Shown here in pieces: positions 1 to 51,080 of a stretch of 51,080 bases of DNA (positions within the stretch are counted from its first letter, which is position 1; every line of letters starts with the position of its first letter). The notes under the pieces were generated by a model. It saw only the letters and a list, made by a program, of their open reading frames with translations, was not told the origin of the DNA and did not search any database. The position numbers were made by a program, and so were the translations under genes. Location: the NCBI GenBank assembly GCA_036389795.1, contig DASVWD010000074.1, positions 1 through 51,080 on the forward strand. The letters run 5' to 3'. This stretch comes from Longimicrobium sp. (GTDB taxonomy: Bacteria > Gemmatimonadota > Gemmatimonadetes > Longimicrobiales > Longimicrobiaceae).

Positions 1-10
1 GAACAGATTG

Positions 11-97
11 GGAATCACACAGAGGACACAGAGAACACGGAGGAACTGAAGACGCGATTGAAGTTTCTCTGTGTTCTCTGTGTCCTCTGTGTGAGGC
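11..97. repeat. Long palindrome of the CACGCAGAG-type dispersed family
   Basis: The arms TCACACAGAGGACACAGAG... (15-38) and its perfect complement (71-94) enclose a loop of about 32 nt. Other members in this window are at 7963, 11207, 11300 (nested in the previous one), 15744, 27401, 28604, 34608 and 41390. The arms vary in sequence between copies, but each copy pairs with itself. It lies upstream of the first gene, and any transcription termination role is inferred. Confidence 0.75.
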
Positions 98-107
98 TTT
101 ATCAGAA

Positions 108-199
108 AGCTGTACCCGAACGATGCTCTGCAAAGTGGTATCATCCATCAAGCATTCGACCGTGTAGCCGATTGTAGTTGCGCGGTAATGGGTACAGCT
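108..199. repeat. 10-bp inverted repeat enclosing 72 nt upstream of the first gene
   Basis: AGCTGTACCC (108-117) is exactly complementary to GGGTACAGCT (190-199). A transcript through here could form a large closed loop just before the 20-bp start-site repeat at 219. No known riboswitch consensus was recognised. It could be a recombination-related or leader structure. Confidence 0.35.
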
Positions 200-218
200 C
201 AAGGGTGCATTCTTGTTA

Positions 219-238
219 GATAACAAGGAATTATCGTG
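219..238 (+). repeat. Start-site inverted repeat, left copy
   Basis: GATAACAAGGAATTATCGTG occurs here and, exactly inverted, at 2070-2089. It contains a Shine-Dalgarno-like AAGGA and ends with the GTG start codon of the first gene. Within it GATAA and TTATC form 5-bp arms around a 7-nt spacer, reminiscent of a tyrosine recombinase core site. The flanking bases are unrelated on the two sides. Confidence 0.85.
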
Positions 239-1246
239 CGATCGCCCTCCCCGATTCACTTCATGTGGCTTGTATTCATGGGGTTTGGTGTGAGCCTGGT
301 CTACGGCCTTGCCGGCACAGCCCTTATCCACGCAGTAGAAGGGAGAGAGGAAGCCCAGCAGTTCCTGAGGATGTACATCGGGCCCTTCAACACGCTCGTA
401 ACGCTTGGACTAGGCGTTGTGACCGCTTTGCTGATCGGCAGCTCGCAGCACATGATACCCAATGCCATCGAGGCAACGTTCACAACGGAGGAGCTCTCAA
501 CAACGGATTACTTTGAGAACAAACGAAGGTATTCCAGCCTCAGCCGTACGATTGTCTTTGCATCGGAAATGATCATCATTGGCTTCATAGTTCTTCAGGT
601 TTGCCATTTTCCGCTCTATGGCATAGCAGAAGAGGTGATGCTGATCGCGGGCTGTCTGCAATGTGGGCTTGCCAGCTATGCTGGACGCAAGATCCGCTAC
701 GCCGGGATGATGCTTCACTCCCTGCTCGATGTTCAGGTTACTCGTAATCTCTTCAAACAGCGTGAACTCAACGTTGTCAACACATACGTTCAGAATCCTC
801 GCCGGCATCTCTTCAAAGAGCGGAAGCTCGACGCTGTAAATACATATGTTCAAACGGTGTCGATTCTGGCTCTTATTGGGGTTTATCTTGGTGTACGAAG
901 CTACTACGGCGCGCCATTTTTGTACGATAGTTTCATTGGCCGGAGTGCGCAGGTCTTCCTGCTACTGCCGGTCATCATTGCAACGCCCGTACTTCTGATT
1001 TTTAACTTCTATCCACGTGAAGTGCTACGGAAAATCTATGACAAATCGATTGATATTGAACTCGCAAGCCTACATGAGGAAATAAAAAACGCGACCCTGA
1101 GCGGGTTCGAAAAAAAGCTCCGCCTGATGGAGTTCGAGAAAATGTATCGTGAGGAGTTACAGTACAGCTTGCAATTATCATGGAGCGATCTACCGATCGG
1201 AATAACGATTCTGGTCATGGTGCTGGAGCCGCTCATAACGCGTTAG
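236..1246 (+). CDS. Unknown multi-pass membrane protein, 336 aa
   Basis: No family was recognised. Hydrophobic segments near residues 7-32, 50-75, 103-150, 208-225, 236-258 and the C-terminus predict an integral membrane protein. The GTG start is chosen because AAGGA lies 8 nt upstream and the start is the end of the 20-bp repeat shared with the facing UbiA gene. Residues about 170-205 contain an internal tandem duplication: two copies of a segment like LFKxRxLxxVNTYVQ. Codon use and GC are lower than in the rest of the window, which fits an acquired island. It is convergent with the prenyltransferase gene, with 37 nt between the stops. Confidence 0.7.
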   Translation: MRSPSPIHFMWLVFMGFGVSLVYGLAGTALIHAVEGREEAQQFLRMYIGPFNTLVTLGLGVVTALLIGSSQHMIPNAIEATFTTEELSTTDYFENKRRYSSLSRTIVFASEMIIIGFIVLQVCHFPLYGIAEEVMLIAGCLQCGLASYAGRKIRYAGMMLHSLLDVQVTRNLFKQRELNVVNTYVQNPRRHLFKERKLDAVNTYVQTVSILALIGVYLGVRSYYGAPFLYDSFIGRSAQVFLLLPVIIATPVLLIFNFYPREVLRKIYDKSIDIELASLHEEIKNATLSGFEKKLRLMEFEKMYREELQYSLQLSWSDLPIGITILVMVLEPLITR

Positions 1247-1283
1247 TCAGAGGACAGTAATTGGTGTCGCTGCGATCCGGATG

Positions 1284-2072
1284 CTATATCAAAAAGAAAA
1301 GTCCAAGGAAGATCGTGCCTTTCATCAGTCCGAGAGCGGTTGTAAGACGGCCCCAGCGGAGCCAGAAAACATAAGAGAGCACGACTAGCAGGGCCATCAG
1401 CAGGATGTTCAGGAACCCGAGAACGGTTTCGACTCGTAGCGACACGAGTGCAACCCCAGCCGTCTGGCACACACCCGAGATGAGCGCGACTCGGCGCGGC
1501 TCGAGGGTGTGCAGGAACGACGCAGGATCGCCGGGGCGATCTGGTAAATCCTTGCACAGCTCCCGGCCGAGCATGAAGAAGAAGACCGCTACCGCCACCG
1601 CATAGAGGCTGGGTTCACGAGGGGAGTACTGCACGATAAGGATCACGGGTCCGGTCGATACCAGCGCGACGTAAAGCGGCTTGATAACAGGCAGATACTC
1701 CACGACGTACCTGTAGCTGATGGCCGCTATCAATCCCAGGTAATAGAGGAAGGAGATCGGATTTGTGCCGATACCAAAACGGATCGACAGCAATGTCGAC
1801 GCGAGACAGCAGTAATACAGGACGGCGACAAACGCGGGTTTCAACTCGCCGCTCGGCAAAGGCCGGTCTGGATGATTGATCCTGTCCTTCTCGACATCGT
1901 CGAGGTCATTGACGATGAACGTGCACATGCTGCCAAAGAGAAGCGGAAGTGCTTTCTGCAGGCTAAAGCTCAGATCACTCGTTCGTACCAGCAAAGGTAG
2001 GAGGACGGATAAGAAGGCAAGTAACGACGAAGGCGGGCGCACAATTCTGAGGACTGCGCGAAGAATGCCCAC
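1284..2072 (-). CDS. UbiA-superfamily prenyltransferase, 262 aa
   Basis: This is an integral membrane enzyme family that transfers a polyprenyl chain from its diphosphate to an aromatic or polar acceptor. The first Asp-rich motif is NDLDDVEKDRINHPDRPLPS (about residues 55-74), and a second, KDLPDRPGD, lies near residue 175. Both are diagnostic, and hydrophobic helices fill the remainder. The acceptor cannot be told from sequence; the motif form is like those of menaquinone/chlorophyll-synthase and archaeal lipid relatives. The start is GTG, inside the inverted 20-bp repeat with AAGGA 8 nt upstream. A candidate promoter is at 2172-2200. It sits in the low-GC island beside a recombinase. Confidence 0.82.
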   Translation of the reverse strand: MGILRAVLRIVRPPSSLLAFLSVLLPLLVRTSDLSFSLQKALPLLFGSMCTFIVNDLDDVEKDRINHPDRPLPSGELKPAFVAVLYYCCLASTLLSIRFGIGTNPISFLYYLGLIAAISYRYVVEYLPVIKPLYVALVSTGPVILIVQYSPREPSLYAVAVAVFFFMLGRELCKDLPDRPGDPASFLHTLEPRRVALISGVCQTAGVALVSLRVETVLGFLNILLMALLVVLSYVFWLRWGRLTTALGLMKGTIFLGLFFLI

Positions 2073-2089
2073 GATAATTCCTTGTTATC
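2070..2089 (-). repeat. Start-site inverted repeat, right copy
   Basis: This is a perfect inverted copy of 219-238. On the minus strand it carries AAGGA and ends in the GTG that starts the UbiA-type gene. Together with the left copy it bounds a 1.87-kb segment holding two convergent genes next to a tyrosine recombinase. Confidence 0.85.
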
Positions 2090-2171
2090 CAGTGAGGTGA
2101 CTCGGAAATCCTATCTGGATGGGCAGAAGGCCTAGGCAGGCTGGAGAAAAGGGCTCGAATAGACCGAGCAT

Positions 2172-2200
2172 AGTATAATAGTCGAGCTAAGCGAGCGCAA
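2172..2200 (-). promoter_or_regulatory. Candidate sigma-70 promoter for the UbiA-type gene
   Basis: On the minus strand TTGCGC is followed after exactly 17 nt by TATACT. Transcription would start near 2165, about 90 nt before the GTG. It lies outside the inverted repeat, so inversion of the enclosed segment would place the other gene under this promoter. Confidence 0.45.
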
Positions 2201-2232
2201 ATTCTCAGGCTCCAGCTAGATCTTCGACTCTA

Positions 2233-3171
2233 TTATTTCGGACTCAGGTGGAAGCGACGGCGCGGATGTTTTCTCGCGAGGAGCCGTCGCTGATTTGGAG
2301 GGTGCACCTCAGTATAGATCTGGGTAGTGGTGATTGAAGTGTGCCCTAAAAGTTGCTGAATATAGCGGATGTCCATGCCTTCCTCCAGCAGTAATGTAGC
2401 CACTGAATGCCGGACCATGTGAGGAGTTACAGACCGCTGGAGACCGGCTCCGCTGGTGTACTTGCTCAGCATTGCGCGCACGGACTGCTCCGAGAGCCGA
2501 CCTCCGCGTTGATTCCGAAAGAAATAGGCGGGCGTGCTTGTGTGCGCGATTGCCCGGTAATCGCGCAGCAGAGATAGAGTCTCCACATTACACAGATAAA
2601 TCACTCGTTCACGTCCTCCCTTACCCATGATGCGAATCCAACCCTTCCGCAAGTCTACGTCTTCGACAGTGAGATGGCACACTTCCGAAACCCGGGCGCC
2701 GGTGGCAAACAGCACTTCAAGCACCGCAATGTCGCGCAGCAGGGTGTGGTATTCGGGCGAGGCAGAATCAGCGCACGCCTGCTTGAGCTGGTAGAGGTGC
2801 GTGAACAGGCGCTTCAGCTCCGACAGCGGCACGGTCCGCGGGAGCCGCCGCTCCTCTTTGATGCGCACCGCCATCTTCCTAAAGGGGCTAACTGCCACCG
2901 CATCTTCCCGCTCCAAGTACCCGAACAGCGCCTTCAAGGTCGCCACCTTCCGCTTCACGCTCTTCGGCGCGAGGTGCTCGTACTGCGCTTTGATGAAGGC
3001 GCGAAGCTCCTCCTTCCCGACTTCCGCGATCTGGCAAGGCTCTCCGAGCGAGACCAGAAACCTGGCGAACTGCCCAAGGTCGGTGGCGTACGCTCTGAGC
3101 GTCTTCGGGCTCAGGTTCTTCTCGTAGCGGCAGTGGAAGAGGAACGCTTCGATCGCTTCTGCCACGGTCAT
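2233..3171 (-). CDS. Tyrosine recombinase (XerC/D-like integrase), 312 aa
   Basis: It cuts and rejoins DNA at specific sites through a covalent tyrosine intermediate. The N-terminal SAM-like core-binding domain spans about residues 1-90 (the SPKTLRAYATDLGQFARFL signature). The catalytic domain has the full set R160 (TGARVSE), K184 (GKGGRER), H251 and R254 (HMVRH), H277 (LGH) and Y286 (IYTEV). The length is normal for the family and no integron-integrase insertion is seen. The frame stays open far upstream through the lpd antisense frame, so ATG at 3171, where homology begins, is chosen. It lies at the edge of the low-GC island and faces the UbiA gene, so it may act on the inverted 20-bp repeats or may have brought in the island. 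Confidence 0.9.
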   Translation of the reverse strand: MTVAEAIEAFLFHCRYEKNLSPKTLRAYATDLGQFARFLVSLGEPCQIAEVGKEELRAFIKAQYEHLAPKSVKRKVATLKALFGYLEREDAVAVSPFRKMAVRIKEERRLPRTVPLSELKRLFTHLYQLKQACADSASPEYHTLLRDIAVLEVLFATGARVSEVCHLTVEDVDLRKGWIRIMGKGGRERVIYLCNVETLSLLRDYRAIAHTSTPAYFFRNQRGGRLSEQSVRAMLSKYTSGAGLQRSVTPHMVRHSVATLLLEEGMDIRYIQQLLGHTSITTTQIYTEVHPPNQRRLLARKHPRRRFHLSPK

Positions 3172-3239
3172 CGCACACCAGCCCTGGAGCACGAGATTGA
3201 CAGTTGCCGGGCAAGTCGTCCAGTTTGTAACTTTTGACG

Positions 3240-3259
3240 GTTTGGACGCGCACCCAAAC
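3240..3259. other. Short inverted repeat at the island edge, possible att or operator
   Basis: GTTTGG and CCAAAC are separated by 8 nt, just upstream of the recombinase and at the point where composition changes to the high-GC lpd gene. The spacing resembles a tyrosine-recombinase core site, but no matching second copy was found in the window. Confidence 0.25.
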
Positions 3260-3261
3260 GT

Positions 3262-3298
3262 CGAGGCCGGCTCCGGATCGAATCCGGAGCCGGCCTCG
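3262..3298 (-). terminator. Terminator of lpd
   Basis: A perfect 17-bp stem (CGAGGCCGGCTCCGGAT and its complement) with a 3-nt loop lies 23 nt after the lpd stop codon. There is no strong T tract, so efficiency is uncertain. Confidence 0.7.
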
Positions 3299-3320
3299 CT
3301 CGCATCGGCGGCTGCCGCGG

Positions 3321-4724
3321 CTAGATGTGCAGCGCGTGGCCGAGGGCGGCCAGGGCGGCCTCGGCGACGGCTTCGGAGAGGGTGGGATGCGGGTGCATGG
3401 CCCGGTCCATCTCCTCCACGGTGGTCTCCAGGTGGCGGCCCACCACGAACTCGGCGATCAGCTCCGTGGCGTGCGGCCCCACGATGTGGGCGCCCAGCAC
3501 CTCGCTGTACTTCCTGTCCCGCACCACCTTCACGAAGCCGTCGGTGTCGCCCGCGGTGAGCGCGCGGCCGTTGGCGCTCCAGGGGAAGACGCCCACGTCC
3601 ACGTCGTACCCCTGCTCGCGCGCCTGCTCCTCCGTCAGCCCGACGGAAGCGATCTCGGGGTGGCAGTAGGTGCAGTTGGGGATGTTGGCGTAGTCGATCC
3701 CGGCGTGCGGGTCGCCGTGGATGGCCTCGACGCACGCCACGCCCTCGTGCGAGCCCTTGTGCGCCAGCAGCGGCGGCCCGGCCACGTCGCCGATGGCGTA
3801 GAAGCCCTCCACGTTCGTCTTCATCTGCCGGTCGATGGCGATGAAGCCGCGCTCGGTGAGCTGGATCCCCACCTTCTCCAGCCCGATGTCCTGCACCAGC
3901 GGCGCGCGGCCCACGGCCTGGAGCACGCGCTCGGCCTCGATCGTCTTCGTCTCGCCCTTCGCCGTCTTCAGCGTGAGCGTGACGCCGTCCTTGCGCACGT
4001 CGGCCTTCTCCAGCCGCGCGCCGGTGAAGATGTCCATCTCCCGCTTGCGATAGCTCTTCTCCACCACCGCCGAACAGTCCTTGTCCTCCAGCGGCAGCAC
4101 GCGGTCCAGCGCCTCGATGATGGTCACCTTGGTGCCGAACGCGGCGTAGACGTCGGCGAACTCGCAGCCGATGGCGCCGGCGCCCACGATGGCGAGCGTC
4201 TTCGGGGTCTCCTGCGCCATCATCGCGTCGGTGGAGTCCCACACGCGGTCGTGGTCGATCTTGAGGAACGGCAGGTCGCGCGGGGCCGAGCCGGTGGCGA
4301 TGATCACGTGCCTGGCCGACACCGTCTGCGCCTTCCCGTCCTTCCCCGTCACCTCGACCTTGCCCTTGCCGGCGATGCGGCCGCGGCCGGCCAGGTGCGT
4401 GACCTTGTTCTTCTTGAAGAGGAAGCCGATCCCCTTCACCAGGCGCTCGGAGACCTGGCGGCTGCGCTTGACGGCCTGGGCCAGGTCGAGCTTGAGCTCG
4501 CCGACGGTGACGCCGAACTCCTTCGCGTGGCCCAGGTGGGTGATCATGGCGGCGCTTTCCAGCAGCGCCTTGGTGGGGATGCAGCCGATGTTCAGGCACA
4601 CGCCGCCCAGCGCCACCTCTTCCACGCACGCCGTCTTGAAGCCGAGCTGCGCGGCCTTGATGGCGGCCACGTACCCCGCCGGCCCGGCGCCGATGATCAC
4701 GATGTCGAAGCTGTTGTCCGCCAA
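3321..4724 (-). CDS. lpdA: Dihydrolipoyl dehydrogenase (E3), 467 aa
   Basis: It is a flavoprotein that reoxidises dihydrolipoamide of 2-oxoacid dehydrogenase or glycine cleavage complexes with NAD+. The FAD-binding GAGPAG motif is near residue 12, and the redox-active disulfide C43/C48 sits in GGVCLNIGCIP. The NAD-binding GAGAIGCEFA motif is near residue 180, the GDVAG FAD motif near 313, and the C-terminal HPHPTLSE with the catalytic His near 444. The length is standard and no N-terminal lipoyl domain is fused. It is monocistronic here, with its own downstream hairpin; no E1 or E2 gene is nearby. Confidence 0.96.
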   Translation of the reverse strand: MADNSFDIVIIGAGPAGYVAAIKAAQLGFKTACVEEVALGGVCLNIGCIPTKALLESAAMITHLGHAKEFGVTVGELKLDLAQAVKRSRQVSERLVKGIGFLFKKNKVTHLAGRGRIAGKGKVEVTGKDGKAQTVSARHVIIATGSAPRDLPFLKIDHDRVWDSTDAMMAQETPKTLAIVGAGAIGCEFADVYAAFGTKVTIIEALDRVLPLEDKDCSAVVEKSYRKREMDIFTGARLEKADVRKDGVTLTLKTAKGETKTIEAERVLQAVGRAPLVQDIGLEKVGIQLTERGFIAIDRQMKTNVEGFYAIGDVAGPPLLAHKGSHEGVACVEAIHGDPHAGIDYANIPNCTYCHPEIASVGLTEEQAREQGYDVDVGVFPWSANGRALTAGDTDGFVKVVRDRKYSEVLGAHIVGPHATELIAEFVVGRHLETTVEEMDRAMHPHPTLSEAVAEAALAALGHALHI

Positions 4725-4792
4725 CGTTCACCTCTGGATCGGTTGGATTGCCGGACCGCGGGCCCGGCGAAGCGCCGCCCAAAGTACGGGGG

Positions 4793-4856
4793 AGTGCGAA
4801 AGTGCGAAAGTGCGAGAGTGCGAGAGTGCGAGAGTGCGAGAGTGCGAGAGTGCGAC
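4793..4856. repeat. Octamer tandem array (AGTGCGAG)
   Basis: Eight copies of AGTGCGAA/G lie just upstream of lpd. Short arrays of related CGCACTT-type units recur at about 6105, 24961, 36097 and 39873. Confidence 0.8.
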
Positions 4857-4880
4857 AGCGTGAGTCCCGTCACGCGATGA

Positions 4881-4948
4881 TGTCATCCCGAGGGCGCCGC
4901 GACGGAGTTCATCTCCGCACCGAAGCCGGGGCGCCCGAGGGATCTACT
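4881..4948. repeat. Half unit of the TGTCATCCCGAG dispersed element
   Basis: It begins TGTCATCCCGAG and ends near GAGGGATCTACT, the same left-half signature as at 15966. The matching right half (GAGTAGATCC...CTCAGGATGAC) is absent, so this looks like a truncated copy. It occupies most of the gap between lpd and the DUF1206 gene; nothing else was seen there. Confidence 0.6.
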
Positions 4949-5081
4949 ATCCGCCGCCTGGAGGACGGCTTCGACGCACCGGACCAGCCCCACCTCGTCC
5001 GGAAGCGGCGTCTCCGAGGTTCCTGCGGACGTCCGTCACGCTCCTTGCACAGGGGCGCGGCGACGCTGAACAGGGGGAGCC

Positions 5082-5933
5082 ATGGCGGAGATTCCGGTCG
5101 AGCAGGTGAGGCGGGCGGCGCGCGGGATGAAGCGCGAGGCGGCGCCGTGGATCGAGCGGCTGGCGCGCATCGGCTACTTCGCGCGCGGGGTGGTCTACGT
5201 GGTGATCGCCTGGATGGCGGCGCAGGCGGCGCTCGGCAAGGGACACGCGGAGGGGCCACAGGGGGCGCTGGTGGAGGTGTTCCGCCAGCCGTTCGGGAAG
5301 GCGCTGCTGATCGCGCTGGCGGTGGGGCTCGCGGGGTACGCGCTCTGGCGGCTCGTCCAGGCGCTGCTCGACCCGGAGCACAAGGGAACTGACGCGAAGG
5401 GGCTCGCCGCGCGCGCCGGGGCGCTCGTCACCGGCGTCTTCCACGCGGGGCTCGCGGTGGCCGCGGTGCGGATGGCGATGGGCTCGGGCGGGCCGGGCGG
5501 GGGCGACTCGCAGGTGCGCGAGCGCACGGGGACGCTGATGGAGCAGCCGGCCGGCCCCTGGCTGGTGGGCGCGGTCGGGCTGGGGATCGCCGCCTACGGC
5601 CTGCGCCAGATCTACCGCGCGTGGAAGGCCGACCTGGGGAAGCGGCTCGACCTGTCGCGGATGAGCCCCCAGTCGCGGCCGATGTTCGTCGCCGCGTCGC
5701 GCGCGGGGCTGGCGGCGCGCGGGGTGGTGTTCTGCCTGATCGGCTTCTTCCTGGGCCGCGCCGCGCTCGCCGCCGACCCCGGCGAGGCGCGCGCGCTGGG
5801 CGGCGCCCTGGAGTCGCTGCGCAGCGCGCCGTACGGGCCGTGGCTGCTGGGCCTGGTCGCCCTCGGGCTCGCCGGCTACGGGATCTTCGAGATGGTGAAG
5901 GCGCGCTACCGCATCATCCGCCCGCCGACGTGA
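5082..5933 (+). CDS. DUF1206 membrane protein, 283 aa
   Basis: This is an integral membrane protein of the DUF1206 family, whose function is unknown. It shows three repeats, each with two helices and a motif of the type (L)ARxGYxARGVVYxxIG (about residues 25-40 and 206-225; weaker near 115), followed by PxGxxLLxxVxxGLxxYGxxxxxxA. The length fits the family. An ATG start with GGGGGAG just upstream is chosen. It stands alone, convergent with the SufR-like regulator. Confidence 0.87.
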   Translation: MAEIPVEQVRRAARGMKREAAPWIERLARIGYFARGVVYVVIAWMAAQAALGKGHAEGPQGALVEVFRQPFGKALLIALAVGLAGYALWRLVQALLDPEHKGTDAKGLAARAGALVTGVFHAGLAVAAVRMAMGSGGPGGGDSQVRERTGTLMEQPAGPWLVGAVGLGIAAYGLRQIYRAWKADLGKRLDLSRMSPQSRPMFVAASRAGLAARGVVFCLIGFFLGRAALAADPGEARALGGALESLRSAPYGPWLLGLVALGLAGYGIFEMVKARYRIIRPPT

Positions 5934-5975
5934 GGGGCGCGCCTCGAGCAGGAGGCGCCTGAAGACGCGGCTACA

Positions 5976-6002
5976 AAAGCGAAAAGCCCGCCTGCGCGGG
6001 CT
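5976..6002 (-). terminator. Intrinsic terminator of the SufR-like gene
   Basis: On the minus strand a 7-bp GC stem (AGCCCGC/GCGGGCT) with a 4-nt loop is followed by TTTTCGCTTTTG. It lies about 120 nt past the stop of the gene. Confidence 0.65.
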
Positions 6003-6015
6003 CCTTCAGCGCGTG

Positions 6016-6121
6016 CTTCAGACTCTGCGCACGGGCAGGCTCGGCACGGGCGAGGCAGGCCTCGCCCCTACGAGATTGCGTCGCGGCTACGAGCCGTTCG
6101 CACTTCGCACTTCGCACTTTC
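6016..6121. repeat. GCGAGGC/GCCTCGCCCCTAC repeat and a short CGCACTT array
   Basis: GGGCGAGGCAGGCCTCGCCC forms a short palindrome ending in CCCCTACG, the terminus shared with units at 48500 and 50804. It is followed by three CGCACTT heptamers (about 6105-6121) that abut the end of the regulator gene. Confidence 0.5.
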
Positions 6122-6124
6122 TCC

Positions 6125-6760
6125 TCACGCACTGGCGGTGCCGAACTGGAACCGGCAGCTCGGCGACTCGCCGCGGGCGCAGCACTCCTCGACATCGTAG
6201 CCGACCACCTCGCTCAGCAGCGCGGCGGCGATGCGGCAGACCAGCGGGCTCTCGTCCACGGCCTCGCGCAGGGGGCAGCCGAAGCCGCGGATGGTGGCCG
6301 CGCCCTCCTCCACCCGCCACTCGGCGATCCCGCCCAGCTCCGCCAGCACGGCCACGGCCGCCTCGGCGCGGCGCGACAGGTCGCCCGTGGCGCGCGGGAG
6401 GCCGGCGGCCAGGCGGCGGCCCGTCTCGGACACCAGCACCTCCACCTGGTCGGGCGGGAGCGAGCGCCGCATCGCGTCCACCAGCGTCTTCAGCACCACG
6501 CCGTAGGCGCGCGGGAAGAGCGTCTCGGCCTCGCCGGTCAAAGCGTACAGGTGCGCGGGCTTGCCGATGCCCCGGCGCACCCCGGTGAGCGCCACCAGCC
6601 CGTCGCGCTCCAGCGCGGCCAGGTGCGTGCGCACCGCGTTGTCGGTGAGCCCCAGCTCGTCGGCCAGCTCGTTGACGGTGCGCTCGGAGCGCCGCAGCAG
6701 CGTGATGATCCGCCCCCGCGTGCTCCCCAGCAGCCGCTCCTTCCACCCTCTCGATTGCAT
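6125..6760 (-). CDS. SufR-like iron-sulfur HTH regulator, 211 aa
   Basis: A DeoR/ArsR-type winged helix (about residues 14-72, TVNELADELGLTDNAVRTHL) is followed by an effector domain ending in a Cys-rich region. C162, C175, C193/C194 and C202 occur in the order GCPL...CR...CC...C seen in SufR-type [Fe-S]-binding repressors. The start at 6760 is chosen over an upstream in-frame start because AAGGAG lies 5 nt before it. It is divergent from a DUF4142 lipoprotein and a cupredoxin, with a palindrome in the shared promoter. No suf genes are in the window, so it may respond to redox or Fe-S status for another target. Function is inferred from family resemblance. Confidence 0.75.
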   Translation of the reverse strand: MQSRGWKERLLGSTRGRIITLLRRSERTVNELADELGLTDNAVRTHLAALERDGLVALTGVRRGIGKPAHLYALTGEAETLFPRAYGVVLKTLVDAMRRSLPPDQVEVLVSETGRRLAAGLPRATGDLSRRAEAAVAVLAELGGIAEWRVEEGAATIRGFGCPLREAVDESPLVCRIAAALLSEVVGYDVEECCARGESPSCRFQFGTASA

Positions 6761-6818
6761 GCCGGCTCCTTTCGGTTGCCCGAGGACTGTAGCAAAAATG
6801 CAGCCGCAGGTCCAGTAA

Positions 6819-6836
6819 GTCAACAAAATTATTGAC
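6819..6836. promoter_or_regulatory. Candidate operator between divergent genes
   Basis: GTCAA-N8-TTGAC is an 18-bp inverted repeat in the AT-rich centre of the promoter region. It overlaps the consensus TTGACA (-35) reading toward the DUF4142 gene, so a dimeric regulator bound here could control both directions. The adjacent SufR-like protein is the natural candidate. Confidence 0.5.
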
Positions 6837-6859
6837 AAACGGAAGATCCGGATTAGCTT
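6832..6859 (+). promoter_or_regulatory. Candidate promoter of the DUF4142-cupredoxin operon
   Basis: A perfect -35 TTGACA is followed after 16 nt by TAGCTT. The transcript would start about 90 nt upstream of the ATG. The -10 match is weak. Confidence 0.35.
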
Positions 6860-6957
6860 CCCCGTCCACCGCGTCCGTGGAGACGTAGATCCACGCCCGG
6901 CGCGCGTGCCGTATCACCCGCGGTACCTGTGTTCACTATCGACCGGAGGAAACCAGC

Positions 6958-7599
6958 ATGGCCCACAGCACTCCCGAGACCCGCCGCGCCCTGGCGCTCG
7001 CCCTGGCCATCCCCGCGCTGCTCCTGGCCGCCGCCTGCGCCAAGGGCGGCGACGAAGACGACGTCGCGGCCACCGCCGACACCAGCACCGCCACCGCGGT
7101 CTCCCCCAGCCCGCCGCCGACGCCGCCCGCGACGGCCGCCGCCACGGTGACCGACCCGCAGATCGCGGCCATCGTGGTGGCGGCCAACGCCGTGGACAGC
7201 GCCGCCGGCGAGCTGGCGAAGACGAAGGGGAGCAACCAGCAGGTGAAGGACTTCGGCAACATGATGGTGACCGACCACTCGGGCGTGAACAAGCAGGCGG
7301 TGGACCTGGTCACCCGCCTGGGCGTGACGCCGGAGCAGAACCCCACCAGCCAGAGCCTCACGCAGGGCGGCGAGCAGAACGTGCAGCAGCTGCAGGGCCT
7401 GAGCGGGGCGGAGTTCGACCGCGCCTACATCGAGCACGAGGTGCAGTACCACCAGCAGGTGCTGGACGCCATCGACCAGACGCTGATCCCGAGCGCGCAG
7501 AACGCGGAGCTGAAGAGCCTGCTCCAGACCGTGCGCCCGGCCGTGCAGGCGCACCTGGACCGCGCGAAGCAGATCCAGGGCTCGCTGCAGGGGGCGTGA
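6958..7599 (+). CDS. DUF4142 lipoprotein (ferritin-like), 213 aa
   Basis: A signal peptide with lipobox LLAAAC (lipidated C27) is followed by a low-complexity Thr/Pro/Ala linker and a DUF4142 four-helix domain (about residues 70-210). The domain has the family features FGNMMVTDHS and HEVQYHQQVLD. The family is exported and ferritin-like in fold; a metal or stress role is suspected but unproven. The start has GGAGG 9 nt upstream. The stop codon shares its final A with the start of the cupredoxin gene (TGATG), so the two are translationally coupled. Confidence 0.88.
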   Translation: MAHSTPETRRALALALAIPALLLAAACAKGGDEDDVAATADTSTATAVSPSPPPTPPATAAATVTDPQIAAIVVAANAVDSAAGELAKTKGSNQQVKDFGNMMVTDHSGVNKQAVDLVTRLGVTPEQNPTSQSLTQGGEQNVQQLQGLSGAEFDRAYIEHEVQYHQQVLDAIDQTLIPSAQNAELKSLLQTVRPAVQAHLDRAKQIQGSLQGA

Positions 7600-7937
7600 T
7601 GGTGGCCAGGCGGGGAGCACTCCGCGCCGCGGCCGTCCTCCTCGCCCTGGCGGCCGCGGGGTGCGCGGGGCGCGAGAGGGCTCCGCGTACCCACGCGGTG
7701 GAGATCACGGCGTTCGTCTACCGCCCGGCCGAGCTGGGCGTGGCGCCGGGCGACACCGTGGTCTTCACCAACCGCGACCCGGTGCCGCACACCGCCACGG
7801 CGGGCGACGGCTTGTGGGACTCGGGATCGATCGCGAAGGACGCGTCGTGGCGGCTGGTGGTGCCGGAGAACGGGATCGGGGCGTACAAGTGCGCCTTCCA
7901 CCCGAACATGGCGGCGAGCCTGACGCGAGGGGAGTAA
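7599..7937 (+). CDS. Cupredoxin (plastocyanin-like) lipoprotein, 112 aa
   Basis: This is a small type-1 copper protein for electron transfer outside the cytoplasm. The lipobox is AAAGC (C22). The single cupredoxin domain has ligands H64 (VPHTAT), C98, H101 and M104 (CAFHPNM), the full plastocyanin set. The compact length matches single-domain family members. It is coupled to the DUF4142 gene by a 1-nt overlap and may be controlled with it from the regulated divergent promoter. Confidence 0.88.
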   Translation: MVARRGALRAAAVLLALAAAGCAGRERAPRTHAVEITAFVYRPAELGVAPGDTVVFTNRDPVPHTATAGDGLWDSGSIAKDASWRLVVPENGIGAYKCAFHPNMAASLTRGE

Positions 7938-7962
7938 TCGTCGAGTCGGAGAAAAGACTTTT

Positions 7963-8025
7963 TCTCACGCAGAGACGCAAAGACACAGAGAAACCGCCAG
8001 GGATTCTCCGCGTCTCTGCGTGAGA
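7963..8025. repeat. CACGCAGAG-type palindrome
   Basis: The arms TCTCACGCAGAGACGC and GCGTCTCTGCGTGAGA pair perfectly over 16 bp. It lies between the convergent cupredoxin and PadR genes and could act as a bidirectional terminator. Confidence 0.75.
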
Positions 8026-8048
8026 CTATTCTTTTCAGGGTTCTGGGA

Positions 8049-8381
8049 TCACGTCCCTCCCAGCGCGAGGAGGCGCCGCACGTCCACGCCGTGCCAGAGC
8101 CGCTCCCGCATGGCGCGCGTCTCCACCAGCGCCCGCGCGCCCGCGGCGGTCACGGTGAACAGCCGCCGCGACGCGCCGCCGGTGCCCGCCCGGTCGGAGG
8201 CGACCAGCCCCTTCGCCTCCAGCCGGTCCAGCGTGGCGTACACCGCGCCCACCGCCACGCCGCGCCCCGTGGCGCTCTCGATCTCGCGGCGGACGTTGGT
8301 CCCGTACGCCTCGCCGCGCGCGCGCACCACGGCGACCATCACCTGCTCCTCGAACGATCCGAGCGGGACTTCGTCGGTCAC
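8049..8381 (-). CDS. PadR-family transcriptional regulator, 110 aa
   Basis: This is a winged-helix repressor of about 110 residues. The core includes GSFEEQVMVAVVRARGEAYG, then VGAVYATLDRLEAKGLV (recognition region and wing) and RRLFTVTAAGARAL. The GTG start at 8381 is favoured over ATG at 8408 because AGGGGAGG lies 6 nt upstream. It is followed on the same strand by no gene but lies 38 nt past the large ADOP permease gene, the usual pairing for this permease class. The 17-bp palindrome at 11080 is a candidate target. Confidence 0.9.
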   Translation of the reverse strand: MTDEVPLGSFEEQVMVAVVRARGEAYGTNVRREIESATGRGVAVGAVYATLDRLEAKGLVASDRAGTGGASRRLFTVTAAGARALVETRAMRERLWHGVDVRRLLALGGT

Positions 8382-8419
8382 GGCCGCCTCCCCTGATCGG
8401 CTGATCATACGGCCCGCAC

Positions 8420-11041
8420 TCACTGCTCGCGCAGCACCTCGGCCGGGTCCACGCGGCTGGCGCGCCACGCCGGCACGTACGCGGCGACCAGCCCCACCGT
8501 CATCAGGGCGGCGGCCGCGGCGGCCAGGGCCAGCGGGTCGGCGGCGCCGATGCCGTACAGCAGCGAGGCGAGTAGCCGGGCCAGCACGAGGGTCGCGACG
8601 ATGCCCAGCGCGATCCCGCCGCCCACCAGCGCGGCGCCGTGCCGGACGACCAGGGCGACCACGCGCGACGGCCTGAGCCCCAGCGCCACGCGGATCCCCC
8701 AGTCGCGCCGGCGGCGGCTGGCGAAGTGCGAGATCACCCCGTAGACGCCCACCGCCCCCAGCACCAGCGCCAGCCCCGTGAGCAGGGTCAGCAGCGTCAT
8801 CACCTGGCGCGCCGGCCCCACCGCCTGCGCGAGCACCCGCTCCATGGTGGTCGCCTTCTGGACGGCCACGCCGGGGGCGGTGCGCTGGATCGTGCGCCGC
8901 GCGGCGTCGAGCACCGCCGCCGCGTCCTCGGGGCGGTCGGTGCGCAGCACGAGCGTGTTCCCCTCGGGGGCGTAGGGGATCTGGTCGTAGAGCATGTAGC
9001 GCGCGGGCTCGGCCTGGTCGGTGAGGCTGCCCTCGGCGACGTCCTCCACCACGCCCACGATGCGCTCCCCGGCGCTGTCGAAGCCGGTGGAGACGAGCCG
9101 GCCGACGGGACTCACGCCGGGGAAGTACTTGCGGGCGAGCGCCTCGTTGACCACCACCGCGCGCTCGCCGCCGGGCCGGTCGGAGCCGCCGAAGAGGCGC
9201 CCCTGCCGGAGCGCGATCCCCATGGTGGGGAAGTACCCGGGCGTCACGATGCGGAAGGCCGTGGTGCTCTCCTCCAGGTCGGGGCGCCCCACCACGGCGA
9301 GGCCCCAGTTGTCGCCCGAGCCGCGCAGGGGGATCTTCTGGGCCGCGCCGGCCGAGCGCACCCCCGGCAGCTGGCCGAGCGCCGCCACCAGCTCGCGCAC
9401 CGTCTGCTGCCGGCGCTCGGTGGGGACGTCGGCGCCCAGGGCCACGTCGATCACCGCCACGCCGCGGGTGTCCACGCCCGGGTCGATGGCGTAGAGATTG
9501 GATACGCTCCGCACCAGCAGCGCGGCGCCGGCGGCCATCAGCACCCCGAGCGCCACCTCCGCCACCACCAGCCCGCCCTCCAGCCGCCCGCCGCGCCCGC
9601 CGATCCCGCCCGTGCGCTGCCGCCCCAGCGCGCTCCGCAGGTCGCCGCGCCAGAGGGCCACCACGGGTACCAGCGCCACGAGGAGCGAGGCCAGCAGGGC
9701 GACCCCCATCGCCGCCCAGAACACGCTCCAGTCCAGCGACACGCTCTCGGCCCAGGCGCCGAGCGGGAGCGCGCCCACCAGCAGGCGGAACGCCCCCGCG
9801 GCGAGCGCCGCGCCGATCCCGCCGGCCACCGCGCCCACCAGCAGCGCCTCGGCCACGAGCTGCTGGGTGAGCCGGGCGCGGTCGGCGCCCAGGGCCGTGC
9901 GCACCGCCAGCTCCGTCGTCCGCCCCTCCACCTGCCCCAGCATCAGCGCGGCCACGTTGGCGCAGGCGATGAGGAGGATGAGGGCCATGGCGGCGACCGT
10001 GGCGAGCACCGCCGGCCTGAGCTTCCCCAGGAGGAACTCGCGGACCGGGGTGAGCGAGGGCTCGCGCGTCTTGTCCCACTGCTCCGGGTACTCGAAGCGC
10101 TCGGCTAGCATGGTCTTGAGCCGGGCGAGCGGCCCGCTCATCGCGTCCACCTTCTGCCCCGGCGCCACGCGGCCCACGAAGGTGTAGCTCCCCGAGCGGC
10201 CCTCGGGGTCGAGCGGCGCGGCGAGCCAGACGCGCACCGTGGGATCGGGGAACCAGAATCCGGCCGGCATCACCCCCACCACCGTGCGGGAAACGCCGTC
10301 GAGGCGGATGCGCTTCCCCACGAGGGACGGGTCGCCCCCCAGCTCGCGCCAGAGGCCGTGGGAGAGCACGGCCACCGGCTCGGCGCCCTGGGCGTCGTCG
10401 CCCGCCTGCAGCCCGCGCCCGAGCTCCGGCCGCACGCCCAGCACCCGGAAGAGCTCCGACGACGAGGCGATGCCGGGGAGGAGGCGCGCCGGGGCGCCGC
10501 TCAGCTCCAGCGTGGCGTCCTCGGAGCGGTACGCCGCCACCTGCTGGAAGCCGGGGAAGTTGCCGCGCAGGTAGAGGAACTCCTCCTCCGTCCAGCTCGC
10601 GGGGAACCAGAAGACCGCGACCTCGTCCTCGGCCCGGTACGGCAGCGGGTCCAGCAGCAGCCCGCGCGCGACGCCGAAGATGGCGGCGGTGCCGCCGACG
10701 CCCAGCGCCAGGGTGAGCACGGCCAGCAGGGTGTAGGTGGGACGCGCGCGCAGGCGGCGCACCGCGTAGCGCGCGTCCATGATCCAGCTCTCCAGCATCG
10801 GACCTCCAGGTCGCATCCGGTTCGCCCGCGGCTCGAACCCGCTCCAGCCGCGCCACCAACTCCGCCGCAGGAGCGCGGGGACGGAGCCGAGCACCTGCCC
10901 CCACACCCACCGCCGCGCCGCCCCGCGGCCGTCGGCCGCCTCGCGCTCCGCGTGCTCGGCGGCGAGGTCGGCCAGCACCTCGTCCCGCTCGGCGTACGGC
11001 AGGAGGGCGCGCAGGATCGCGGCGGGGAGGCGGGGGAGCAT
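8420..11041 (-). CDS. ADOP-type MacB/FtsX permease, 873 aa
   Basis: This is a membrane permease of the acidobacterial duplicated orphan permease type, related to MacB but without its own ATPase nearby. The N-terminal cytoplasmic helical domain (about 1-75) includes the typical LADLAAEHAERE. It is followed by a first transmembrane helix with LALGVGGTAAIFGV, a periplasmic MacB core, a FtsX block, and a second MacB core plus FtsX block ending in WRASRVDPAEVLREQ. ATG at 11041 is chosen as the start because the conserved N-terminus begins MLPRLPAA. It forms an operon with padR. The transported substrate is unknown. Confidence 0.9.
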   Translation of the reverse strand: MLPRLPAAILRALLPYAERDEVLADLAAEHAEREAADGRGAARRWVWGQVLGSVPALLRRSWWRGWSGFEPRANRMRPGGPMLESWIMDARYAVRRLRARPTYTLLAVLTLALGVGGTAAIFGVARGLLLDPLPYRAEDEVAVFWFPASWTEEEFLYLRGNFPGFQQVAAYRSEDATLELSGAPARLLPGIASSSELFRVLGVRPELGRGLQAGDDAQGAEPVAVLSHGLWRELGGDPSLVGKRIRLDGVSRTVVGVMPAGFWFPDPTVRVWLAAPLDPEGRSGSYTFVGRVAPGQKVDAMSGPLARLKTMLAERFEYPEQWDKTREPSLTPVREFLLGKLRPAVLATVAAMALILLIACANVAALMLGQVEGRTTELAVRTALGADRARLTQQLVAEALLVGAVAGGIGAALAAGAFRLLVGALPLGAWAESVSLDWSVFWAAMGVALLASLLVALVPVVALWRGDLRSALGRQRTGGIGGRGGRLEGGLVVAEVALGVLMAAGAALLVRSVSNLYAIDPGVDTRGVAVIDVALGADVPTERRQQTVRELVAALGQLPGVRSAGAAQKIPLRGSGDNWGLAVVGRPDLEESTTAFRIVTPGYFPTMGIALRQGRLFGGSDRPGGERAVVVNEALARKYFPGVSPVGRLVSTGFDSAGERIVGVVEDVAEGSLTDQAEPARYMLYDQIPYAPEGNTLVLRTDRPEDAAAVLDAARRTIQRTAPGVAVQKATTMERVLAQAVGPARQVMTLLTLLTGLALVLGAVGVYGVISHFASRRRRDWGIRVALGLRPSRVVALVVRHGAALVGGGIALGIVATLVLARLLASLLYGIGAADPLALAAAAAALMTVGLVAAYVPAWRASRVDPAEVLREQ

Positions 11042-11079
11042 CGGTGCGCGTGGAGTAGGGCGCGGGACGGTGGTCGGTG

Positions 11080-11096
11080 ATTCTACAATGTAGAAT
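11080..11096. promoter_or_regulatory. 17-bp perfect palindrome upstream of the ADOP gene
   Basis: ATTCTACAATGTAGAAT is symmetric about its central base and lies 39 nt before the permease start, in an AT-rich pocket that also holds minus-strand -10-like TATTCT. It is a strong candidate operator, most simply for the PadR protein encoded at the other end of the operon. A BlaI-type site (TACA..TGTA) is the main alternative. Confidence 0.6.
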
Positions 11097-11206
11097 ACGG
11101 GGACGCGATCGTGCGGGTTTCGCACGACCGGGTCTTGGATGCCGGAAGGGGCGGGAAGGTTGAACGAGGCGGACATTCTTCGCCGTCCGGCCGACCAGGA
11201 ACGGCG

Positions 11207-11440
11207 TCACGCAGAGGAAGCAGAGACAGCAGAGGAAACTGCGTCCGAGCGCTGCCATCACCACACCGCCGGGCATCGTCCTGGTCCAAACAGACTGGGA
11301 ATCACACGGAAAACCAAGCAACGGAGGATTCCGGTCCTCCGTCCTCCGTTTCTCCGTGTGAGGCCTTCCGGATCTGCTATTGGAACGATCTTCCGCCAAG
11401 CGCTGTGAAGTCTTCTGCTACCTCTGCTTCCTCTGCGTGA
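11207..11440. repeat. CACGCAGAG-type palindrome containing a second palindrome
   Basis: The outer arms TCACGCAGAGGAAGCAGAG (11207-11225) and its complement (11422-11440) pair perfectly but enclose almost 200 nt instead of the usual 20-35. A second, different family member occupies the middle (11300-11363). No gene was seen in 11042-11560. Confidence 0.75.
11300..11363. repeat. Inner palindrome nested in the larger one
   Basis: ATCACACGG... (from 11301) pairs with ...CCGTGTGA (to 11361), with further pairing through CGGAGGA/TCCTCCG. It is the family type with CACACGG ends, also found at 41390. Confidence 0.7.
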
Positions 11441-11560
11441 GGCAAAGCAGTCGTCGTCGAAACACGAGAGGGAAGGGAACCCCCCAGCCGGGCCCCTCCC
11501 CCCTCGCTTCCAGGGAAGCAGGATTTCACCCTGTCCCCTGTACCGTCTTTCAGGGTCGTC

Positions 11561-12367
11561 TCAGCCCCGCCCGGAATTGCTCCCGCTGCGGCCCGAGAAG
11601 CCGTTCTCGACCTCCAGCTCCATCCTGAGCAGCCGGCCGTTCTGGGCCGACAGGTCGACCACGTTGCCGCCCTGGCGGAAGAGCGCGGCCGGGTCCAGCA
11701 GGATCGACACGTCCTGAGTGGAGCCCTCGGTCACCACCAGCGGCGGGTTCAGGTCCACCTCCACCTCGATCTCGGCCTCGATGAACACCCGGAAGGGGCG
11801 CGGCTGCCCGCCGGTGGGGGTGAAGGTGCCGGTCACCAGCATGCTGGCGTCGCGCGGCCAGTCGGGGAACTGCGCCCGGATCTGCTGGAAGAGCTGCGCG
11901 ATGCGCGCGGCCTCGGCCGGGTTCTCCTCGTCGTCGTCCAGGTCCTCCACCTCGAACTCCACCTCGCGGTAGGTGCCCGGCGGCACGGCGCCCGTCGACA
12001 CCGAGATCGGGGCGCTGGAGAGCGGAAGGTCGACGAAGAACGGCCCGGCGTCGAAGTCCTCGCAGTCGTCGACCCCGCCGTTCCTCTCGCAGGGGTTCAC
12101 GTCGTCGTCGCCCTTCAGCTCGAACTCCTCCACGATCACGCGGATGCCGTCGAAGGTGAGGGTGCCGTTGGCGCCGGTGACGACCAGCTGGCCGGCGGCG
12201 GTCTGGAAGAGCGCGCCCGACGAGGCGGAGGCGCCGGGCGCGCCCACCACGCCGAAGCGCAGGGCCACGTCGGACGCACCGCTCCCCGAGCCGGTGGGCG
12301 AATCGCTGCACGCGGCCAGGGCCAGCGGGGCGAGAGCGAGCGGGTACAGCAGCTTCCTGGCGAACAT
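11561..12367 (-). CDS. DUF4382-like lipoprotein, 268 aa
   Basis: The signal peptide ends in a lipobox (ALAAC, C20). The mature part resembles DUF4382 proteins: a beta-rich region with LTFDGIRVIVEEFELKG, an acidic Cys-containing loop (NPCERNGGVDDCEDFD), and GTYREVEFEVEDLDDD. The acidic loops suggest possible Ca2+ binding, but function is unknown. ATG at 12367 with GGAGG 8 nt upstream is chosen. It is divergent from the sigma-54 activator gene. Confidence 0.75.
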   Translation of the reverse strand: MFARKLLYPLALAPLALAACSDSPTGSGSGASDVALRFGVVGAPGASASSGALFQTAAGQLVVTGANGTLTFDGIRVIVEEFELKGDDDVNPCERNGGVDDCEDFDAGPFFVDLPLSSAPISVSTGAVPPGTYREVEFEVEDLDDDEENPAEAARIAQLFQQIRAQFPDWPRDASMLVTGTFTPTGGQPRPFRVFIEAEIEVEVDLNPPLVVTEGSTQDVSILLDPAALFRQGGNVVDLSAQNGRLLRMELEVENGFSGRSGSNSGRG

Positions 12368-12518
12368 CGTAACCTCCAATAAGGGTCTGGCGGTGGCCGC
12401 CCGTGCGGCGGTGGTGTGGTGCGGACCTGGCCCCTGGTAAGGCAACGGGTGGACCCTCGGCCGCCGTCCGGGGTTTCAGGACCCGCAAACCCGTGAAAAC
12501 ACTTGCTTTTCCCCTCGC

Positions 12519-12565
12519 ACGCCGCTCTGGCGCGATTCGATGCCGCTCGCTATAACCGTCTCGTT
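12519..12565 (+). promoter_or_regulatory. Weak candidate promoter for the sigma-54 activator
   Basis: TGGCGC is followed after 17 nt by TATAAC, about 70 nt before the GTG start. The -35 match is poor and no -24/-12 element was found. Confidence 0.25.
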
Positions 12566-12628
12566 GCGCTACACCGCTGGCGTGCGGCGAGACGCGCGCC
12601 CCGCCCGCCGGCCCCTCCCCCGACGCCC

Positions 12629-13975
12629 GTGACCGAGCTGATCGTCGTCGCACGCTCCGACAGCTTCTCCGCGCTCTGGCCGCAGCTCGCCGCCGCGGCC
12701 GGGACGAGCGCGCGCGTGGTGGAGACGGCCGAGGACGCCGCCCCCGCCGCCGACGCCCTGGCCCTGCTGGTGAACGTGGCCGGGGTGGAGGAGGAGGCCG
12801 AGCCGCTGCTCCGCGCGCTGGCGGCCGCGGGGGCGCCGCCCGCGCTGGTGGTGGGGGCCAGCGCCGACCACCGCCTGGCCGCCGCCCTCGTGCGCGCGGG
12901 CGCGGGGGATTACTTCGCCCTCCCGGGCGACCTGGAGGCGCTCCGGTCCGAGCTGGCCGACCGGGCGAAGGGGCGCGAGGCGCGCGCGGCGGGGGGCCGC
13001 CTGGCCGAGGCCGAGCGCAGCGCCTTCGACTTCGGCCGCATCATCGGCAGGAGCCCGCAGCTGCGCGCGGCGCTCGACCGGGCGGCGCGCATCATCCCCC
13101 GCGACCGCGCCACCGTGCTGGTCACCGGCGAGACGGGGACGGGGAAGGAGCTCCTGGCGCAGGCCATCCACTACAACGGCCCGCGCGCGGCCGGGGCGTT
13201 CGTGGAGCTCAACTGCAACGCCATCCCCGCCAACCTGATCGAGTCGGAGCTCTTCGGGCACGAGAAGGGGGCGTTCACCGACGCGCGCACCGCCAAGCCG
13301 GGGCTCTTCGAGGCCGCCGACGGGGGCACCCTCTTCCTGGACGAGATCGGCGACCTGCCGCTCACCCTGCAGGGGAAGCTGCTCAAGGTGCTGGAGGAGA
13401 AGCAGGTGCGGCGGCTGGGGGCGCTCAAGGGCCGCACCGTGGACGTGCGCATCATCGCCGCCACGCACGTGGACCTGGCGGCGGCGGTCAAGCGCGGCGA
13501 CTTCCGCGAGGACCTCTTCTACCGGCTGAGCGTGATCCCCATCCACCTCCCGCCGCTGCGCGACCGGGGCGAGGACGTGCTCCTGATCGCCGAGCACTTC
13601 CTGCGCACCCTCTCCCGGCAGTACGGGATGGACCCGCCGCCCGTCACCCCGGAGCTGCGCCGGGCGCTCGCCGCGCACACCTGGCCGGGGAACGTGCGCG
13701 AGCTGCGCAACTCCCTGGAGCGCGCCCTCCTCCTGGGCGACGGCGGCGTCGACCCGGCCGACCTCTTCCCCGGCCCCGCGCCCGCCGCGGCCGCGCCCGC
13801 CTCGAACGGCGCGATCCCCTTCCCGGCCACCCTGGGCGAGATCGAGCGCGCCGCCGCCTTCGCCATGGTGGAGCGCTTCGAGGGGAACAAGAGCGCGGCC
13901 GCCGAGGCGCTGGGGATCTCGCGCTCGCGGCTGTACCGGCTGCTGGAGGGGATCGAGGAGGATGTCCCGGAATGA
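12629..13975 (+). CDS. Sigma-54 dependent transcription activator, 448 aa
   Basis: An AAA+ enhancer-binding protein that remodels sigma-54 RNA polymerase. The N-terminal region (about 1-115) has the alternating pattern of a receiver domain, but the phospho-acceptor position appears to be Asn (LLVNVAG), so it is probably a pseudo-receiver. The central domain has Walker A GETGTGKE, the sigma-54 contact GAFTDA, Walker [13 protein letters not shown] and the WPGNVREL arginine region. The C-terminal Fis-type HTH includes [19 protein letters not shown]. The GTG at 12629 is preferred to earlier in-frame starts because the domain begins there. No partner kinase is adjacent. It may drive the following lipoprotein and TPR genes. 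Confidence 0.92.
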
Positions 13976-14106
13976 GACACCGCGTCGCGGCCCGGGACAG
14001 GACGTTTCCGCGGAAAGCAAGGCGCCACGCGGGTTTTCACCCCGGTGCGCCCCTTGCTCCCCTTTCTGTCAACGCGAACGCGTCGCAGTGTTACTTCCCG
14101 AAGTCC

Positions 14107-14709
14107 ATGACCATGCGAATCCGAAACCGTCTCGCCGTCGCCCTGACGGCTCTCTTCGCCGCGCTCGGGGGCTGCGGCGACCCCTCGGGCCCCGAGACCG
14201 GCGTCCCCAGCGGCGACCTGATCGTGCTGCGCCAGGCCGCCGACGCCCCGGCGCTGGCGACCCGCGAGATCTCGTTCTGGGCCAAGGCCGGCGACGGGAC
14301 CGAGCGGTCGATCCCGTACGTGAACGGGGAAGACTGCCTGGAGTTCAAGATCCCCGGCAACGCCCTGCTGCGCTATCCCGACGGGAGGGCGTTCCAGCGC
14401 GGCGACTCGGTGCTGATCACCGTCCGCGTGATCGACCCCGCGCTCTTCCAGTTCGAGTTCCTCCCCGCGGGGCTCGTCTTCAGCCGCGACCACCCGGCCG
14501 AGCTGGAGATCAGCTTCCGCTACGCCGACCGCGACTTCAACGCCGACGGCGTGATCGACGACCGCGACCGGAACTTCCAGTTCAGCATCTGGCGGCAGGA
14601 GGCGGGGCAGTCCACCTGGGACGAGCTGCTGACGGCCATCGACGTGGACCTGGAAGAGGCCGAGGCCGACGTCCTGGGCTTCAGCAAGTTCATGATGGCC
14701 GGCGAATGA
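14107..14709 (+). CDS. Lipoprotein with an EF-hand/dockerin-like Ca2+ loop, 200 aa
   Basis: The signal peptide ends at LGGC (C24). The mature sequence is unrecognised overall. Near residues 140-155 it has DRDFNADGVIDDRD, a D-x-N-x-D-G-x-I-x-x-x-D calcium-binding loop as in dockerin and EF-hand proteins. Three closely spaced starts are possible; ATG at 14107 begins the signal peptide cleanly. It lies 131 nt after the activator and 4 nt before the TPR gene, so an operon is likely. Confidence 0.7.
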   Translation: MTMRIRNRLAVALTALFAALGGCGDPSGPETGVPSGDLIVLRQAADAPALATREISFWAKAGDGTERSIPYVNGEDCLEFKIPGNALLRYPDGRAFQRGDSVLITVRVIDPALFQFEFLPAGLVFSRDHPAELEISFRYADRDFNADGVIDDRDRNFQFSIWRQEAGQSTWDELLTAIDVDLEEAEADVLGFSKFMMAGE

Positions 14710-14713
14710 TCCC

Positions 14714-15724
14714 GTGACCGACGCCGCCCCCCCCGCCGGCCTCCTCGAGGAGGCGCGCACCCTCGCCGGCGGCCGGGAGTGGTCCACCCTCGTCGAAAGG
14801 CTGGGCTCCGTGTCCGAAACGGAGCTTTTCGCCGAGCCCGAGGTGGCCTTCCTCCTGGCCGACGCGCTCTGGCGCACGGGCAGCCCCGACCGGGCCGTGC
14901 CCCTGGCCGAGCGCGTGCTGGCGCTGGCGGGGCGGCGCGGCGACCGGCGGCTGTCTTTGCGCGCGCTCAACGTGCTGGGGGTGGCGCTCTTCGAGTCGGG
15001 GCGCATGCCCGAGGCCGAGGGGCGCTTCGCCGAGCTGCTGGAGCGGGCGAGCGACTGGGGCGACGTGGACTTCGCCGCGCGCGCCTCCAACGGGCTGGGG
15101 GCGCTGGCCCACCTGCGCGGCCGGCGCGACGAGGGGCTGGCGTACTTCCAGCGCGCCATCTCCGGCTACACGCGCATGGGCAACCGGCGCGGGCTGGCGC
15201 AGACGCACTACAACCTGGGCCTCGCCTTCCGCGACCTGGGCTTCGACGCCGACGCCGACGCCCACTACCGCCGGGCGATGGACTTCGCGGCCGAGAGCGA
15301 CACCGAGGAGGTGGCGGCCATCGCCGAGGCCGAGCGGGCCCTGCTGCGCGCCCGCTCGGGCGACGGGCGCCTGGCCGAGAGCATGGCGCTCAGGGCCCTG
15401 GAGCGCTTCGAGCGCCTGTCGGACCCCACGGGCACCGCCCAGGTGGTGCGCGTGCTGGCCGCGGCCGCGCGGGCCAACGGCGACGACGCCGGGGCCGAGG
15501 CGCACCTGGCCCGCGCGCTGGAGCTGGCCCGCAGCCACCCCGACCCGGTGACGCGCGCCGACGTGCAGCGCGACCGGGGGCTCCTCCTGCGCGACCTGGG
15601 GCGCGCGGCCGAGGCGCGCGAGGCGCTGGAGGAGGCCGTGGCCGGGTTCGACCAGGTCGGCGCCACCGCCGAAGCCGGGGCGCTGCGCGCGATCCTGGCC
15701 GGGCTGCCCGAGCCGCCTTCCTGA
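14714..15724 (+). CDS. Tetratricopeptide repeat protein, 336 aa
   Basis: Helical repeats of TPR type run from about residue 40 to 330. Clear units include ALNVLGVALFESGRMPEAEG, LAQTHYNLGLAFRDLGFDAD and DRGLLLRDLGRAAEAREALE. No signal peptide is seen, so it is probably a cytoplasmic scaffold or part of a regulatory complex. The GTG start is 4 nt after the preceding stop, which suggests translational coupling; no independent ribosome binding site is visible. Confidence 0.82.
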   Translation: MTDAAPPAGLLEEARTLAGGREWSTLVERLGSVSETELFAEPEVAFLLADALWRTGSPDRAVPLAERVLALAGRRGDRRLSLRALNVLGVALFESGRMPEAEGRFAELLERASDWGDVDFAARASNGLGALAHLRGRRDEGLAYFQRAISGYTRMGNRRGLAQTHYNLGLAFRDLGFDADADAHYRRAMDFAAESDTEEVAAIAEAERALLRARSGDGRLAESMALRALERFERLSDPTGTAQVVRVLAAAARANGDDAGAEAHLARALELARSHPDPVTRADVQRDRGLLLRDLGRAAEAREALEEAVAGFDQVGATAEAGALRAILAGLPEPPS

Positions 15725-15743
15725 TCGGGCGGGAGGGGAAAGC

Positions 15744-15829
15744 CTCACGCAGAGAAACAGAGAAACAGAGAAACAGAGGAACCGAGGACTCCAGTTCAGT
15801 TCTCCGTTCCTCTGTTTCTCTGGGTGAGA
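15744..15829. repeat. CACGCAGAG-type palindrome with AGAAAC iterations
   Basis: CTCACGCAGAGAAACAGAGA followed by further AGAAACAG units pairs with CTCTGTTTCTCTGGGTGAG. One mismatch at the tip distinguishes it from perfect copies. It follows the TPR gene and may serve as its terminator. Confidence 0.7.
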
Positions 15830-15965
15830 TCCAGAAAACGTCTTTTCACCGCGCTCGGCAGCCCGTGGGCGCGGACTGACCGCGCCGACGGCGCAGAGCG
15901 GACGAACGGCGGGCCGCCGTCTTCTGATGCCAGATGCGCCTGAACAGCGGAATCGGCCGAACAGA

Positions 15966-16131
15966 TGTCATCCCGAGGGGCGCGGTGGCGACCCGAGGGA
16001 TCTACTCCGCATGTCTGGTGGCCAGATGCAGTGCGCGGAGGCCGGCCTCGCTCTTGGGTGAGTAGATCCTTCGGTCGCCGCCAGGCATCGGTGGCGGGGC
16101 AGGCTCGGCGCAGCGGCTCCCTCAGGATGAC
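15966..16131. repeat. Complete TGTCATCCCGAG...CTCAGGATGAC dispersed element
   Basis: The left end TGTCATCCCGAG with GAGGGATCTACTC and the right end GAGTAGATCC with CTCAGGATGAC are imperfect inverted copies. This is a MITE-like dispersed unit. Related units or halves are at 4881, 24328, 24531, 24829 and 28700. No gene was seen in 15725-16321. Confidence 0.65.
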
Positions 16132-16321
16132 CTTCAATTGCACGAACGATCCTGAACGGTGTCCGCCGTGTGACGAGCATCTTGCTCGACCGGGCCATCC
16201 CCACGTAATCTGCGGGGCTTTCTTCGCCGGGAGCCGTGGCATCCCCCGCCCCGGTCCGCCCCCCTCGCACGCTCCTGCCGTTCGGGCGGAAGCCTGTCCG
16301 ACCCCTGTAGACAGAGAATAG

Positions 16322-17416
16322 ATGCGCATGCGCCACCTCGTCCTGCTGCTCGCGCTCGCCTCGTGGAGTTGCATCACCGGCCCGTCCGACCTGCCTCCCC
16401 CGGCTCCGCCGCCCGCGCCGCCGCCGTCGCCGCCCCCGCCGCCGCGCCCGCCGCCGCCGGAGCCGCCTCCGCCGCCCCCTGCTCCTCCGCCGCCACCGCC
16501 GCCGGAGCCGCCTCCACCGCCGCCTCCTCCTCCGCCGCCGCCGGAGCCGCCTCCGCCGCCCCCTCCTCCGCCGCCGCCACCGCCGCCGGAGCCGCCTCCT
16601 CCGCCCCCCCCTCCTCCTCCTCCGCCACCGCCGTCAGTGGTGCTGGTGGCCGCGGGCGACATCGCCGACTGCCTCAGCCCGGGCGACGAGGCCACGGCCG
16701 CGCTGCTCGACGGCATCGGCGGGACGGTCGCCGTGCTGGGGGACAACGCGTACGAGAACGGCTCGGAGCAGGAGTACCGCGACTGCTACCATCCCAGCTG
16801 GGGGCGCCACAAGGCGCGCACGCGTCCCACGCCCGGCAACCACGAGTACCAGACGCCCGGCGCCGCCGGCTACTTCGGCTATTTCGGCCTCGCCGCCGGC
16901 CTCCCGGCCGAGGGATGGTACAGCTACGACCTGGGCGCCTGGCACGTGGTCAGCCTGAACAGCGAGCTCCCCGTGGCCGCGGGCTCGCTCCAGGAGCTGT
17001 GGCTGCGCGCCGACCTGGCCGCGCACCCGGCGCGCTGCACGCTGGCGTACTGGCACCGGCCGCGCTTCAGCTCGTCGCGGCACGGGAACAACGCCGCCAT
17101 GCAGCCGCTCTGGCAGGCGCTGTACGACGCCGGGGCCGACGTGGTGCTGGTGGGGCACGACCACGTCTACGAGCGCTTCGCCCCGCAGGGCCCCACCGGC
17201 GCCGCCGACCCCGCGCGGGGGATCCGCCAGTTCACCGTCGGCACCGGCGGCCGCAACGACCTGTACCCGTTCAACACGCCCGTCGCCAACAGCGAGGTGC
17301 GCTACAACCTGACGTTCGGCGTCATCAAGCTCACCCTGGAGGAGGACGGCTACACCTGGGAGTTCATCCCCACCTCCGGCACCTTCCGCGACTCCGGCCG
17401 CGGCACCTGCCACTGA
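16322..17416 (+). CDS. Metallophosphoesterase lipoprotein with polyproline linker, 364 aa
   Basis: A calcineurin-like phosphoesterase predicted to be anchored outside the cytoplasm (lipobox ASWSC, C17). Residues about 25-102 are nearly pure proline with occasional Glu, Ala and Arg. The catalytic domain has the metal motifs AAGDIADC (D-x-x), VLGDNAYENG (GDN), PGNHEY (GNHE), a lone His region CTLAYWHRPRF and VGHDHVYERF (GHDH), as in purple-acid-phosphatase-like enzymes. A second gene follows that is nearly identical in this domain but lacks the long linker. The linker may span a cell-wall or surface layer. Confidence 0.88.
   Translation: MRMRHLVLLLALASWSCITGPSDLPPPAPPPAPPPSPPPPPRPPPPEPPPPPPAPPPPPPPEPPPPPPPPPPPPEPPPPPPPPPPPPPPEPPPPPPPPPPPPPPSVVLVAAGDIADCLSPGDEATAALLDGIGGTVAVLGDNAYENGSEQEYRDCYHPSWGRHKARTRPTPGNHEYQTPGAAGYFGYFGLAAGLPAEGWYSYDLGAWHVVSLNSELPVAAGSLQELWLRADLAAHPARCTLAYWHRPRFSSSRHGNNAAMQPLWQALYDAGADVVLVGHDHVYERFAPQGPTGAADPARGIRQFTVGTGGRNDLYPFNTPVANSEVRYNLTFGVIKLTLEEDGYTWEFIPTSGTFRDSGRGTCH
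16391..16632. repeat. Low-complexity CCG/CCT proline-coding tract
   Basis: About 240 nt of mostly CCN codons form the linker. Repeated CCGGAGCCGCCT blocks (PEPP) recur every 10-17 codons, showing expansion by repeat duplication. Confidence 0.9.
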
Positions 17417-17426
17417 GCGCCGGAAC

Positions 17427-17478
17427 ACCCCGGCCCCGGTACGAGCATCCCTGCCCGGGGCGCTCGTGCCGGGGTCGC
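17427..17478 (+). terminator. Hairpin after the first phosphoesterase
   Basis: Complementary segments around CCCCGG...CGAGC and GCTCG...CCGGGG form a long imperfect stem just past the stop. No T tract follows. Confidence 0.45.
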
Positions 17479-17632
17479 CTGCGCGCCGGGTGAGCCCATC
17501 GTGCCGGGCCCCGGCCCTGCCGACGCCCGCACGGACGACGGCGGGGCCGCCGACTCTCCGTGTCCTCCCCTCTCGCACGCTTTTTCCGGTCGGGCGGAGA
17601 AACCTGTCCCGACCACGTGAGATGGAGAAGAG

Positions 17633-18505
17633 ATGCGCATCCGCCGCTTCGCCCTGCTGCCGGCGTTCGCCGCCTGGTCCTGCAGCTCCTGCAGCTCCGG
17701 GCCCGCCGACCCGCCCCCGCCCCCATCCGCCGTGCTGGTGGCCGCGGGAGACATCGCCGACTGCCGCAGCACGGGCGACGAGGCCACGGCCGCGCTCCTC
17801 GACGGCATCGACGGCACGGTCGCCGTGCTGGGCGACAACGCGTACGAGAACGGGTCGGAGCAGGAGTACCGCGACTGCTACCATCCCACCTGGGGCCGCC
17901 ACAAGGCGCGCACCCGTCCCACGCCCGGCAACCACGAGTACCAGACGCCGGGCGCCGCGGGCTATTTCGCCTACTTCGGCGCCGCCGCCGGCAACCCGGC
18001 CGAGGGGTGGTACAGCTACGACCTGGGCGCCTGGCACGTGGTCAGCCTGAACAGCGAGCTCCCCGTGGCCGCGGGCTCCGCCCAGGAGCAGTGGCTGCGC
18101 GCCGACCTGGCCGCGCACCCGGCGCGCTGCACGCTGGCGTACTGGCACCGCCCGCGCTTCAGCTCGTCCCTGCACGGGAACAACGCCGCCATGCAGCCGC
18201 TCTGGCAGGCGCTCTACGACGCCGGCGCCGACGTGGTGCTGGTGGGGCACGACCACGCCTACGAGCGCTTCGCCCCGCAGACTCCCACCGGCGCGGCCGA
18301 CCCCGCGCGGGGCATCCGCCAGTTCCTCGTCGGCACCGGCGGCCGCGCCCTGTACCAGTTCAACGCGCCGGTCGCCAACAGCGAGGTGCGCTACAACCAG
18401 ACGTTCGGCGTCATCAAGCTCACCCTGGAGGCGGACGCCTACACCTGGGAGTTCATCCCCGTCTCCGGCACCTTCCGCGACACCGGCCGCACCACCTGCC
18501 ACTGA
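17633..18505 (+). CDS. Metallophosphoesterase lipoprotein, paralogue, 290 aa
   Basis: It has the same catalytic domain as the gene before it, with the motifs AAGDIADC, VLGDNAYENG, PGNHEY and VGHDHAYERF, and over 85% identity by eye. The lipobox is AAWSCSSC-type, and the polyproline linker is reduced to about five prolines. The 60-70 nt before the start also resemble those before the first gene (CTCGCACGC...CGGTCGGGCGGA), so the promoter was duplicated with the gene. The pair is a recent tandem duplication that differs mainly in linker length. Confidence 0.88.
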   Translation: MRIRRFALLPAFAAWSCSSCSSGPADPPPPPSAVLVAAGDIADCRSTGDEATAALLDGIDGTVAVLGDNAYENGSEQEYRDCYHPTWGRHKARTRPTPGNHEYQTPGAAGYFAYFGAAAGNPAEGWYSYDLGAWHVVSLNSELPVAAGSAQEQWLRADLAAHPARCTLAYWHRPRFSSSLHGNNAAMQPLWQALYDAGADVVLVGHDHAYERFAPQTPTGAADPARGIRQFLVGTGGRALYQFNAPVANSEVRYNQTFGVIKLTLEADAYTWEFIPVSGTFRDTGRTTCH

Positions 18506-18522
18506 TCCCCTGAGCACGTAAT

Positions 18523-18566
18523 GGAGTGAGTGACCCTGGTCCTGCAGGGGCACTCGCTCCGTGTTT
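18523..18566 (+). terminator. Terminator of the second phosphoesterase
   Basis: GGAGTGAGTG...CACTCGCTCC forms a stem with few mismatches, followed by GTGTTTTC. The rest of the gap to 18947 is AT-richer and shows no gene. Confidence 0.6.
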
Positions 18567-18947
18567 TCGGTCCCCCCGGGTTGCGTACGCGGGATGGGCG
18601 GCGTTCGCGGGCGGAGCCGTCGCCATGACCCGCCGGAGCCGCTGGCGACGACTGTTTCTCCCCCTGTTACGGCCCTCGGCTGCAATGGTGTTGGACCGAT
18701 ACTGATCCATGTCGCAATACCGGGATCCGATACGTACTGCGGTCGCAAGATCGACTACATCCGGCGCCGGTCTGCACATCTTTTCTAATCCCGGAAAAAA
18801 TTTCCACGTCGGAGAGGGCGGCCGACTTTCTGGATAGAGAAAATTCCTTGCGAATGCTGGTGTTTCTGCGACCGGTGCACCGGGAAGTGATTGGTCCCGA
18901 TCCTGCCAAATGAGCCCGCCGAGTTCCGCCTCGAACCCCACACAGCC

Positions 18948-19559
18948 ATGAAAGTACTACGCAGCCTTTCGGTGGGCGCGCTGTGTTCTATTGCGCTTGC
19001 CGGGTGCACGGCCGGTGCGTACCGCGTCGAGGACGCGGCTCCGCGCGCCACCCTGGCCGCCACCCGCGACGTGCTCGGCTGCGCCGCCGACGCGGCGACG
19101 CTGCGCGCGGGCTTCGCCGCCAACCCGCAGGAGCAGGAGCTGGCGTCGATCCTGGAGACGGCGCCCGGCCAGGCGCGCCACGGGATGCGCTTCAACCCCA
19201 CGCTGGCCCGCGTGGCGCGCGCCCGCGCCGCCGACATGGCGCGGCGCGGCTACTTCGGCCACACCGACCCCGACGGGCTGGGGGCCAACACGCACGTCAC
19301 GCGCGCCGGCTTCCGGCTCCCCGTGCTGTACGACGCGCGGCCGTCCGGCAACAACATCGAGTCGCTCGGCGGCGGGTACGCCTCGCCGCGGGCGGCGTGG
19401 GGCGCCTGGATGGGCTCCACCGGGCACCGCACCCACCTGCTGGGGCTGGGCGACTTCTACCGCGCGCAGACCGACTACGGCGTCGGGTACGTGCACGCGC
19501 CCGGCTCGCGCTACGGCCACTACTGGGTGGTGCTGATCGCCGCCGGCGCCTGCGCCTGA
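18948..19559 (+). CDS. CAP-domain (SCP/PR-1-like) lipoprotein, 203 aa
   Basis: A secreted CAP-superfamily protein. The signal peptide ends in LAGC (C19). The domain has RARAADMARRGYFGHTDPDG, then NIESLGGGY and WMGSTGHRTHLLG, then DYGVGYVHAPGSRYGHYWVV. These give the His and Glu cavity residues of bacterial CAP proteins. ATG at 18948 begins the signal peptide; a longer in-frame start exists but adds charged sequence. Its biochemical activity is not settled for the family. Confidence 0.88.
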   Translation: MKVLRSLSVGALCSIALAGCTAGAYRVEDAAPRATLAATRDVLGCAADAATLRAGFAANPQEQELASILETAPGQARHGMRFNPTLARVARARAADMARRGYFGHTDPDGLGANTHVTRAGFRLPVLYDARPSGNNIESLGGGYASPRAAWGAWMGSTGHRTHLLGLGDFYRAQTDYGVGYVHAPGSRYGHYWVVLIAAGACA

Positions 19560-19582
19560 CGCGCCGGTAGGACAGAGACGAC

Positions 19583-19617
19583 GAGGCCGCCCCCGGATTC
19601 GCTCCGGGGGCGGCCTC
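19583..19617. terminator. Bidirectional terminator between convergent genes
   Basis: A perfect 15-bp stem GAGGCCGCCCCCGGA/TCCGGGGGCGGCCTC with loop TTCGC lies midway between the CAP gene and the M28 peptidase gene. Confidence 0.75.
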
Positions 19618-19650
19618 TCGCTTTCATCGTTCCATCCCTCGATCCGTCGT

Positions 19651-21753
19651 CTACCGCCCTCCCGCCAGCGCCTGCGCCGCCTCGTCGAGCGCGCTCGTCG
19701 CGGCCTGGAAGCGCCGCGCCAGGTCGGCGATCTCGCGCTCCGCCAGCGCGCGGTCGCCGGCGCGGACCGCCTCGTTGACCGAGGGGAAGACCATCGTCGA
19801 GTAGCCGTTGTTCTCGTCCGACGCGTAGATCAGGGCGCGGTACCAGGGGCGCGTCCGGAGGCCCTCCGGCCGGGTGAGCGCGCGCTCCACGCCCAGCAGC
19901 GCGCGGTTGGCCGCGTCGAGCCGGCCCCGCTCCGCCCGCCCCGCCAGCGCCGCGTCGCGCGCCCGGGCGAAGTCCGCCGCCGAGCGCTCCATCGCGTCGA
20001 TCGCGGAGCGCAGCGGGCCGGCGGCGGCCCGGTCCCACCCCTTCGCGCCGAGCGCCTCCTCCAGGGCGGGGAGGTAGCCGCGCATGGTCCGCGCGAACTC
20101 TGCGTAGTCGTACGGGAGCACCTCGGCGTTGGCGAGGCGCAGCAGCAGCGCCGTCCCCACGGCCGCGGCGGCCGCGTGGTAGCGGTAGCCGGGGTCGCCG
20201 AAGCTCGTCATCCAGCGCCGCGAGTCGTACTGCGAGTGGTAGACGCCGTACGGCCCGCCGAAGCCCCAGTCCGCGTGCGGGATTCCCAGGTGGTTGTAGA
20301 AGCCCGCGAAGTCCGAGCCGCCGCCGGGGTCGCCCATCGCCGGCTCCAGCGAGTCGGCCACGTTCGCGCGCCTGCGCCACACCGCGTACACGCTCCCGCT
20401 GTCGGAGGGGTCCGGCACCAGGCGGGCGACGTCGCGCAGCACGGCCCTGAGCGACGGCGAGCCACCCCCGCCGAAGTTGGGCCCGTTGGCCGCCACGTCC
20501 TGATTCAGGTACGCCACCGCGCCGCGGAAGAGCCGCGCCGAGTCCTCCTCCACGTACTCGGTGGAGCCGATCAGCCCCCACTCCTCGGCGTCCCAGGTGG
20601 CGAACACCAGCGTCCGCCGCGGGCGGTTGCCGGCGCGCACCTGCTCCATCACCGCGGCCGCCGCCTCCAGCACGCTGGCCGTGCCGCTCACGTTGTCCAC
20701 CGCCCCCGGCCCCCACGCGTCGCGGTGCCCCCCGATCACCACGTACTCGTCGGGGAGCTCCGCGCCGCGGACGTAGCCGAGGGTGTTCCAGATCTCCTTC
20801 ACCGGCCGCTCCGCCGCGTCGGTGCGCACCTGGACGCGGGCCACGACCGGGCCGGGGCCGATGTGGTAGCGGAAGGGGAGCCCGCCCTGCCAGGCGTTGG
20901 GCACGTCGGTCCCGCGCACGCCGCGCAGCAGCTCCGCCGCGTTGGCGTACCCGATGGGGACCACGGGGATGCGCGGCACGGCCATGCTGTCCGCCGGAAG
21001 GCGCCGCGCGCCCGGCGCCGACGCCCACCCCGGCGTGGAGGGGTCGCCCGCGCCGTTGAAGACGCTCCCGCGCTGCACCGCCTGGTCGGGGCGCATGGGC
21101 CCCTCGGGGTAGACGTCCTCCACCGCGTACCCGTCGTCGCGCGGGTCGCTGTAGAGGATGAGCGCCACGGCGCCGTGCCGCTCCGCCTCGCGCGCCTTGA
21201 TCCCGCGGAAGCTGCGCCCGTAGCGCGCCACGGCGACCTTCCCCCGCACCGAGACGCCCAGCGAGTCGAGCTTCGCGTAGTCCTCGACCAGCCCGTAGTT
21301 GACGTAGACCACCTCGCCGGACGCGTCGCCCGGCGCGCTGTAGCCGTTGACGGTGGGGTACTGCCAGAGCGCCGAGGTCGAGTCTCCCGGCACCGGCGTC
21401 TCGGCCAGCCGGAGCTCCACGGGGTTGGGGGAGACGCGCCAGACGCGCGCCGAGGTGGCGTGGGGGAGGTAGACGGGGTAGGCGCGCACCTCCGTCTCCA
21501 GCCCCAGCCGGCGCATGGCGCCCAGCACGTAGTCGCGGGTGCGGGCCTGCGCGGGGGTGCCCGCCACGTGCGTCTCGGCCGAGAGCGCGCGCGAGTGCGC
21601 CGCCATGCGCTCGGGCGAGGCGGCGCGCACGGCCGCGGCCTCCAGGGCTCGCTGCCGGGCGGCCGCCTCGGCGGAGTACCCCGGCATCGGCTGCTGCGCG
21701 GAGAGGAGCGTGGCGGACGCCAGCAGCGCCGCCGGAACGAAGCGAACGAGCAC
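19651..21753 (-). CDS. M28 peptidase, glutamate carboxypeptidase II-like, 700 aa
   Basis: A secreted zinc peptidase of the GCPII/transferrin-receptor architecture: a signal peptide (about 1-19), a protease-associated domain (about 130-290), a di-zinc M28 domain, and a C-terminal helical dimerisation domain. Metal ligands are visible in GGHRDAWGPGAVDN (His, Asp), WDAEEWGLIG (catalytic Glu and ligand Glu), GGGSDFAGF (Asp) and YHSQYD (His). The length is typical. It probably removes C-terminal acidic residues or trims small peptides outside the cell. Confidence 0.93.
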   Translation of the reverse strand: MLVRFVPAALLASATLLSAQQPMPGYSAEAAARQRALEAAAVRAASPERMAAHSRALSAETHVAGTPAQARTRDYVLGAMRRLGLETEVRAYPVYLPHATSARVWRVSPNPVELRLAETPVPGDSTSALWQYPTVNGYSAPGDASGEVVYVNYGLVEDYAKLDSLGVSVRGKVAVARYGRSFRGIKAREAERHGAVALILYSDPRDDGYAVEDVYPEGPMRPDQAVQRGSVFNGAGDPSTPGWASAPGARRLPADSMAVPRIPVVPIGYANAAELLRGVRGTDVPNAWQGGLPFRYHIGPGPVVARVQVRTDAAERPVKEIWNTLGYVRGAELPDEYVVIGGHRDAWGPGAVDNVSGTASVLEAAAAVMEQVRAGNRPRRTLVFATWDAEEWGLIGSTEYVEEDSARLFRGAVAYLNQDVAANGPNFGGGGSPSLRAVLRDVARLVPDPSDSGSVYAVWRRRANVADSLEPAMGDPGGGSDFAGFYNHLGIPHADWGFGGPYGVYHSQYDSRRWMTSFGDPGYRYHAAAAAVGTALLLRLANAEVLPYDYAEFARTMRGYLPALEEALGAKGWDRAAAGPLRSAIDAMERSAADFARARDAALAGRAERGRLDAANRALLGVERALTRPEGLRTRPWYRALIYASDENNGYSTMVFPSVNEAVRAGDRALAEREIADLARRFQAATSALDEAAQALAGGR

Positions 21754-21910
21754 GGGCGGGACCTCGCGTGTGGGGAATCTGGGAAAGCCCGGGCAAAGTA
21801 CCGCCCCGCCCCCGCCGACGGTAGACGGCGGACGAAACGGAAGAGGGGATGCGCCGGCCGCGCATCCCCTCCGTACTCCCGTACCCCCGTACCCCCGTAC
21901 TTTCGTACTC

Positions 21911-23476
21911 CTACGCCCCCGCCTGCCACGCCTCCTCGTCCCTCGGCTTGCGGCGCGTGAGCCACGACATCGCGAAGCAGGCGAGGATCTGCAGCCCGAA
22001 GATGGCCGCCAGCCCGATCGCCGGGTCCGCGTCCATGCCGACGGCGTAGACGGCGCCGATGGTGGCCAGGATGGAGCCGGCCACGCCGAAGCCGTAGCGC
22101 CCGCGGCGGCCGGTGAGCCGGTGCACCGCCAGGGGCGTGAGCAGCACCGAGGCCGCCGCGCCCAGGTAGACCCGCCGCTCGTCGCCGTTCGCCACGCCCA
22201 TGATGGCGGTGGCCCACGCGCCCACGAAGAGCGCCAGCGCCACGGTGGTGACGGTGAAGTCCCACAGCGCGCGGAAGAAGCGCCGCACCGGCCCCGGCCT
22301 GCGCGGCTGCGCGGCGTACGGCGCCCCCTGCGGCGGGAGGTGCGCGGGCGCGGCGGCCGGGGGCGCCGCGGGCCGGCGCTGCGGCACCTGGTCCGCCCCG
22401 GGGAAGCTCGCCTGGATCGGCCGGCGCGCGGCGGGCGGCGGCGCGAGCTGCGTCTGCTCGGCGGCGGGGCGTGCGGCGGCGGGGCGCATCTCCGGCGTGG
22501 ACGAGGTCGGTCCGGGCGCGTACAGCTTCGTCTGGTCGCCCAGGTCCACGGCCGGGCGCGCCGGGGCGGGAGCGGACGGGCGGGCGGCGGCGGGGGCGGC
22601 CGCGGCGACGGGCCGTCCCTCCAGCGCGTCGGCCATCAGCCCGGCGTCGGCGTAGCGCTCGGCCGGGTCCCAGGCCAGGCCGCGCACCAGGACGGCGGCC
22701 GTGGCGTCGTCCAGCGCCGGGGCGCGCTCCTTCAGCAGCCGGAGCGACTCGGCCAGCTCCGCCGCCACCCGCGCGGGCTCCGCCGCGGTGAAGGGGCGCC
22801 TCCCCGTGGCGAGCTGGTAGCCCACGGCGGCCAGGCTGAAGACGTCCGACGCGGGGGTGATCGCCTCCTCGCCGCGCAGCTGCTCGGGCGAGGCGTACGC
22901 GGGCGAGAACGGCGAGCGCCCGAACTGCGTCAGGTGCGTGAGCGTCCCCTCCTCGCTCTCCACCTGGGCGATCCCGAAGTCGAGGACCTTCACCCGCGCC
23001 TCGTCGCCCTCCGTCTCCAGGAAGATGTTGCCGGGCTTCACGTCGCGGTGCACCATCCCGGCGCGGTGGCCGGCGGCCAGCCCGCGCGCCGCGTGGCGGA
23101 GGATGAAGAGCGAGACGGCCAGCGGCGGCGGCCCGGTGCGCACCAGCCGCGCGGCCAGGTCTTCGCCGCGCAGCAGCTCCATCACCAGGAAGTCCAGGTC
23201 CAGCTCGGGGTCGGTGCCGAAGTCGTGCACCTGCACCACGTTGGCGTGGTGCAGCGCGGCCGCCGCCCGCGCCTCGCGGTGGAAGCGCTGGCGCAGCCGG
23301 GCGTGCTCGGCCGGGTCGACCGTCGCGGTGCCGATGACCTTCACCGCCACGGGACGCGACAGCCGCTCGTCGACCGCGCGGTAGACGGCGCCCATCCCGC
23401 CGCGGCCGATCACCGCCTCGATCAGGTAGCGGCCCGCGAGCGTGCGGCCGGTCAGCAGTCCTGCGATTCCGTACAT
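21911..23476 (-). CDS. Hanks-type Ser/Thr protein kinase, membrane anchored, 521 aa
   Basis: The kinase domain (about 16-280) is complete: Gly-loop GRGGMG at 24-29, K46 in AVKVI, HRDVKPGN with D145, DFG at 166-168, and the activation-segment end SPAYASPEQ. An Ala/Pro-rich linker follows (about 285-400). Hydrophobic segments near 410-500 (TVALALFVGAWATAIMG; VAGSILATIGAVYAVG; IFGLQILACFAMSW) anchor it in the membrane, with no extracellular sensor domain. Partners are unknown; no phosphatase is adjacent. Confidence 0.94.
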   Translation of the reverse strand: MYGIAGLLTGRTLAGRYLIEAVIGRGGMGAVYRAVDERLSRPVAVKVIGTATVDPAEHARLRQRFHREARAAAALHHANVVQVHDFGTDPELDLDFLVMELLRGEDLAARLVRTGPPPLAVSLFILRHAARGLAAGHRAGMVHRDVKPGNIFLETEGDEARVKVLDFGIAQVESEEGTLTHLTQFGRSPFSPAYASPEQLRGEEAITPASDVFSLAAVGYQLATGRRPFTAAEPARVAAELAESLRLLKERAPALDDATAAVLVRGLAWDPAERYADAGLMADALEGRPVAAAAPAAARPSAPAPARPAVDLGDQTKLYAPGPTSSTPEMRPAAARPAAEQTQLAPPPAARRPIQASFPGADQVPQRRPAAPPAAAPAHLPPQGAPYAAQPRRPGPVRRFFRALWDFTVTTVALALFVGAWATAIMGVANGDERRVYLGAAASVLLTPLAVHRLTGRRGRYGFGVAGSILATIGAVYAVGMDADPAIGLAAIFGLQILACFAMSWLTRRKPRDEEAWQAGA

Positions 23477-23602
23477 CTCGACGAAGCCAGTCTCCCGGGA
23501 TCTCCCCGGGGGATGGAGGGGCCGAAGTCCGTGTCTTCCGCAGAGTTGCGGGGCTGGACTACGAGCCCCGGTCCGGTGCGGTTTCGGGTGCGGGAGCGCG
23601 CC

Positions 23603-24193
23603 TCAGGGCGCGGGCGGCGCCACCGGCCGCGCCAGGTCGAACTCCACCCGGAAGCGCCGGCCGGTCCCCTCGCGGCGCAGCGTGTAGGCGAAGGTGCGGC
23701 CGGGCTCCACCTCCAGCGTCCACACGTTGGTGGCCGCCACGGGGAGGAGCCGCGCCGTGAAGGTGTCGGCGGGGAAGTCCTGCCGCGCCGCGGTGCCCGC
23801 CGTGCGCGTGTCGCCGCCGTAGCTGGAGACCGGGTCCTCGGTGCCGTCCTCGTGCCGGTGGTCGTGCTTGAGGCGCAGCCCCCCGCGCACCCTCGACACG
23901 ATCCAGGTGCGCGAGGCGTCGGGCCCGATCTGGAAGGGGATGCGCACCTCGTCGGCGCCGCAGTCGCGCACGTGCATCACCAGCCGGTTCTGCAGGAACA
24001 CCGAGTCGCCCGGGCTGGTCCCCTCCGTCATCCGCCCCTCGAACGCCCGGCCGCAGAGCTGCGCCAGCCGCCTCCAGAACGCCTCCTGCTCCACCGAGCG
24101 CGTGGTGGTCTGCGGCGCCGGCCCGACGCTGAAGCCGCACCCCGCGAGCACGGCGGCCAAGACGAACGTCGCAAGACGGAAAAGTCGAAGCAC
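23603..24193 (-). CDS. Putative lipoprotein, unknown function, 196 aa
   Basis: GTG at 24193 is chosen because it begins a compact signal peptide ending in LAGC (C18). The mature part is unrecognised. It contains two Cys (RLAQLCGRAFEG and HVRDCGADEV) and HDHRHEDG, and ends in a beta-rich region. It lies upstream of the kinase gene on the same strand with a 126-nt gap. The longer reading to 24274 is possible. Confidence 0.6.
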   Translation of the reverse strand: MLRLFRLATFVLAAVLAGCGFSVGPAPQTTTRSVEQEAFWRRLAQLCGRAFEGRMTEGTSPGDSVFLQNRLVMHVRDCGADEVRIPFQIGPDASRTWIVSRVRGGLRLKHDHRHEDGTEDPVSSYGGDTRTAGTAARQDFPADTFTARLLPVAATNVWTLEVEPGRTFAYTLRREGTGRRFRVEFDLARPVAPPAP

Positions 24194-24327
24194 GGACCGG
24201 TGAGGGGAGAGGGCGGACGATGATGGAGAGGAAAGATACCGCCCGGCGCCGGAAGAATGAAGCCCGCGCGCCACTTACGACGTTGGAACCGGAACCCGCC
24301 GGGTCCAGATGATCACCAGGCCATGCC

Positions 24328-24897
24328 GTCATTCTGAGGCCCGGCCACACCGGACCGGCATCCGCACGAATGACGGCAGGGCCGAAGAATCTTCTCACCT
24401 CGCCAAGTGGGTGGGGCGCGGTAGCGTCACGGATCCTGTCTGCTTCATCCGGGTCACTCATGCGAATACGACTCCGGATGAGCAACCAGGAATCGTACCG
24501 TTTTTCGAGATTCGCCGTGCATTGGGAAGCTGTCATTCCGAGTGGAGCCCGATGCGCTGATCTCGCGTTCGCCACCGAAGTCGGCCGGGCTCCCGAGGAA
24601 TCTCGCGGCCGGCAGGAGGCCGGACCGATGCATGGAGCCAGCGTCCGGGCGGGGTGAGTAGATTCCTCGGGCGCCGCCCAGCCGAGGTGTGAAATCCGGA
24701 TCGGTGCCGCGGCGCCGCTCGGAATGACATGGTTCGCGAAAGGACCGGATTGCACACTGATTCCTGGAATCCGGTATCAGAGGCCTGGCGCAGGCAGGCC
24801 CTGCGCCGCCCGGCCCACGTGCCAGGGCGAGTAGATCCTTCGGCCCTGCGATCATCCAGGCGGGGGCCGGCTCCGTGTGTCCGGGCCTCAGGATGAC
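24328..24897. repeat. Nested dispersed-repeat cluster
   Basis: The outer left half (GTCATTCTGAGG...GAAGAATCTTCTC) and right half (GAGTAGATCCTTCGG...CTCAGGATGAC) flank a complete 282-bp repeat unit at 24496-24777. No gene was seen between 24194 and 25083. Confidence 0.6.
24496..24777. repeat. 282-bp dispersed repeat, copy 1
   Basis: It is nearly identical to 28665-28949, with a handful of substitutions and one 3-nt indel (GAATCTCGCGG versus GAATCTACTCGCGG). Inside, TGTCATTCCGAG (24531-24542) and CTCGGAATGACA (24718-24729) are perfect 12-bp terminal inverted repeats of a 199-bp MITE-like unit. The identity continues about 35-48 nt beyond each terminus. Confidence 0.88.
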
Positions 24898-24918
24898 AAC
24901 GCACAAGACTCGACACCT

Positions 24919-24988
24919 GGGCACTGGGCACTGGGCACTGGGCACTGGGCACTGGGCACCTCGCACTTCGCACTTCGCACTTCGCACC
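24919..24988. repeat. Heptamer arrays GGGCACT and CGCACTT
   Basis: About six GGGCACT units (24919-24959) are followed directly by four CGCACTT units (24961-24988). The complementary array AGTGCCC lies at 26925-26990 in the opposite orientation. Confidence 0.85.
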
Positions 24989-25083
24989 GGCCGTCTGGCA
25001 CTCCCCCTGCATCGTCCCTCCACCCCGCCTGTGAACGGAATGGACGGCGGACCGGGTGGATCTTTAGAGGAGGAGGTGGACGA

Positions 25084-25593
25084 ATGTCGATGGATTCCCT
25101 GCGCGACCTCTACGTGGAGCAGCTCAAGGACCTGTACAGCGCCGAGACGCAGATCCTGAAGGCGCTGCCCATGATGGCCGAGAAGGCGCACAACCCCGAG
25201 CTGAAGGCCGCGTTCCAAGAGCACGAGCGCGTCACGCACGACCAGGTCAAGCGCCTGGAGACCATCTTCGACGGGCTGGGCGAGAAGCCGGGCGGCCACC
25301 ACTGCAGGGGGATGGAGGGCCTCCTCAAGGAAGGCCAGGAGATGATCAAGGAGAAGGGCGACCCCGACACGCTGGACGCCGGCCTGATCGCCGCCGCGCA
25401 GCGCGTGGAGCACTACGAGATCGCCGGCTACGGCTGCGTGCGCACCTACGCCGACCGCCTGGGCCTGGGCGACCAGGCCCGGACGCTGCAGACCACGCTG
25501 GACGAGGAGGGCGAGACCGACCACCGGCTCACCGCCCTGGCCGAGCAGATCATCAACCCGCGGGCGCAGGAGGGCGACGGCGGCTACCGCTGA
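25084..25593 (+). CDS. DUF892 ferritin-like protein (YciE/YciF family), 169 aa
   Basis: A four-helix ferritin-like protein linked in other bacteria to stress response. It begins with the family signature SLRDLYVEQLKDLYSAETQILKALP, written here in part, and has further motifs EHERVTHDQVKRLE, GGHHCRGMEGL and VEHYEIAGYGCVRTYA. The putative di-iron Glu and His are present in the helices. The ribosome binding site GAGGAGGTGG is strong. Its length fits the family, and it ends at a 16-bp hairpin. Confidence 0.93.
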   Translation: MSMDSLRDLYVEQLKDLYSAETQILKALPMMAEKAHNPELKAAFQEHERVTHDQVKRLETIFDGLGEKPGGHHCRGMEGLLKEGQEMIKEKGDPDTLDAGLIAAAQRVEHYEIAGYGCVRTYADRLGLGDQARTLQTTLDEEGETDHRLTALAEQIINPRAQEGDGGYR

Positions 25594-25614
25594 GCCTGGG
25601 CCGAAGGGAAACGA

Positions 25615-25651
25615 GCGAGGGGCGGCTCCCCGGCCGGGAGCCGCCCCTCGC
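25615..25651. terminator. Bidirectional terminator between convergent genes
   Basis: A perfect 16-bp stem GCGAGGGGCGGCTCCC and its complement with loop CGGCC lies between the DUF892 gene and the next gene, which faces it. Confidence 0.75.
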
Positions 25652-25671
25652 CTCGTCCGTCCATGGGCCTT

Positions 25672-26097
25672 CTACGCGCCGTCGGCGTCCTCGTCCCCGT
25701 GATGGGGGGCGCGGCCGCGCAGCGCGTCGAGCGCCTGGAGGTCGTCGCGCCACACCGTCTTCAGCACGGGGTGCAGGTCGATGTAGTTGCGGAGCCCCTC
25801 CACCAGCGCGTCCATGTTCACGCCCTCGAAGTCCTCCGCGAAGGCGTCCAGGCTCGGCACCGGCGCCGGCGCTCCGGGCCCGTCGGCGGATCCCGCGGAG
25901 GGGGGCTGCACCTCGGCCGCGGCGGCCCGGCCCAGCCACATCACCCGCCCGTCCTCGAACTGGATCCCCAGGCGCTGCCCGTCGGTGGCGTAGCTCACCG
26001 CGCCCTCCCAGGGCATCACGTCGCGCACCTCGCGCCCGTCGGCGTCGGTGCGGGGGAGGTAGAAGCGGTCGGGGAGCCGGATCGCGCGGATCCTCAT
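25672..26097 (-). CDS. Unknown protein, 141 aa
   Basis: No family was recognised. The first 60 residues form a compact beta-rich segment (RLPDRFYLPRTDADGREV; QRLGIQFEDGRVMWLG). A Pro/Ala-rich linker leads to an acidic helical tail (DFEGVNMDALVEGLRNYIDL). No signal or membrane segment is seen. It lies 63 nt after the next minus-strand gene, with a terminator between, so it probably has its own expression. Confidence 0.6.
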   Translation of the reverse strand: MRIRAIRLPDRFYLPRTDADGREVRDVMPWEGAVSYATDGQRLGIQFEDGRVMWLGRAAAAEVQPPSAGSADGPGAPAPVPSLDAFAEDFEGVNMDALVEGLRNYIDLHPVLKTVWRDDLQALDALRGRAPHHGDEDADGA

Positions 26098-26128
26098 GCG
26101 GCCCTGCCGGAGAGGGAGAGCGGGTGAT

Positions 26129-26157
26129 GAAAAGCGGGGCGCCGCCAGGCGCCCCGC
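26129..26157 (-). terminator. Intrinsic terminator of the 160-aa gene
   Basis: A 10-bp GC stem (GCGGGGCGCC/GGCGCCCCGC) with a 4-nt loop is followed on the minus strand by TTTTCATC. Confidence 0.7.
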
Positions 26158-26160
26158 GCG

Positions 26161-26643
26161 TCAGACCACCGAGACGGAGCGCCCCCGGCTGCGCGCCGGG
26201 GCGGGTGCCGCGCCGGCGGCGTCCTGCTCGCGGCCCTCCGGGTGCAGGCGCTCGAGCTGGGCGCGCACCTCCACGAAGCGCTGCGCCTGCGACACCAGCC
26301 CGCGCCGCTCCAGGAAGGTGTTCAGGTGCTGCAGGATGGAGCAGAGGTTGTCGTAGCGCTCCTCCACCCGGCGCAGGCGCCGGATCTCGCGCACCAGCCC
26401 CAGCGCCGCGTCGGGGTGCATGGCGGCGATGTAGCGCTGGTCCTCCTCCGTGGGCTCGGCGTCGCGCTCCACCACGTAGACGTACTCGTCGGAGCCCGGC
26501 GGCGCGTGGGCCACCACCCGCGTGCTCTCCCCCGTCTGGAAGTCGAGGACCGTCTGGGCCTCCCACGGGCCGGGGGTGGCGTCGCAGGCCAGCGCCTCGA
26601 TCTCGAACAGGTCCTGGTCGGTCAGGGGAGGATGCTTCGCCAT
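26161..26643 (-). CDS. Unknown protein with Ea22-like features, 160 aa
   Basis: The N-terminal half has DATPGPWE, then a short beta region, then EDQRYIAAMHPDAALGLVREI. This order (ATPGPW ... D..FIA...P..ALxLxxEI) is seen in phage Ea22-like and related proteins of unknown role. The C-terminal part is helical, with a charged coiled-coil-like stretch (FLERRGLVSQAQRFVEVRAQ). No phage genes are adjacent, so a phage origin is only a suggestion. Confidence 0.6.
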   Translation of the reverse strand: MAKHPPLTDQDLFEIEALACDATPGPWEAQTVLDFQTGESTRVVAHAPPGSDEYVYVVERDAEPTEEDQRYIAAMHPDAALGLVREIRRLRRVEERYDNLCSILQHLNTFLERRGLVSQAQRFVEVRAQLERLHPEGREQDAAGAAPAPARSRGRSVSVV

Positions 26644-26924
26644 GGTGGTCCGGACGGGTTTCCGCGGCGGGCGCCGAGTGGCGCGGGCCGCCGCGGTGAC
26701 GGTGGAGGAGGATGAATCGTACGGGTCCGGCGCGGAGCCGGAAAGACTCGCGGGCGGGGAATCCCCGCCGCCGGAGGCGACGAAGGGCCGCGGCGGGCGC
26801 TCCGTTTCCCTCGCGCCCGCGCGGTCGAATCTTTTCGAGCCCCCGGTTCGATCGGCCCCAATTATTGACGCCCAAGCGATTTCCCCGCAACCCTTTCGGC
26901 GCTGTTTCGGTCACGGCCGAAAGT

Positions 26925-26990
26925 CAGTGCCCAGTGCCCAGTGCCCAGTGCCCAGTGCCCAGTGCCCAGTGCCCAGTGCCCAGTGCCGGT
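26925..26990. repeat. Heptamer array AGTGCCC, about nine units
   Basis: It is the reverse complement of the array at 24919. The two arrays bracket the DUF892/unknown/unknown gene block. The rest of 26644-27093 shows no gene and no recognised element. Confidence 0.88.
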
Positions 26991-27093
26991 CCACTCCCGC
27001 ACTCACGCCCTTCCGCGCTGACGCACTCGTGGTACGCGGGATGCCATCCCCGGGCGACCACGGGCCGGAACGACGATCATTCAGCGAGGAGCC

Positions 27094-27372
27094 ATGTCGA
27101 AGACGCGCGCCGCCGCCGCTTTCACGCTGTCCGCCCTGCTCGCGCTCGCCGCGTGCGAGGGGGCGGGGGAGCACAACGACCCCGACACGGTGCAGCAGGA
27201 CACCGGGCAGGCGGCGACGACCGGACCGGGCGCGGCGGCCAGCGGGACGCAGATCCAGGCCGCGCCGCCGCCCGCGGGCACCGTGAACCCGACGCCGCCG
27301 GACTCCAACCCGTCGCCCACCACGCCGTCGCCCACGGGCAACGACAGCGCGGGCGGAGCGCAGCAGCCGTGA
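27094..27372 (+). CDS. Small low-complexity lipoprotein, 92 aa
   Basis: The signal peptide ends at LAAC (C22). The mature 70 residues are Pro/Thr/Ala/Gly/Asn-rich with no predicted fold (DTVQQDTGQAATTGPGAA; TVNPTPPDSNPSPTTPS). GAGGAG precedes the ATG by 3-4 nt. Similar disordered lipoproteins are common in this lineage. It could be a surface spacer, but no function can be given. Confidence 0.7.
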   Translation: MSKTRAAAAFTLSALLALAACEGAGEHNDPDTVQQDTGQAATTGPGAAASGTQIQAAPPPAGTVNPTPPDSNPSPTTPSPTGNDSAGGAQQP

Positions 27373-27400
27373 TTCCCCGGATTCGGAAGAACAGCGGGCC

Positions 27401-27452
27401 TCACGCAGAGTCAGCAGAGGTAGCCGAGAACCCCTCCGCTGACTCTGCGTGA
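27401..27452. repeat. CACGCAGAG-type palindrome
   Basis: TCACGCAGAGTCAGC and GCTGACTCTGCGTGA pair perfectly, with a GAGAAA(A)AG flank. It lies between the small lipoprotein gene and the facing MBL-fold gene. Confidence 0.75.
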
Positions 27453-27493
27453 GAAAAAGTCGTTCGCCGGGCTCCGTCACGACGCCGGTCCGC

Positions 27494-28537
27494 TCAGCGC
27501 AGGACGAGCGTCTCGCCGTGCCGGAGGACGTGCAGGTCCTGCGGCGGCAGCCCCGCGGCGCGCCAGGCGTCGCGGGTGCGGCCGGGGGGCTCCAGCGGGT
27601 CCTCGTCGGTGAGCCGGAAGGTGCCCCAGTGCATCGCCACGAAGGCGCCCCGGCCGCCCAGGTCGCCGTAGGCGCGCACCGCCTCCTCCGGGTTCATGTG
27701 CGCCGGCCGCATGAACCAGCGCGGCTCGTACGCCCCGATCGGCAGCAGCAGCGCGTCGAACGGCCCCAGCCGCTGCCCGATCTCCGCGAACCCGGCGAAG
27801 TAGCCGCTGTCGCCCCCGAAGTAGACCCGCCGCCCGTCCGGCAGCAGCACCGCGTACGAGGCCCACAGCCGGTCGTTGAGCTCGCGCAGCCGGCGGCGCG
27901 TCCAGTGCTGCGTGGGCGCGCAGACCACCCGCGCCGTCCCCGCCTCCCCCGCGACCTCCGCCTCGTCCCACCAGTCCAGCTCGGTGACGCCGGCGACGCC
28001 GCGCTCCGCGAACCAGTCGCGGTAGCCCAGCGGCACGATCCAGCGCGGCCCGCCGCCGGGGCGCTCGCGCAGCCGCTCGACCGTCCCCTCGTCCAAGTGG
28101 TCGTAGTGGTCGTGCGAGAGGAGGACCGCGTCGACCGGCGGGAGCTCGTCGAACGGAACGCCCGGCGGCGCGAAGCGGGCCGGCCCCAGCCACTGCAGCG
28201 GCGAGGCGCGCCTGCTCCAGACCGGGTCGGTGAGGAGGTTGAGCCCGCCGGCCTGGACGAGAAAGGTCGCATGCCCCACCCAGGTGATGCGGGCCTCACC
28301 CGCCGGCGCGCGCGGCCGCGCCACCCGGTGCGGGACGACGGGGAGCGCGCCGCGCGGAGGGTCCGGCGGCACCCCGCGCGTGAGCCGCTCCCACTGCCAG
28401 CGCAGGAGGCTGCCGCCCCCGCGCCGCTCGTCCCCCGCCTCCATCGGCCAGGGGATGCGGAACTTCCCATCCGCCCCGTGGTGCGCCGGCCGCCGCTCGC
28501 CTTCGCTCATCTGCTCCATCGAAATCGGGGTGCTCAC
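27494..28537 (-). CDS. MBL-fold metallohydrolase (UlaG/NAPE-PLD-like), 347 aa
   Basis: A beta-lactamase-fold hydrolase with the zinc signature SHDHYDHLD near residue 145, ITWVGHATFLVQ upstream, then APTQHWTRR, YFGGDSGYF and a final MHWGTF His. This order matches the L-ascorbate-lactonase/NAPE-phospholipase D branch. The substrate is not predictable. GTG at 28537 is chosen as the start of plausible sequence; ATG at 28519 or 28510 are alternatives. No signal peptide is seen. Confidence 0.88.
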   Translation of the reverse strand: MSTPISMEQMSEGERRPAHHGADGKFRIPWPMEAGDERRGGGSLLRWQWERLTRGVPPDPPRGALPVVPHRVARPRAPAGEARITWVGHATFLVQAGGLNLLTDPVWSRRASPLQWLGPARFAPPGVPFDELPPVDAVLLSHDHYDHLDEGTVERLRERPGGGPRWIVPLGYRDWFAERGVAGVTELDWWDEAEVAGEAGTARVVCAPTQHWTRRRLRELNDRLWASYAVLLPDGRRVYFGGDSGYFAGFAEIGQRLGPFDALLLPIGAYEPRWFMRPAHMNPEEAVRAYGDLGGRGAFVAMHWGTFRLTDEDPLEPPGRTRDAWRAAGLPPQDLHVLRHGETLVLR

Positions 28538-28603
28538 CGACCCTGAAGATACGCCACGCCGCAACACCCCGTCGTTCTGGCTCGAAAAGTCGAAAGATTG
28601 GAA

Positions 28604-28664
28604 TCACACTGAGAAACAGAGGAACGGAGAACCCGATCCTCTGTTTCTCTGTTTCTCCGTGTGA
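28604..28664. repeat. CACACTGAG-type palindrome abutting the 282-bp repeat
   Basis: TCACACTGAGAAACAGAGG pairs with CCTCTGTTTCTC...CCGTGTGA. Its right end touches the start of dispersed repeat copy 2. CTCGAAAA on the left and TTTTCGAG on the right give a further outer inverted pair. Confidence 0.7.
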
Positions 28665-28949
28665 TACCGTTTTTCGAGATTCGCTGTGCATTGGGAAGCT
28701 GTCATTCCGAGTGGAGCCCGATGCGCCGATCTCGCGTTCGCCACCGAAGTCGGCCGGGCTCCCGAGGAATCTACTCGCGGCCGGCAGGAGGCCGGACCGA
28801 TGCAGGGAGCCAGCGTCCGGGCGGGGTGAGTGGATTCCTCGGGCGCCGCCCAGCCGAGGTGTGGAATCCGGATCGGTGCTGCGGCGCCGCTCGGAATGAC
28901 ATGGTTCGCGAAAGGACCGGATTGCACACTGATTCCTGGAATCCGGTAT
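28665..28949. repeat. 282/285-bp dispersed repeat, copy 2
   Basis: This is the partner of 24496-24777, in the same orientation 4.2 kb away. Its 12-bp terminal inverted repeats are at 28700-28711 and 28890-28901. No gene was seen in 28538-29069. Confidence 0.88.
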
Positions 28950-28977
28950 GAGACTTTTCAGACCACCCCATGAGCGA

Positions 28978-29007
28978 AGGGCGGCACCCCTCGCGGGATG
29001 CCGCCCT
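28978..29007 (-). terminator. Hairpin after the zinc metalloprotease gene
   Basis: AGGGCGGCA and TGCCGCCCT form a 9-bp stem extended by CCC/GGG, about 60 nt past the stop. Confidence 0.55.
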
Positions 29008-29069
29008 CCGTCAACCGTCTGCCGGGCCGTCCGAAGACCCGGCCCGGCTCCAGGTGCTCGCGAAGCCGC

Positions 29070-31745
29070 TTACCGCCCCAGCTCCACGTCCAGCCCGGCC
29101 TCCAGCGCCTTGTCGATGCGGGCGCGGGACTCGGTCAGGTGCGCCCGGGTCATGGCGTCGATGCCGCCCGACGCCAGCGCGCCCGAGACGCGGCCGCGCA
29201 GGTCCACCAGTGAGGCGCGGGCCACGGCGCGCGCGTCGCCCGGCAGGCCGGCCTGCCGCTGCGCCACCATCTCCGTCATGCGGTCCAGGTAGGCGCGCTG
29301 CAGCTCGCGCCGCATCACGGTGATGTTGCGCGAACCGGCGTACGCCTCGCTCCACACCGCCCGCGTCAGCTCGCCCATCAGCTCGGCCGTGGTGAGCGTG
29401 CCCGCGCTGCCGAACTTCAGCTCCCCGTCGCGCATCTTCGCGAAGGTCGCCGTCGAGGTGAGCTGGTTCAGCAGCGAGCGCTGCGCCCCCAGCACCAGCT
29501 CGGTGAGCGGGTAGTCGATGCGGCCGTTGTAGTTGTTGGTGTTCCCCCAGTGGGTCCAGCGGTTGGCGCCGAAGCTCGCCAGCAGGCTCTGCGGGATCGC
29601 GAACGAGCTCTCGCTGAAGCCGTACTGCGTCACGAACTGGAGCGCCTCGCGCTGCTTGGCCTTGGGCACCGCCACGAACGGCGCGCGGCCGCTCGGGTCG
29701 CCCACCCGGTCGCGGTTCACGTACTGCCCGCCGATGTACTTCACGCCCACGGCCAGGGTGCGGCCGTACTGGTTCATCAGCCCGTTGAAGGCGTCGGTCA
29801 GCTCGGCGTAGCGGGTGTTGTCGGCCAGCACGTACTGCGGCAGCTTGGGCCAGATCCCCCGGATCACGTCGGCGCGGGCGCGGGCCCAGCCCAGCGGGTC
29901 CTGCCCCAGGTCGAAGATGTTCACCGTGGGGTCCAGCGCCCCGGGGCCGCCCGAGTCCTCGTCGGTGCCGAAGGCGTGTCCGGGGAGCGCCGCCTCGCGC
30001 GCCAGCCGCGCCGCGCGCGCCTCGTCGGTCGTGTAGCCGTACGAGATCGCCCAGCGGTCGTAGCTGCCCACGCCCGGGTTGTAGGCGTAGCCCACCCGGC
30101 CGCGCTCCGGCAGGTTCAGCGCCGGGTACTCCATCACCGAGCTGAACACCCCGTTCTGCTCGGCCCAGCCGCGGTCGTTCAGCCGGTCCAGCGGCGTGTC
30201 GTACGAGGAGCGGAAGTTGTGGCGCAGCCCCAGCGTGTGACCCACCTCGTGCATCATCACCCACTTGATCGCCTGCCCCACGTAGTCCATCGGCACCGGG
30301 TCGCGCGGCCCGATCACGCCGGCCTCCACCAGCAGGGTGCGCAGCAGCGTCCCCTGCGCGCCGATCTCGGCCGCCAGGGCGGCGCGCTCGCCCACGCCGT
30401 CGGTGCCGCCCAGCACCTCCTCGATCGCCGCCGACGGGGTCACCACGGTGCGCCAGTCGCGGCGGAAGCCGTTGATCATGTTGGCTTCCATCAGGATGTC
30501 GGCGTCCAGGATCTCACCCGTGCGCGGGTCCACGATCGAGGGCCCGATGGCGCCGTAGCCCGGCTGGTCGGAGACGTTCCAGCGGATGGTGGCGTAGCGC
30601 AGGTCCTCGGCGTCGGCGCCCTCGGGGAGCATCTCGGCGCGGATGGCGTTCTTCCACCCCGCCGCCTCGAACGCCACGTTCCACGCCTCGACCGCCGCCT
30701 TGATGTAGGGGCGGTACTCCACCGGGATGTTGGGATCCAGGTAGTAGACGATCGGCTCCCTGGGCTCCCACAGGCCGCCCTCCACCTGGCGGCCCGGCTC
30801 CAGGCGCCAGCGGTTGACGTAGCGGCGGAAGAAGTTGTCCTCGAAGGTCGAGAAGTCCTTGCGCGCGGTCAGGAAGTAGCCCACGCGGTCGTCCGCCTCG
30901 CGCGGCGTCATCGGCTGCTCGGGGAGCGGCGCCAGCGTGTAGGCCACGGTCACGGGGATGTAGCGCCCGTCGGGCACCGAGGTGATCCCCGCCGCCTGCG
31001 AGGGGCGGAAGGTGAGCTTGGCGCGGATGTTCACGTTCGAGGGGAACGCCTTCACGCTCTCCACGTAGCTGCGCCCCTTCTCCAGCGGCACCGGGGGCGG
31101 GCCCGCGGGGCTCTGCAGCTGCTGCGGCTGGGCCGCCGCGAAGCGCACCCGCTCGCCCACGCCCGAGAGGTCCGAGACCACCCAGTCGTAGATGTTGACG
31201 AGGAGCATGCCGCCCTCGCCGATCGACTCGATCTTGGCCGACTCGAGCACGCTGGGGCTGAAGGTGAGGTTCACCGCCTGCTCGGTGGGCGAGCCCTGCG
31301 GGCCCGTGAAGCGCACCGGCTTGCGCACCAGGAACACCCGGTCGCCGTGCCGCTCCAGCGCCACCACGCTCCCCTCGAAGATGTTGAGCATGGTGCCGCC
31401 GAAGAGGCCGTTGGCGCCGATCCCCTGCGCGATCTGGTAGCTGATCAGGAAGTCCTTCCCCAGCCGGTCGGCGGGGATGGCCAGGTAGAGCGCGTCGCCC
31501 TTCTCGTAGGTGTCGAACCACCCCTGGCGCCGGGTGGCGTCGCGGGTGACCTCGGCCCACGGCTTGAAGGGGCTGGCGGGGCGCGCCTCCTGGGCGGGGG
31601 CGCCGGCCGGGCGCGCGCCCGGGGCCGCCGCGGCCGTGCGCTGCGCGCCGGCCTGCTGCGGCGGCGCGGCGGCGGGCCGCGCCGCCTGCGCGGACGCGCA
31701 GCCGGCCACGCCCGCGCACAGCGCGAAGGTGAAGAATCGTTTCAC
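29070..31745 (-). CDS. Zinc-dependent metalloprotease (DUF5117/DUF5118 type), 891 aa
   Basis: An exported protease-like protein. The lipobox is VAGC (C16), followed by an Ala/Pro-rich stretch and the N-terminal DUF5118-like region beginning near residue 60 (FKPWAEVTRDATRRQGWFDT). A DUF5117-like beta domain with FLISYQIAQG follows. The metzincin-type zinc site MHEVGHTLGLRHNF is near residue 500, where HExxHxxGxxH gives three His ligands and the catalytic Glu. A helical C-terminal region completes it. The GTG start has AGGAG 9 nt upstream. Substrates of the family are not well known. Confidence 0.9.
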   Translation of the reverse strand: MKRFFTFALCAGVAGCASAQAARPAAAPPQQAGAQRTAAAAPGARPAGAPAQEARPASPFKPWAEVTRDATRRQGWFDTYEKGDALYLAIPADRLGKDFLISYQIAQGIGANGLFGGTMLNIFEGSVVALERHGDRVFLVRKPVRFTGPQGSPTEQAVNLTFSPSVLESAKIESIGEGGMLLVNIYDWVVSDLSGVGERVRFAAAQPQQLQSPAGPPPVPLEKGRSYVESVKAFPSNVNIRAKLTFRPSQAAGITSVPDGRYIPVTVAYTLAPLPEQPMTPREADDRVGYFLTARKDFSTFEDNFFRRYVNRWRLEPGRQVEGGLWEPREPIVYYLDPNIPVEYRPYIKAAVEAWNVAFEAAGWKNAIRAEMLPEGADAEDLRYATIRWNVSDQPGYGAIGPSIVDPRTGEILDADILMEANMINGFRRDWRTVVTPSAAIEEVLGGTDGVGERAALAAEIGAQGTLLRTLLVEAGVIGPRDPVPMDYVGQAIKWVMMHEVGHTLGLRHNFRSSYDTPLDRLNDRGWAEQNGVFSSVMEYPALNLPERGRVGYAYNPGVGSYDRWAISYGYTTDEARAARLAREAALPGHAFGTDEDSGGPGALDPTVNIFDLGQDPLGWARARADVIRGIWPKLPQYVLADNTRYAELTDAFNGLMNQYGRTLAVGVKYIGGQYVNRDRVGDPSGRAPFVAVPKAKQREALQFVTQYGFSESSFAIPQSLLASFGANRWTHWGNTNNYNGRIDYPLTELVLGAQRSLLNQLTSTATFAKMRDGELKFGSAGTLTTAELMGELTRAVWSEAYAGSRNITVMRRELQRAYLDRMTEMVAQRQAGLPGDARAVARASLVDLRGRVSGALASGGIDAMTRAHLTESRARIDKALEAGLDVELGR

Positions 31746-31966
31746 GGAACTGCTCCTGCGGAGAGGGTGAGGGTGAGTGCCGAACGGGAGGAAAAGAGGA
31801 AAGCCGATGCGTTGGATGCCGCCCGGCCTGAAATCGTTGCGCGGAACCCGGGTGCGAGTTTCTTAGCAGGTGAACGATGTACGAAGGTGCGCTCCGCGTC
31901 AACCCGCACGGTGCGAACGGCGCTCTGCGCGGGGCGAAGCGGGCGTCTCCCGGTGCGGACGGACCC

Positions 31967-32728
31967 CTATGGCGCGGGGCAGGCGCGGATGTCCGCCGGG
32001 CGCGGCGCCGGGCCGGGGCGCGCGGTGAACACCGCCAGGTAGCCGCTCCCGGCGGGGAGCGCGCGGAAGGCCGACTGCTCGTATCCCACCGCGGCCATCT
32101 CGCAGCGCAGCAGCGCCGGGGGCGTGCCGTGGCGCTGCGTGGGGCGGTCCAGGTCGACCACGGCCACGCGGCCGCCCGGGGCGAGCGCCAGGCGCAGGTT
32201 GTACAGGAAGGCGTACGGCTGCTCGACCTCGTGATACATGTGCACCAGCAGCACCAGGTCGGCCGAGGCGGGGGGCAGCCGCGGGTCGTGCGGCTCGCCG
32301 AGGGCCAGGGTGACGTTCTCCAGCCGCGCCTGCCGCACGCGCTCGCGCAGCCGCTCCAGGTACGCGGGGACGATGTCCTGCGCGACGACGCGGCCGGAGC
32401 GCCCCACGCGCGGCGAGAGGCGCACCGTGTAGTAGCCGCTCCCGGCGCCCACGTCGGCCACGCGCATCCCGGGGCGCACGCCCAGCAGCCGCATCACCGT
32501 GTCGGCCTCGCCGGCGCGGTCGCGGGCCTCCTCGCTGCTCCAGGTGTCGGTGACGATCTCCGCCACCGGCCGCGCCGCCGCGGGGAACGCGCTCGCCGGC
32601 GCCCCCGCCGGCCCCAGCGGCCGGATCTCGTCCCGCGCCCGCGTCGCCCCCTGCGGCGCCCCGCAGGCGGCGAGCAGGAGCATCAGGGCGGGGAGGGTGC
32701 GAGCTTGTGTATGCCGATTCGGACTCAT
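31967..32728 (-). CDS. Class I SAM methyltransferase-like protein with lipobox, 253 aa
   Basis: A Rossmann methyltransferase core is clear: motif I VADVGAGSGYYTVRL near residue 90, then VVAQDIVPAYLERL, then SADLVLLVHMYHEVEQPYAF (motif IV/post). The N-terminus, however, reads as a lipoprotein signal with lipobox LLLAAC (C22). Export of a SAM-dependent enzyme would be odd because SAM is cytoplasmic. Either the signal is real and the protein has another role, or translation starts downstream. The start codon has a weak ribosome binding site. Confidence 0.78.
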   Translation of the reverse strand: MSPNRHTQARTLPALMLLLAACGAPQGATRARDEIRPLGPAGAPASAFPAAARPVAEIVTDTWSSEEARDRAGEADTVMRLLGVRPGMRVADVGAGSGYYTVRLSPRVGRSGRVVAQDIVPAYLERLRERVRQARLENVTLALGEPHDPRLPPASADLVLLVHMYHEVEQPYAFLYNLRLALAPGGRVAVVDLDRPTQRHGTPPALLRCEMAAVGYEQSAFRALPAGSGYLAVFTARPGPAPRPADIRACPAP

Positions 32729-32787
32729 AGCGTTGCCAAGCGCTCGTTACCTGCTTCAACCTAAGCCGCTGCACGTCCAGGCTAAAG

Positions 32788-33165
32788 ATGGCTGCTTCTC
32801 CGGAACCCGACGACCCGGCCGTCGAGGCGATCGATCCGCCGGCGAGAGATGCCGTCGCGCGACGCTTCCGCGAACTGGTGGAAGTGTGGCAGCGAGAGAC
32901 GGAGCACGAATCATCGCCGACTACACTGTTCATGCATTCCGCCTATCAGCAGATCATTGGTCTCGGTCCGGATGTCCTGCCGGTCCTCTTGAACGATCTG
33001 GAACGAACCGGGCGGAACTGGTTCTGGGCCCTGCGCGCCATCACCGGAGAGAACCCCGTTCCGTCCGAAGAACGCGGTGAGCTATCGCGCATGATCGCGC
33101 ACTGGCTGGAGTGGGGTCGTGTGCGGGGTCTGGTGCAGCGGCAGGAAGTGAATCCGCCGGCTTGA
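32788..33165 (+). CDS. Unknown conserved-looking protein, 125 aa
   Basis: A soluble, helical, Trp-rich small protein with HSAYQQIIGLGPDVLPVLLN, then TGRNWFWALRAITGENPVP, then ARG-type ERGELSRMIAHWLEWGR. I recall similar small proteins in scattered bacteria, but no function is known to me. GC is slightly lower than in its neighbours. The ATG is preceded by a GGC-rich but weak ribosome binding site. It stands alone between divergent and codirectional neighbours. Confidence 0.65.
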   Translation: MAASPEPDDPAVEAIDPPARDAVARRFRELVEVWQRETEHESSPTTLFMHSAYQQIIGLGPDVLPVLLNDLERTGRNWFWALRAITGENPVPSEERGELSRMIAHWLEWGRVRGLVQRQEVNPPA

Positions 33166-33279
33166 TCCACTTCGAATCCGCCTTCATCCACGCCTAACAG
33201 AACGCCTGTTCCTCAATGTGCGTGAGGGCAGTTAGGATTCGCTCGTTTCATCGAGCCTCTCCCCTGCCGGAGCGTCCCC

Positions 33280-34584
33280 GTGCGCCGCATCCTCCCGATC
33301 CTCGCCCTCGTCGCGGTGTCCGCCTGCCGACCGCCATCCGCACGCGCGCAGACGCCCGTGGCGCAGGAGGACGCGATCGAGGTGCTCGGGCGCATGCGCG
33401 AGGCGTACGGCGCGGGCGCGCACCCGGAGCTGCTGCGCCACCTGCAGACGCTCGACCGGCTCACGTCCAACCATCCGCTGCTCATCTACGAGCTCGCGCG
33501 CGCCTACGCGCTGACCGGCGACACCGTCCGCGCGCTGGCCACGCTGGAGCGCCTGGCGCCGATGGGGCTGGGCGTGCCGGTGATGCGCGACACCGCCTTC
33601 ACCGCGCTGCGCGGCTCCGCCGCCTTCCGCGGCCTCGCCGACCGCCTCGCGGCGAACGCCGCCCCGCTGGTGCGCAGCGACACCGCCCTGGCGCTGGGCG
33701 ATCCCGACCTGCTCCCCGAGAGCATCGCCTACGACCCGGTGGAGCGCGCGTGGTACCTGGGCTCGCTCGCGCACCACGAGGTGGTCCGCGTGGCCCCGGA
33801 CGGCTCGGTGCGCGACTTCGCGGCGATGGAAGAGAAGGGGAGGGTGATCGGGATCAAAGTGGATGCGCCGCGCCGCCGGCTGTGGGTGCTGGAGACCACA
33901 TGGGACACCGCCGCGCCGCGCACCTACGGCGGCACCGGGGGGTGGACCTCGCTCCGCGGCTACGACCTGCGCACCGGCCGCGAAGTCGCCCGCCACGCGC
34001 CGCCGGACCGCGGGGCGCACCTCTTCAACGACCTGGCGGTCTCCTCCCGCGGCGACCTCTACGTCACCGACGTGCACGGCAACGCCGTCTGGCGCCTGCG
34101 CGCGGGGGCGGACGCGCTGGAGCCGCTGGCCCGCGGCCCGCGCTTCCACTGGGGCAACGGCATCGCCCTCTCGCCCGACGAGTCGCGGCTCTACGCGGCC
34201 CACCTGGAGGGGATCAGCGTCGTCGACCCGCGCACCGGGCGCATGGAGCCGCTGCGCCACCCGCCCGCCGTCGCCATGGCGGACGTCGACGGGCTGTACG
34301 CCTGCCCCGGCTCGCTGGTCGCCGTGCAGCGGATGGCGCACTTCCAGCAGGTCACCCGCTTCGTCCTCTCGCCCGCGGGCGACTCCATCGTCGCCGCCGA
34401 GGTGCTGGAGCGCAGCCACCCCGCCTACGTGGACCCCACGACCGGCGTGGTGGTGGGCGACTCGCTCTTCTACATCGCCAACGCCCAGTTCCGCCGCCTG
34501 CAGGACGACCTCACCCTCCGCCCCGCCGAGCGCCCCCACGGCACCGTCGTCCTGCGCCTCCCGATCGGCCCCGGCTGCCGGTGA
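33280..34584 (+). CDS. SMP-30/gluconolactonase-like beta-propeller lipoprotein, 434 aa
   Basis: The lipobox is AVSAC (C16). Residues about 30-125 form a helical TPR-like region (LLIYELARAYALTGDTVRALATLERL). From about 140 a beta-propeller follows with PESIAYDPVERAWYLGSL, GAHLFNDLAVSSRGDLYVTD and GPRFHWGNGIALSPDESRLY, the calcium-binding SMP-30-type blades. It may be a sugar lactonase or a binding protein. GTG is chosen as the start because it begins the signal peptide, with GGAG about 8 nt upstream. Confidence 0.83.
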   Translation: MRRILPILALVAVSACRPPSARAQTPVAQEDAIEVLGRMREAYGAGAHPELLRHLQTLDRLTSNHPLLIYELARAYALTGDTVRALATLERLAPMGLGVPVMRDTAFTALRGSAAFRGLADRLAANAAPLVRSDTALALGDPDLLPESIAYDPVERAWYLGSLAHHEVVRVAPDGSVRDFAAMEEKGRVIGIKVDAPRRRLWVLETTWDTAAPRTYGGTGGWTSLRGYDLRTGREVARHAPPDRGAHLFNDLAVSSRGDLYVTDVHGNAVWRLRAGADALEPLARGPRFHWGNGIALSPDESRLYAAHLEGISVVDPRTGRMEPLRHPPAVAMADVDGLYACPGSLVAVQRMAHFQQVTRFVLSPAGDSIVAAEVLERSHPAYVDPTTGVVVGDSLFYIANAQFRRLQDDLTLRPAERPHGTVVLRLPIGPGCR

Positions 34585-34607
34585 TCACCAGATTGGAAAA
34601 GACTTGT

Positions 34608-34668
34608 CTCACGCAGAGACGCAGAGGCGCAGAGAGAACCCCTCTGTGTCTCTGCGTCTCTGCGTGAG
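34608..34668. repeat. CACGCAGAG-type palindrome
   Basis: CTCACGCAGAGACGCAGAG and its complement pair perfectly over 19 bp with a 23-nt loop. It sits between the convergent SMP-30-like and DUF4097-like genes. Confidence 0.78.
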
Positions 34669-34699
34669 GCTTGTCGTTTTCTGTTCGAAGCCGGCTCGC

Positions 34700-35755
34700 T
34701 CAGCTGCGGCGGACGCGAACGCCGCCGGAGCCGGTGTCGATCTCCACGCGGCCGTTGCCGTCGCCGATGGTGCCGGTGAAGTGCGAGCGCCCGGCGCGGC
34801 GCACGGTGGCCGGCACGTCCACGTCGATCCCGCCCGAGCCGGTGTCGATGTCCAGCTCCGCCCCGAAGCCCGCCGGCACCCCCAGCGTCACCCCGCCCGA
34901 GCCCGTGTCGATCCGCGCCCGGTTCACGTCGCCGCGCAGCGACAGCTCCACCGAGCCGCTCCCGGTGTCGATCAGGATGTCCCGCGCGTCCACCGCGTCC
35001 AGGCGCACCCCGCCCGAGCCCACGTCCACGTGGAGGTTCTCGACGTCGAGCCCCGAGCCCACCACCCCGCCGCTCCCCGTGTCCACGCTCAGCCGGGGCC
35101 CGCTCACGCCGCTCACGCGCACCCCGCCCGAGCCGGTGTCGAGCACGATCTCGCCCTGCGCGTCGCGCACCTCGATCCCGCCCGAGCCGGTGTCCAGGTT
35201 CAGGCTCCCGCGCGTCCCGAGCGCGTGGATCGACGCCGCGGCGCCCCTGACGCGCAGGTCGCCGTGCACGTTCGACACCTCCACCCGCCCCACGGCCTGG
35301 TTGACCGACACCGTGCGCCCGGCGGGCACCAGCACCCGCAGGTCCGCCCAGGCCTCCGTCCCCGACCCCGAGCCGTGGATGCGCACCCGCCGCCCGCCCA
35401 GGACGCGGCCCGACCGCCCGAACGTCCCGTCGCGCTCCACGGACATCTCCGTGTTGGAGCCGCGCCCCATCCGCGGGTAGACGACGCGGTCGTCGGGGTA
35501 GAGCACCACCAGCGAAGCGGCGCCGTCGGTCTCGCCCTCGCGCACGCGCAGCTCCCCCGCGTCGCTCCCGCCGCGCGTGACCTCCACCACCACCTCCGAC
35601 CCCGAGCCGGGCTCCACCCGCACCTCGCCGGCCAGGTTGTAGACCGCCACGCGCGAGCCGTCCAGGGTGAACCGTTCCGTCCGCTGCGCCTCGCCCCGCG
35701 TGGCGACCAGCGAAGCCGCCGCCAGCGCCAGCGGGAGGATCACGTGGTGTCGCAT
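34700..35755 (-). CDS. DUF4097-like beta-solenoid protein with DTGSGG repeats, 351 aa
   Basis: A signal peptide (about 1-24, cleaved after GEA) leads to an extracytoplasmic beta-rich protein. From about residue 170 eight copies of (L/V/I)D(T/V)GSG(G/S)(V/I)x(V/L) recur every 19-22 residues, the pattern of a right-handed beta-helix as in DUF4097-type proteins. GGAGG lies 6 nt before the ATG. It is last in a run of minus-strand surface genes that starts with an ECF sigma factor. Confidence 0.83.
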   Translation of the reverse strand: MRHHVILPLALAAASLVATRGEAQRTERFTLDGSRVAVYNLAGEVRVEPGSGSEVVVEVTRGGSDAGELRVREGETDGAASLVVLYPDDRVVYPRMGRGSNTEMSVERDGTFGRSGRVLGGRRVRIHGSGSGTEAWADLRVLVPAGRTVSVNQAVGRVEVSNVHGDLRVRGAAASIHALGTRGSLNLDTGSGGIEVRDAQGEIVLDTGSGGVRVSGVSGPRLSVDTGSGGVVGSGLDVENLHVDVGSGGVRLDAVDARDILIDTGSGSVELSLRGDVNRARIDTGSGGVTLGVPAGFGAELDIDTGSGGIDVDVPATVRRAGRSHFTGTIGDGNGRVEIDTGSGGVRVRRS

Positions 35756-35820
35756 CGACGTCCTCCGGGTTGGATTCATCGGGATTCGACTACGATCAAA
35801 GAACTGCGAACTACGGATTT

Positions 35821-36079
35821 GGGCGTGTCCCCCTGGAGGGGGCCGGGCTGCGCGCGCCGTAGGGCACGATACCACTGTGCCCAACGGCGCCGGGCCACCG
35901 CCGCCACGATACCCCCTGTGGCGGCGGCGTCCCGGCCCTGTCGGGCGCGCATCCCTCACGCAACCGCAGGGGATAGGGAACAGCCGGCCCACGCACCGAG
36001 CCCCATCGAGTCCACCCTCTCCCGGACTTGGGAGAGGGTTGCCGCTCCAAGGCGGCGGGAGAGGGCCCCCGCCGCCGCG
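35821..36079. repeat. Composite repeat, copy A
   Basis: GGGCGTGTCC...GCCGTAGGGCACGATAC..GCGCCGGGCCACCGCC..., then CCACCCTCTCCCG...GGGAGAGGGTTGCCGC. The same modules appear in reverse orientation at 50702-51080, where an extra unit separates them. It fills the gap between the DUF5916 and DUF4097-like genes. Confidence 0.8.
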
Positions 36080-36096
36080 CAAACGCCCGCCGAGGC

Positions 36097-36132
36097 GCGC
36101 GCACTTCGCACTTCGCACCTCGCACTTCGCAC
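36097..36132. repeat. CGCACTT heptamer array
   Basis: About five units with one variant (CGCACCT) lie against the stop codon of the DUF5916-type gene. Confidence 0.7.
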
Positions 36133-38718
36133 TCACAGGCTCATCCACCAGTTCACCTTCACCAGCAGCACGTTCGTTGCCGGGTAGCGCCACAGCTCGT
36201 CGAAGTCCTCCCCGGGGCGGAAGCGGCCGGTGCCGCCGTCCGCCGCGCCGTCGCGCGAGTGCGACCAGGCCACGAAGAGCGTGGAGCCCAGCCGGTACTC
36301 CCAGCGCAGCACCGCGTTCAGGTTGAGCGCCCGGTAGTTGAAGTCCGGGTCGTCGAAGCTCCACCCCTCCGGGCGCGTCCCCGCCTCGCCGAGCGGCGCG
36401 AAGCGCTCCGCGAAGTCCTTCGCCCGCGGGTCCGCCACCTCGCGGAAGTCGGCGAACGAGCCGTCGCTGATGAAGGGCTGCGCGTACACCTGCAGCGACA
36501 GCGTGGGCGAGAAGGTCTGGTTGAAGCGCGCCGACACCCCCAGCGTGCGCTGGTCCAGCCCGCCGAACACGTAGTGCGTCGCCCCGGCCGCGTCGCCGGG
36601 CGCGTCCACGAACTGCCAGGCGCTCCGGTTGCGCGAGTAGAAGGGCGACAGCGAGATCCGCGTGGCCGCCGTCGGGCGCACCCCCAGGTTGAAGGACACG
36701 TTGTAGCGCCAGCCGTCGGTGTCGTCCTCGGTCCACCAGTTGAAGTCGGCCCCGCCGTTCACCCGCTTGCGCCCGTCGGAATAGAAGCCGGCCCACCCGC
36801 TGGTCGAGCCCGGCCGCCGGATGAGCGGTCCGCCGCGCAGCGAGCCGTTGCTCCACGCCGCCACCCCGCGCTCGACGCCCCAGTACATCCCCCAGTAGTT
36901 CAGGAAGTCCCCCCACCCGTTCACGTTGCCGCCCGTGGAGGTGTTCTCCCACCCGAAGGTCTGCGTGTTCCAGAGGTTGGTGTTCACCCCAAAGCCGCGG
37001 AAGACCTTCCCCGGCTTGAAGCTGCGGTAGCCGAGATAAGCGACGTTGGTGACCTGGTCGGCCTCGCGCATGAAGCCCAGGTCGTTGGTCTCGAACCCCG
37101 GCGAGCGCACCATCCCCAGCAGGCCGCCCTGCACGCTCCCCTTCACCCTGGCCAGCTGCCAGCTCGCCGCGAACCCCGAGAGCGAGGTGGCCGCCGAGTC
37201 GAGCCGCACGTGGCCCGCGTCGGGGCGCTGGAAGTAGCGCGCGGGCGACTGCTGCAGCCCGACGATCGCCGCCTCGCTCCCGCGCACCGTGGAGCCCAGC
37301 AGGTACCCCGAGGCGATCCAGGCGTCGTTCCCCCAGCGGTGCGAGGCGTCCACCCCGCCCGCCAGCGCGGTCCCCGGCAGGTCCTCGATCCCGGTGCCGT
37401 CCAGCCGGCGGAAGACGCCGGTGCCCACGAAGCCGTACTGCGTGCGCCCGCCGTTGGCGTCGCGCCGGCCGCGCAGCATCCCGAACCCCGTGAGCGGCTC
37501 CACCACCTGCGAGAAGCGCCCGCCCGCGTCGTCGATCCCCCGGGCCCGCTCCTGCGCCGTGAGCGCCCCCAGCGCGCCGACCGACCAGCCGCGGCCCACG
37601 CGCCCCGAGAGCTTGGCCGCGCTCAGGATGTTGGTCTCTCCCGGCACGTCGGCGAACTCGGCGTCGACCCCGTAGTGCGGCGCCCGGCCGATGCGGCGCG
37701 AGTAGAAGAGCGACTCGTTCCCGCCGTCGCCGTCGCCCAGGCCGATGCCGAAGCGGAAGATGTCGGCGCCCTCGGTGAAGAAGGGGCGCTTCTCGGGGAA
37801 GAAGGTCTCGTACTGGGTGAGGTTCACCTGGCTGGGGTCGGCCTCCACCTGCCCGAAGTCGGGGTTCACCGTGGCGTCCAGCGTCAGGTCCGAGGTCACC
37901 CCGTACTTGACGTCCATCCCCGCCGAGCCCCGCCAGTCGCTCGCCGAGTAGAACGGGTCCGCCCCGTCACCCGGCGCGCGGGTGACGCCCGAGAGCATGT
38001 AGGGGAGCAGCTCCAGGCGGCGCGGCGAGGGGAGCCCCGTCATCCCGTGCAGCTCGCCGAAGCGGGCCACCACGCGCGAGTCGTCGCGGCGCAGGGGGGC
38101 CCAGAAGCTCTGCTCGTTGGCGCGCTGCACCACCCGCGCGACCTCGAACCCCCACACCCCGTCGCCGCCCGGCGAGAAGCGCAGCGCCGAGAGCGGGATG
38201 CGGAACTCGGCCGTCCAGCCGTGCTCGTCGCGCTCCACCGCCACGTCCCACACCGCGTCCCACCCCACGTCGTCGTTCTGCCCGTCGACGATGGTGAAGT
38301 CGCGCTTGACCCCCGCCGGGTTCACCGTGAAGACGTAGGCCGTGCGCAGGTCGTGGCGCGAGTCGAAGGCCACCAGCAGCCAGTCCGACGACGAGTCCTC
38401 GTCGCGCCGGGTGAGCTGGGCCACGATCTTCCGCGGCTCGGGGTCGAAGGCGCGGACGCCCACGTAGACGGCGGAGTGGTCGAAGGCGACCCGGGTCACG
38501 GTGGGGAACTTCGCCGGCTGCCCCTCGTCGGGGTCGCGCTGGATGAAGCCGCCGATCGAGTCGGCCGCGGCCCAGACCGGGTCGTCCAGCTTTCCGTCGA
38601 GGGTGGGGGCCCCCACCGTGGGGGTGAGCCGGTAGGCGTCGAGCTTCGGGGAGGGGTCGTCGCCGCCGCCGTTCTGAGGGAGGGACACGGCGGCGGAAAG
38701 GAGGAGGATGCCCAGCAT
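36133..38718 (-). CDS. CBM9-like/DUF5916 outer-membrane protein, 861 aa
   Basis: A short signal peptide (about 1-18) is followed by a CBM9-like beta-sandwich (about 28-215; PTLDGKLDDPVWAAADSIGG, then VYVGVRAFDPEP and WTAEFRIPLSALRF). A long DUF5916 region rich in amphipathic beta strands ends in KVNWWMSL, an aromatic C-terminus typical of outer-membrane barrels. The family is common in Gemmatimonadota and Bacteroidota, and its function is not established. The ATG has GGAG 8 nt upstream. A terminator separates it from the preceding gene. Confidence 0.9.
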   Translation of the reverse strand: MLGILLLSAAVSLPQNGGGDDPSPKLDAYRLTPTVGAPTLDGKLDDPVWAAADSIGGFIQRDPDEGQPAKFPTVTRVAFDHSAVYVGVRAFDPEPRKIVAQLTRRDEDSSSDWLLVAFDSRHDLRTAYVFTVNPAGVKRDFTIVDGQNDDVGWDAVWDVAVERDEHGWTAEFRIPLSALRFSPGGDGVWGFEVARVVQRANEQSFWAPLRRDDSRVVARFGELHGMTGLPSPRRLELLPYMLSGVTRAPGDGADPFYSASDWRGSAGMDVKYGVTSDLTLDATVNPDFGQVEADPSQVNLTQYETFFPEKRPFFTEGADIFRFGIGLGDGDGGNESLFYSRRIGRAPHYGVDAEFADVPGETNILSAAKLSGRVGRGWSVGALGALTAQERARGIDDAGGRFSQVVEPLTGFGMLRGRRDANGGRTQYGFVGTGVFRRLDGTGIEDLPGTALAGGVDASHRWGNDAWIASGYLLGSTVRGSEAAIVGLQQSPARYFQRPDAGHVRLDSAATSLSGFAASWQLARVKGSVQGGLLGMVRSPGFETNDLGFMREADQVTNVAYLGYRSFKPGKVFRGFGVNTNLWNTQTFGWENTSTGGNVNGWGDFLNYWGMYWGVERGVAAWSNGSLRGGPLIRRPGSTSGWAGFYSDGRKRVNGGADFNWWTEDDTDGWRYNVSFNLGVRPTAATRISLSPFYSRNRSAWQFVDAPGDAAGATHYVFGGLDQRTLGVSARFNQTFSPTLSLQVYAQPFISDGSFADFREVADPRAKDFAERFAPLGEAGTRPEGWSFDDPDFNYRALNLNAVLRWEYRLGSTLFVAWSHSRDGAADGGTGRFRPGEDFDELWRYPATNVLLVKVNWWMSL

Positions 38719-38734
38719 CGGACGGTGCTCCGGG

Positions 38735-38772
38735 AAAGAAAAAGAGGCGGCTGAACCGGATTCAGCCGCCTC
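38735..38772 (-). terminator. Rho-independent terminator
   Basis: On the minus strand a 12-bp stem GAGGCGGCTGAA/TTCAGCCGCCTC with a 5-nt loop is followed by TTTCTTTTTC-type T tracts. It ends the transcript of the repeat protein at 38781 before the DUF5916 gene. Confidence 0.85.
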
Positions 38773-38780
38773 CTACGGGG

Positions 38781-39764
38781 TCACCGCGAGCCGAGTTTCA
38801 CGTCGCCGCTGAAGGTGCGGATGCTGAGCCTCGCCTCGCCGCGCCCCACCGTGAAGCGCTGCTCGCGGCGCGACTGGCGGGTGATCCGCGCGCCGGGGAG
38901 GTCGTTGGTGATGGTGCCGCTGAAGGTGGTGACGTCGCCCGTGACGCTGAGCGGCGGGGCCAGGCGCACGTCCACGGTGCCGCTGTGGCTCTCGATGGTG
39001 GTGGTGCCGTCGCGGGCCAGGTCGCCCGAGACGAAGACGTTGCCCGAGACGGTCTGGAACGAGCCCTCGATCTGCCGCCCGGAGAGGCGCAGGTCGCCGC
39101 TCACGGTGGAGACCTCGGCGCGGCCGCGCATGGAGCCCACCTCCACCCCCCCGCTCACCGAGTTCACCCGCACCTCGCCGGTGGATGCGGTGACGCCCAC
39201 GTTGCCGCTCACGCTGGTGGCCTCCACCTGGTCGCGCACGGTGCCGGCCACGCTCACGTCGCCGCTCACCGACTCGGCGTGCACGCGCTCGGCCTGCCCG
39301 TCGAAGGTGGCGTCGCCGCTGCGCGACTGCACGAACACCTCGCGCAGGCGGCCCCGGGCGACCACGTCGCCGCTCACGGCGCGGGCCTCCACGTCGCCGG
39401 CCAGGTCGCGCGCCTCGACGTCGGCGCTCACCGTGTGGATGCGCACCGTCTTGCGGGCGGGGACGCGCACCTCGATGTCGGAGCCGCGCGAGCTGCCGCG
39501 GCGGGGGAGCACCACCCGCACCACCAGCCGGTCGCCCTCGGGGACCAGGTCCAGCCGCTCGGTGCCGCGCCCCAGCTCGCCGGTGACGTGCACCTCGTTG
39601 CGGCTCCAGCCCACCACGCGCACCGAGCCGGCGACGTTGTGGATCTCCACCACCCCGGTGGGGCCGGTGCTCCGGCGCTGGTCCACCCGCTCCTGTGCTC
39701 CCGCGCTCCCCGCCGCCGCCAGCGTGGCGGCGAGGACGGCCGGGACCATGATCTTAGCCTTCAT
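38781..39764 (-). CDS. DUF4097 family beta-solenoid protein, 327 aa
   Basis: The signal peptide is about 1-23. The mature chain has at least ten repeats of the form (V/F)SG(D/N/T)VxVxx spaced 18-21 residues (VSADVEARD, VSGDVVARG, VSGNVGVTA, VSGDLRLSG, FSGDVKLGS and others), as in DUF4097 putative adhesins. It ends just before a strong terminator. It lies 128 nt downstream of the anti-sigma gene, so it may be part of the sigma regulon. Confidence 0.87.
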   Translation of the reverse strand: MKAKIMVPAVLAATLAAAGSAGAQERVDQRRSTGPTGVVEIHNVAGSVRVVGWSRNEVHVTGELGRGTERLDLVPEGDRLVVRVVLPRRGSSRGSDIEVRVPARKTVRIHTVSADVEARDLAGDVEARAVSGDVVARGRLREVFVQSRSGDATFDGQAERVHAESVSGDVSVAGTVRDQVEATSVSGNVGVTASTGEVRVNSVSGGVEVGSMRGRAEVSTVSGDLRLSGRQIEGSFQTVSGNVFVSGDLARDGTTTIESHSGTVDVRLAPPLSVTGDVTTFSGTITNDLPGARITRQSRREQRFTVGRGEARLSIRTFSGDVKLGSR

Positions 39765-39802
39765 CGGGGGTTCTCTCCCTCGTTCGGATCGGGATAACAA
39801 CA

Positions 39803-39873
39803 GTCCTTAGTCCTTAGTGTCTTAGTGCCCAGTGCCCAGTGGTGTCTACTAAGGACTAAGCACTAAGGACTAA
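39803..39873. repeat. CTTAGTCCTTAGT palindrome
   Basis: GTCCTTAGTCCTTAGTG... is complementary to ...CACTAAGGAC with ACTAAGGACTAAG inside. The two arms flank two AGTGCCC units. It lies between the anti-sigma and DUF4097 genes. Confidence 0.7.
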
Positions 39874-39892
39874 CACACTTCGCACTTCGCCC

Positions 39893-40576
39893 TCAGAGCT
39901 CCACCGCCTGCTGGAGCATCCGCACCTTGGTGTCGTAGACGGCGGAGAGCATCTGCGCCAGCTCGCGGCTCGACGGGTCGCGCTCGAGCGCCGCCCGGCT
40001 CTCGGCGATCGCCTGGTCGATGATGCGGAGGTTCCGCTCCAGCGTGGCGACCGTCTCGGGGGCGAGCCGGCTCCGCCGCGTCTCCAGCACGGCGGCCAGG
40101 TCGTCGATGGCCTTCTGGTACTCGGCCTCGGCCGGCTGCAGCGCCACCAGCGCGGTGGTCGTCGGCGCGGCGGGCTGGTCGGCCACGATCCCGGGCAGCC
40201 TGTCCGGGGCCGGGTCGCCGCCGCGCTGCATGAAGAACATGGTCGTCACCGAGGTGCCGATCATGAGCACCACGGCGGCGGCGGCCAGCGTCATCCAGCG
40301 CGGCGGCGCCCAGGCGGAGCGGGGGCGCAGCGGGATCACCTTCGCGCCCCCGCGCGGCTCCAGCCGTGACTCGATCCCCGCCCAGAGGTCGCGGCCGGGA
40401 GCGATCTCGCGGGGGAGGAAGCGCGCCTCGTCCAGCAGCGAGCGGAGCGCGTCGACCTCGGCGCGGCACTCGGCGCAGGTCTGCAGGTGGAGCTGCACGG
40501 CGCGGCGCTCCCGGTCCGGCAGCTCGCCGCCGGCGAAGTCGTCCAGCCGCTCCAGGGCCTGTTCGTGCGTGATCAT
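39893..40576 (-). CDS. Anti-sigma factor with zf-HC2 domain, 227 aa
   Basis: The N-terminal zinc anti-sigma motif is HLQTCAEC (H30, C34, C37). A single transmembrane helix (about 94-116, WMTLAAAAVVLMIG) leads to an extracytoplasmic helical domain (about 145-225) that may sense signals. Its start overlaps the sigma gene stop by 4 nt (ATGA), the standard coupling of a sigma/anti-sigma pair. Confidence 0.92.
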   Translation of the reverse strand: MITHEQALERLDDFAGGELPDRERRAVQLHLQTCAECRAEVDALRSLLDEARFLPREIAPGRDLWAGIESRLEPRGGAKVIPLRPRSAWAPPRWMTLAAAAVVLMIGTSVTTMFFMQRGGDPAPDRLPGIVADQPAAPTTTALVALQPAEAEYQKAIDDLAAVLETRRSRLAPETVATLERNLRIIDQAIAESRAALERDPSSRELAQMLSAVYDTKVRMLQQAVEL

Positions 40577-41127
40577 CGTCCCAGTGCCTCCCTCAAGAGC
40601 CTGCGCGCCCGGTGGAGTTGCGCCTTGCAGGTGCCCACCGCGGACCCCTGCATCCGGGCGATCTCTTCGTGCTTGTAGCCTTCCACGTCGTGGAGGACGA
40701 ACACCGCGCGCGCCCCCGGCGGGAGCGTGGCGATGGCCCGCTCCAGGTCGAGCGCCTCGCCGGGATCCGGCGGCCGGGTGGGCGTCTCGAACGCCTCCAG
40801 CTCGTCGGTGGCGAACACCTTCCCCGCCCGGATCCCCTCGGAGCGCCGCTCGCCCAGGCAGACGTTCACCGCCAGGCGGTGCAGCCAGGTGGAGAAGGCG
40901 CTCTTCCCCTCGAACTGGGCGAGCTTCTCCCAGGCGCGGACGAACACGTCCTGCGTGAGCTCCTCGGCCCGCATCCCGTCTCCGGAGATGCGCAGGCAGA
41001 TCGCGTACACCCGGTTCAGGTTCTCGCGGTAGAGCTGCTCGAAGGCGGCGACGTCGCCCTCCTGCGCCCGCCGCACCACGTCGGCGTTCGCGGTCGGACT
41101 GCCCTGCTCAACCAGCATCGTCGCCAT
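40573..41127 (-). CDS. ECF RNA polymerase sigma factor (RpoE-type), 184 aa
   Basis: Sigma-2 spans about 24-95 with RNRVYAICLRISGD-type core and AEELTQDVFVRAWEKLAQF. Sigma-4 spans about 120-180 with LPPGARAVFVLHDVEGYKHEE and a C-terminal HTH (VGTCKAQLHRARRLLRE). ATG at 41127 is chosen; ATG at 41118 and an upstream extension are possible. It is co-translated with the anti-sigma factor. Likely targets are the surface genes downstream, by inference. Confidence 0.93.
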   Translation of the reverse strand: MATMLVEQGSPTANADVVRRAQEGDVAAFEQLYRENLNRVYAICLRISGDGMRAEELTQDVFVRAWEKLAQFEGKSAFSTWLHRLAVNVCLGERRSEGIRAGKVFATDELEAFETPTRPPDPGEALDLERAIATLPPGARAVFVLHDVEGYKHEEIARMQGSAVGTCKAQLHRARRLLREALGR

Positions 41128-41389
41128 CGATTCCGACCGGGTGAGGGTGTCGTCCGTCCGACCCGCGAGCACTCTGATGCGCCCCGGCTCTGGAGGGTTT
41201 AAACGGAGTCTGCCGCGCGTCTTCGGCGGGCCGCCCGGTCGTGCGGCCGGCGCTCGCATGCGCGGCAGGGGACTGCGGAGAGATCACGATGGGAGGTCGG
41301 ACCCGAGGTAGAGGTGATGGATGTCGAATGGGGAGAACGGGATCGGGCGGCTTCGGGTTTCGCCCGGCGGCCCATCCGAACTGCATGTC

Positions 41390-41458
41390 TCACACGGAGT
41401 CAACGGAGTCAACAGAGAACCCCTTCTGTTCTCCGTTGACTCCGTTGACTCCGTGTGA
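41390..41458. repeat. CACACGGAG-type palindrome
   Basis: TCACACGGAGTCAACGGAGT continues as CAACAGAGAA and pairs with TTCTGTTCTCCGTTGACTCC...GTGTGA, about 30 bp in all. It lies between the ECF sigma promoter region and the MATE gene stop. Nothing else was seen in 41128-41469. Confidence 0.78.
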
Positions 41459-41469
41459 TGCTTTTCTCT

Positions 41470-42963
41470 TTAGTCGCCCATCGCCAGCGCGGCCTCCGGC
41501 GCTTCGGCGCGAGGCGCAGGGGCGATGGAGTACGCCAGGGGGCGCCGCCAGATCACCCGGCGCACGCGCCAGGCGAGCAGCACGCTCACCACCATCAGCG
41601 ACGCCACCAGCCCGGTCCAGATCCCCACGTGCCGCAGCGGGGTGTGGAAGCCGAGCAGGTACGCCACCGGCAGCCCCACCGCCCAGTAGCCGACCACGGT
41701 GAGCAGCATCGGCGCGCGGGTGTCGGCGGCGGCGCGCAGCACCATCAGCCCGGTGACCTGCGCCCCGTCGAACACCTGGAAGAGCGCGGCCATGAAGAGC
41801 AGCTGCGCGCCGTAGGCCACCACCCCCGGGTCCTTCGTGAAGAGGCCGATCAGCGCCTCGGGAACGGCCAGGAACAGCACGGCGCACAGGCCCATGAAGC
41901 CCAGGCTGAGCCCGTAGGTGACCAGCACCGCCCGCCGGACCGCCCGCGGGTTCCGGGCGCCGATGTGGTGCCCCACCCGGATCGACCCGCCCAGGCTGAC
42001 CCCCGCGCCCACCATGAAGGTGCCCGAGGCCAGGTTCATGGTCACCTGGTGCGCGGCGAGCTGCACCGCGCCCAGCCACCCCATCATCACGGCGGCGAGC
42101 GCGAAGATCCCCACCTCGGCCGCCATGGTGGCCCCCACCGGCACGCCGATCGAGACGATGCGGCGGATGCGCGCCCACACCGGCCTGAGGCTCTCGCGCC
42201 CGAAGGGGGTGAGGTCCGCCCGCCGGGCCATGTAGACGACCAGCGCGGCCAGCATGCACCAGCGCACCAGCGTGGTGGCGAGCCCCGACCCCATCACCCC
42301 CAGCGGCGCGACCACGCCGGGGACGCCGTAGATCAGCGCCCAGTCGCCCAGCGCGTTGACGACGAGCCCCAGGAAGGAGAGGACCATGGCCACGCGCGTG
42401 ATCCCCATCCCCTCCAGGTACTGCCGGAAGGCCACGAAGAACAGCGTGGGCGCCACGCCGCCCGACAGGGCCAGCAGGAAGTCGCCCGCGCCGTCGGCCA
42501 CCGCGGGCGCCTGCCCGAGCAGGTGCGCCAGCGGCCGGCCCGCGGCCGTCACCGCCGTGATCGGCAGCGCCAGGAGCGCGGCCACCCAGAGTCCCTGCAC
42601 CAGCACGCGGCGGCACTCGGCGCGGTCGCCGGCGCCGAACGCCTGGCTCACCAGCGGCCCCATCCCCAGCACCGTGCCGGTGCACAGCACGATGGTGACG
42701 ATGTGGAACGAGGCGGCCACCGCCACGCCCGCCAGCGCCTCGGGCCCCAGCGGGGCCACCATCAGCGTGTCGGTGAGGGTCATCCCGATCGCCGCGAGCT
42801 GGCTCACGACGATCGGGCCGGCCAGGCGCAGGAGCCGCCCGGCCTCGTGCGCGAAGAGGATCCCGCGCCGCCGCCGGCCCGGGGCGGCCGCGGCGCGGGG
42901 GCGCCAGGGAAGGGCGCCGGGCGAGGCCCGGAGCCTCGCGTTCAGGAAAGCCATGCGCGACAT
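41470..42963 (-). CDS. MATE family efflux protein (NorM-like), 497 aa
   Basis: Twelve hydrophobic helices and two MatE domains are seen. Family features include RLAGPIVVSQLAAIGMTLTD, then VLGMGPLVSQAFGAGD, and in the second half GAGVSLGGSIRVGHHIGARN. It exports cationic drugs or organic cations by Na+ or H+ antiport. ATG at 42963 has GGAGG 11 nt upstream; ATG at 42954 is an alternative. The N-terminus is about 35 residues longer than usual and basic. No regulator is adjacent. Confidence 0.94.
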   Translation of the reverse strand: MSRMAFLNARLRASPGALPWRPRAAAAPGRRRRGILFAHEAGRLLRLAGPIVVSQLAAIGMTLTDTLMVAPLGPEALAGVAVAASFHIVTIVLCTGTVLGMGPLVSQAFGAGDRAECRRVLVQGLWVAALLALPITAVTAAGRPLAHLLGQAPAVADGAGDFLLALSGGVAPTLFFVAFRQYLEGMGITRVAMVLSFLGLVVNALGDWALIYGVPGVVAPLGVMGSGLATTLVRWCMLAALVVYMARRADLTPFGRESLRPVWARIRRIVSIGVPVGATMAAEVGIFALAAVMMGWLGAVQLAAHQVTMNLASGTFMVGAGVSLGGSIRVGHHIGARNPRAVRRAVLVTYGLSLGFMGLCAVLFLAVPEALIGLFTKDPGVVAYGAQLLFMAALFQVFDGAQVTGLMVLRAAADTRAPMLLTVVGYWAVGLPVAYLLGFHTPLRHVGIWTGLVASLMVVSVLLAWRVRRVIWRRPLAYSIAPAPRAEAPEAALAMGD

Positions 42964-43181
42964 GAAGATACCATCCTCCGGACCGGAGCGGCACCCCGCC
43001 CGGTCCTCCTCGGTCATTGTGGTGGATGCGCACCCGGCCTCCCGCTCTCGCGGGTGCGCGCTCAATCGTCCTGCATCGAACTCCCCCGGACCCGCGGGAT
43101 CGCGGATCAGGGCTTCGCACCGCCGGAAGTCGCTCTCATCGCCACCTGCCTTTCTCGTCCGCCGATCCAATCGATCCAACC

Positions 43182-43215
43182 GAAAGAAGAAGGGGCCTCG
43201 CGTCCGCGAGGCCCC
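43182..43215 (-). terminator. Intrinsic terminator of the 102-aa gene
   Basis: A 10-bp stem GGGGCCTCGC/GCGAGGCCCC with a 4-nt loop is followed on the minus strand by TTCTTCTTTC. Confidence 0.75.
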
Positions 43216-43248
43216 CTGGGGCTGCCGGTACGCTGAACGGGTGTGCCG

Positions 43249-43557
43249 CTAGTTGTTGCGCTCCTGCGCGTGCTGCGCGCTCTGGATGGAGAGCAGCTTG
43301 GTGTCGCCGGCCGACATCAGGGCCTCCGCGAAGTCCTGGCGCTCCTCCAGGAGCGTCAGCCGGCTGTCGATGGAGACGAGGAGCTCGCGGATGCGCGCCG
43401 TCTCGCCCGGCTCCGCCGCCCCGGTCTTCATCTTCTGCTGCGTCATGACTTCCAGGAGCGCGCCGAGCCGCCTGGAGATCGGGCGGAAGATCAGGACGCC
43501 GCCGCAGGTGAGGATGGCGGTGACCATGACGATGGTCAGGTAGGTCTCGGGGCTCAT
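43249..43557 (-). CDS. Small membrane-anchored coiled-coil protein, 102 aa
   Basis: One N-terminal membrane helix (about 5-24, YLTIVMVTAILTCGGVLIF) is followed by a charged heptad-like region (about 55-85, RIRELLVSIDSRLTLLEERQ) and a short polar tail. No family was recognised. ATG at 43557 with AAGGAG 6 nt upstream is preferred to an upstream in-frame codon. It lies 54 nt after the msrQ stop, so it may be the last gene of that operon. Confidence 0.75.
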   Translation of the reverse strand: MSPETYLTIVMVTAILTCGGVLIFRPISRRLGALLEVMTQQKMKTGAAEPGETARIRELLVSIDSRLTLLEERQDFAEALMSAGDTKLLSIQSAQHAQERNN

Positions 43558-43611
43558 CGAGGCTCCTTGCAACGCTTGCTCGGCCACGGCCGGGGGTTCC
43601 GGCCCGGGCAC

Positions 43612-44262
43612 CTACGCCGGGGTGTGGACCGCGGTTTCAGGCCGCCGTGCCGCCTTCCGCGGCTTCTTCCCGCGCAGCAGCGGGAGGCGGAAGGCCATCA
43701 GCGCGGCGAACACCGCGGCGTAGATCAGGGGCTCGCGGACGTCCTTCTTCACTCCCCACAGGAAGTGGATGACGCCGAGGCCCACCGCAAGATAAACGAG
43801 ACGGTGGAGTTTCTGCCAGCCTTTTCCGAGCCGGCGGATCCATCCCTTCGTGGAAGTGACGGCCAGGGGGACCAGAATTCCCAGCGCGGCCGCGCCCGCC
43901 GTCACGTACGGGTGCTCGGCCACGTCCTCCACGACGAAGCCCCAGGAGAACGACTGGTCGAAGAGGTAGACGAGGAGGTGCAGGCAGGCGTAGAAGAAGG
44001 CGAAGAGCCCCAGCGGCCGCCGCGCCGCCACGATCCCGTTCCACCCGCTGAGCCGGCGGAGCGGGGTGATCGACAGCGTGACCAGGAGGAGCGTGAGCGC
44101 GGCCTTCCCCGTCCGGTGCGTCACGTCCTCGATCGGGTCCTGGGAGACGGTCCCGGCGAGGACCGCCCCGGCGAGCAGGGCGAGCGGCAGAAGCCCGCCG
44201 GTCCAGACGGCGGGCTTGAGCAGACGGCTTGAGACGCGCTCGGCGCGCGGGGAGAGCGGCAC
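43612..44262 (-). CDS. msrQ: MsrQ haem-binding membrane subunit, 216 aa
   Basis: An inner-membrane ferric-reductase-like protein that passes electrons from the quinone pool or flavin reductase to MsrP. Six helices are seen, with haem-ligand candidates in ACLHLLVYLF, WQKLHRLVYLAVGLGVIHFLW. It starts with GTG 2 nt after the msrP stop, so the two are coupled. The length is normal for the family. Confidence 0.93.
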   Translation of the reverse strand: MPLSPRAERVSSRLLKPAVWTGGLLPLALLAGAVLAGTVSQDPIEDVTHRTGKAALTLLLVTLSITPLRRLSGWNGIVAARRPLGLFAFFYACLHLLVYLFDQSFSWGFVVEDVAEHPYVTAGAAALGILVPLAVTSTKGWIRRLGKGWQKLHRLVYLAVGLGVIHFLWGVKKDVREPLIYAAVFAALMAFRLPLLRGKKPRKAARRPETAVHTPA

Positions 44263-44264
44263 GG

Positions 44265-45200
<936 letters not shown>

Positions 45201-45237
45201 GGCACTGCCTTCCACAGGGTTCGCCGGGGGAGCGAGC

Positions 45238-45945
45238 TTATAGCGCGGCACCGGCGGGGGTGTTCCGGGCGGACGGCGCGGCGGCGACGGGCGCCAGCCG
45301 CGCCCGGCGGATCTCCTCCACGGGGACAATCCGCACGCCGCGCGCCGGGTTCCCGGCGGCCTCCACCAGCGCGGCGACCATCTGCTCCAGCGTCACCAGC
45401 CCCAGGCGCCGGGCCCCGTCGCGCGTGGGCGGCAGGCGCTCCAGGAGCCGGTAGAGCGGGACCAGCGCGTACGGCCAGCGGTGGCCGGGGCCCAGGACGT
45501 ACCAGGGGCGCAGGAGGGTGGCGTCGAGCCCCGCCTCGCGGATCATCGCCTCGCCCGCGGCGCGGACTTCCTGGTAGGCGCGCATGACGGGGGCGGGCTG
45601 CGCCACGCTCACGTAGACGAAGTGCGCCGCGCCGGCGGCCTTCGCGGCGGCCACGGACTCGCGGGCGGAGACCAGGTCCACGCGGCGGAACTCCGCGGCC
45701 TTGCGGGGATTGGGGTGCGGGGTGCCGACGAGCTGGACGAAGGTGTCGCCCGGGCGGACCCGGTGCGCGAACGTCGCCCGGTCCAGCGCGTCGCCGACGA
45801 CGGGCTCGCAGCCGGGCGGCAGCTTCCCCTCCGAGCCGGGGCGGACCAGCGCGCGCACCGTGTGGCCGCGGGCCAGCAGCTCGGGGACCAGGCGGCGGCC
45901 GATGTAGCCGGTGCCGCCGGTGAGGAAGACGTTCGTCGCGGGCAT
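45238..45945 (-). CDS. NAD(P)-binding extended SDR/NmrA-like protein, 235 aa
   Basis: A Rossmann-fold protein with the nucleotide motif [17 protein letters not shown] at the N-terminus and the NmrA-like features [26 protein letters not shown] (Ser of the active site) and [11 protein letters not shown]. The canonical YxxxK appears only as YQEVR, so it is likely atypical, with a binding or regulatory role possible. GGAGGAG lies 6 nt upstream of the ATG. It is the first gene of the msrPQ transcript, by spacing. Confidence 0.86.
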
Positions 45946-45954
45946 GGAGTCTCC

Positions 45955-46100
45955 TCCGTGGAGGCCGGCCTCGCGCCGTTGCCGGGCGGCTGAAGCCGCG
46001 GCAACAACTGCAGGAAGCCTCGCCGACAACCTTCGTCGTGGACGCGGAGTCCGGCGCGGGCGAGGCTTCGCGGGCCGGTGCCGATGCGGCTCGCAACCGC
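45955..46100. repeat. Repeat-rich spacer with GCCTCGC/GCGAGGC units
   Basis: GGCCGGCCTCGCG..., a GCGGCTGAAGCCGCGGC palindrome and GGGCGAGGCTTCGC lie between htpX and the SDR gene. They resemble the GTAGGGGCGAG-type elements at 48500 and 50804 but are more diverged. Confidence 0.4.
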
Positions 46101-46126
46101 GTTTCTACGAAGCGTGTTCCGCGGCG

Positions 46127-46166
46127 AAAAAGCAAAGGGCGCGGGGGGATGGGTCCCCCCGCGCCC
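46127..46166 (-). terminator. Intrinsic terminator of htpX
   Basis: A 13-bp stem GGGCGCGGGGGGA and its complement with loop TGGG is followed on the minus strand by TTTGCTTTTTCGC. Confidence 0.85.
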
Positions 46167-46176
46167 CGTGATACGC

Positions 46177-47025
46177 TCAGGCGGCCAGGCGCGGATCCGT
46201 GCGCGTGGCGAGCGCCTCCAGGCGGGCGACGCGCTCCTCGGTGGGCGGGTGCGTGGAGAACAGCTTCGTCAGGCCGCCGCCGAACGCGGCCAGGGGGTTC
46301 ACCTGGGCCAGCGGGGCCACGGCGGGGGAGACGTGCATCGGGATCCGGTGCGCGGCGGCGTCCAGCTTGCGCAGCGCGTTCGCCAGCCCCAGCGGGCGGC
46401 CGCTGATCTGGGCGCCCACGGCGTCGGCCTTGAACTCGCGCTGGCGGCTGACGGCCAGCTGGATGAGCATGGCGGCGATCGGGGCCAGGATCACCATCAG
46501 CAGCCCCGTCGCCGGGTTGTCGTCCTCGTCGCCGCCGAAGAACAGGCCGAAGTGCGCCAGGTTGCTGATGGCGCCGGCCAGGGTGGCGGTGATCGTCAGC
46601 AGGAGCATGTCGCGGTTCTTGACGTGCGCCAGCTCGTGCGCGATCACCCCCTCCAGCTCTTCGCGCGAGACGATCTGCATGATCCCCTCGGTGACGCAGA
46701 CCACCGCGTGCTCGGGGCTGCGCCCCGTGGCGAAGGCGTTGGGCTGCGCGTGCGGGGCCACGGCCACGGTGGGCATCGGCAGGCCGGCGCGCTGCCGCAG
46801 CCGGTCGACCATGGCGTACAGCTCGGGCGCCTCCTGCGGCCCCACCACGCGGGCGCCGTACATCCGGAGCACCATCGACGCCGAGGCGAAGTACATCACG
46901 AAGTTCATCAGCCCGGCGAAGACCAGCGCCATGATCAACCCGCTCTGGCCGCCGAACGCGCTCCCCAGCGCGCCGAGCAGGGCCGTCATGGCCGCCATCA
47001 GCAGGAAGACCTTCACGTTGTTCAT
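46177..47025 (-). CDS. htpX: HtpX membrane metalloprotease (M48B), 282 aa
   Basis: An inner-membrane zinc protease for quality control of membrane proteins. Two N-terminal helices (about 6-50), then the active site HELAH with H130, E131 and H134, a further hydrophobic pair (about 143-190), and the third ligand E197 in REFKADAVGA. The C-terminal STHPPTEERVARLEAL is typical. The ATG has GGAGAG 8 nt upstream. A leader of about 380 nt precedes it and carries a likely manganese riboswitch with a terminator, so expression may rise with Mn2+. Confidence 0.95.
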   Translation of the reverse strand: MNNVKVFLLMAAMTALLGALGSAFGGQSGLIMALVFAGLMNFVMYFASASMVLRMYGARVVGPQEAPELYAMVDRLRQRAGLPMPTVAVAPHAQPNAFATGRSPEHAVVCVTEGIMQIVSREELEGVIAHELAHVKNRDMLLLTITATLAGAISNLAHFGLFFGGDEDDNPATGLLMVILAPIAAMLIQLAVSRQREFKADAVGAQISGRPLGLANALRKLDAAAHRIPMHVSPAVAPLAQVNPLAAFGGGLTKLFSTHPPTEERVARLEALATRTDPRLAA

Positions 47026-47226
47026 CGTTCTCTCCGTTGCGTGCGAAGCCCCGCGGTCACGATCAGCCGATCCCGCCCCGCGGATGCCGTATCTGCCTAC
47101 TCCGTTGACGGTTACGCGTTCCGGCAACGCGCGTGCCCTAATGTTCCCGCCACGCTGGCAGGCCCCTCCGCCGTCCCAGGACCAGCTGCTGTCCGCCAGG
47201 TGTCCTCCCGCGTGTGGCCGCAGGGC

Positions 47227-47275
47227 AAAACAAAAGCGAGACCCTACGGCACGTTGCGTGTCGTAGTGGTCTCGC
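47227..47275 (-). terminator. Expression-platform terminator in the htpX leader
   Basis: GCGAGACC pairs with GGTCTCGC, extended by a 10-bp inner stem (one bulged base), and is followed by TTTTGTTTTG. The 5' strand of the stem (47268-47275) is the last conserved segment of the upstream aptamer, so aptamer folding and terminator folding are mutually exclusive. It lies about 200 nt before the htpX start. Confidence 0.85.
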
Positions 47276-47389
47276 CGAGGTCCGCTCCGGGCCTCCCCGC
47301 GGGCCGGGGGCGCCTGCCGGACGCCCCGTCTTGACGGCCCGCGGGTGCCGGCGGCGCGATCACGCTTCCGCCGGCGGGCTACTCCCCAC
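47266..47389 (-). promoter_or_regulatory. yybP-ykoY-type manganese riboswitch aptamer
   Basis: On the minus strand the order is: P1 5' GTGG; GGGGAGTAGC (L1); a GC hairpin CCGCCGGCGG...CCGCCGGC (P2); CCCGCGGGCCGTCAAGACGG with the L3 CGTCAAGACG and returning CCCCCGGCCCGCGGG (P3); a hairpin with GAGG..CCTC (P4); GGCGAGACC; P1 3' CCAC. This matches the yybP-ykoY family pattern (GGGGAGUAGC ... CGUCA ... CRAGACC) that binds Mn2+ between L1 and L3. Known members mostly act as ON switches for Mn export or related genes. The downstream gene here is htpX. Confidence 0.85.
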
Positions 47390-47412
47390 AGGTTATCTCT
47401 TCTTGCGCCTTG

Positions 47413-47442
47413 AGAGTAATCAGGGCTGGCTTCGTGCGTCAA
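47413..47442 (-). promoter_or_regulatory. Candidate promoter of the riboswitch-htpX transcript
   Basis: On the minus strand TTGACG is followed after 18 nt by TACTCT. Transcription would begin near 47406, about 17 nt before the aptamer, which is well placed. Confidence 0.5.
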
Positions 47443-47464
47443 GAGCCTGTCGAGGGTGGGGAAG

Positions 47465-48025
47465 ATGAATCGATCCAGCGTGGGGCGGTTGTTCGTGGGG
47501 GTGCCGATCCCGGGGGAGGTGCGGAGCGCGCTGGAGGCGCACCTGCGCGCGACGTTCGGCGAGCGGGTGCCGGGGAAGCCGGTGCCGCCGCAGAACTGGC
47601 ACCTGACGCTGCGCTTCCTGGGCGACACGGACGCGGAGCGGCACCGGCGCCTGGTGGAGGGGCTGCGGGAGACCGGAGCCGGGCCGGCGTTCGGGCTCTC
47701 CTTCGGCGGGCTGGGCGCGTTCCCGCGGCCGGCGCGGGCGACGGTGCTGTGGGTCGGCGTCGGCGAGGGGAGGGACGAGATCCGCGCGCTGGCGGCGAAG
47801 GTCGAGCAGGCGGCGCGGGACGCCGGGTTCGCGCCCGAGGAGAAGGAGTTCTCGCCGCACCTCACCCTCAGCCGCCTCAACCCGCCGGCCGACCTGCGCC
47901 GCGACGTGCAGACGGCGAGGCCCTTCGGCGGGCGGATGACCGTGGATTCGTTCGTCCTCTTCCGCAGCCACCTGGGCGGGGGGCCGCCGCGCTACGAACG
48001 GATGGAGAGCTTTCCGCTGACCTAG
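47465..48025 (+). CDS. thpR: RNA 2',3'-cyclic phosphodiesterase (2'-5' RNA ligase family), 186 aa
   Basis: A 2H phosphoesterase with the two HxTx motifs NWHLTLRFLG (H46) and SPHLTLSRL (H132), and the N-terminal LFVGVPIP. It opens 2',3'-cyclic phosphate RNA ends; its cellular role is uncertain. ATG at 47465 is chosen, with GTG at 47456 as an alternative. It is divergent from htpX. Confidence 0.93.
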   Translation: MNRSSVGRLFVGVPIPGEVRSALEAHLRATFGERVPGKPVPPQNWHLTLRFLGDTDAERHRRLVEGLRETGAGPAFGLSFGGLGAFPRPARATVLWVGVGEGRDEIRALAAKVEQAARDAGFAPEEKEFSPHLTLSRLNPPADLRRDVQTARPFGGRMTVDSFVLFRSHLGGGPPRYERMESFPLT

Positions 48026-48090
48026 GGAACAGGGGACAGCCAGCGGGACCGTTGCTATTTGCAGGCTGTTCCCTGTCCCCTGCAGTTCCC
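48024..48090. repeat. GGGAACAGGGGACAG inverted repeat
   Basis: AGGGAACAGGGGACAG and CTGTCCCCTGCAGTTCCC pair with a 3-nt bulge, starting at the thpR stop. Similar GGGGATAGGGAACAG is near 35972. It may terminate thpR. Confidence 0.55.
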
Positions 48091-48116
48091 ACCTTTCAGC
48101 CCCGGAGCGTCAGCCG

Positions 48117-48455
48117 ATGAGCATCCCCTACACCGACCGCGAGATCGCCGAGCGCCTCCAGCGCGACCTGCCGGCGTGGAAGCACGAGGAGGGGCACCTC
48201 ACCCGCACCTTCGAGACGGGGGATTGGCAGCGCACGCTGCTGCTGGCCAACGCCATCGGCTTCGTGGGCGAGGCGGCGTGGCACCACCCCGACCTGCACC
48301 TGAGCTACCCGCGCCTCAAGGTGCTGCTTACCACCCACGACGCGGGCGGGATCACCGACAAGGACTTCGAGCTGGCCCGGCGCATCGAGGAGGTCGCCAC
48401 CTGGCAGCCATCGGGCGGGGCGCTCACGGGGCCGGAAGAGGGGTGGTTCAAGTAG
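48117..48455 (+). CDS. Pterin-4a-carbinolamine dehydratase, 112 aa
   Basis: The PCD/DCoH fold dehydrates 4a-hydroxytetrahydrobiopterin after aromatic amino acid hydroxylation. The signature FVGEAAWHHPDLHLSYPRL contains the catalytic HH pair, followed by VLLTTHDAGGITDKDFELARRIE. It is a standard-length single domain. No phenylalanine hydroxylase gene is in the window. Confidence 0.94.
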   Translation: MSIPYTDREIAERLQRDLPAWKHEEGHLTRTFETGDWQRTLLLANAIGFVGEAAWHHPDLHLSYPRLKVLLTTHDAGGITDKDFELARRIEEVATWQPSGGALTGPEEGWFK

Positions 48456-48499
48456 CCATGTAATGAAGAACTCTGGAGGTGAATGGCACGACGCGTTTC

Positions 48500-48604
48500 G
48501 TAGGGGCGAGCATGCGAGTCCGAAGACAGGCCGGCCCGGCGCGAGTGGCTGCTTCCAGCGCATGGGCTGGCATCTGCCGGTCGAGGCATGCCTCGACCCT
48601 ACGG
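48500..48604. repeat. CGTAGGGGCGAG...CTCGACCCTACG dispersed unit
   Basis: A unit of about 105 bp whose ends form a 12-bp inverted repeat with one mismatch. A related unit is at 50804-50906 and a shortened one near 6050. It lies upstream of the SDR operon. Confidence 0.65.
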
Positions 48605-48693
48605 GAATTACCCGGTCAGATTCGTGTGCTGGTACGAAAATCTCTGAGGGGTCCGGGCTTCGCGAGGGAGCACGGGAACCAGGGAGGAGCAGG

Positions 48694-49473
48694 ATGCAGC
48701 TCGAAGGACGGGTGGCGCTGATCACCGGCGCGGGAGAGGGGATCGGGCGGGCGGCGGCGCTGCTGCTGGCGAAGGAGGGCGCCAGGATCGGGGCGCTCGG
48801 GCGCACGCGCGAGGACCTGGACAAGGTGGTGGAGGAGATCCGCAAGGCGGGCGGGGAGGGGACCGTGCTGCTGGCCGACATCTCGAAACCGGACGAGATG
48901 GAGGCGGCGGTCGAGCAGCTGGTGAAGGAATACGGGCGCATCGACGTGGTGTTCGCCAACGCTGGCGTCAACGGGGTGTGGGCGCCGATCGAGGAGCTGA
49001 CTCCCGAGGAGTGGGACCAGACGCTCGGCATCAACCTCAAGGGCACCTTCCTCACCATCAAGTACACGGTGCCGCACCTCAAGAAGCGCGGTGGCTCGGT
49101 GATCGTCACCTCGTCGGTGAACGGCACGCGCATCTTCAGCAACACGGGGGCGACGGCCTACTCGACCTCGAAGGCGGGGCAGGTGGCGCTCACCAAGATG
49201 CTGGCGCTGGAGCTGGCGCCGTCGAAGGTGCGCGTGAACGTGATCTGCCCCGGTGCCATCGAGACGGAGATCGACGAGAACACCGAGAAGCGCGACCTGG
49301 AGAAGGTGCAGACGCCGGTGGAGTTCCCCGAGGGGCACATGCCGCTGGAGCGCGGACCCGGCAGCGCCGAGCAGGTGGCACGGCTGGTGCTCTTCCTGGC
49401 CTCCGACGCGTCGGACCACATCACCGGCACGCCGATCTGGATCGACGGCGGCGAGTCGCTCCTGAAGGGGTGA
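48694..49473 (+). CDS. Short-chain dehydrogenase/reductase, 259 aa
   Basis: A classical SDR with the cofactor motif TGAGEGIG (11-18), NAG (about 89-91), catalytic Ser near 140, Y156 and K160 (YSTSK), and the PG motif in NVICPGAIETEI. It oxidises or reduces an alcohol or ketone with NAD(P); the substrate is unknown. GGGAGGAGCAGG precedes the ATG, which starts where SDR homology begins. It is the first gene of a four-gene run with overlaps or near-overlaps. Confidence 0.94.
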   Translation: MQLEGRVALITGAGEGIGRAAALLLAKEGARIGALGRTREDLDKVVEEIRKAGGEGTVLLADISKPDEMEAAVEQLVKEYGRIDVVFANAGVNGVWAPIEELTPEEWDQTLGINLKGTFLTIKYTVPHLKKRGGSVIVTSSVNGTRIFSNTGATAYSTSKAGQVALTKMLALELAPSKVRVNVICPGAIETEIDENTEKRDLEKVQTPVEFPEGHMPLERGPGSAEQVARLVLFLASDASDHITGTPIWIDGGESLLKG

Positions 49474-49493
49474 TGCCGCCACTGGAGGAGCCC

Positions 49494-49742
49494 ATGGCCG
49501 CGGAGCCGACCGACCAGGCGCCGGCCGAGCCCGTGAAGGGCACGGGAGAGCACGGCGACCTCCCCGCTTCCGCCCGCCCCGACCGCGAGGCGGAGCACGG
49601 GCACACCGACGAGACGGTGGACGAAGCGTCGGACGAGAGCTTCCCGGCGAGCGACCCGCCGGCGTTCACGCACGCGCACGCGGGCCCGCCGCAGCACGGG
49701 GCGGGGCGGCCGGGAGGACGGAACGAGGGAGGACAGGGTTGA
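49494..49742 (+). CDS. Small acidic protein with DESFPASDPPAFT motif, 82 aa
   Basis: A disordered, Glu/Asp/Pro/His-rich protein that ends in the conserved stretch VDEASDESFPASDPPAFTHA, a motif found in many small bacterial proteins of unknown function. ATG at 49494 with GGAGGAG just upstream is chosen; an overlapping ATG at 49473 (TGATG with the SDR stop) is possible. Its stop overlaps the start of the osmC-like gene. Confidence 0.75.
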   Translation: MAAEPTDQAPAEPVKGTGEHGDLPASARPDREAEHGHTDETVDEASDESFPASDPPAFTHAHAGPPQHGAGRPGGRNEGGQG

Positions 49743-50125
49743 AGATCACGCTGCTTTCGGACGAGCGCATCCGGCTGGACGGCGGCGGGGGGCCCATGAC
49801 CATCGAGGCGCCCTCGGCCGACATGACGTACTCGCCCTTCCACATGATGGCGAGCGGGCTGGCGAGCTGCACCTACGCGGTGCTCCAGTCGTGGGCCACG
49901 CACGCGAAGCTCCCCGCCGACGGGCTGGCGCTGGAGGTGGGGTGGAGCTTCGCGGAGGAGCCGCACCGGGTGGCGCGCTACGAGGTGGACATCGAGTGGC
50001 CGGGGCTGCCGGAGAACCGGCTGGCGGCGGCCAGGCGGGTGGCCGACATGTGCACGGTGAAGGTGACGCTGGCGCACCCGCCCGAGGTCGCCACCGAGGT
50101 GAAGACGGAGGCGAAGGCGGCATGA
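49739..50125 (+). CDS. OsmC/Ohr family protein, 128 aa
   Basis: A peroxide-reducing fold with two Cys in the expected places, GLASCTYAVLQSW (first Cys) and ADMCTVKVTL (second). The residues between form the usual beta/alpha order. The likely role is reduction of organic hydroperoxides or a related thiol chemistry; the canonical Ohr Arg was not identified with certainty. It starts with TTG, overlapping the previous stop (TTGA). Confidence 0.87.
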   Translation: MKITLLSDERIRLDGGGGPMTIEAPSADMTYSPFHMMASGLASCTYAVLQSWATHAKLPADGLALEVGWSFAEEPHRVARYEVDIEWPGLPENRLAAARRVADMCTVKVTLAHPPEVATEVKTEAKAA

Positions 50126-50598
50126 AGACGTTCCCCGTGGTCCGCTTCGTGATCGCCGGGCAGGAGACGGAGGCCTGCGGGTCGGGCCGCCCATGGACGG
50201 TGGTCTACGACGGCCAGTGCAAGGTGTGCAACCGGCTGGTGGGGCTCCTGCGCAGGTGGGACACCCGCAACGAGATCGAGGTGATCCCCTTCCAGAACAC
50301 CACGGTCCTCGACCGCTTCCCCTGGATCCCCGCGTCCGCCTACGCGGAGGCGATGCAGCTGGTGGGGCCCGGCGGGCAGACGTGGCAGGGGGGCGACGCC
50401 ATCGAGCAGCTGCTGAAGATCCTCCCCTTCGGCGGGCTGCTGGGGTGGGCGTTCAAGGTCCCCTTCTTCGGGGAGCTGTTCAACCGCTTCTACCGCTGGT
50501 TCGCGCGCAACCGCTACAAGTTCGGCTGCGGCGAGCACTGCGTGACCCGCACGGGGAAGATGGACTTCCACGAAGAGGAGGAGGCCGCCGCCGCGTGA
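50122..50598 (+). CDS. DCC thiol-disulfide oxidoreductase-like protein (DUF393), 158 aa
   Basis: It has the family signature VVYDGQCKVCNRLVGLLRRWD, shown here as DGQCKVC with a CxxC pair near residue 33, and later PFQNTTVLDRFPW. A hydrophobic region (GLLGWAFKVPFFGELFNRFYRWFARNRY) precedes a Cys-containing tail (FGCGEHC). It overlaps the osmC-like stop by 4 nt (ATGA). Together with the OsmC-like protein this suggests a thiol-redox operon. Confidence 0.9.
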   Translation: MKTFPVVRFVIAGQETEACGSGRPWTVVYDGQCKVCNRLVGLLRRWDTRNEIEVIPFQNTTVLDRFPWIPASAYAEAMQLVGPGGQTWQGGDAIEQLLKILPFGGLLGWAFKVPFFGELFNRFYRWFARNRYKFGCGEHCVTRTGKMDFHEEEEAAAA

Positions 50599-50639
50599 GC
50601 CGGTCCGGTGGCCGAGCCGGACCGCGGACGATGATGGCA

Positions 50640-50680
50640 GCAGCCCCGGGCGACGGTGCGTCGGCCGGGGCTGTGGCTTT
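50640..50680 (+). terminator. Terminator of the SDR-osmC-DCC operon
   Basis: CAGCCCCGG pairs with CCGGGGCTG, with an inner CGAC/GTCG pair, followed by TGGCTTT. It lies about 45 nt past the stop. Confidence 0.65.
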
Positions 50681-50701
50681 GGTGCGAGAGGCGGACGTCG
50701 G

Positions 50702-51080
50702 TGCGGCGGCGGGGGCCCTCACCCGCCGCCTTAGAGCGGCAACCCTCTCCCAACTTCGGGAGAGGGTGGACTTTACGACCCGGCGCGGAGGTTGGAGGCT
50801 CGCGTAGGGGCGAGGCATGCCTCGACCGGCGGGGCGGCTCGTGCGCGATCGGTCGGGACCTGCGGAAGGGCTGCTCTGCACGGACTCGCAGGCTCGCCCC
50901 TGCGACACCCATGGTACCTCGCGCGACGAGACCCGCGTAAGGGATGCGCGCCCGACAGGGCCGGGACGCCGCCGCCACAGGGGTTTCGTGGCGGCGGTGG
51001 CCCGGCGCCGTTGGGCACGGTCGTATCGTGCCCTACGGCGCGCGCAGCCCGGCCCGGAGCGCAGCGGAGGGACACGCCCA
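50702..51080. repeat. Composite repeat, copy B, with inserted unit
   Basis: It is the reverse complement of the modules at 35821-36079, 15 kb apart. The two modules are split here by a unit at about 50804-50906 with GTAGGGGCGAG and CTCGCCCCTGC ends. No gene is seen from 50599 to the window end. Confidence 0.8.

Follow-up and report, generated by a model that had tools for sequence, protein, structure and literature searches.

Among known members of the yybP-ykoY class of manganese riboswitches, the genes under control are, to our knowledge, nearly all transporters. An initial annotation of a 51,080-nucleotide stretch of DNA from Longimicrobium sp. (GenBank assembly GCA_036389795.1, contig DASVWD010000074.1, positions 1 to 51,080; hereafter the window) placed such an element in the leader of htpX, a gene for a membrane protease, and proposed that Mn2+ would allow read-through into it. 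Is this leader a riboswitch of the class, and is htpX its target?

A yybP-ykoY-type aptamer in the htpX leader

A complete yybP-ykoY (Mn2+)-type aptamer is present in the minus-strand htpX leader at 47227–47393. Every element named by the initial annotation was recovered on that strand, at its coordinates and in the order given, with GTGG/CCAC closing the structure. The features of the locus are as follows (R1 is the covariance model described below).

47262–47393, minus strand: yybP-ykoY-type Mn2+ aptamer, four-way junction (R1, 70.1 bits, E 1.7e-15)
47386–47389, minus strand: P1 (P1.1) switch helix, 5′ strand GTGG, partner 47266–47269
47378–47387, minus strand: L1 signature GGGGAGTAGC, invariant in a 50-sequence alignment, in part because the homologues were selected by the motif pattern
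47347–47375, minus strand: P2 hairpin (fold and compensatory changes)
47296–47345, minus strand: P3 stem, outer and inner parts (double-sided changes in 13 of 16 pairs)
47328–47336, minus strand: L3 internal loop CGTCAAGAC inside P3, the expected Mn2+-sensing loop
47277–47295, minus strand: P4 hairpin, sequence-variable (fold)
47266–47276, minus strand: GGCGAGACCAC, inner-helix and P1 3′ strand, also the terminator 5′ arm
47276–47268, minus strand: GGCGAGACC, continuing into CCAC
47269–47266, minus strand: CCAC, closing P1 with GTGG
47227–47276, minus strand: intrinsic terminator, stem 47276–47235 and T tract TTTTGTTTT at 47235–47227 (−28.2 kcal/mol hairpin, on evidence from folding; stem long and bulged)
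46177–47025, minus strand: htpX, 282 aa, M48 membrane zinc metalloprotease (HELAH), Pfam PF01435

The L1 GGGGAGTAGC and the CGTCA core of L3 match exactly in the window, and the GTGG of P1 overlaps L1 on its 47387–47386 side. Across the 50 homologues P1 exchanges GU/AC for AA/UU, and the invariant letters of L3, the loop whose role in the class is described in PMC6754395, are C, G, C, A and one later C. The leader thus has the architecture of the class: a four-way junction, the GGGGAGTAGC L1, a CGTCAAnnC L3, an inner P3, and a GCGAGACC/P1 strand common to aptamer and terminator. It differs from the known members, such as L. lactis yoaB, that of X. oryzae, E. coli mntP and alx, and B. subtilis ykoY (meeY), in being GC-rich, in having GTGG/CCAC or AAGG/CCTT as P1, in lying below the detection limit of Rfam 15, and in having a membrane protease, not a transporter, as its target.

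Covariance models and covariation

When the Rfam model RF00080 (gathering cut-off 45 bits) was run on the window and its genome, no match was returned, even at E 10. The initial annotation had named a score below the family threshold as evidence against its proposal, and formally this is what was found. The E. coli mntP riboswitch is a validated member of the class; RF00080 scored it at 41.6 bits, short of the 45 needed (L078 4462–4558; L079 4374–4481 for the mntP/alx set), and did not report E. coli alx at E ≤ 1. Since mntP is under-scored and alx missed by the same model, its non-match is uninformative for the window. Copies that match the pattern in Geobacter, Nitrospirota and, ahead of TerC-family genes, Geomobilimonas likewise go unreported by RF00080, which in several relatives gives weak scores exactly at the element (20.7 bits in L007, 28.2 in L028, 21.7 in L043, 25.1 in L066 and 17.1 in L034). 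The family model in Rfam 15 therefore looks insensitive.

An independent covariance model, R1, was trained on 12 aptamers lying upstream of terC, CDF and P-type ATPase genes. It contains no htpX leader, so as to avoid circularity, and a homogeneous set of 12 non-htpX sequences was used because MAFFT placed P2 in an inconsistent register among subgroups. The R1 score is 70.1 bits (E 1.7e-15) for the window and between 39 and 72 bits for most other htpX leaders. In E. coli it placed both mntP (24.9 bits, E 9e-4) and, at borderline strength, alx (16.7 bits, E 0.13) just upstream of the right gene. Within the window's own genome R1 found two sites, the htpX leader and G000:C71:6159-6283 (L081, L201), the latter being a second copy of the riboswitch before terC with its own terminator, GACGAAGGTCTCGCC..TTTT.

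Compensatory changes were scored in a MAFFT alignment of 50 homologues with an RNAalifold structure. Double-sided changes were seen in 19 of 26 pairs, rising to 23 of 30 once P2 was completed, and they fall in P1, P2, P3 and the inner helix; P4 is supported by folding only. In these homologues 92.4% of paired cells can pair, compared to 69.6% in shuffles and 33–43% in slid controls, and 319 cells carry double-sided compensatory changes against 118 expected. The covariation score of 0.567, compared to 0.181, was never reached in 500 shuffles. The homologues were chosen by the motif pattern, and the invariance of the searched letters comes in part from that selection; save for a few fixed letters, the stems lie outside the pattern. 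The covariation that the initial annotation had called for in homologous htpX leaders is thus strong against both kinds of control.

The R1 match, the covarying four-way junction and the conserved L1 and L3 uphold the proposed class and architecture. Together they form strong comparative evidence that the htpX leader RNA of this soil-type bacterium would be a Mn-sensing switch of known class. The leader is very probably a yybP-ykoY-class manganese riboswitch working as a transcriptional ON switch, a reading for which the observed basis is sequence, fold, covariation, a competing terminator, gene order and phylogenetic recurrence.

Competition between aptamer and terminator

Folding of the isolated aptamer yields a four-way junction closed by GTGG/CCAC at −85.5 kcal/mol. 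When the full leader is folded, the terminator form (−108.7) is favoured over the P1-closed form (−92.1), and the minimum energy of the leader lies at z = −5.6 relative to shuffles of this 80% GC sequence. The last strand of the aptamer is the 5′ arm of the intrinsic terminator, an arrangement of the antitermination type. The competition between aptamer and terminator that had been proposed is borne out by the shared strand and by the two alternative folds. In 48 of 60 copies a regular expression found a complement of GCGAGACC 3′ of the aptamer. A promoter/terminator scanner reported neither a consensus promoter nor a consensus terminator between the aptamer and htpX. In some relatives a terminator cannot be recognised, and regulation in those may act on translation.

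For the members of the class in X. oryzae and L. lactis, single-molecule experiments have established that Mn2+ stabilises P1.1 and blocks the terminator, the P1.1 3′ strand in X. oryzae being GAGACCAGGGAU (PMC6754395, PMC11087558). Its GAGACC is shared with the htpX leader, and it is by homology to these two members that we read the leader as an ON switch; Mn2+ as ligand, docking and the ON direction would all follow the studied members of the class. The four-way junction would form while RNA polymerase leaves the aptamer. With enough Mn2+, L1 and L3 would dock and the P1 helix GTGG/CCAC would be held, keeping GGCGAGACC out of the terminator and allowing htpX to be transcribed. At low Mn2+ the terminator would take the GGCGAGACC strand, and transcription would end before htpX.

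The target gene and its distribution

The product of the gene downstream matches PF01435 (1.6e-35, 123 bits), with HELAH as the HExxH of the M48 domain, and combines this domain with an HtpX-type membrane N terminus, as in HtpX (M48B). Its top NCBIfam matches are all HtpX, yet lie under the equivalog cut-offs (344.6 versus 369). The start codon of htpX, ATG at 47025, lies some 200 nt past the T tract. Three relatives (L007, L010 and L011) have a short ORF, membrane-like and about 40–90 codons long, that adjoins the 5′ side of htpX and follows the riboswitch where a riboswitch exists.

The phylum Gemmatimonadota was searched with a pattern of three elements, GGGGAGTAGC-N-CGTCA-N-GAGACC. It occurs in 44 of 395 genomes, and the reversed control in one. 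Among 55 pattern sites the first downstream gene is htpX in 26 and terC in 16; the 13 others include genes for SPFH/Band_7, CDF and UspA-like proteins, for P-type ATPase and for an unassigned family with proteins of about 170 aa. At nine pattern sites terC is the gene after htpX, the order is reversed in L025 and L071, and in L025/L118 the two genes are adjacent and each has a separate aptamer. A search with R1 of a second draw of 150 genomes gave 28 sites, 11 of which have htpX on their strand no more than 250 nt downstream; random placement gives an expectation of about 0.001. In many relatives htpX starts 45–135 nt past the aptamer with nothing between. Both searches thus place htpX immediately downstream of the leader in numerous relatives, the gene order that the proposal of the initial annotation required. 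Not every member of the genus or family has the link: several relatives (L008, L010, L013, L017 and L018) have htpX without the aptamer. As in the known class, the same element stands before terC, CDF and P-type ATPase genes in this phylum, and these genes of Mn2+ homeostasis follow sister copies in the same genome or phylum rather than the window copy.

Two further groups of first genes were seen. In one genus-level group (L046, L051, L052, L059 and L063) the aptamer precedes genes for lipoprotein-like SPFH/Band_7 proteins; SPFH proteins are frequent regulators of FtsH. In L048, L049, L050 and L064 it precedes genes for proteins of about 160–170 aa, the two of which that were scanned had no Pfam match; these are a candidate Mn-responsive family.

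Outside the phylum, a scan of named genomes gave at least 120 sites, and the first genes were scanned for 107 among the matches listed. Among these 107 the first genes are mostly known Mn-type targets, including TerC (29), GDT1 (29), P-type ATPase (9), MntP (7) and Na/Ca exchanger (5). The pairing of switch and htpX recurs in two phyla besides Gemmatimonadota: in a Nitrospirota MAG (Nitrospirae bacterium MnB_6; L154, 3434–4658), which from its record title may come from a manganese enrichment culture, in the order switch, htpX, switch, P-type ATPase, and in the MAG of Geobacter sp. UBA9964 (L185) in the order switch, htpX, terC. An aptamer followed by htpX is also found in the Gemmatimonadetes L118 and L200. 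In Thermus tenuipuniceus (L111 4407–5229) the riboswitch pattern lies directly before a gene for a Zn_peptidase_2 membrane metallopeptidase, apparently a second type of protease under the switch, and in a Clostridiales MAG a copy precedes a flotillin-like gene (SPFH/Band_7).

Other readings of the leader

The leader might be a true Mn2+ riboswitch whose main output is a short RNA or small ORF, with htpX transcribed from a separate promoter within the 200-nt gap. The length of that gap in the window and the small membrane-like ORF between aptamer and htpX in L007 and L011 fit such an output, but the window gap has no evident ORF, in many relatives nothing intervenes between aptamer and htpX, and switch and htpX are paired in two further phyla as well; together these points make this reading improbable. 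We consider it slightly less probable still that the ligand of the aptamer has changed through drift, for instance to a different divalent metal or to pH, and that the aptamer serves to express htpX under envelope stress rather than in response to manganese. The low RF00080 score would be in keeping with drift, as would the fact that envelope proteases are usually stress genes, but RF00080 is insensitive to validated members too, the core is invariant, and in these genomes the element also precedes terC, CDF and P-type ATPase genes.

That the leader is a mere GC-rich attenuator or terminator resembling the motif by chance is hardly credible. Strong hairpins form easily at 80% GC, but chance resemblance would not account for an independent-model E of about 1e-15, for the compensatory changes, or for a reversed pattern found in one genome against 44, and on these grounds it was rejected.

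A possible link between manganese and membrane-protein quality control

The riboswitch class is known, and htpX appears to be a new target within the literature searched: a text search, with the target lists of the 2015 class-defining papers outside its scope, turned up no paper in which the motif is described as controlling htpX. Two B. subtilis systems offer comparisons. In the first, in which the TerC proteins MeeF and MeeY act in secretion-metalation, a TerC gene is, as here, under a Mn riboswitch; TerC is physically associated with HtpX and FtsH, the TerC protein MeeF co-purifying with HtpX, and FtsH becomes essential once TerC proteins are absent (PMC10550928). An htpX riboswitch is unreported there, whereas in the genomes studied here htpX and terC have a common type of switch and sometimes share one operon. 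In the second, the rhomboid YqgP and FtsH degrade MgtE under Mn stress (PMC7231995), which likewise ties Mn2+ excess to membrane proteolysis; unlike the htpX leader, this control is post-translational and the protease has no riboswitch.

Co-control of terC and htpX by Mn2+ would fit a module for metal loading and clearing of membrane and exported proteins. On Mn2+ excess TerC and HtpX would be raised together, TerC serving in Mn export or in the loading of exported enzymes and HtpX in clearing mismetallated or stalled membrane proteins. A broader proposal, for and against which we see the balance as even, is that Mn riboswitches of several phyla control a membrane-protein quality-control module that acts with TerC, and not metal export alone. 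Its members would be HtpX in Gemmatimonadota, Nitrospirota and Geobacter, Zn_peptidase_2 in Thermus, and SPFH/Band_7 proteins in Gemmatimonadota and the Clostridiales MAG, and through it the clearing of faulty membrane proteins would be tied to Mn overload or to metal loading, dependent on TerC, of proteins for export.

The pairing of switch and htpX in many relatives and in two further phyla suggests that membrane-protein quality control, like metal export, is switched on by an excess of manganese. Since the link to HtpX is repeated, looks independent and often lies beside terC, it lends genetic support to the proposed cooperation of TerC and membrane quality-control proteases during secretion, which becomes testable through Mn2+ induction of HtpX and the Mn sensitivity of htpX mutants. 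The current Rfam model misses much of the yybP-ykoY class in GC-rich phyla, and Mn regulons there are consequently under-annotated.
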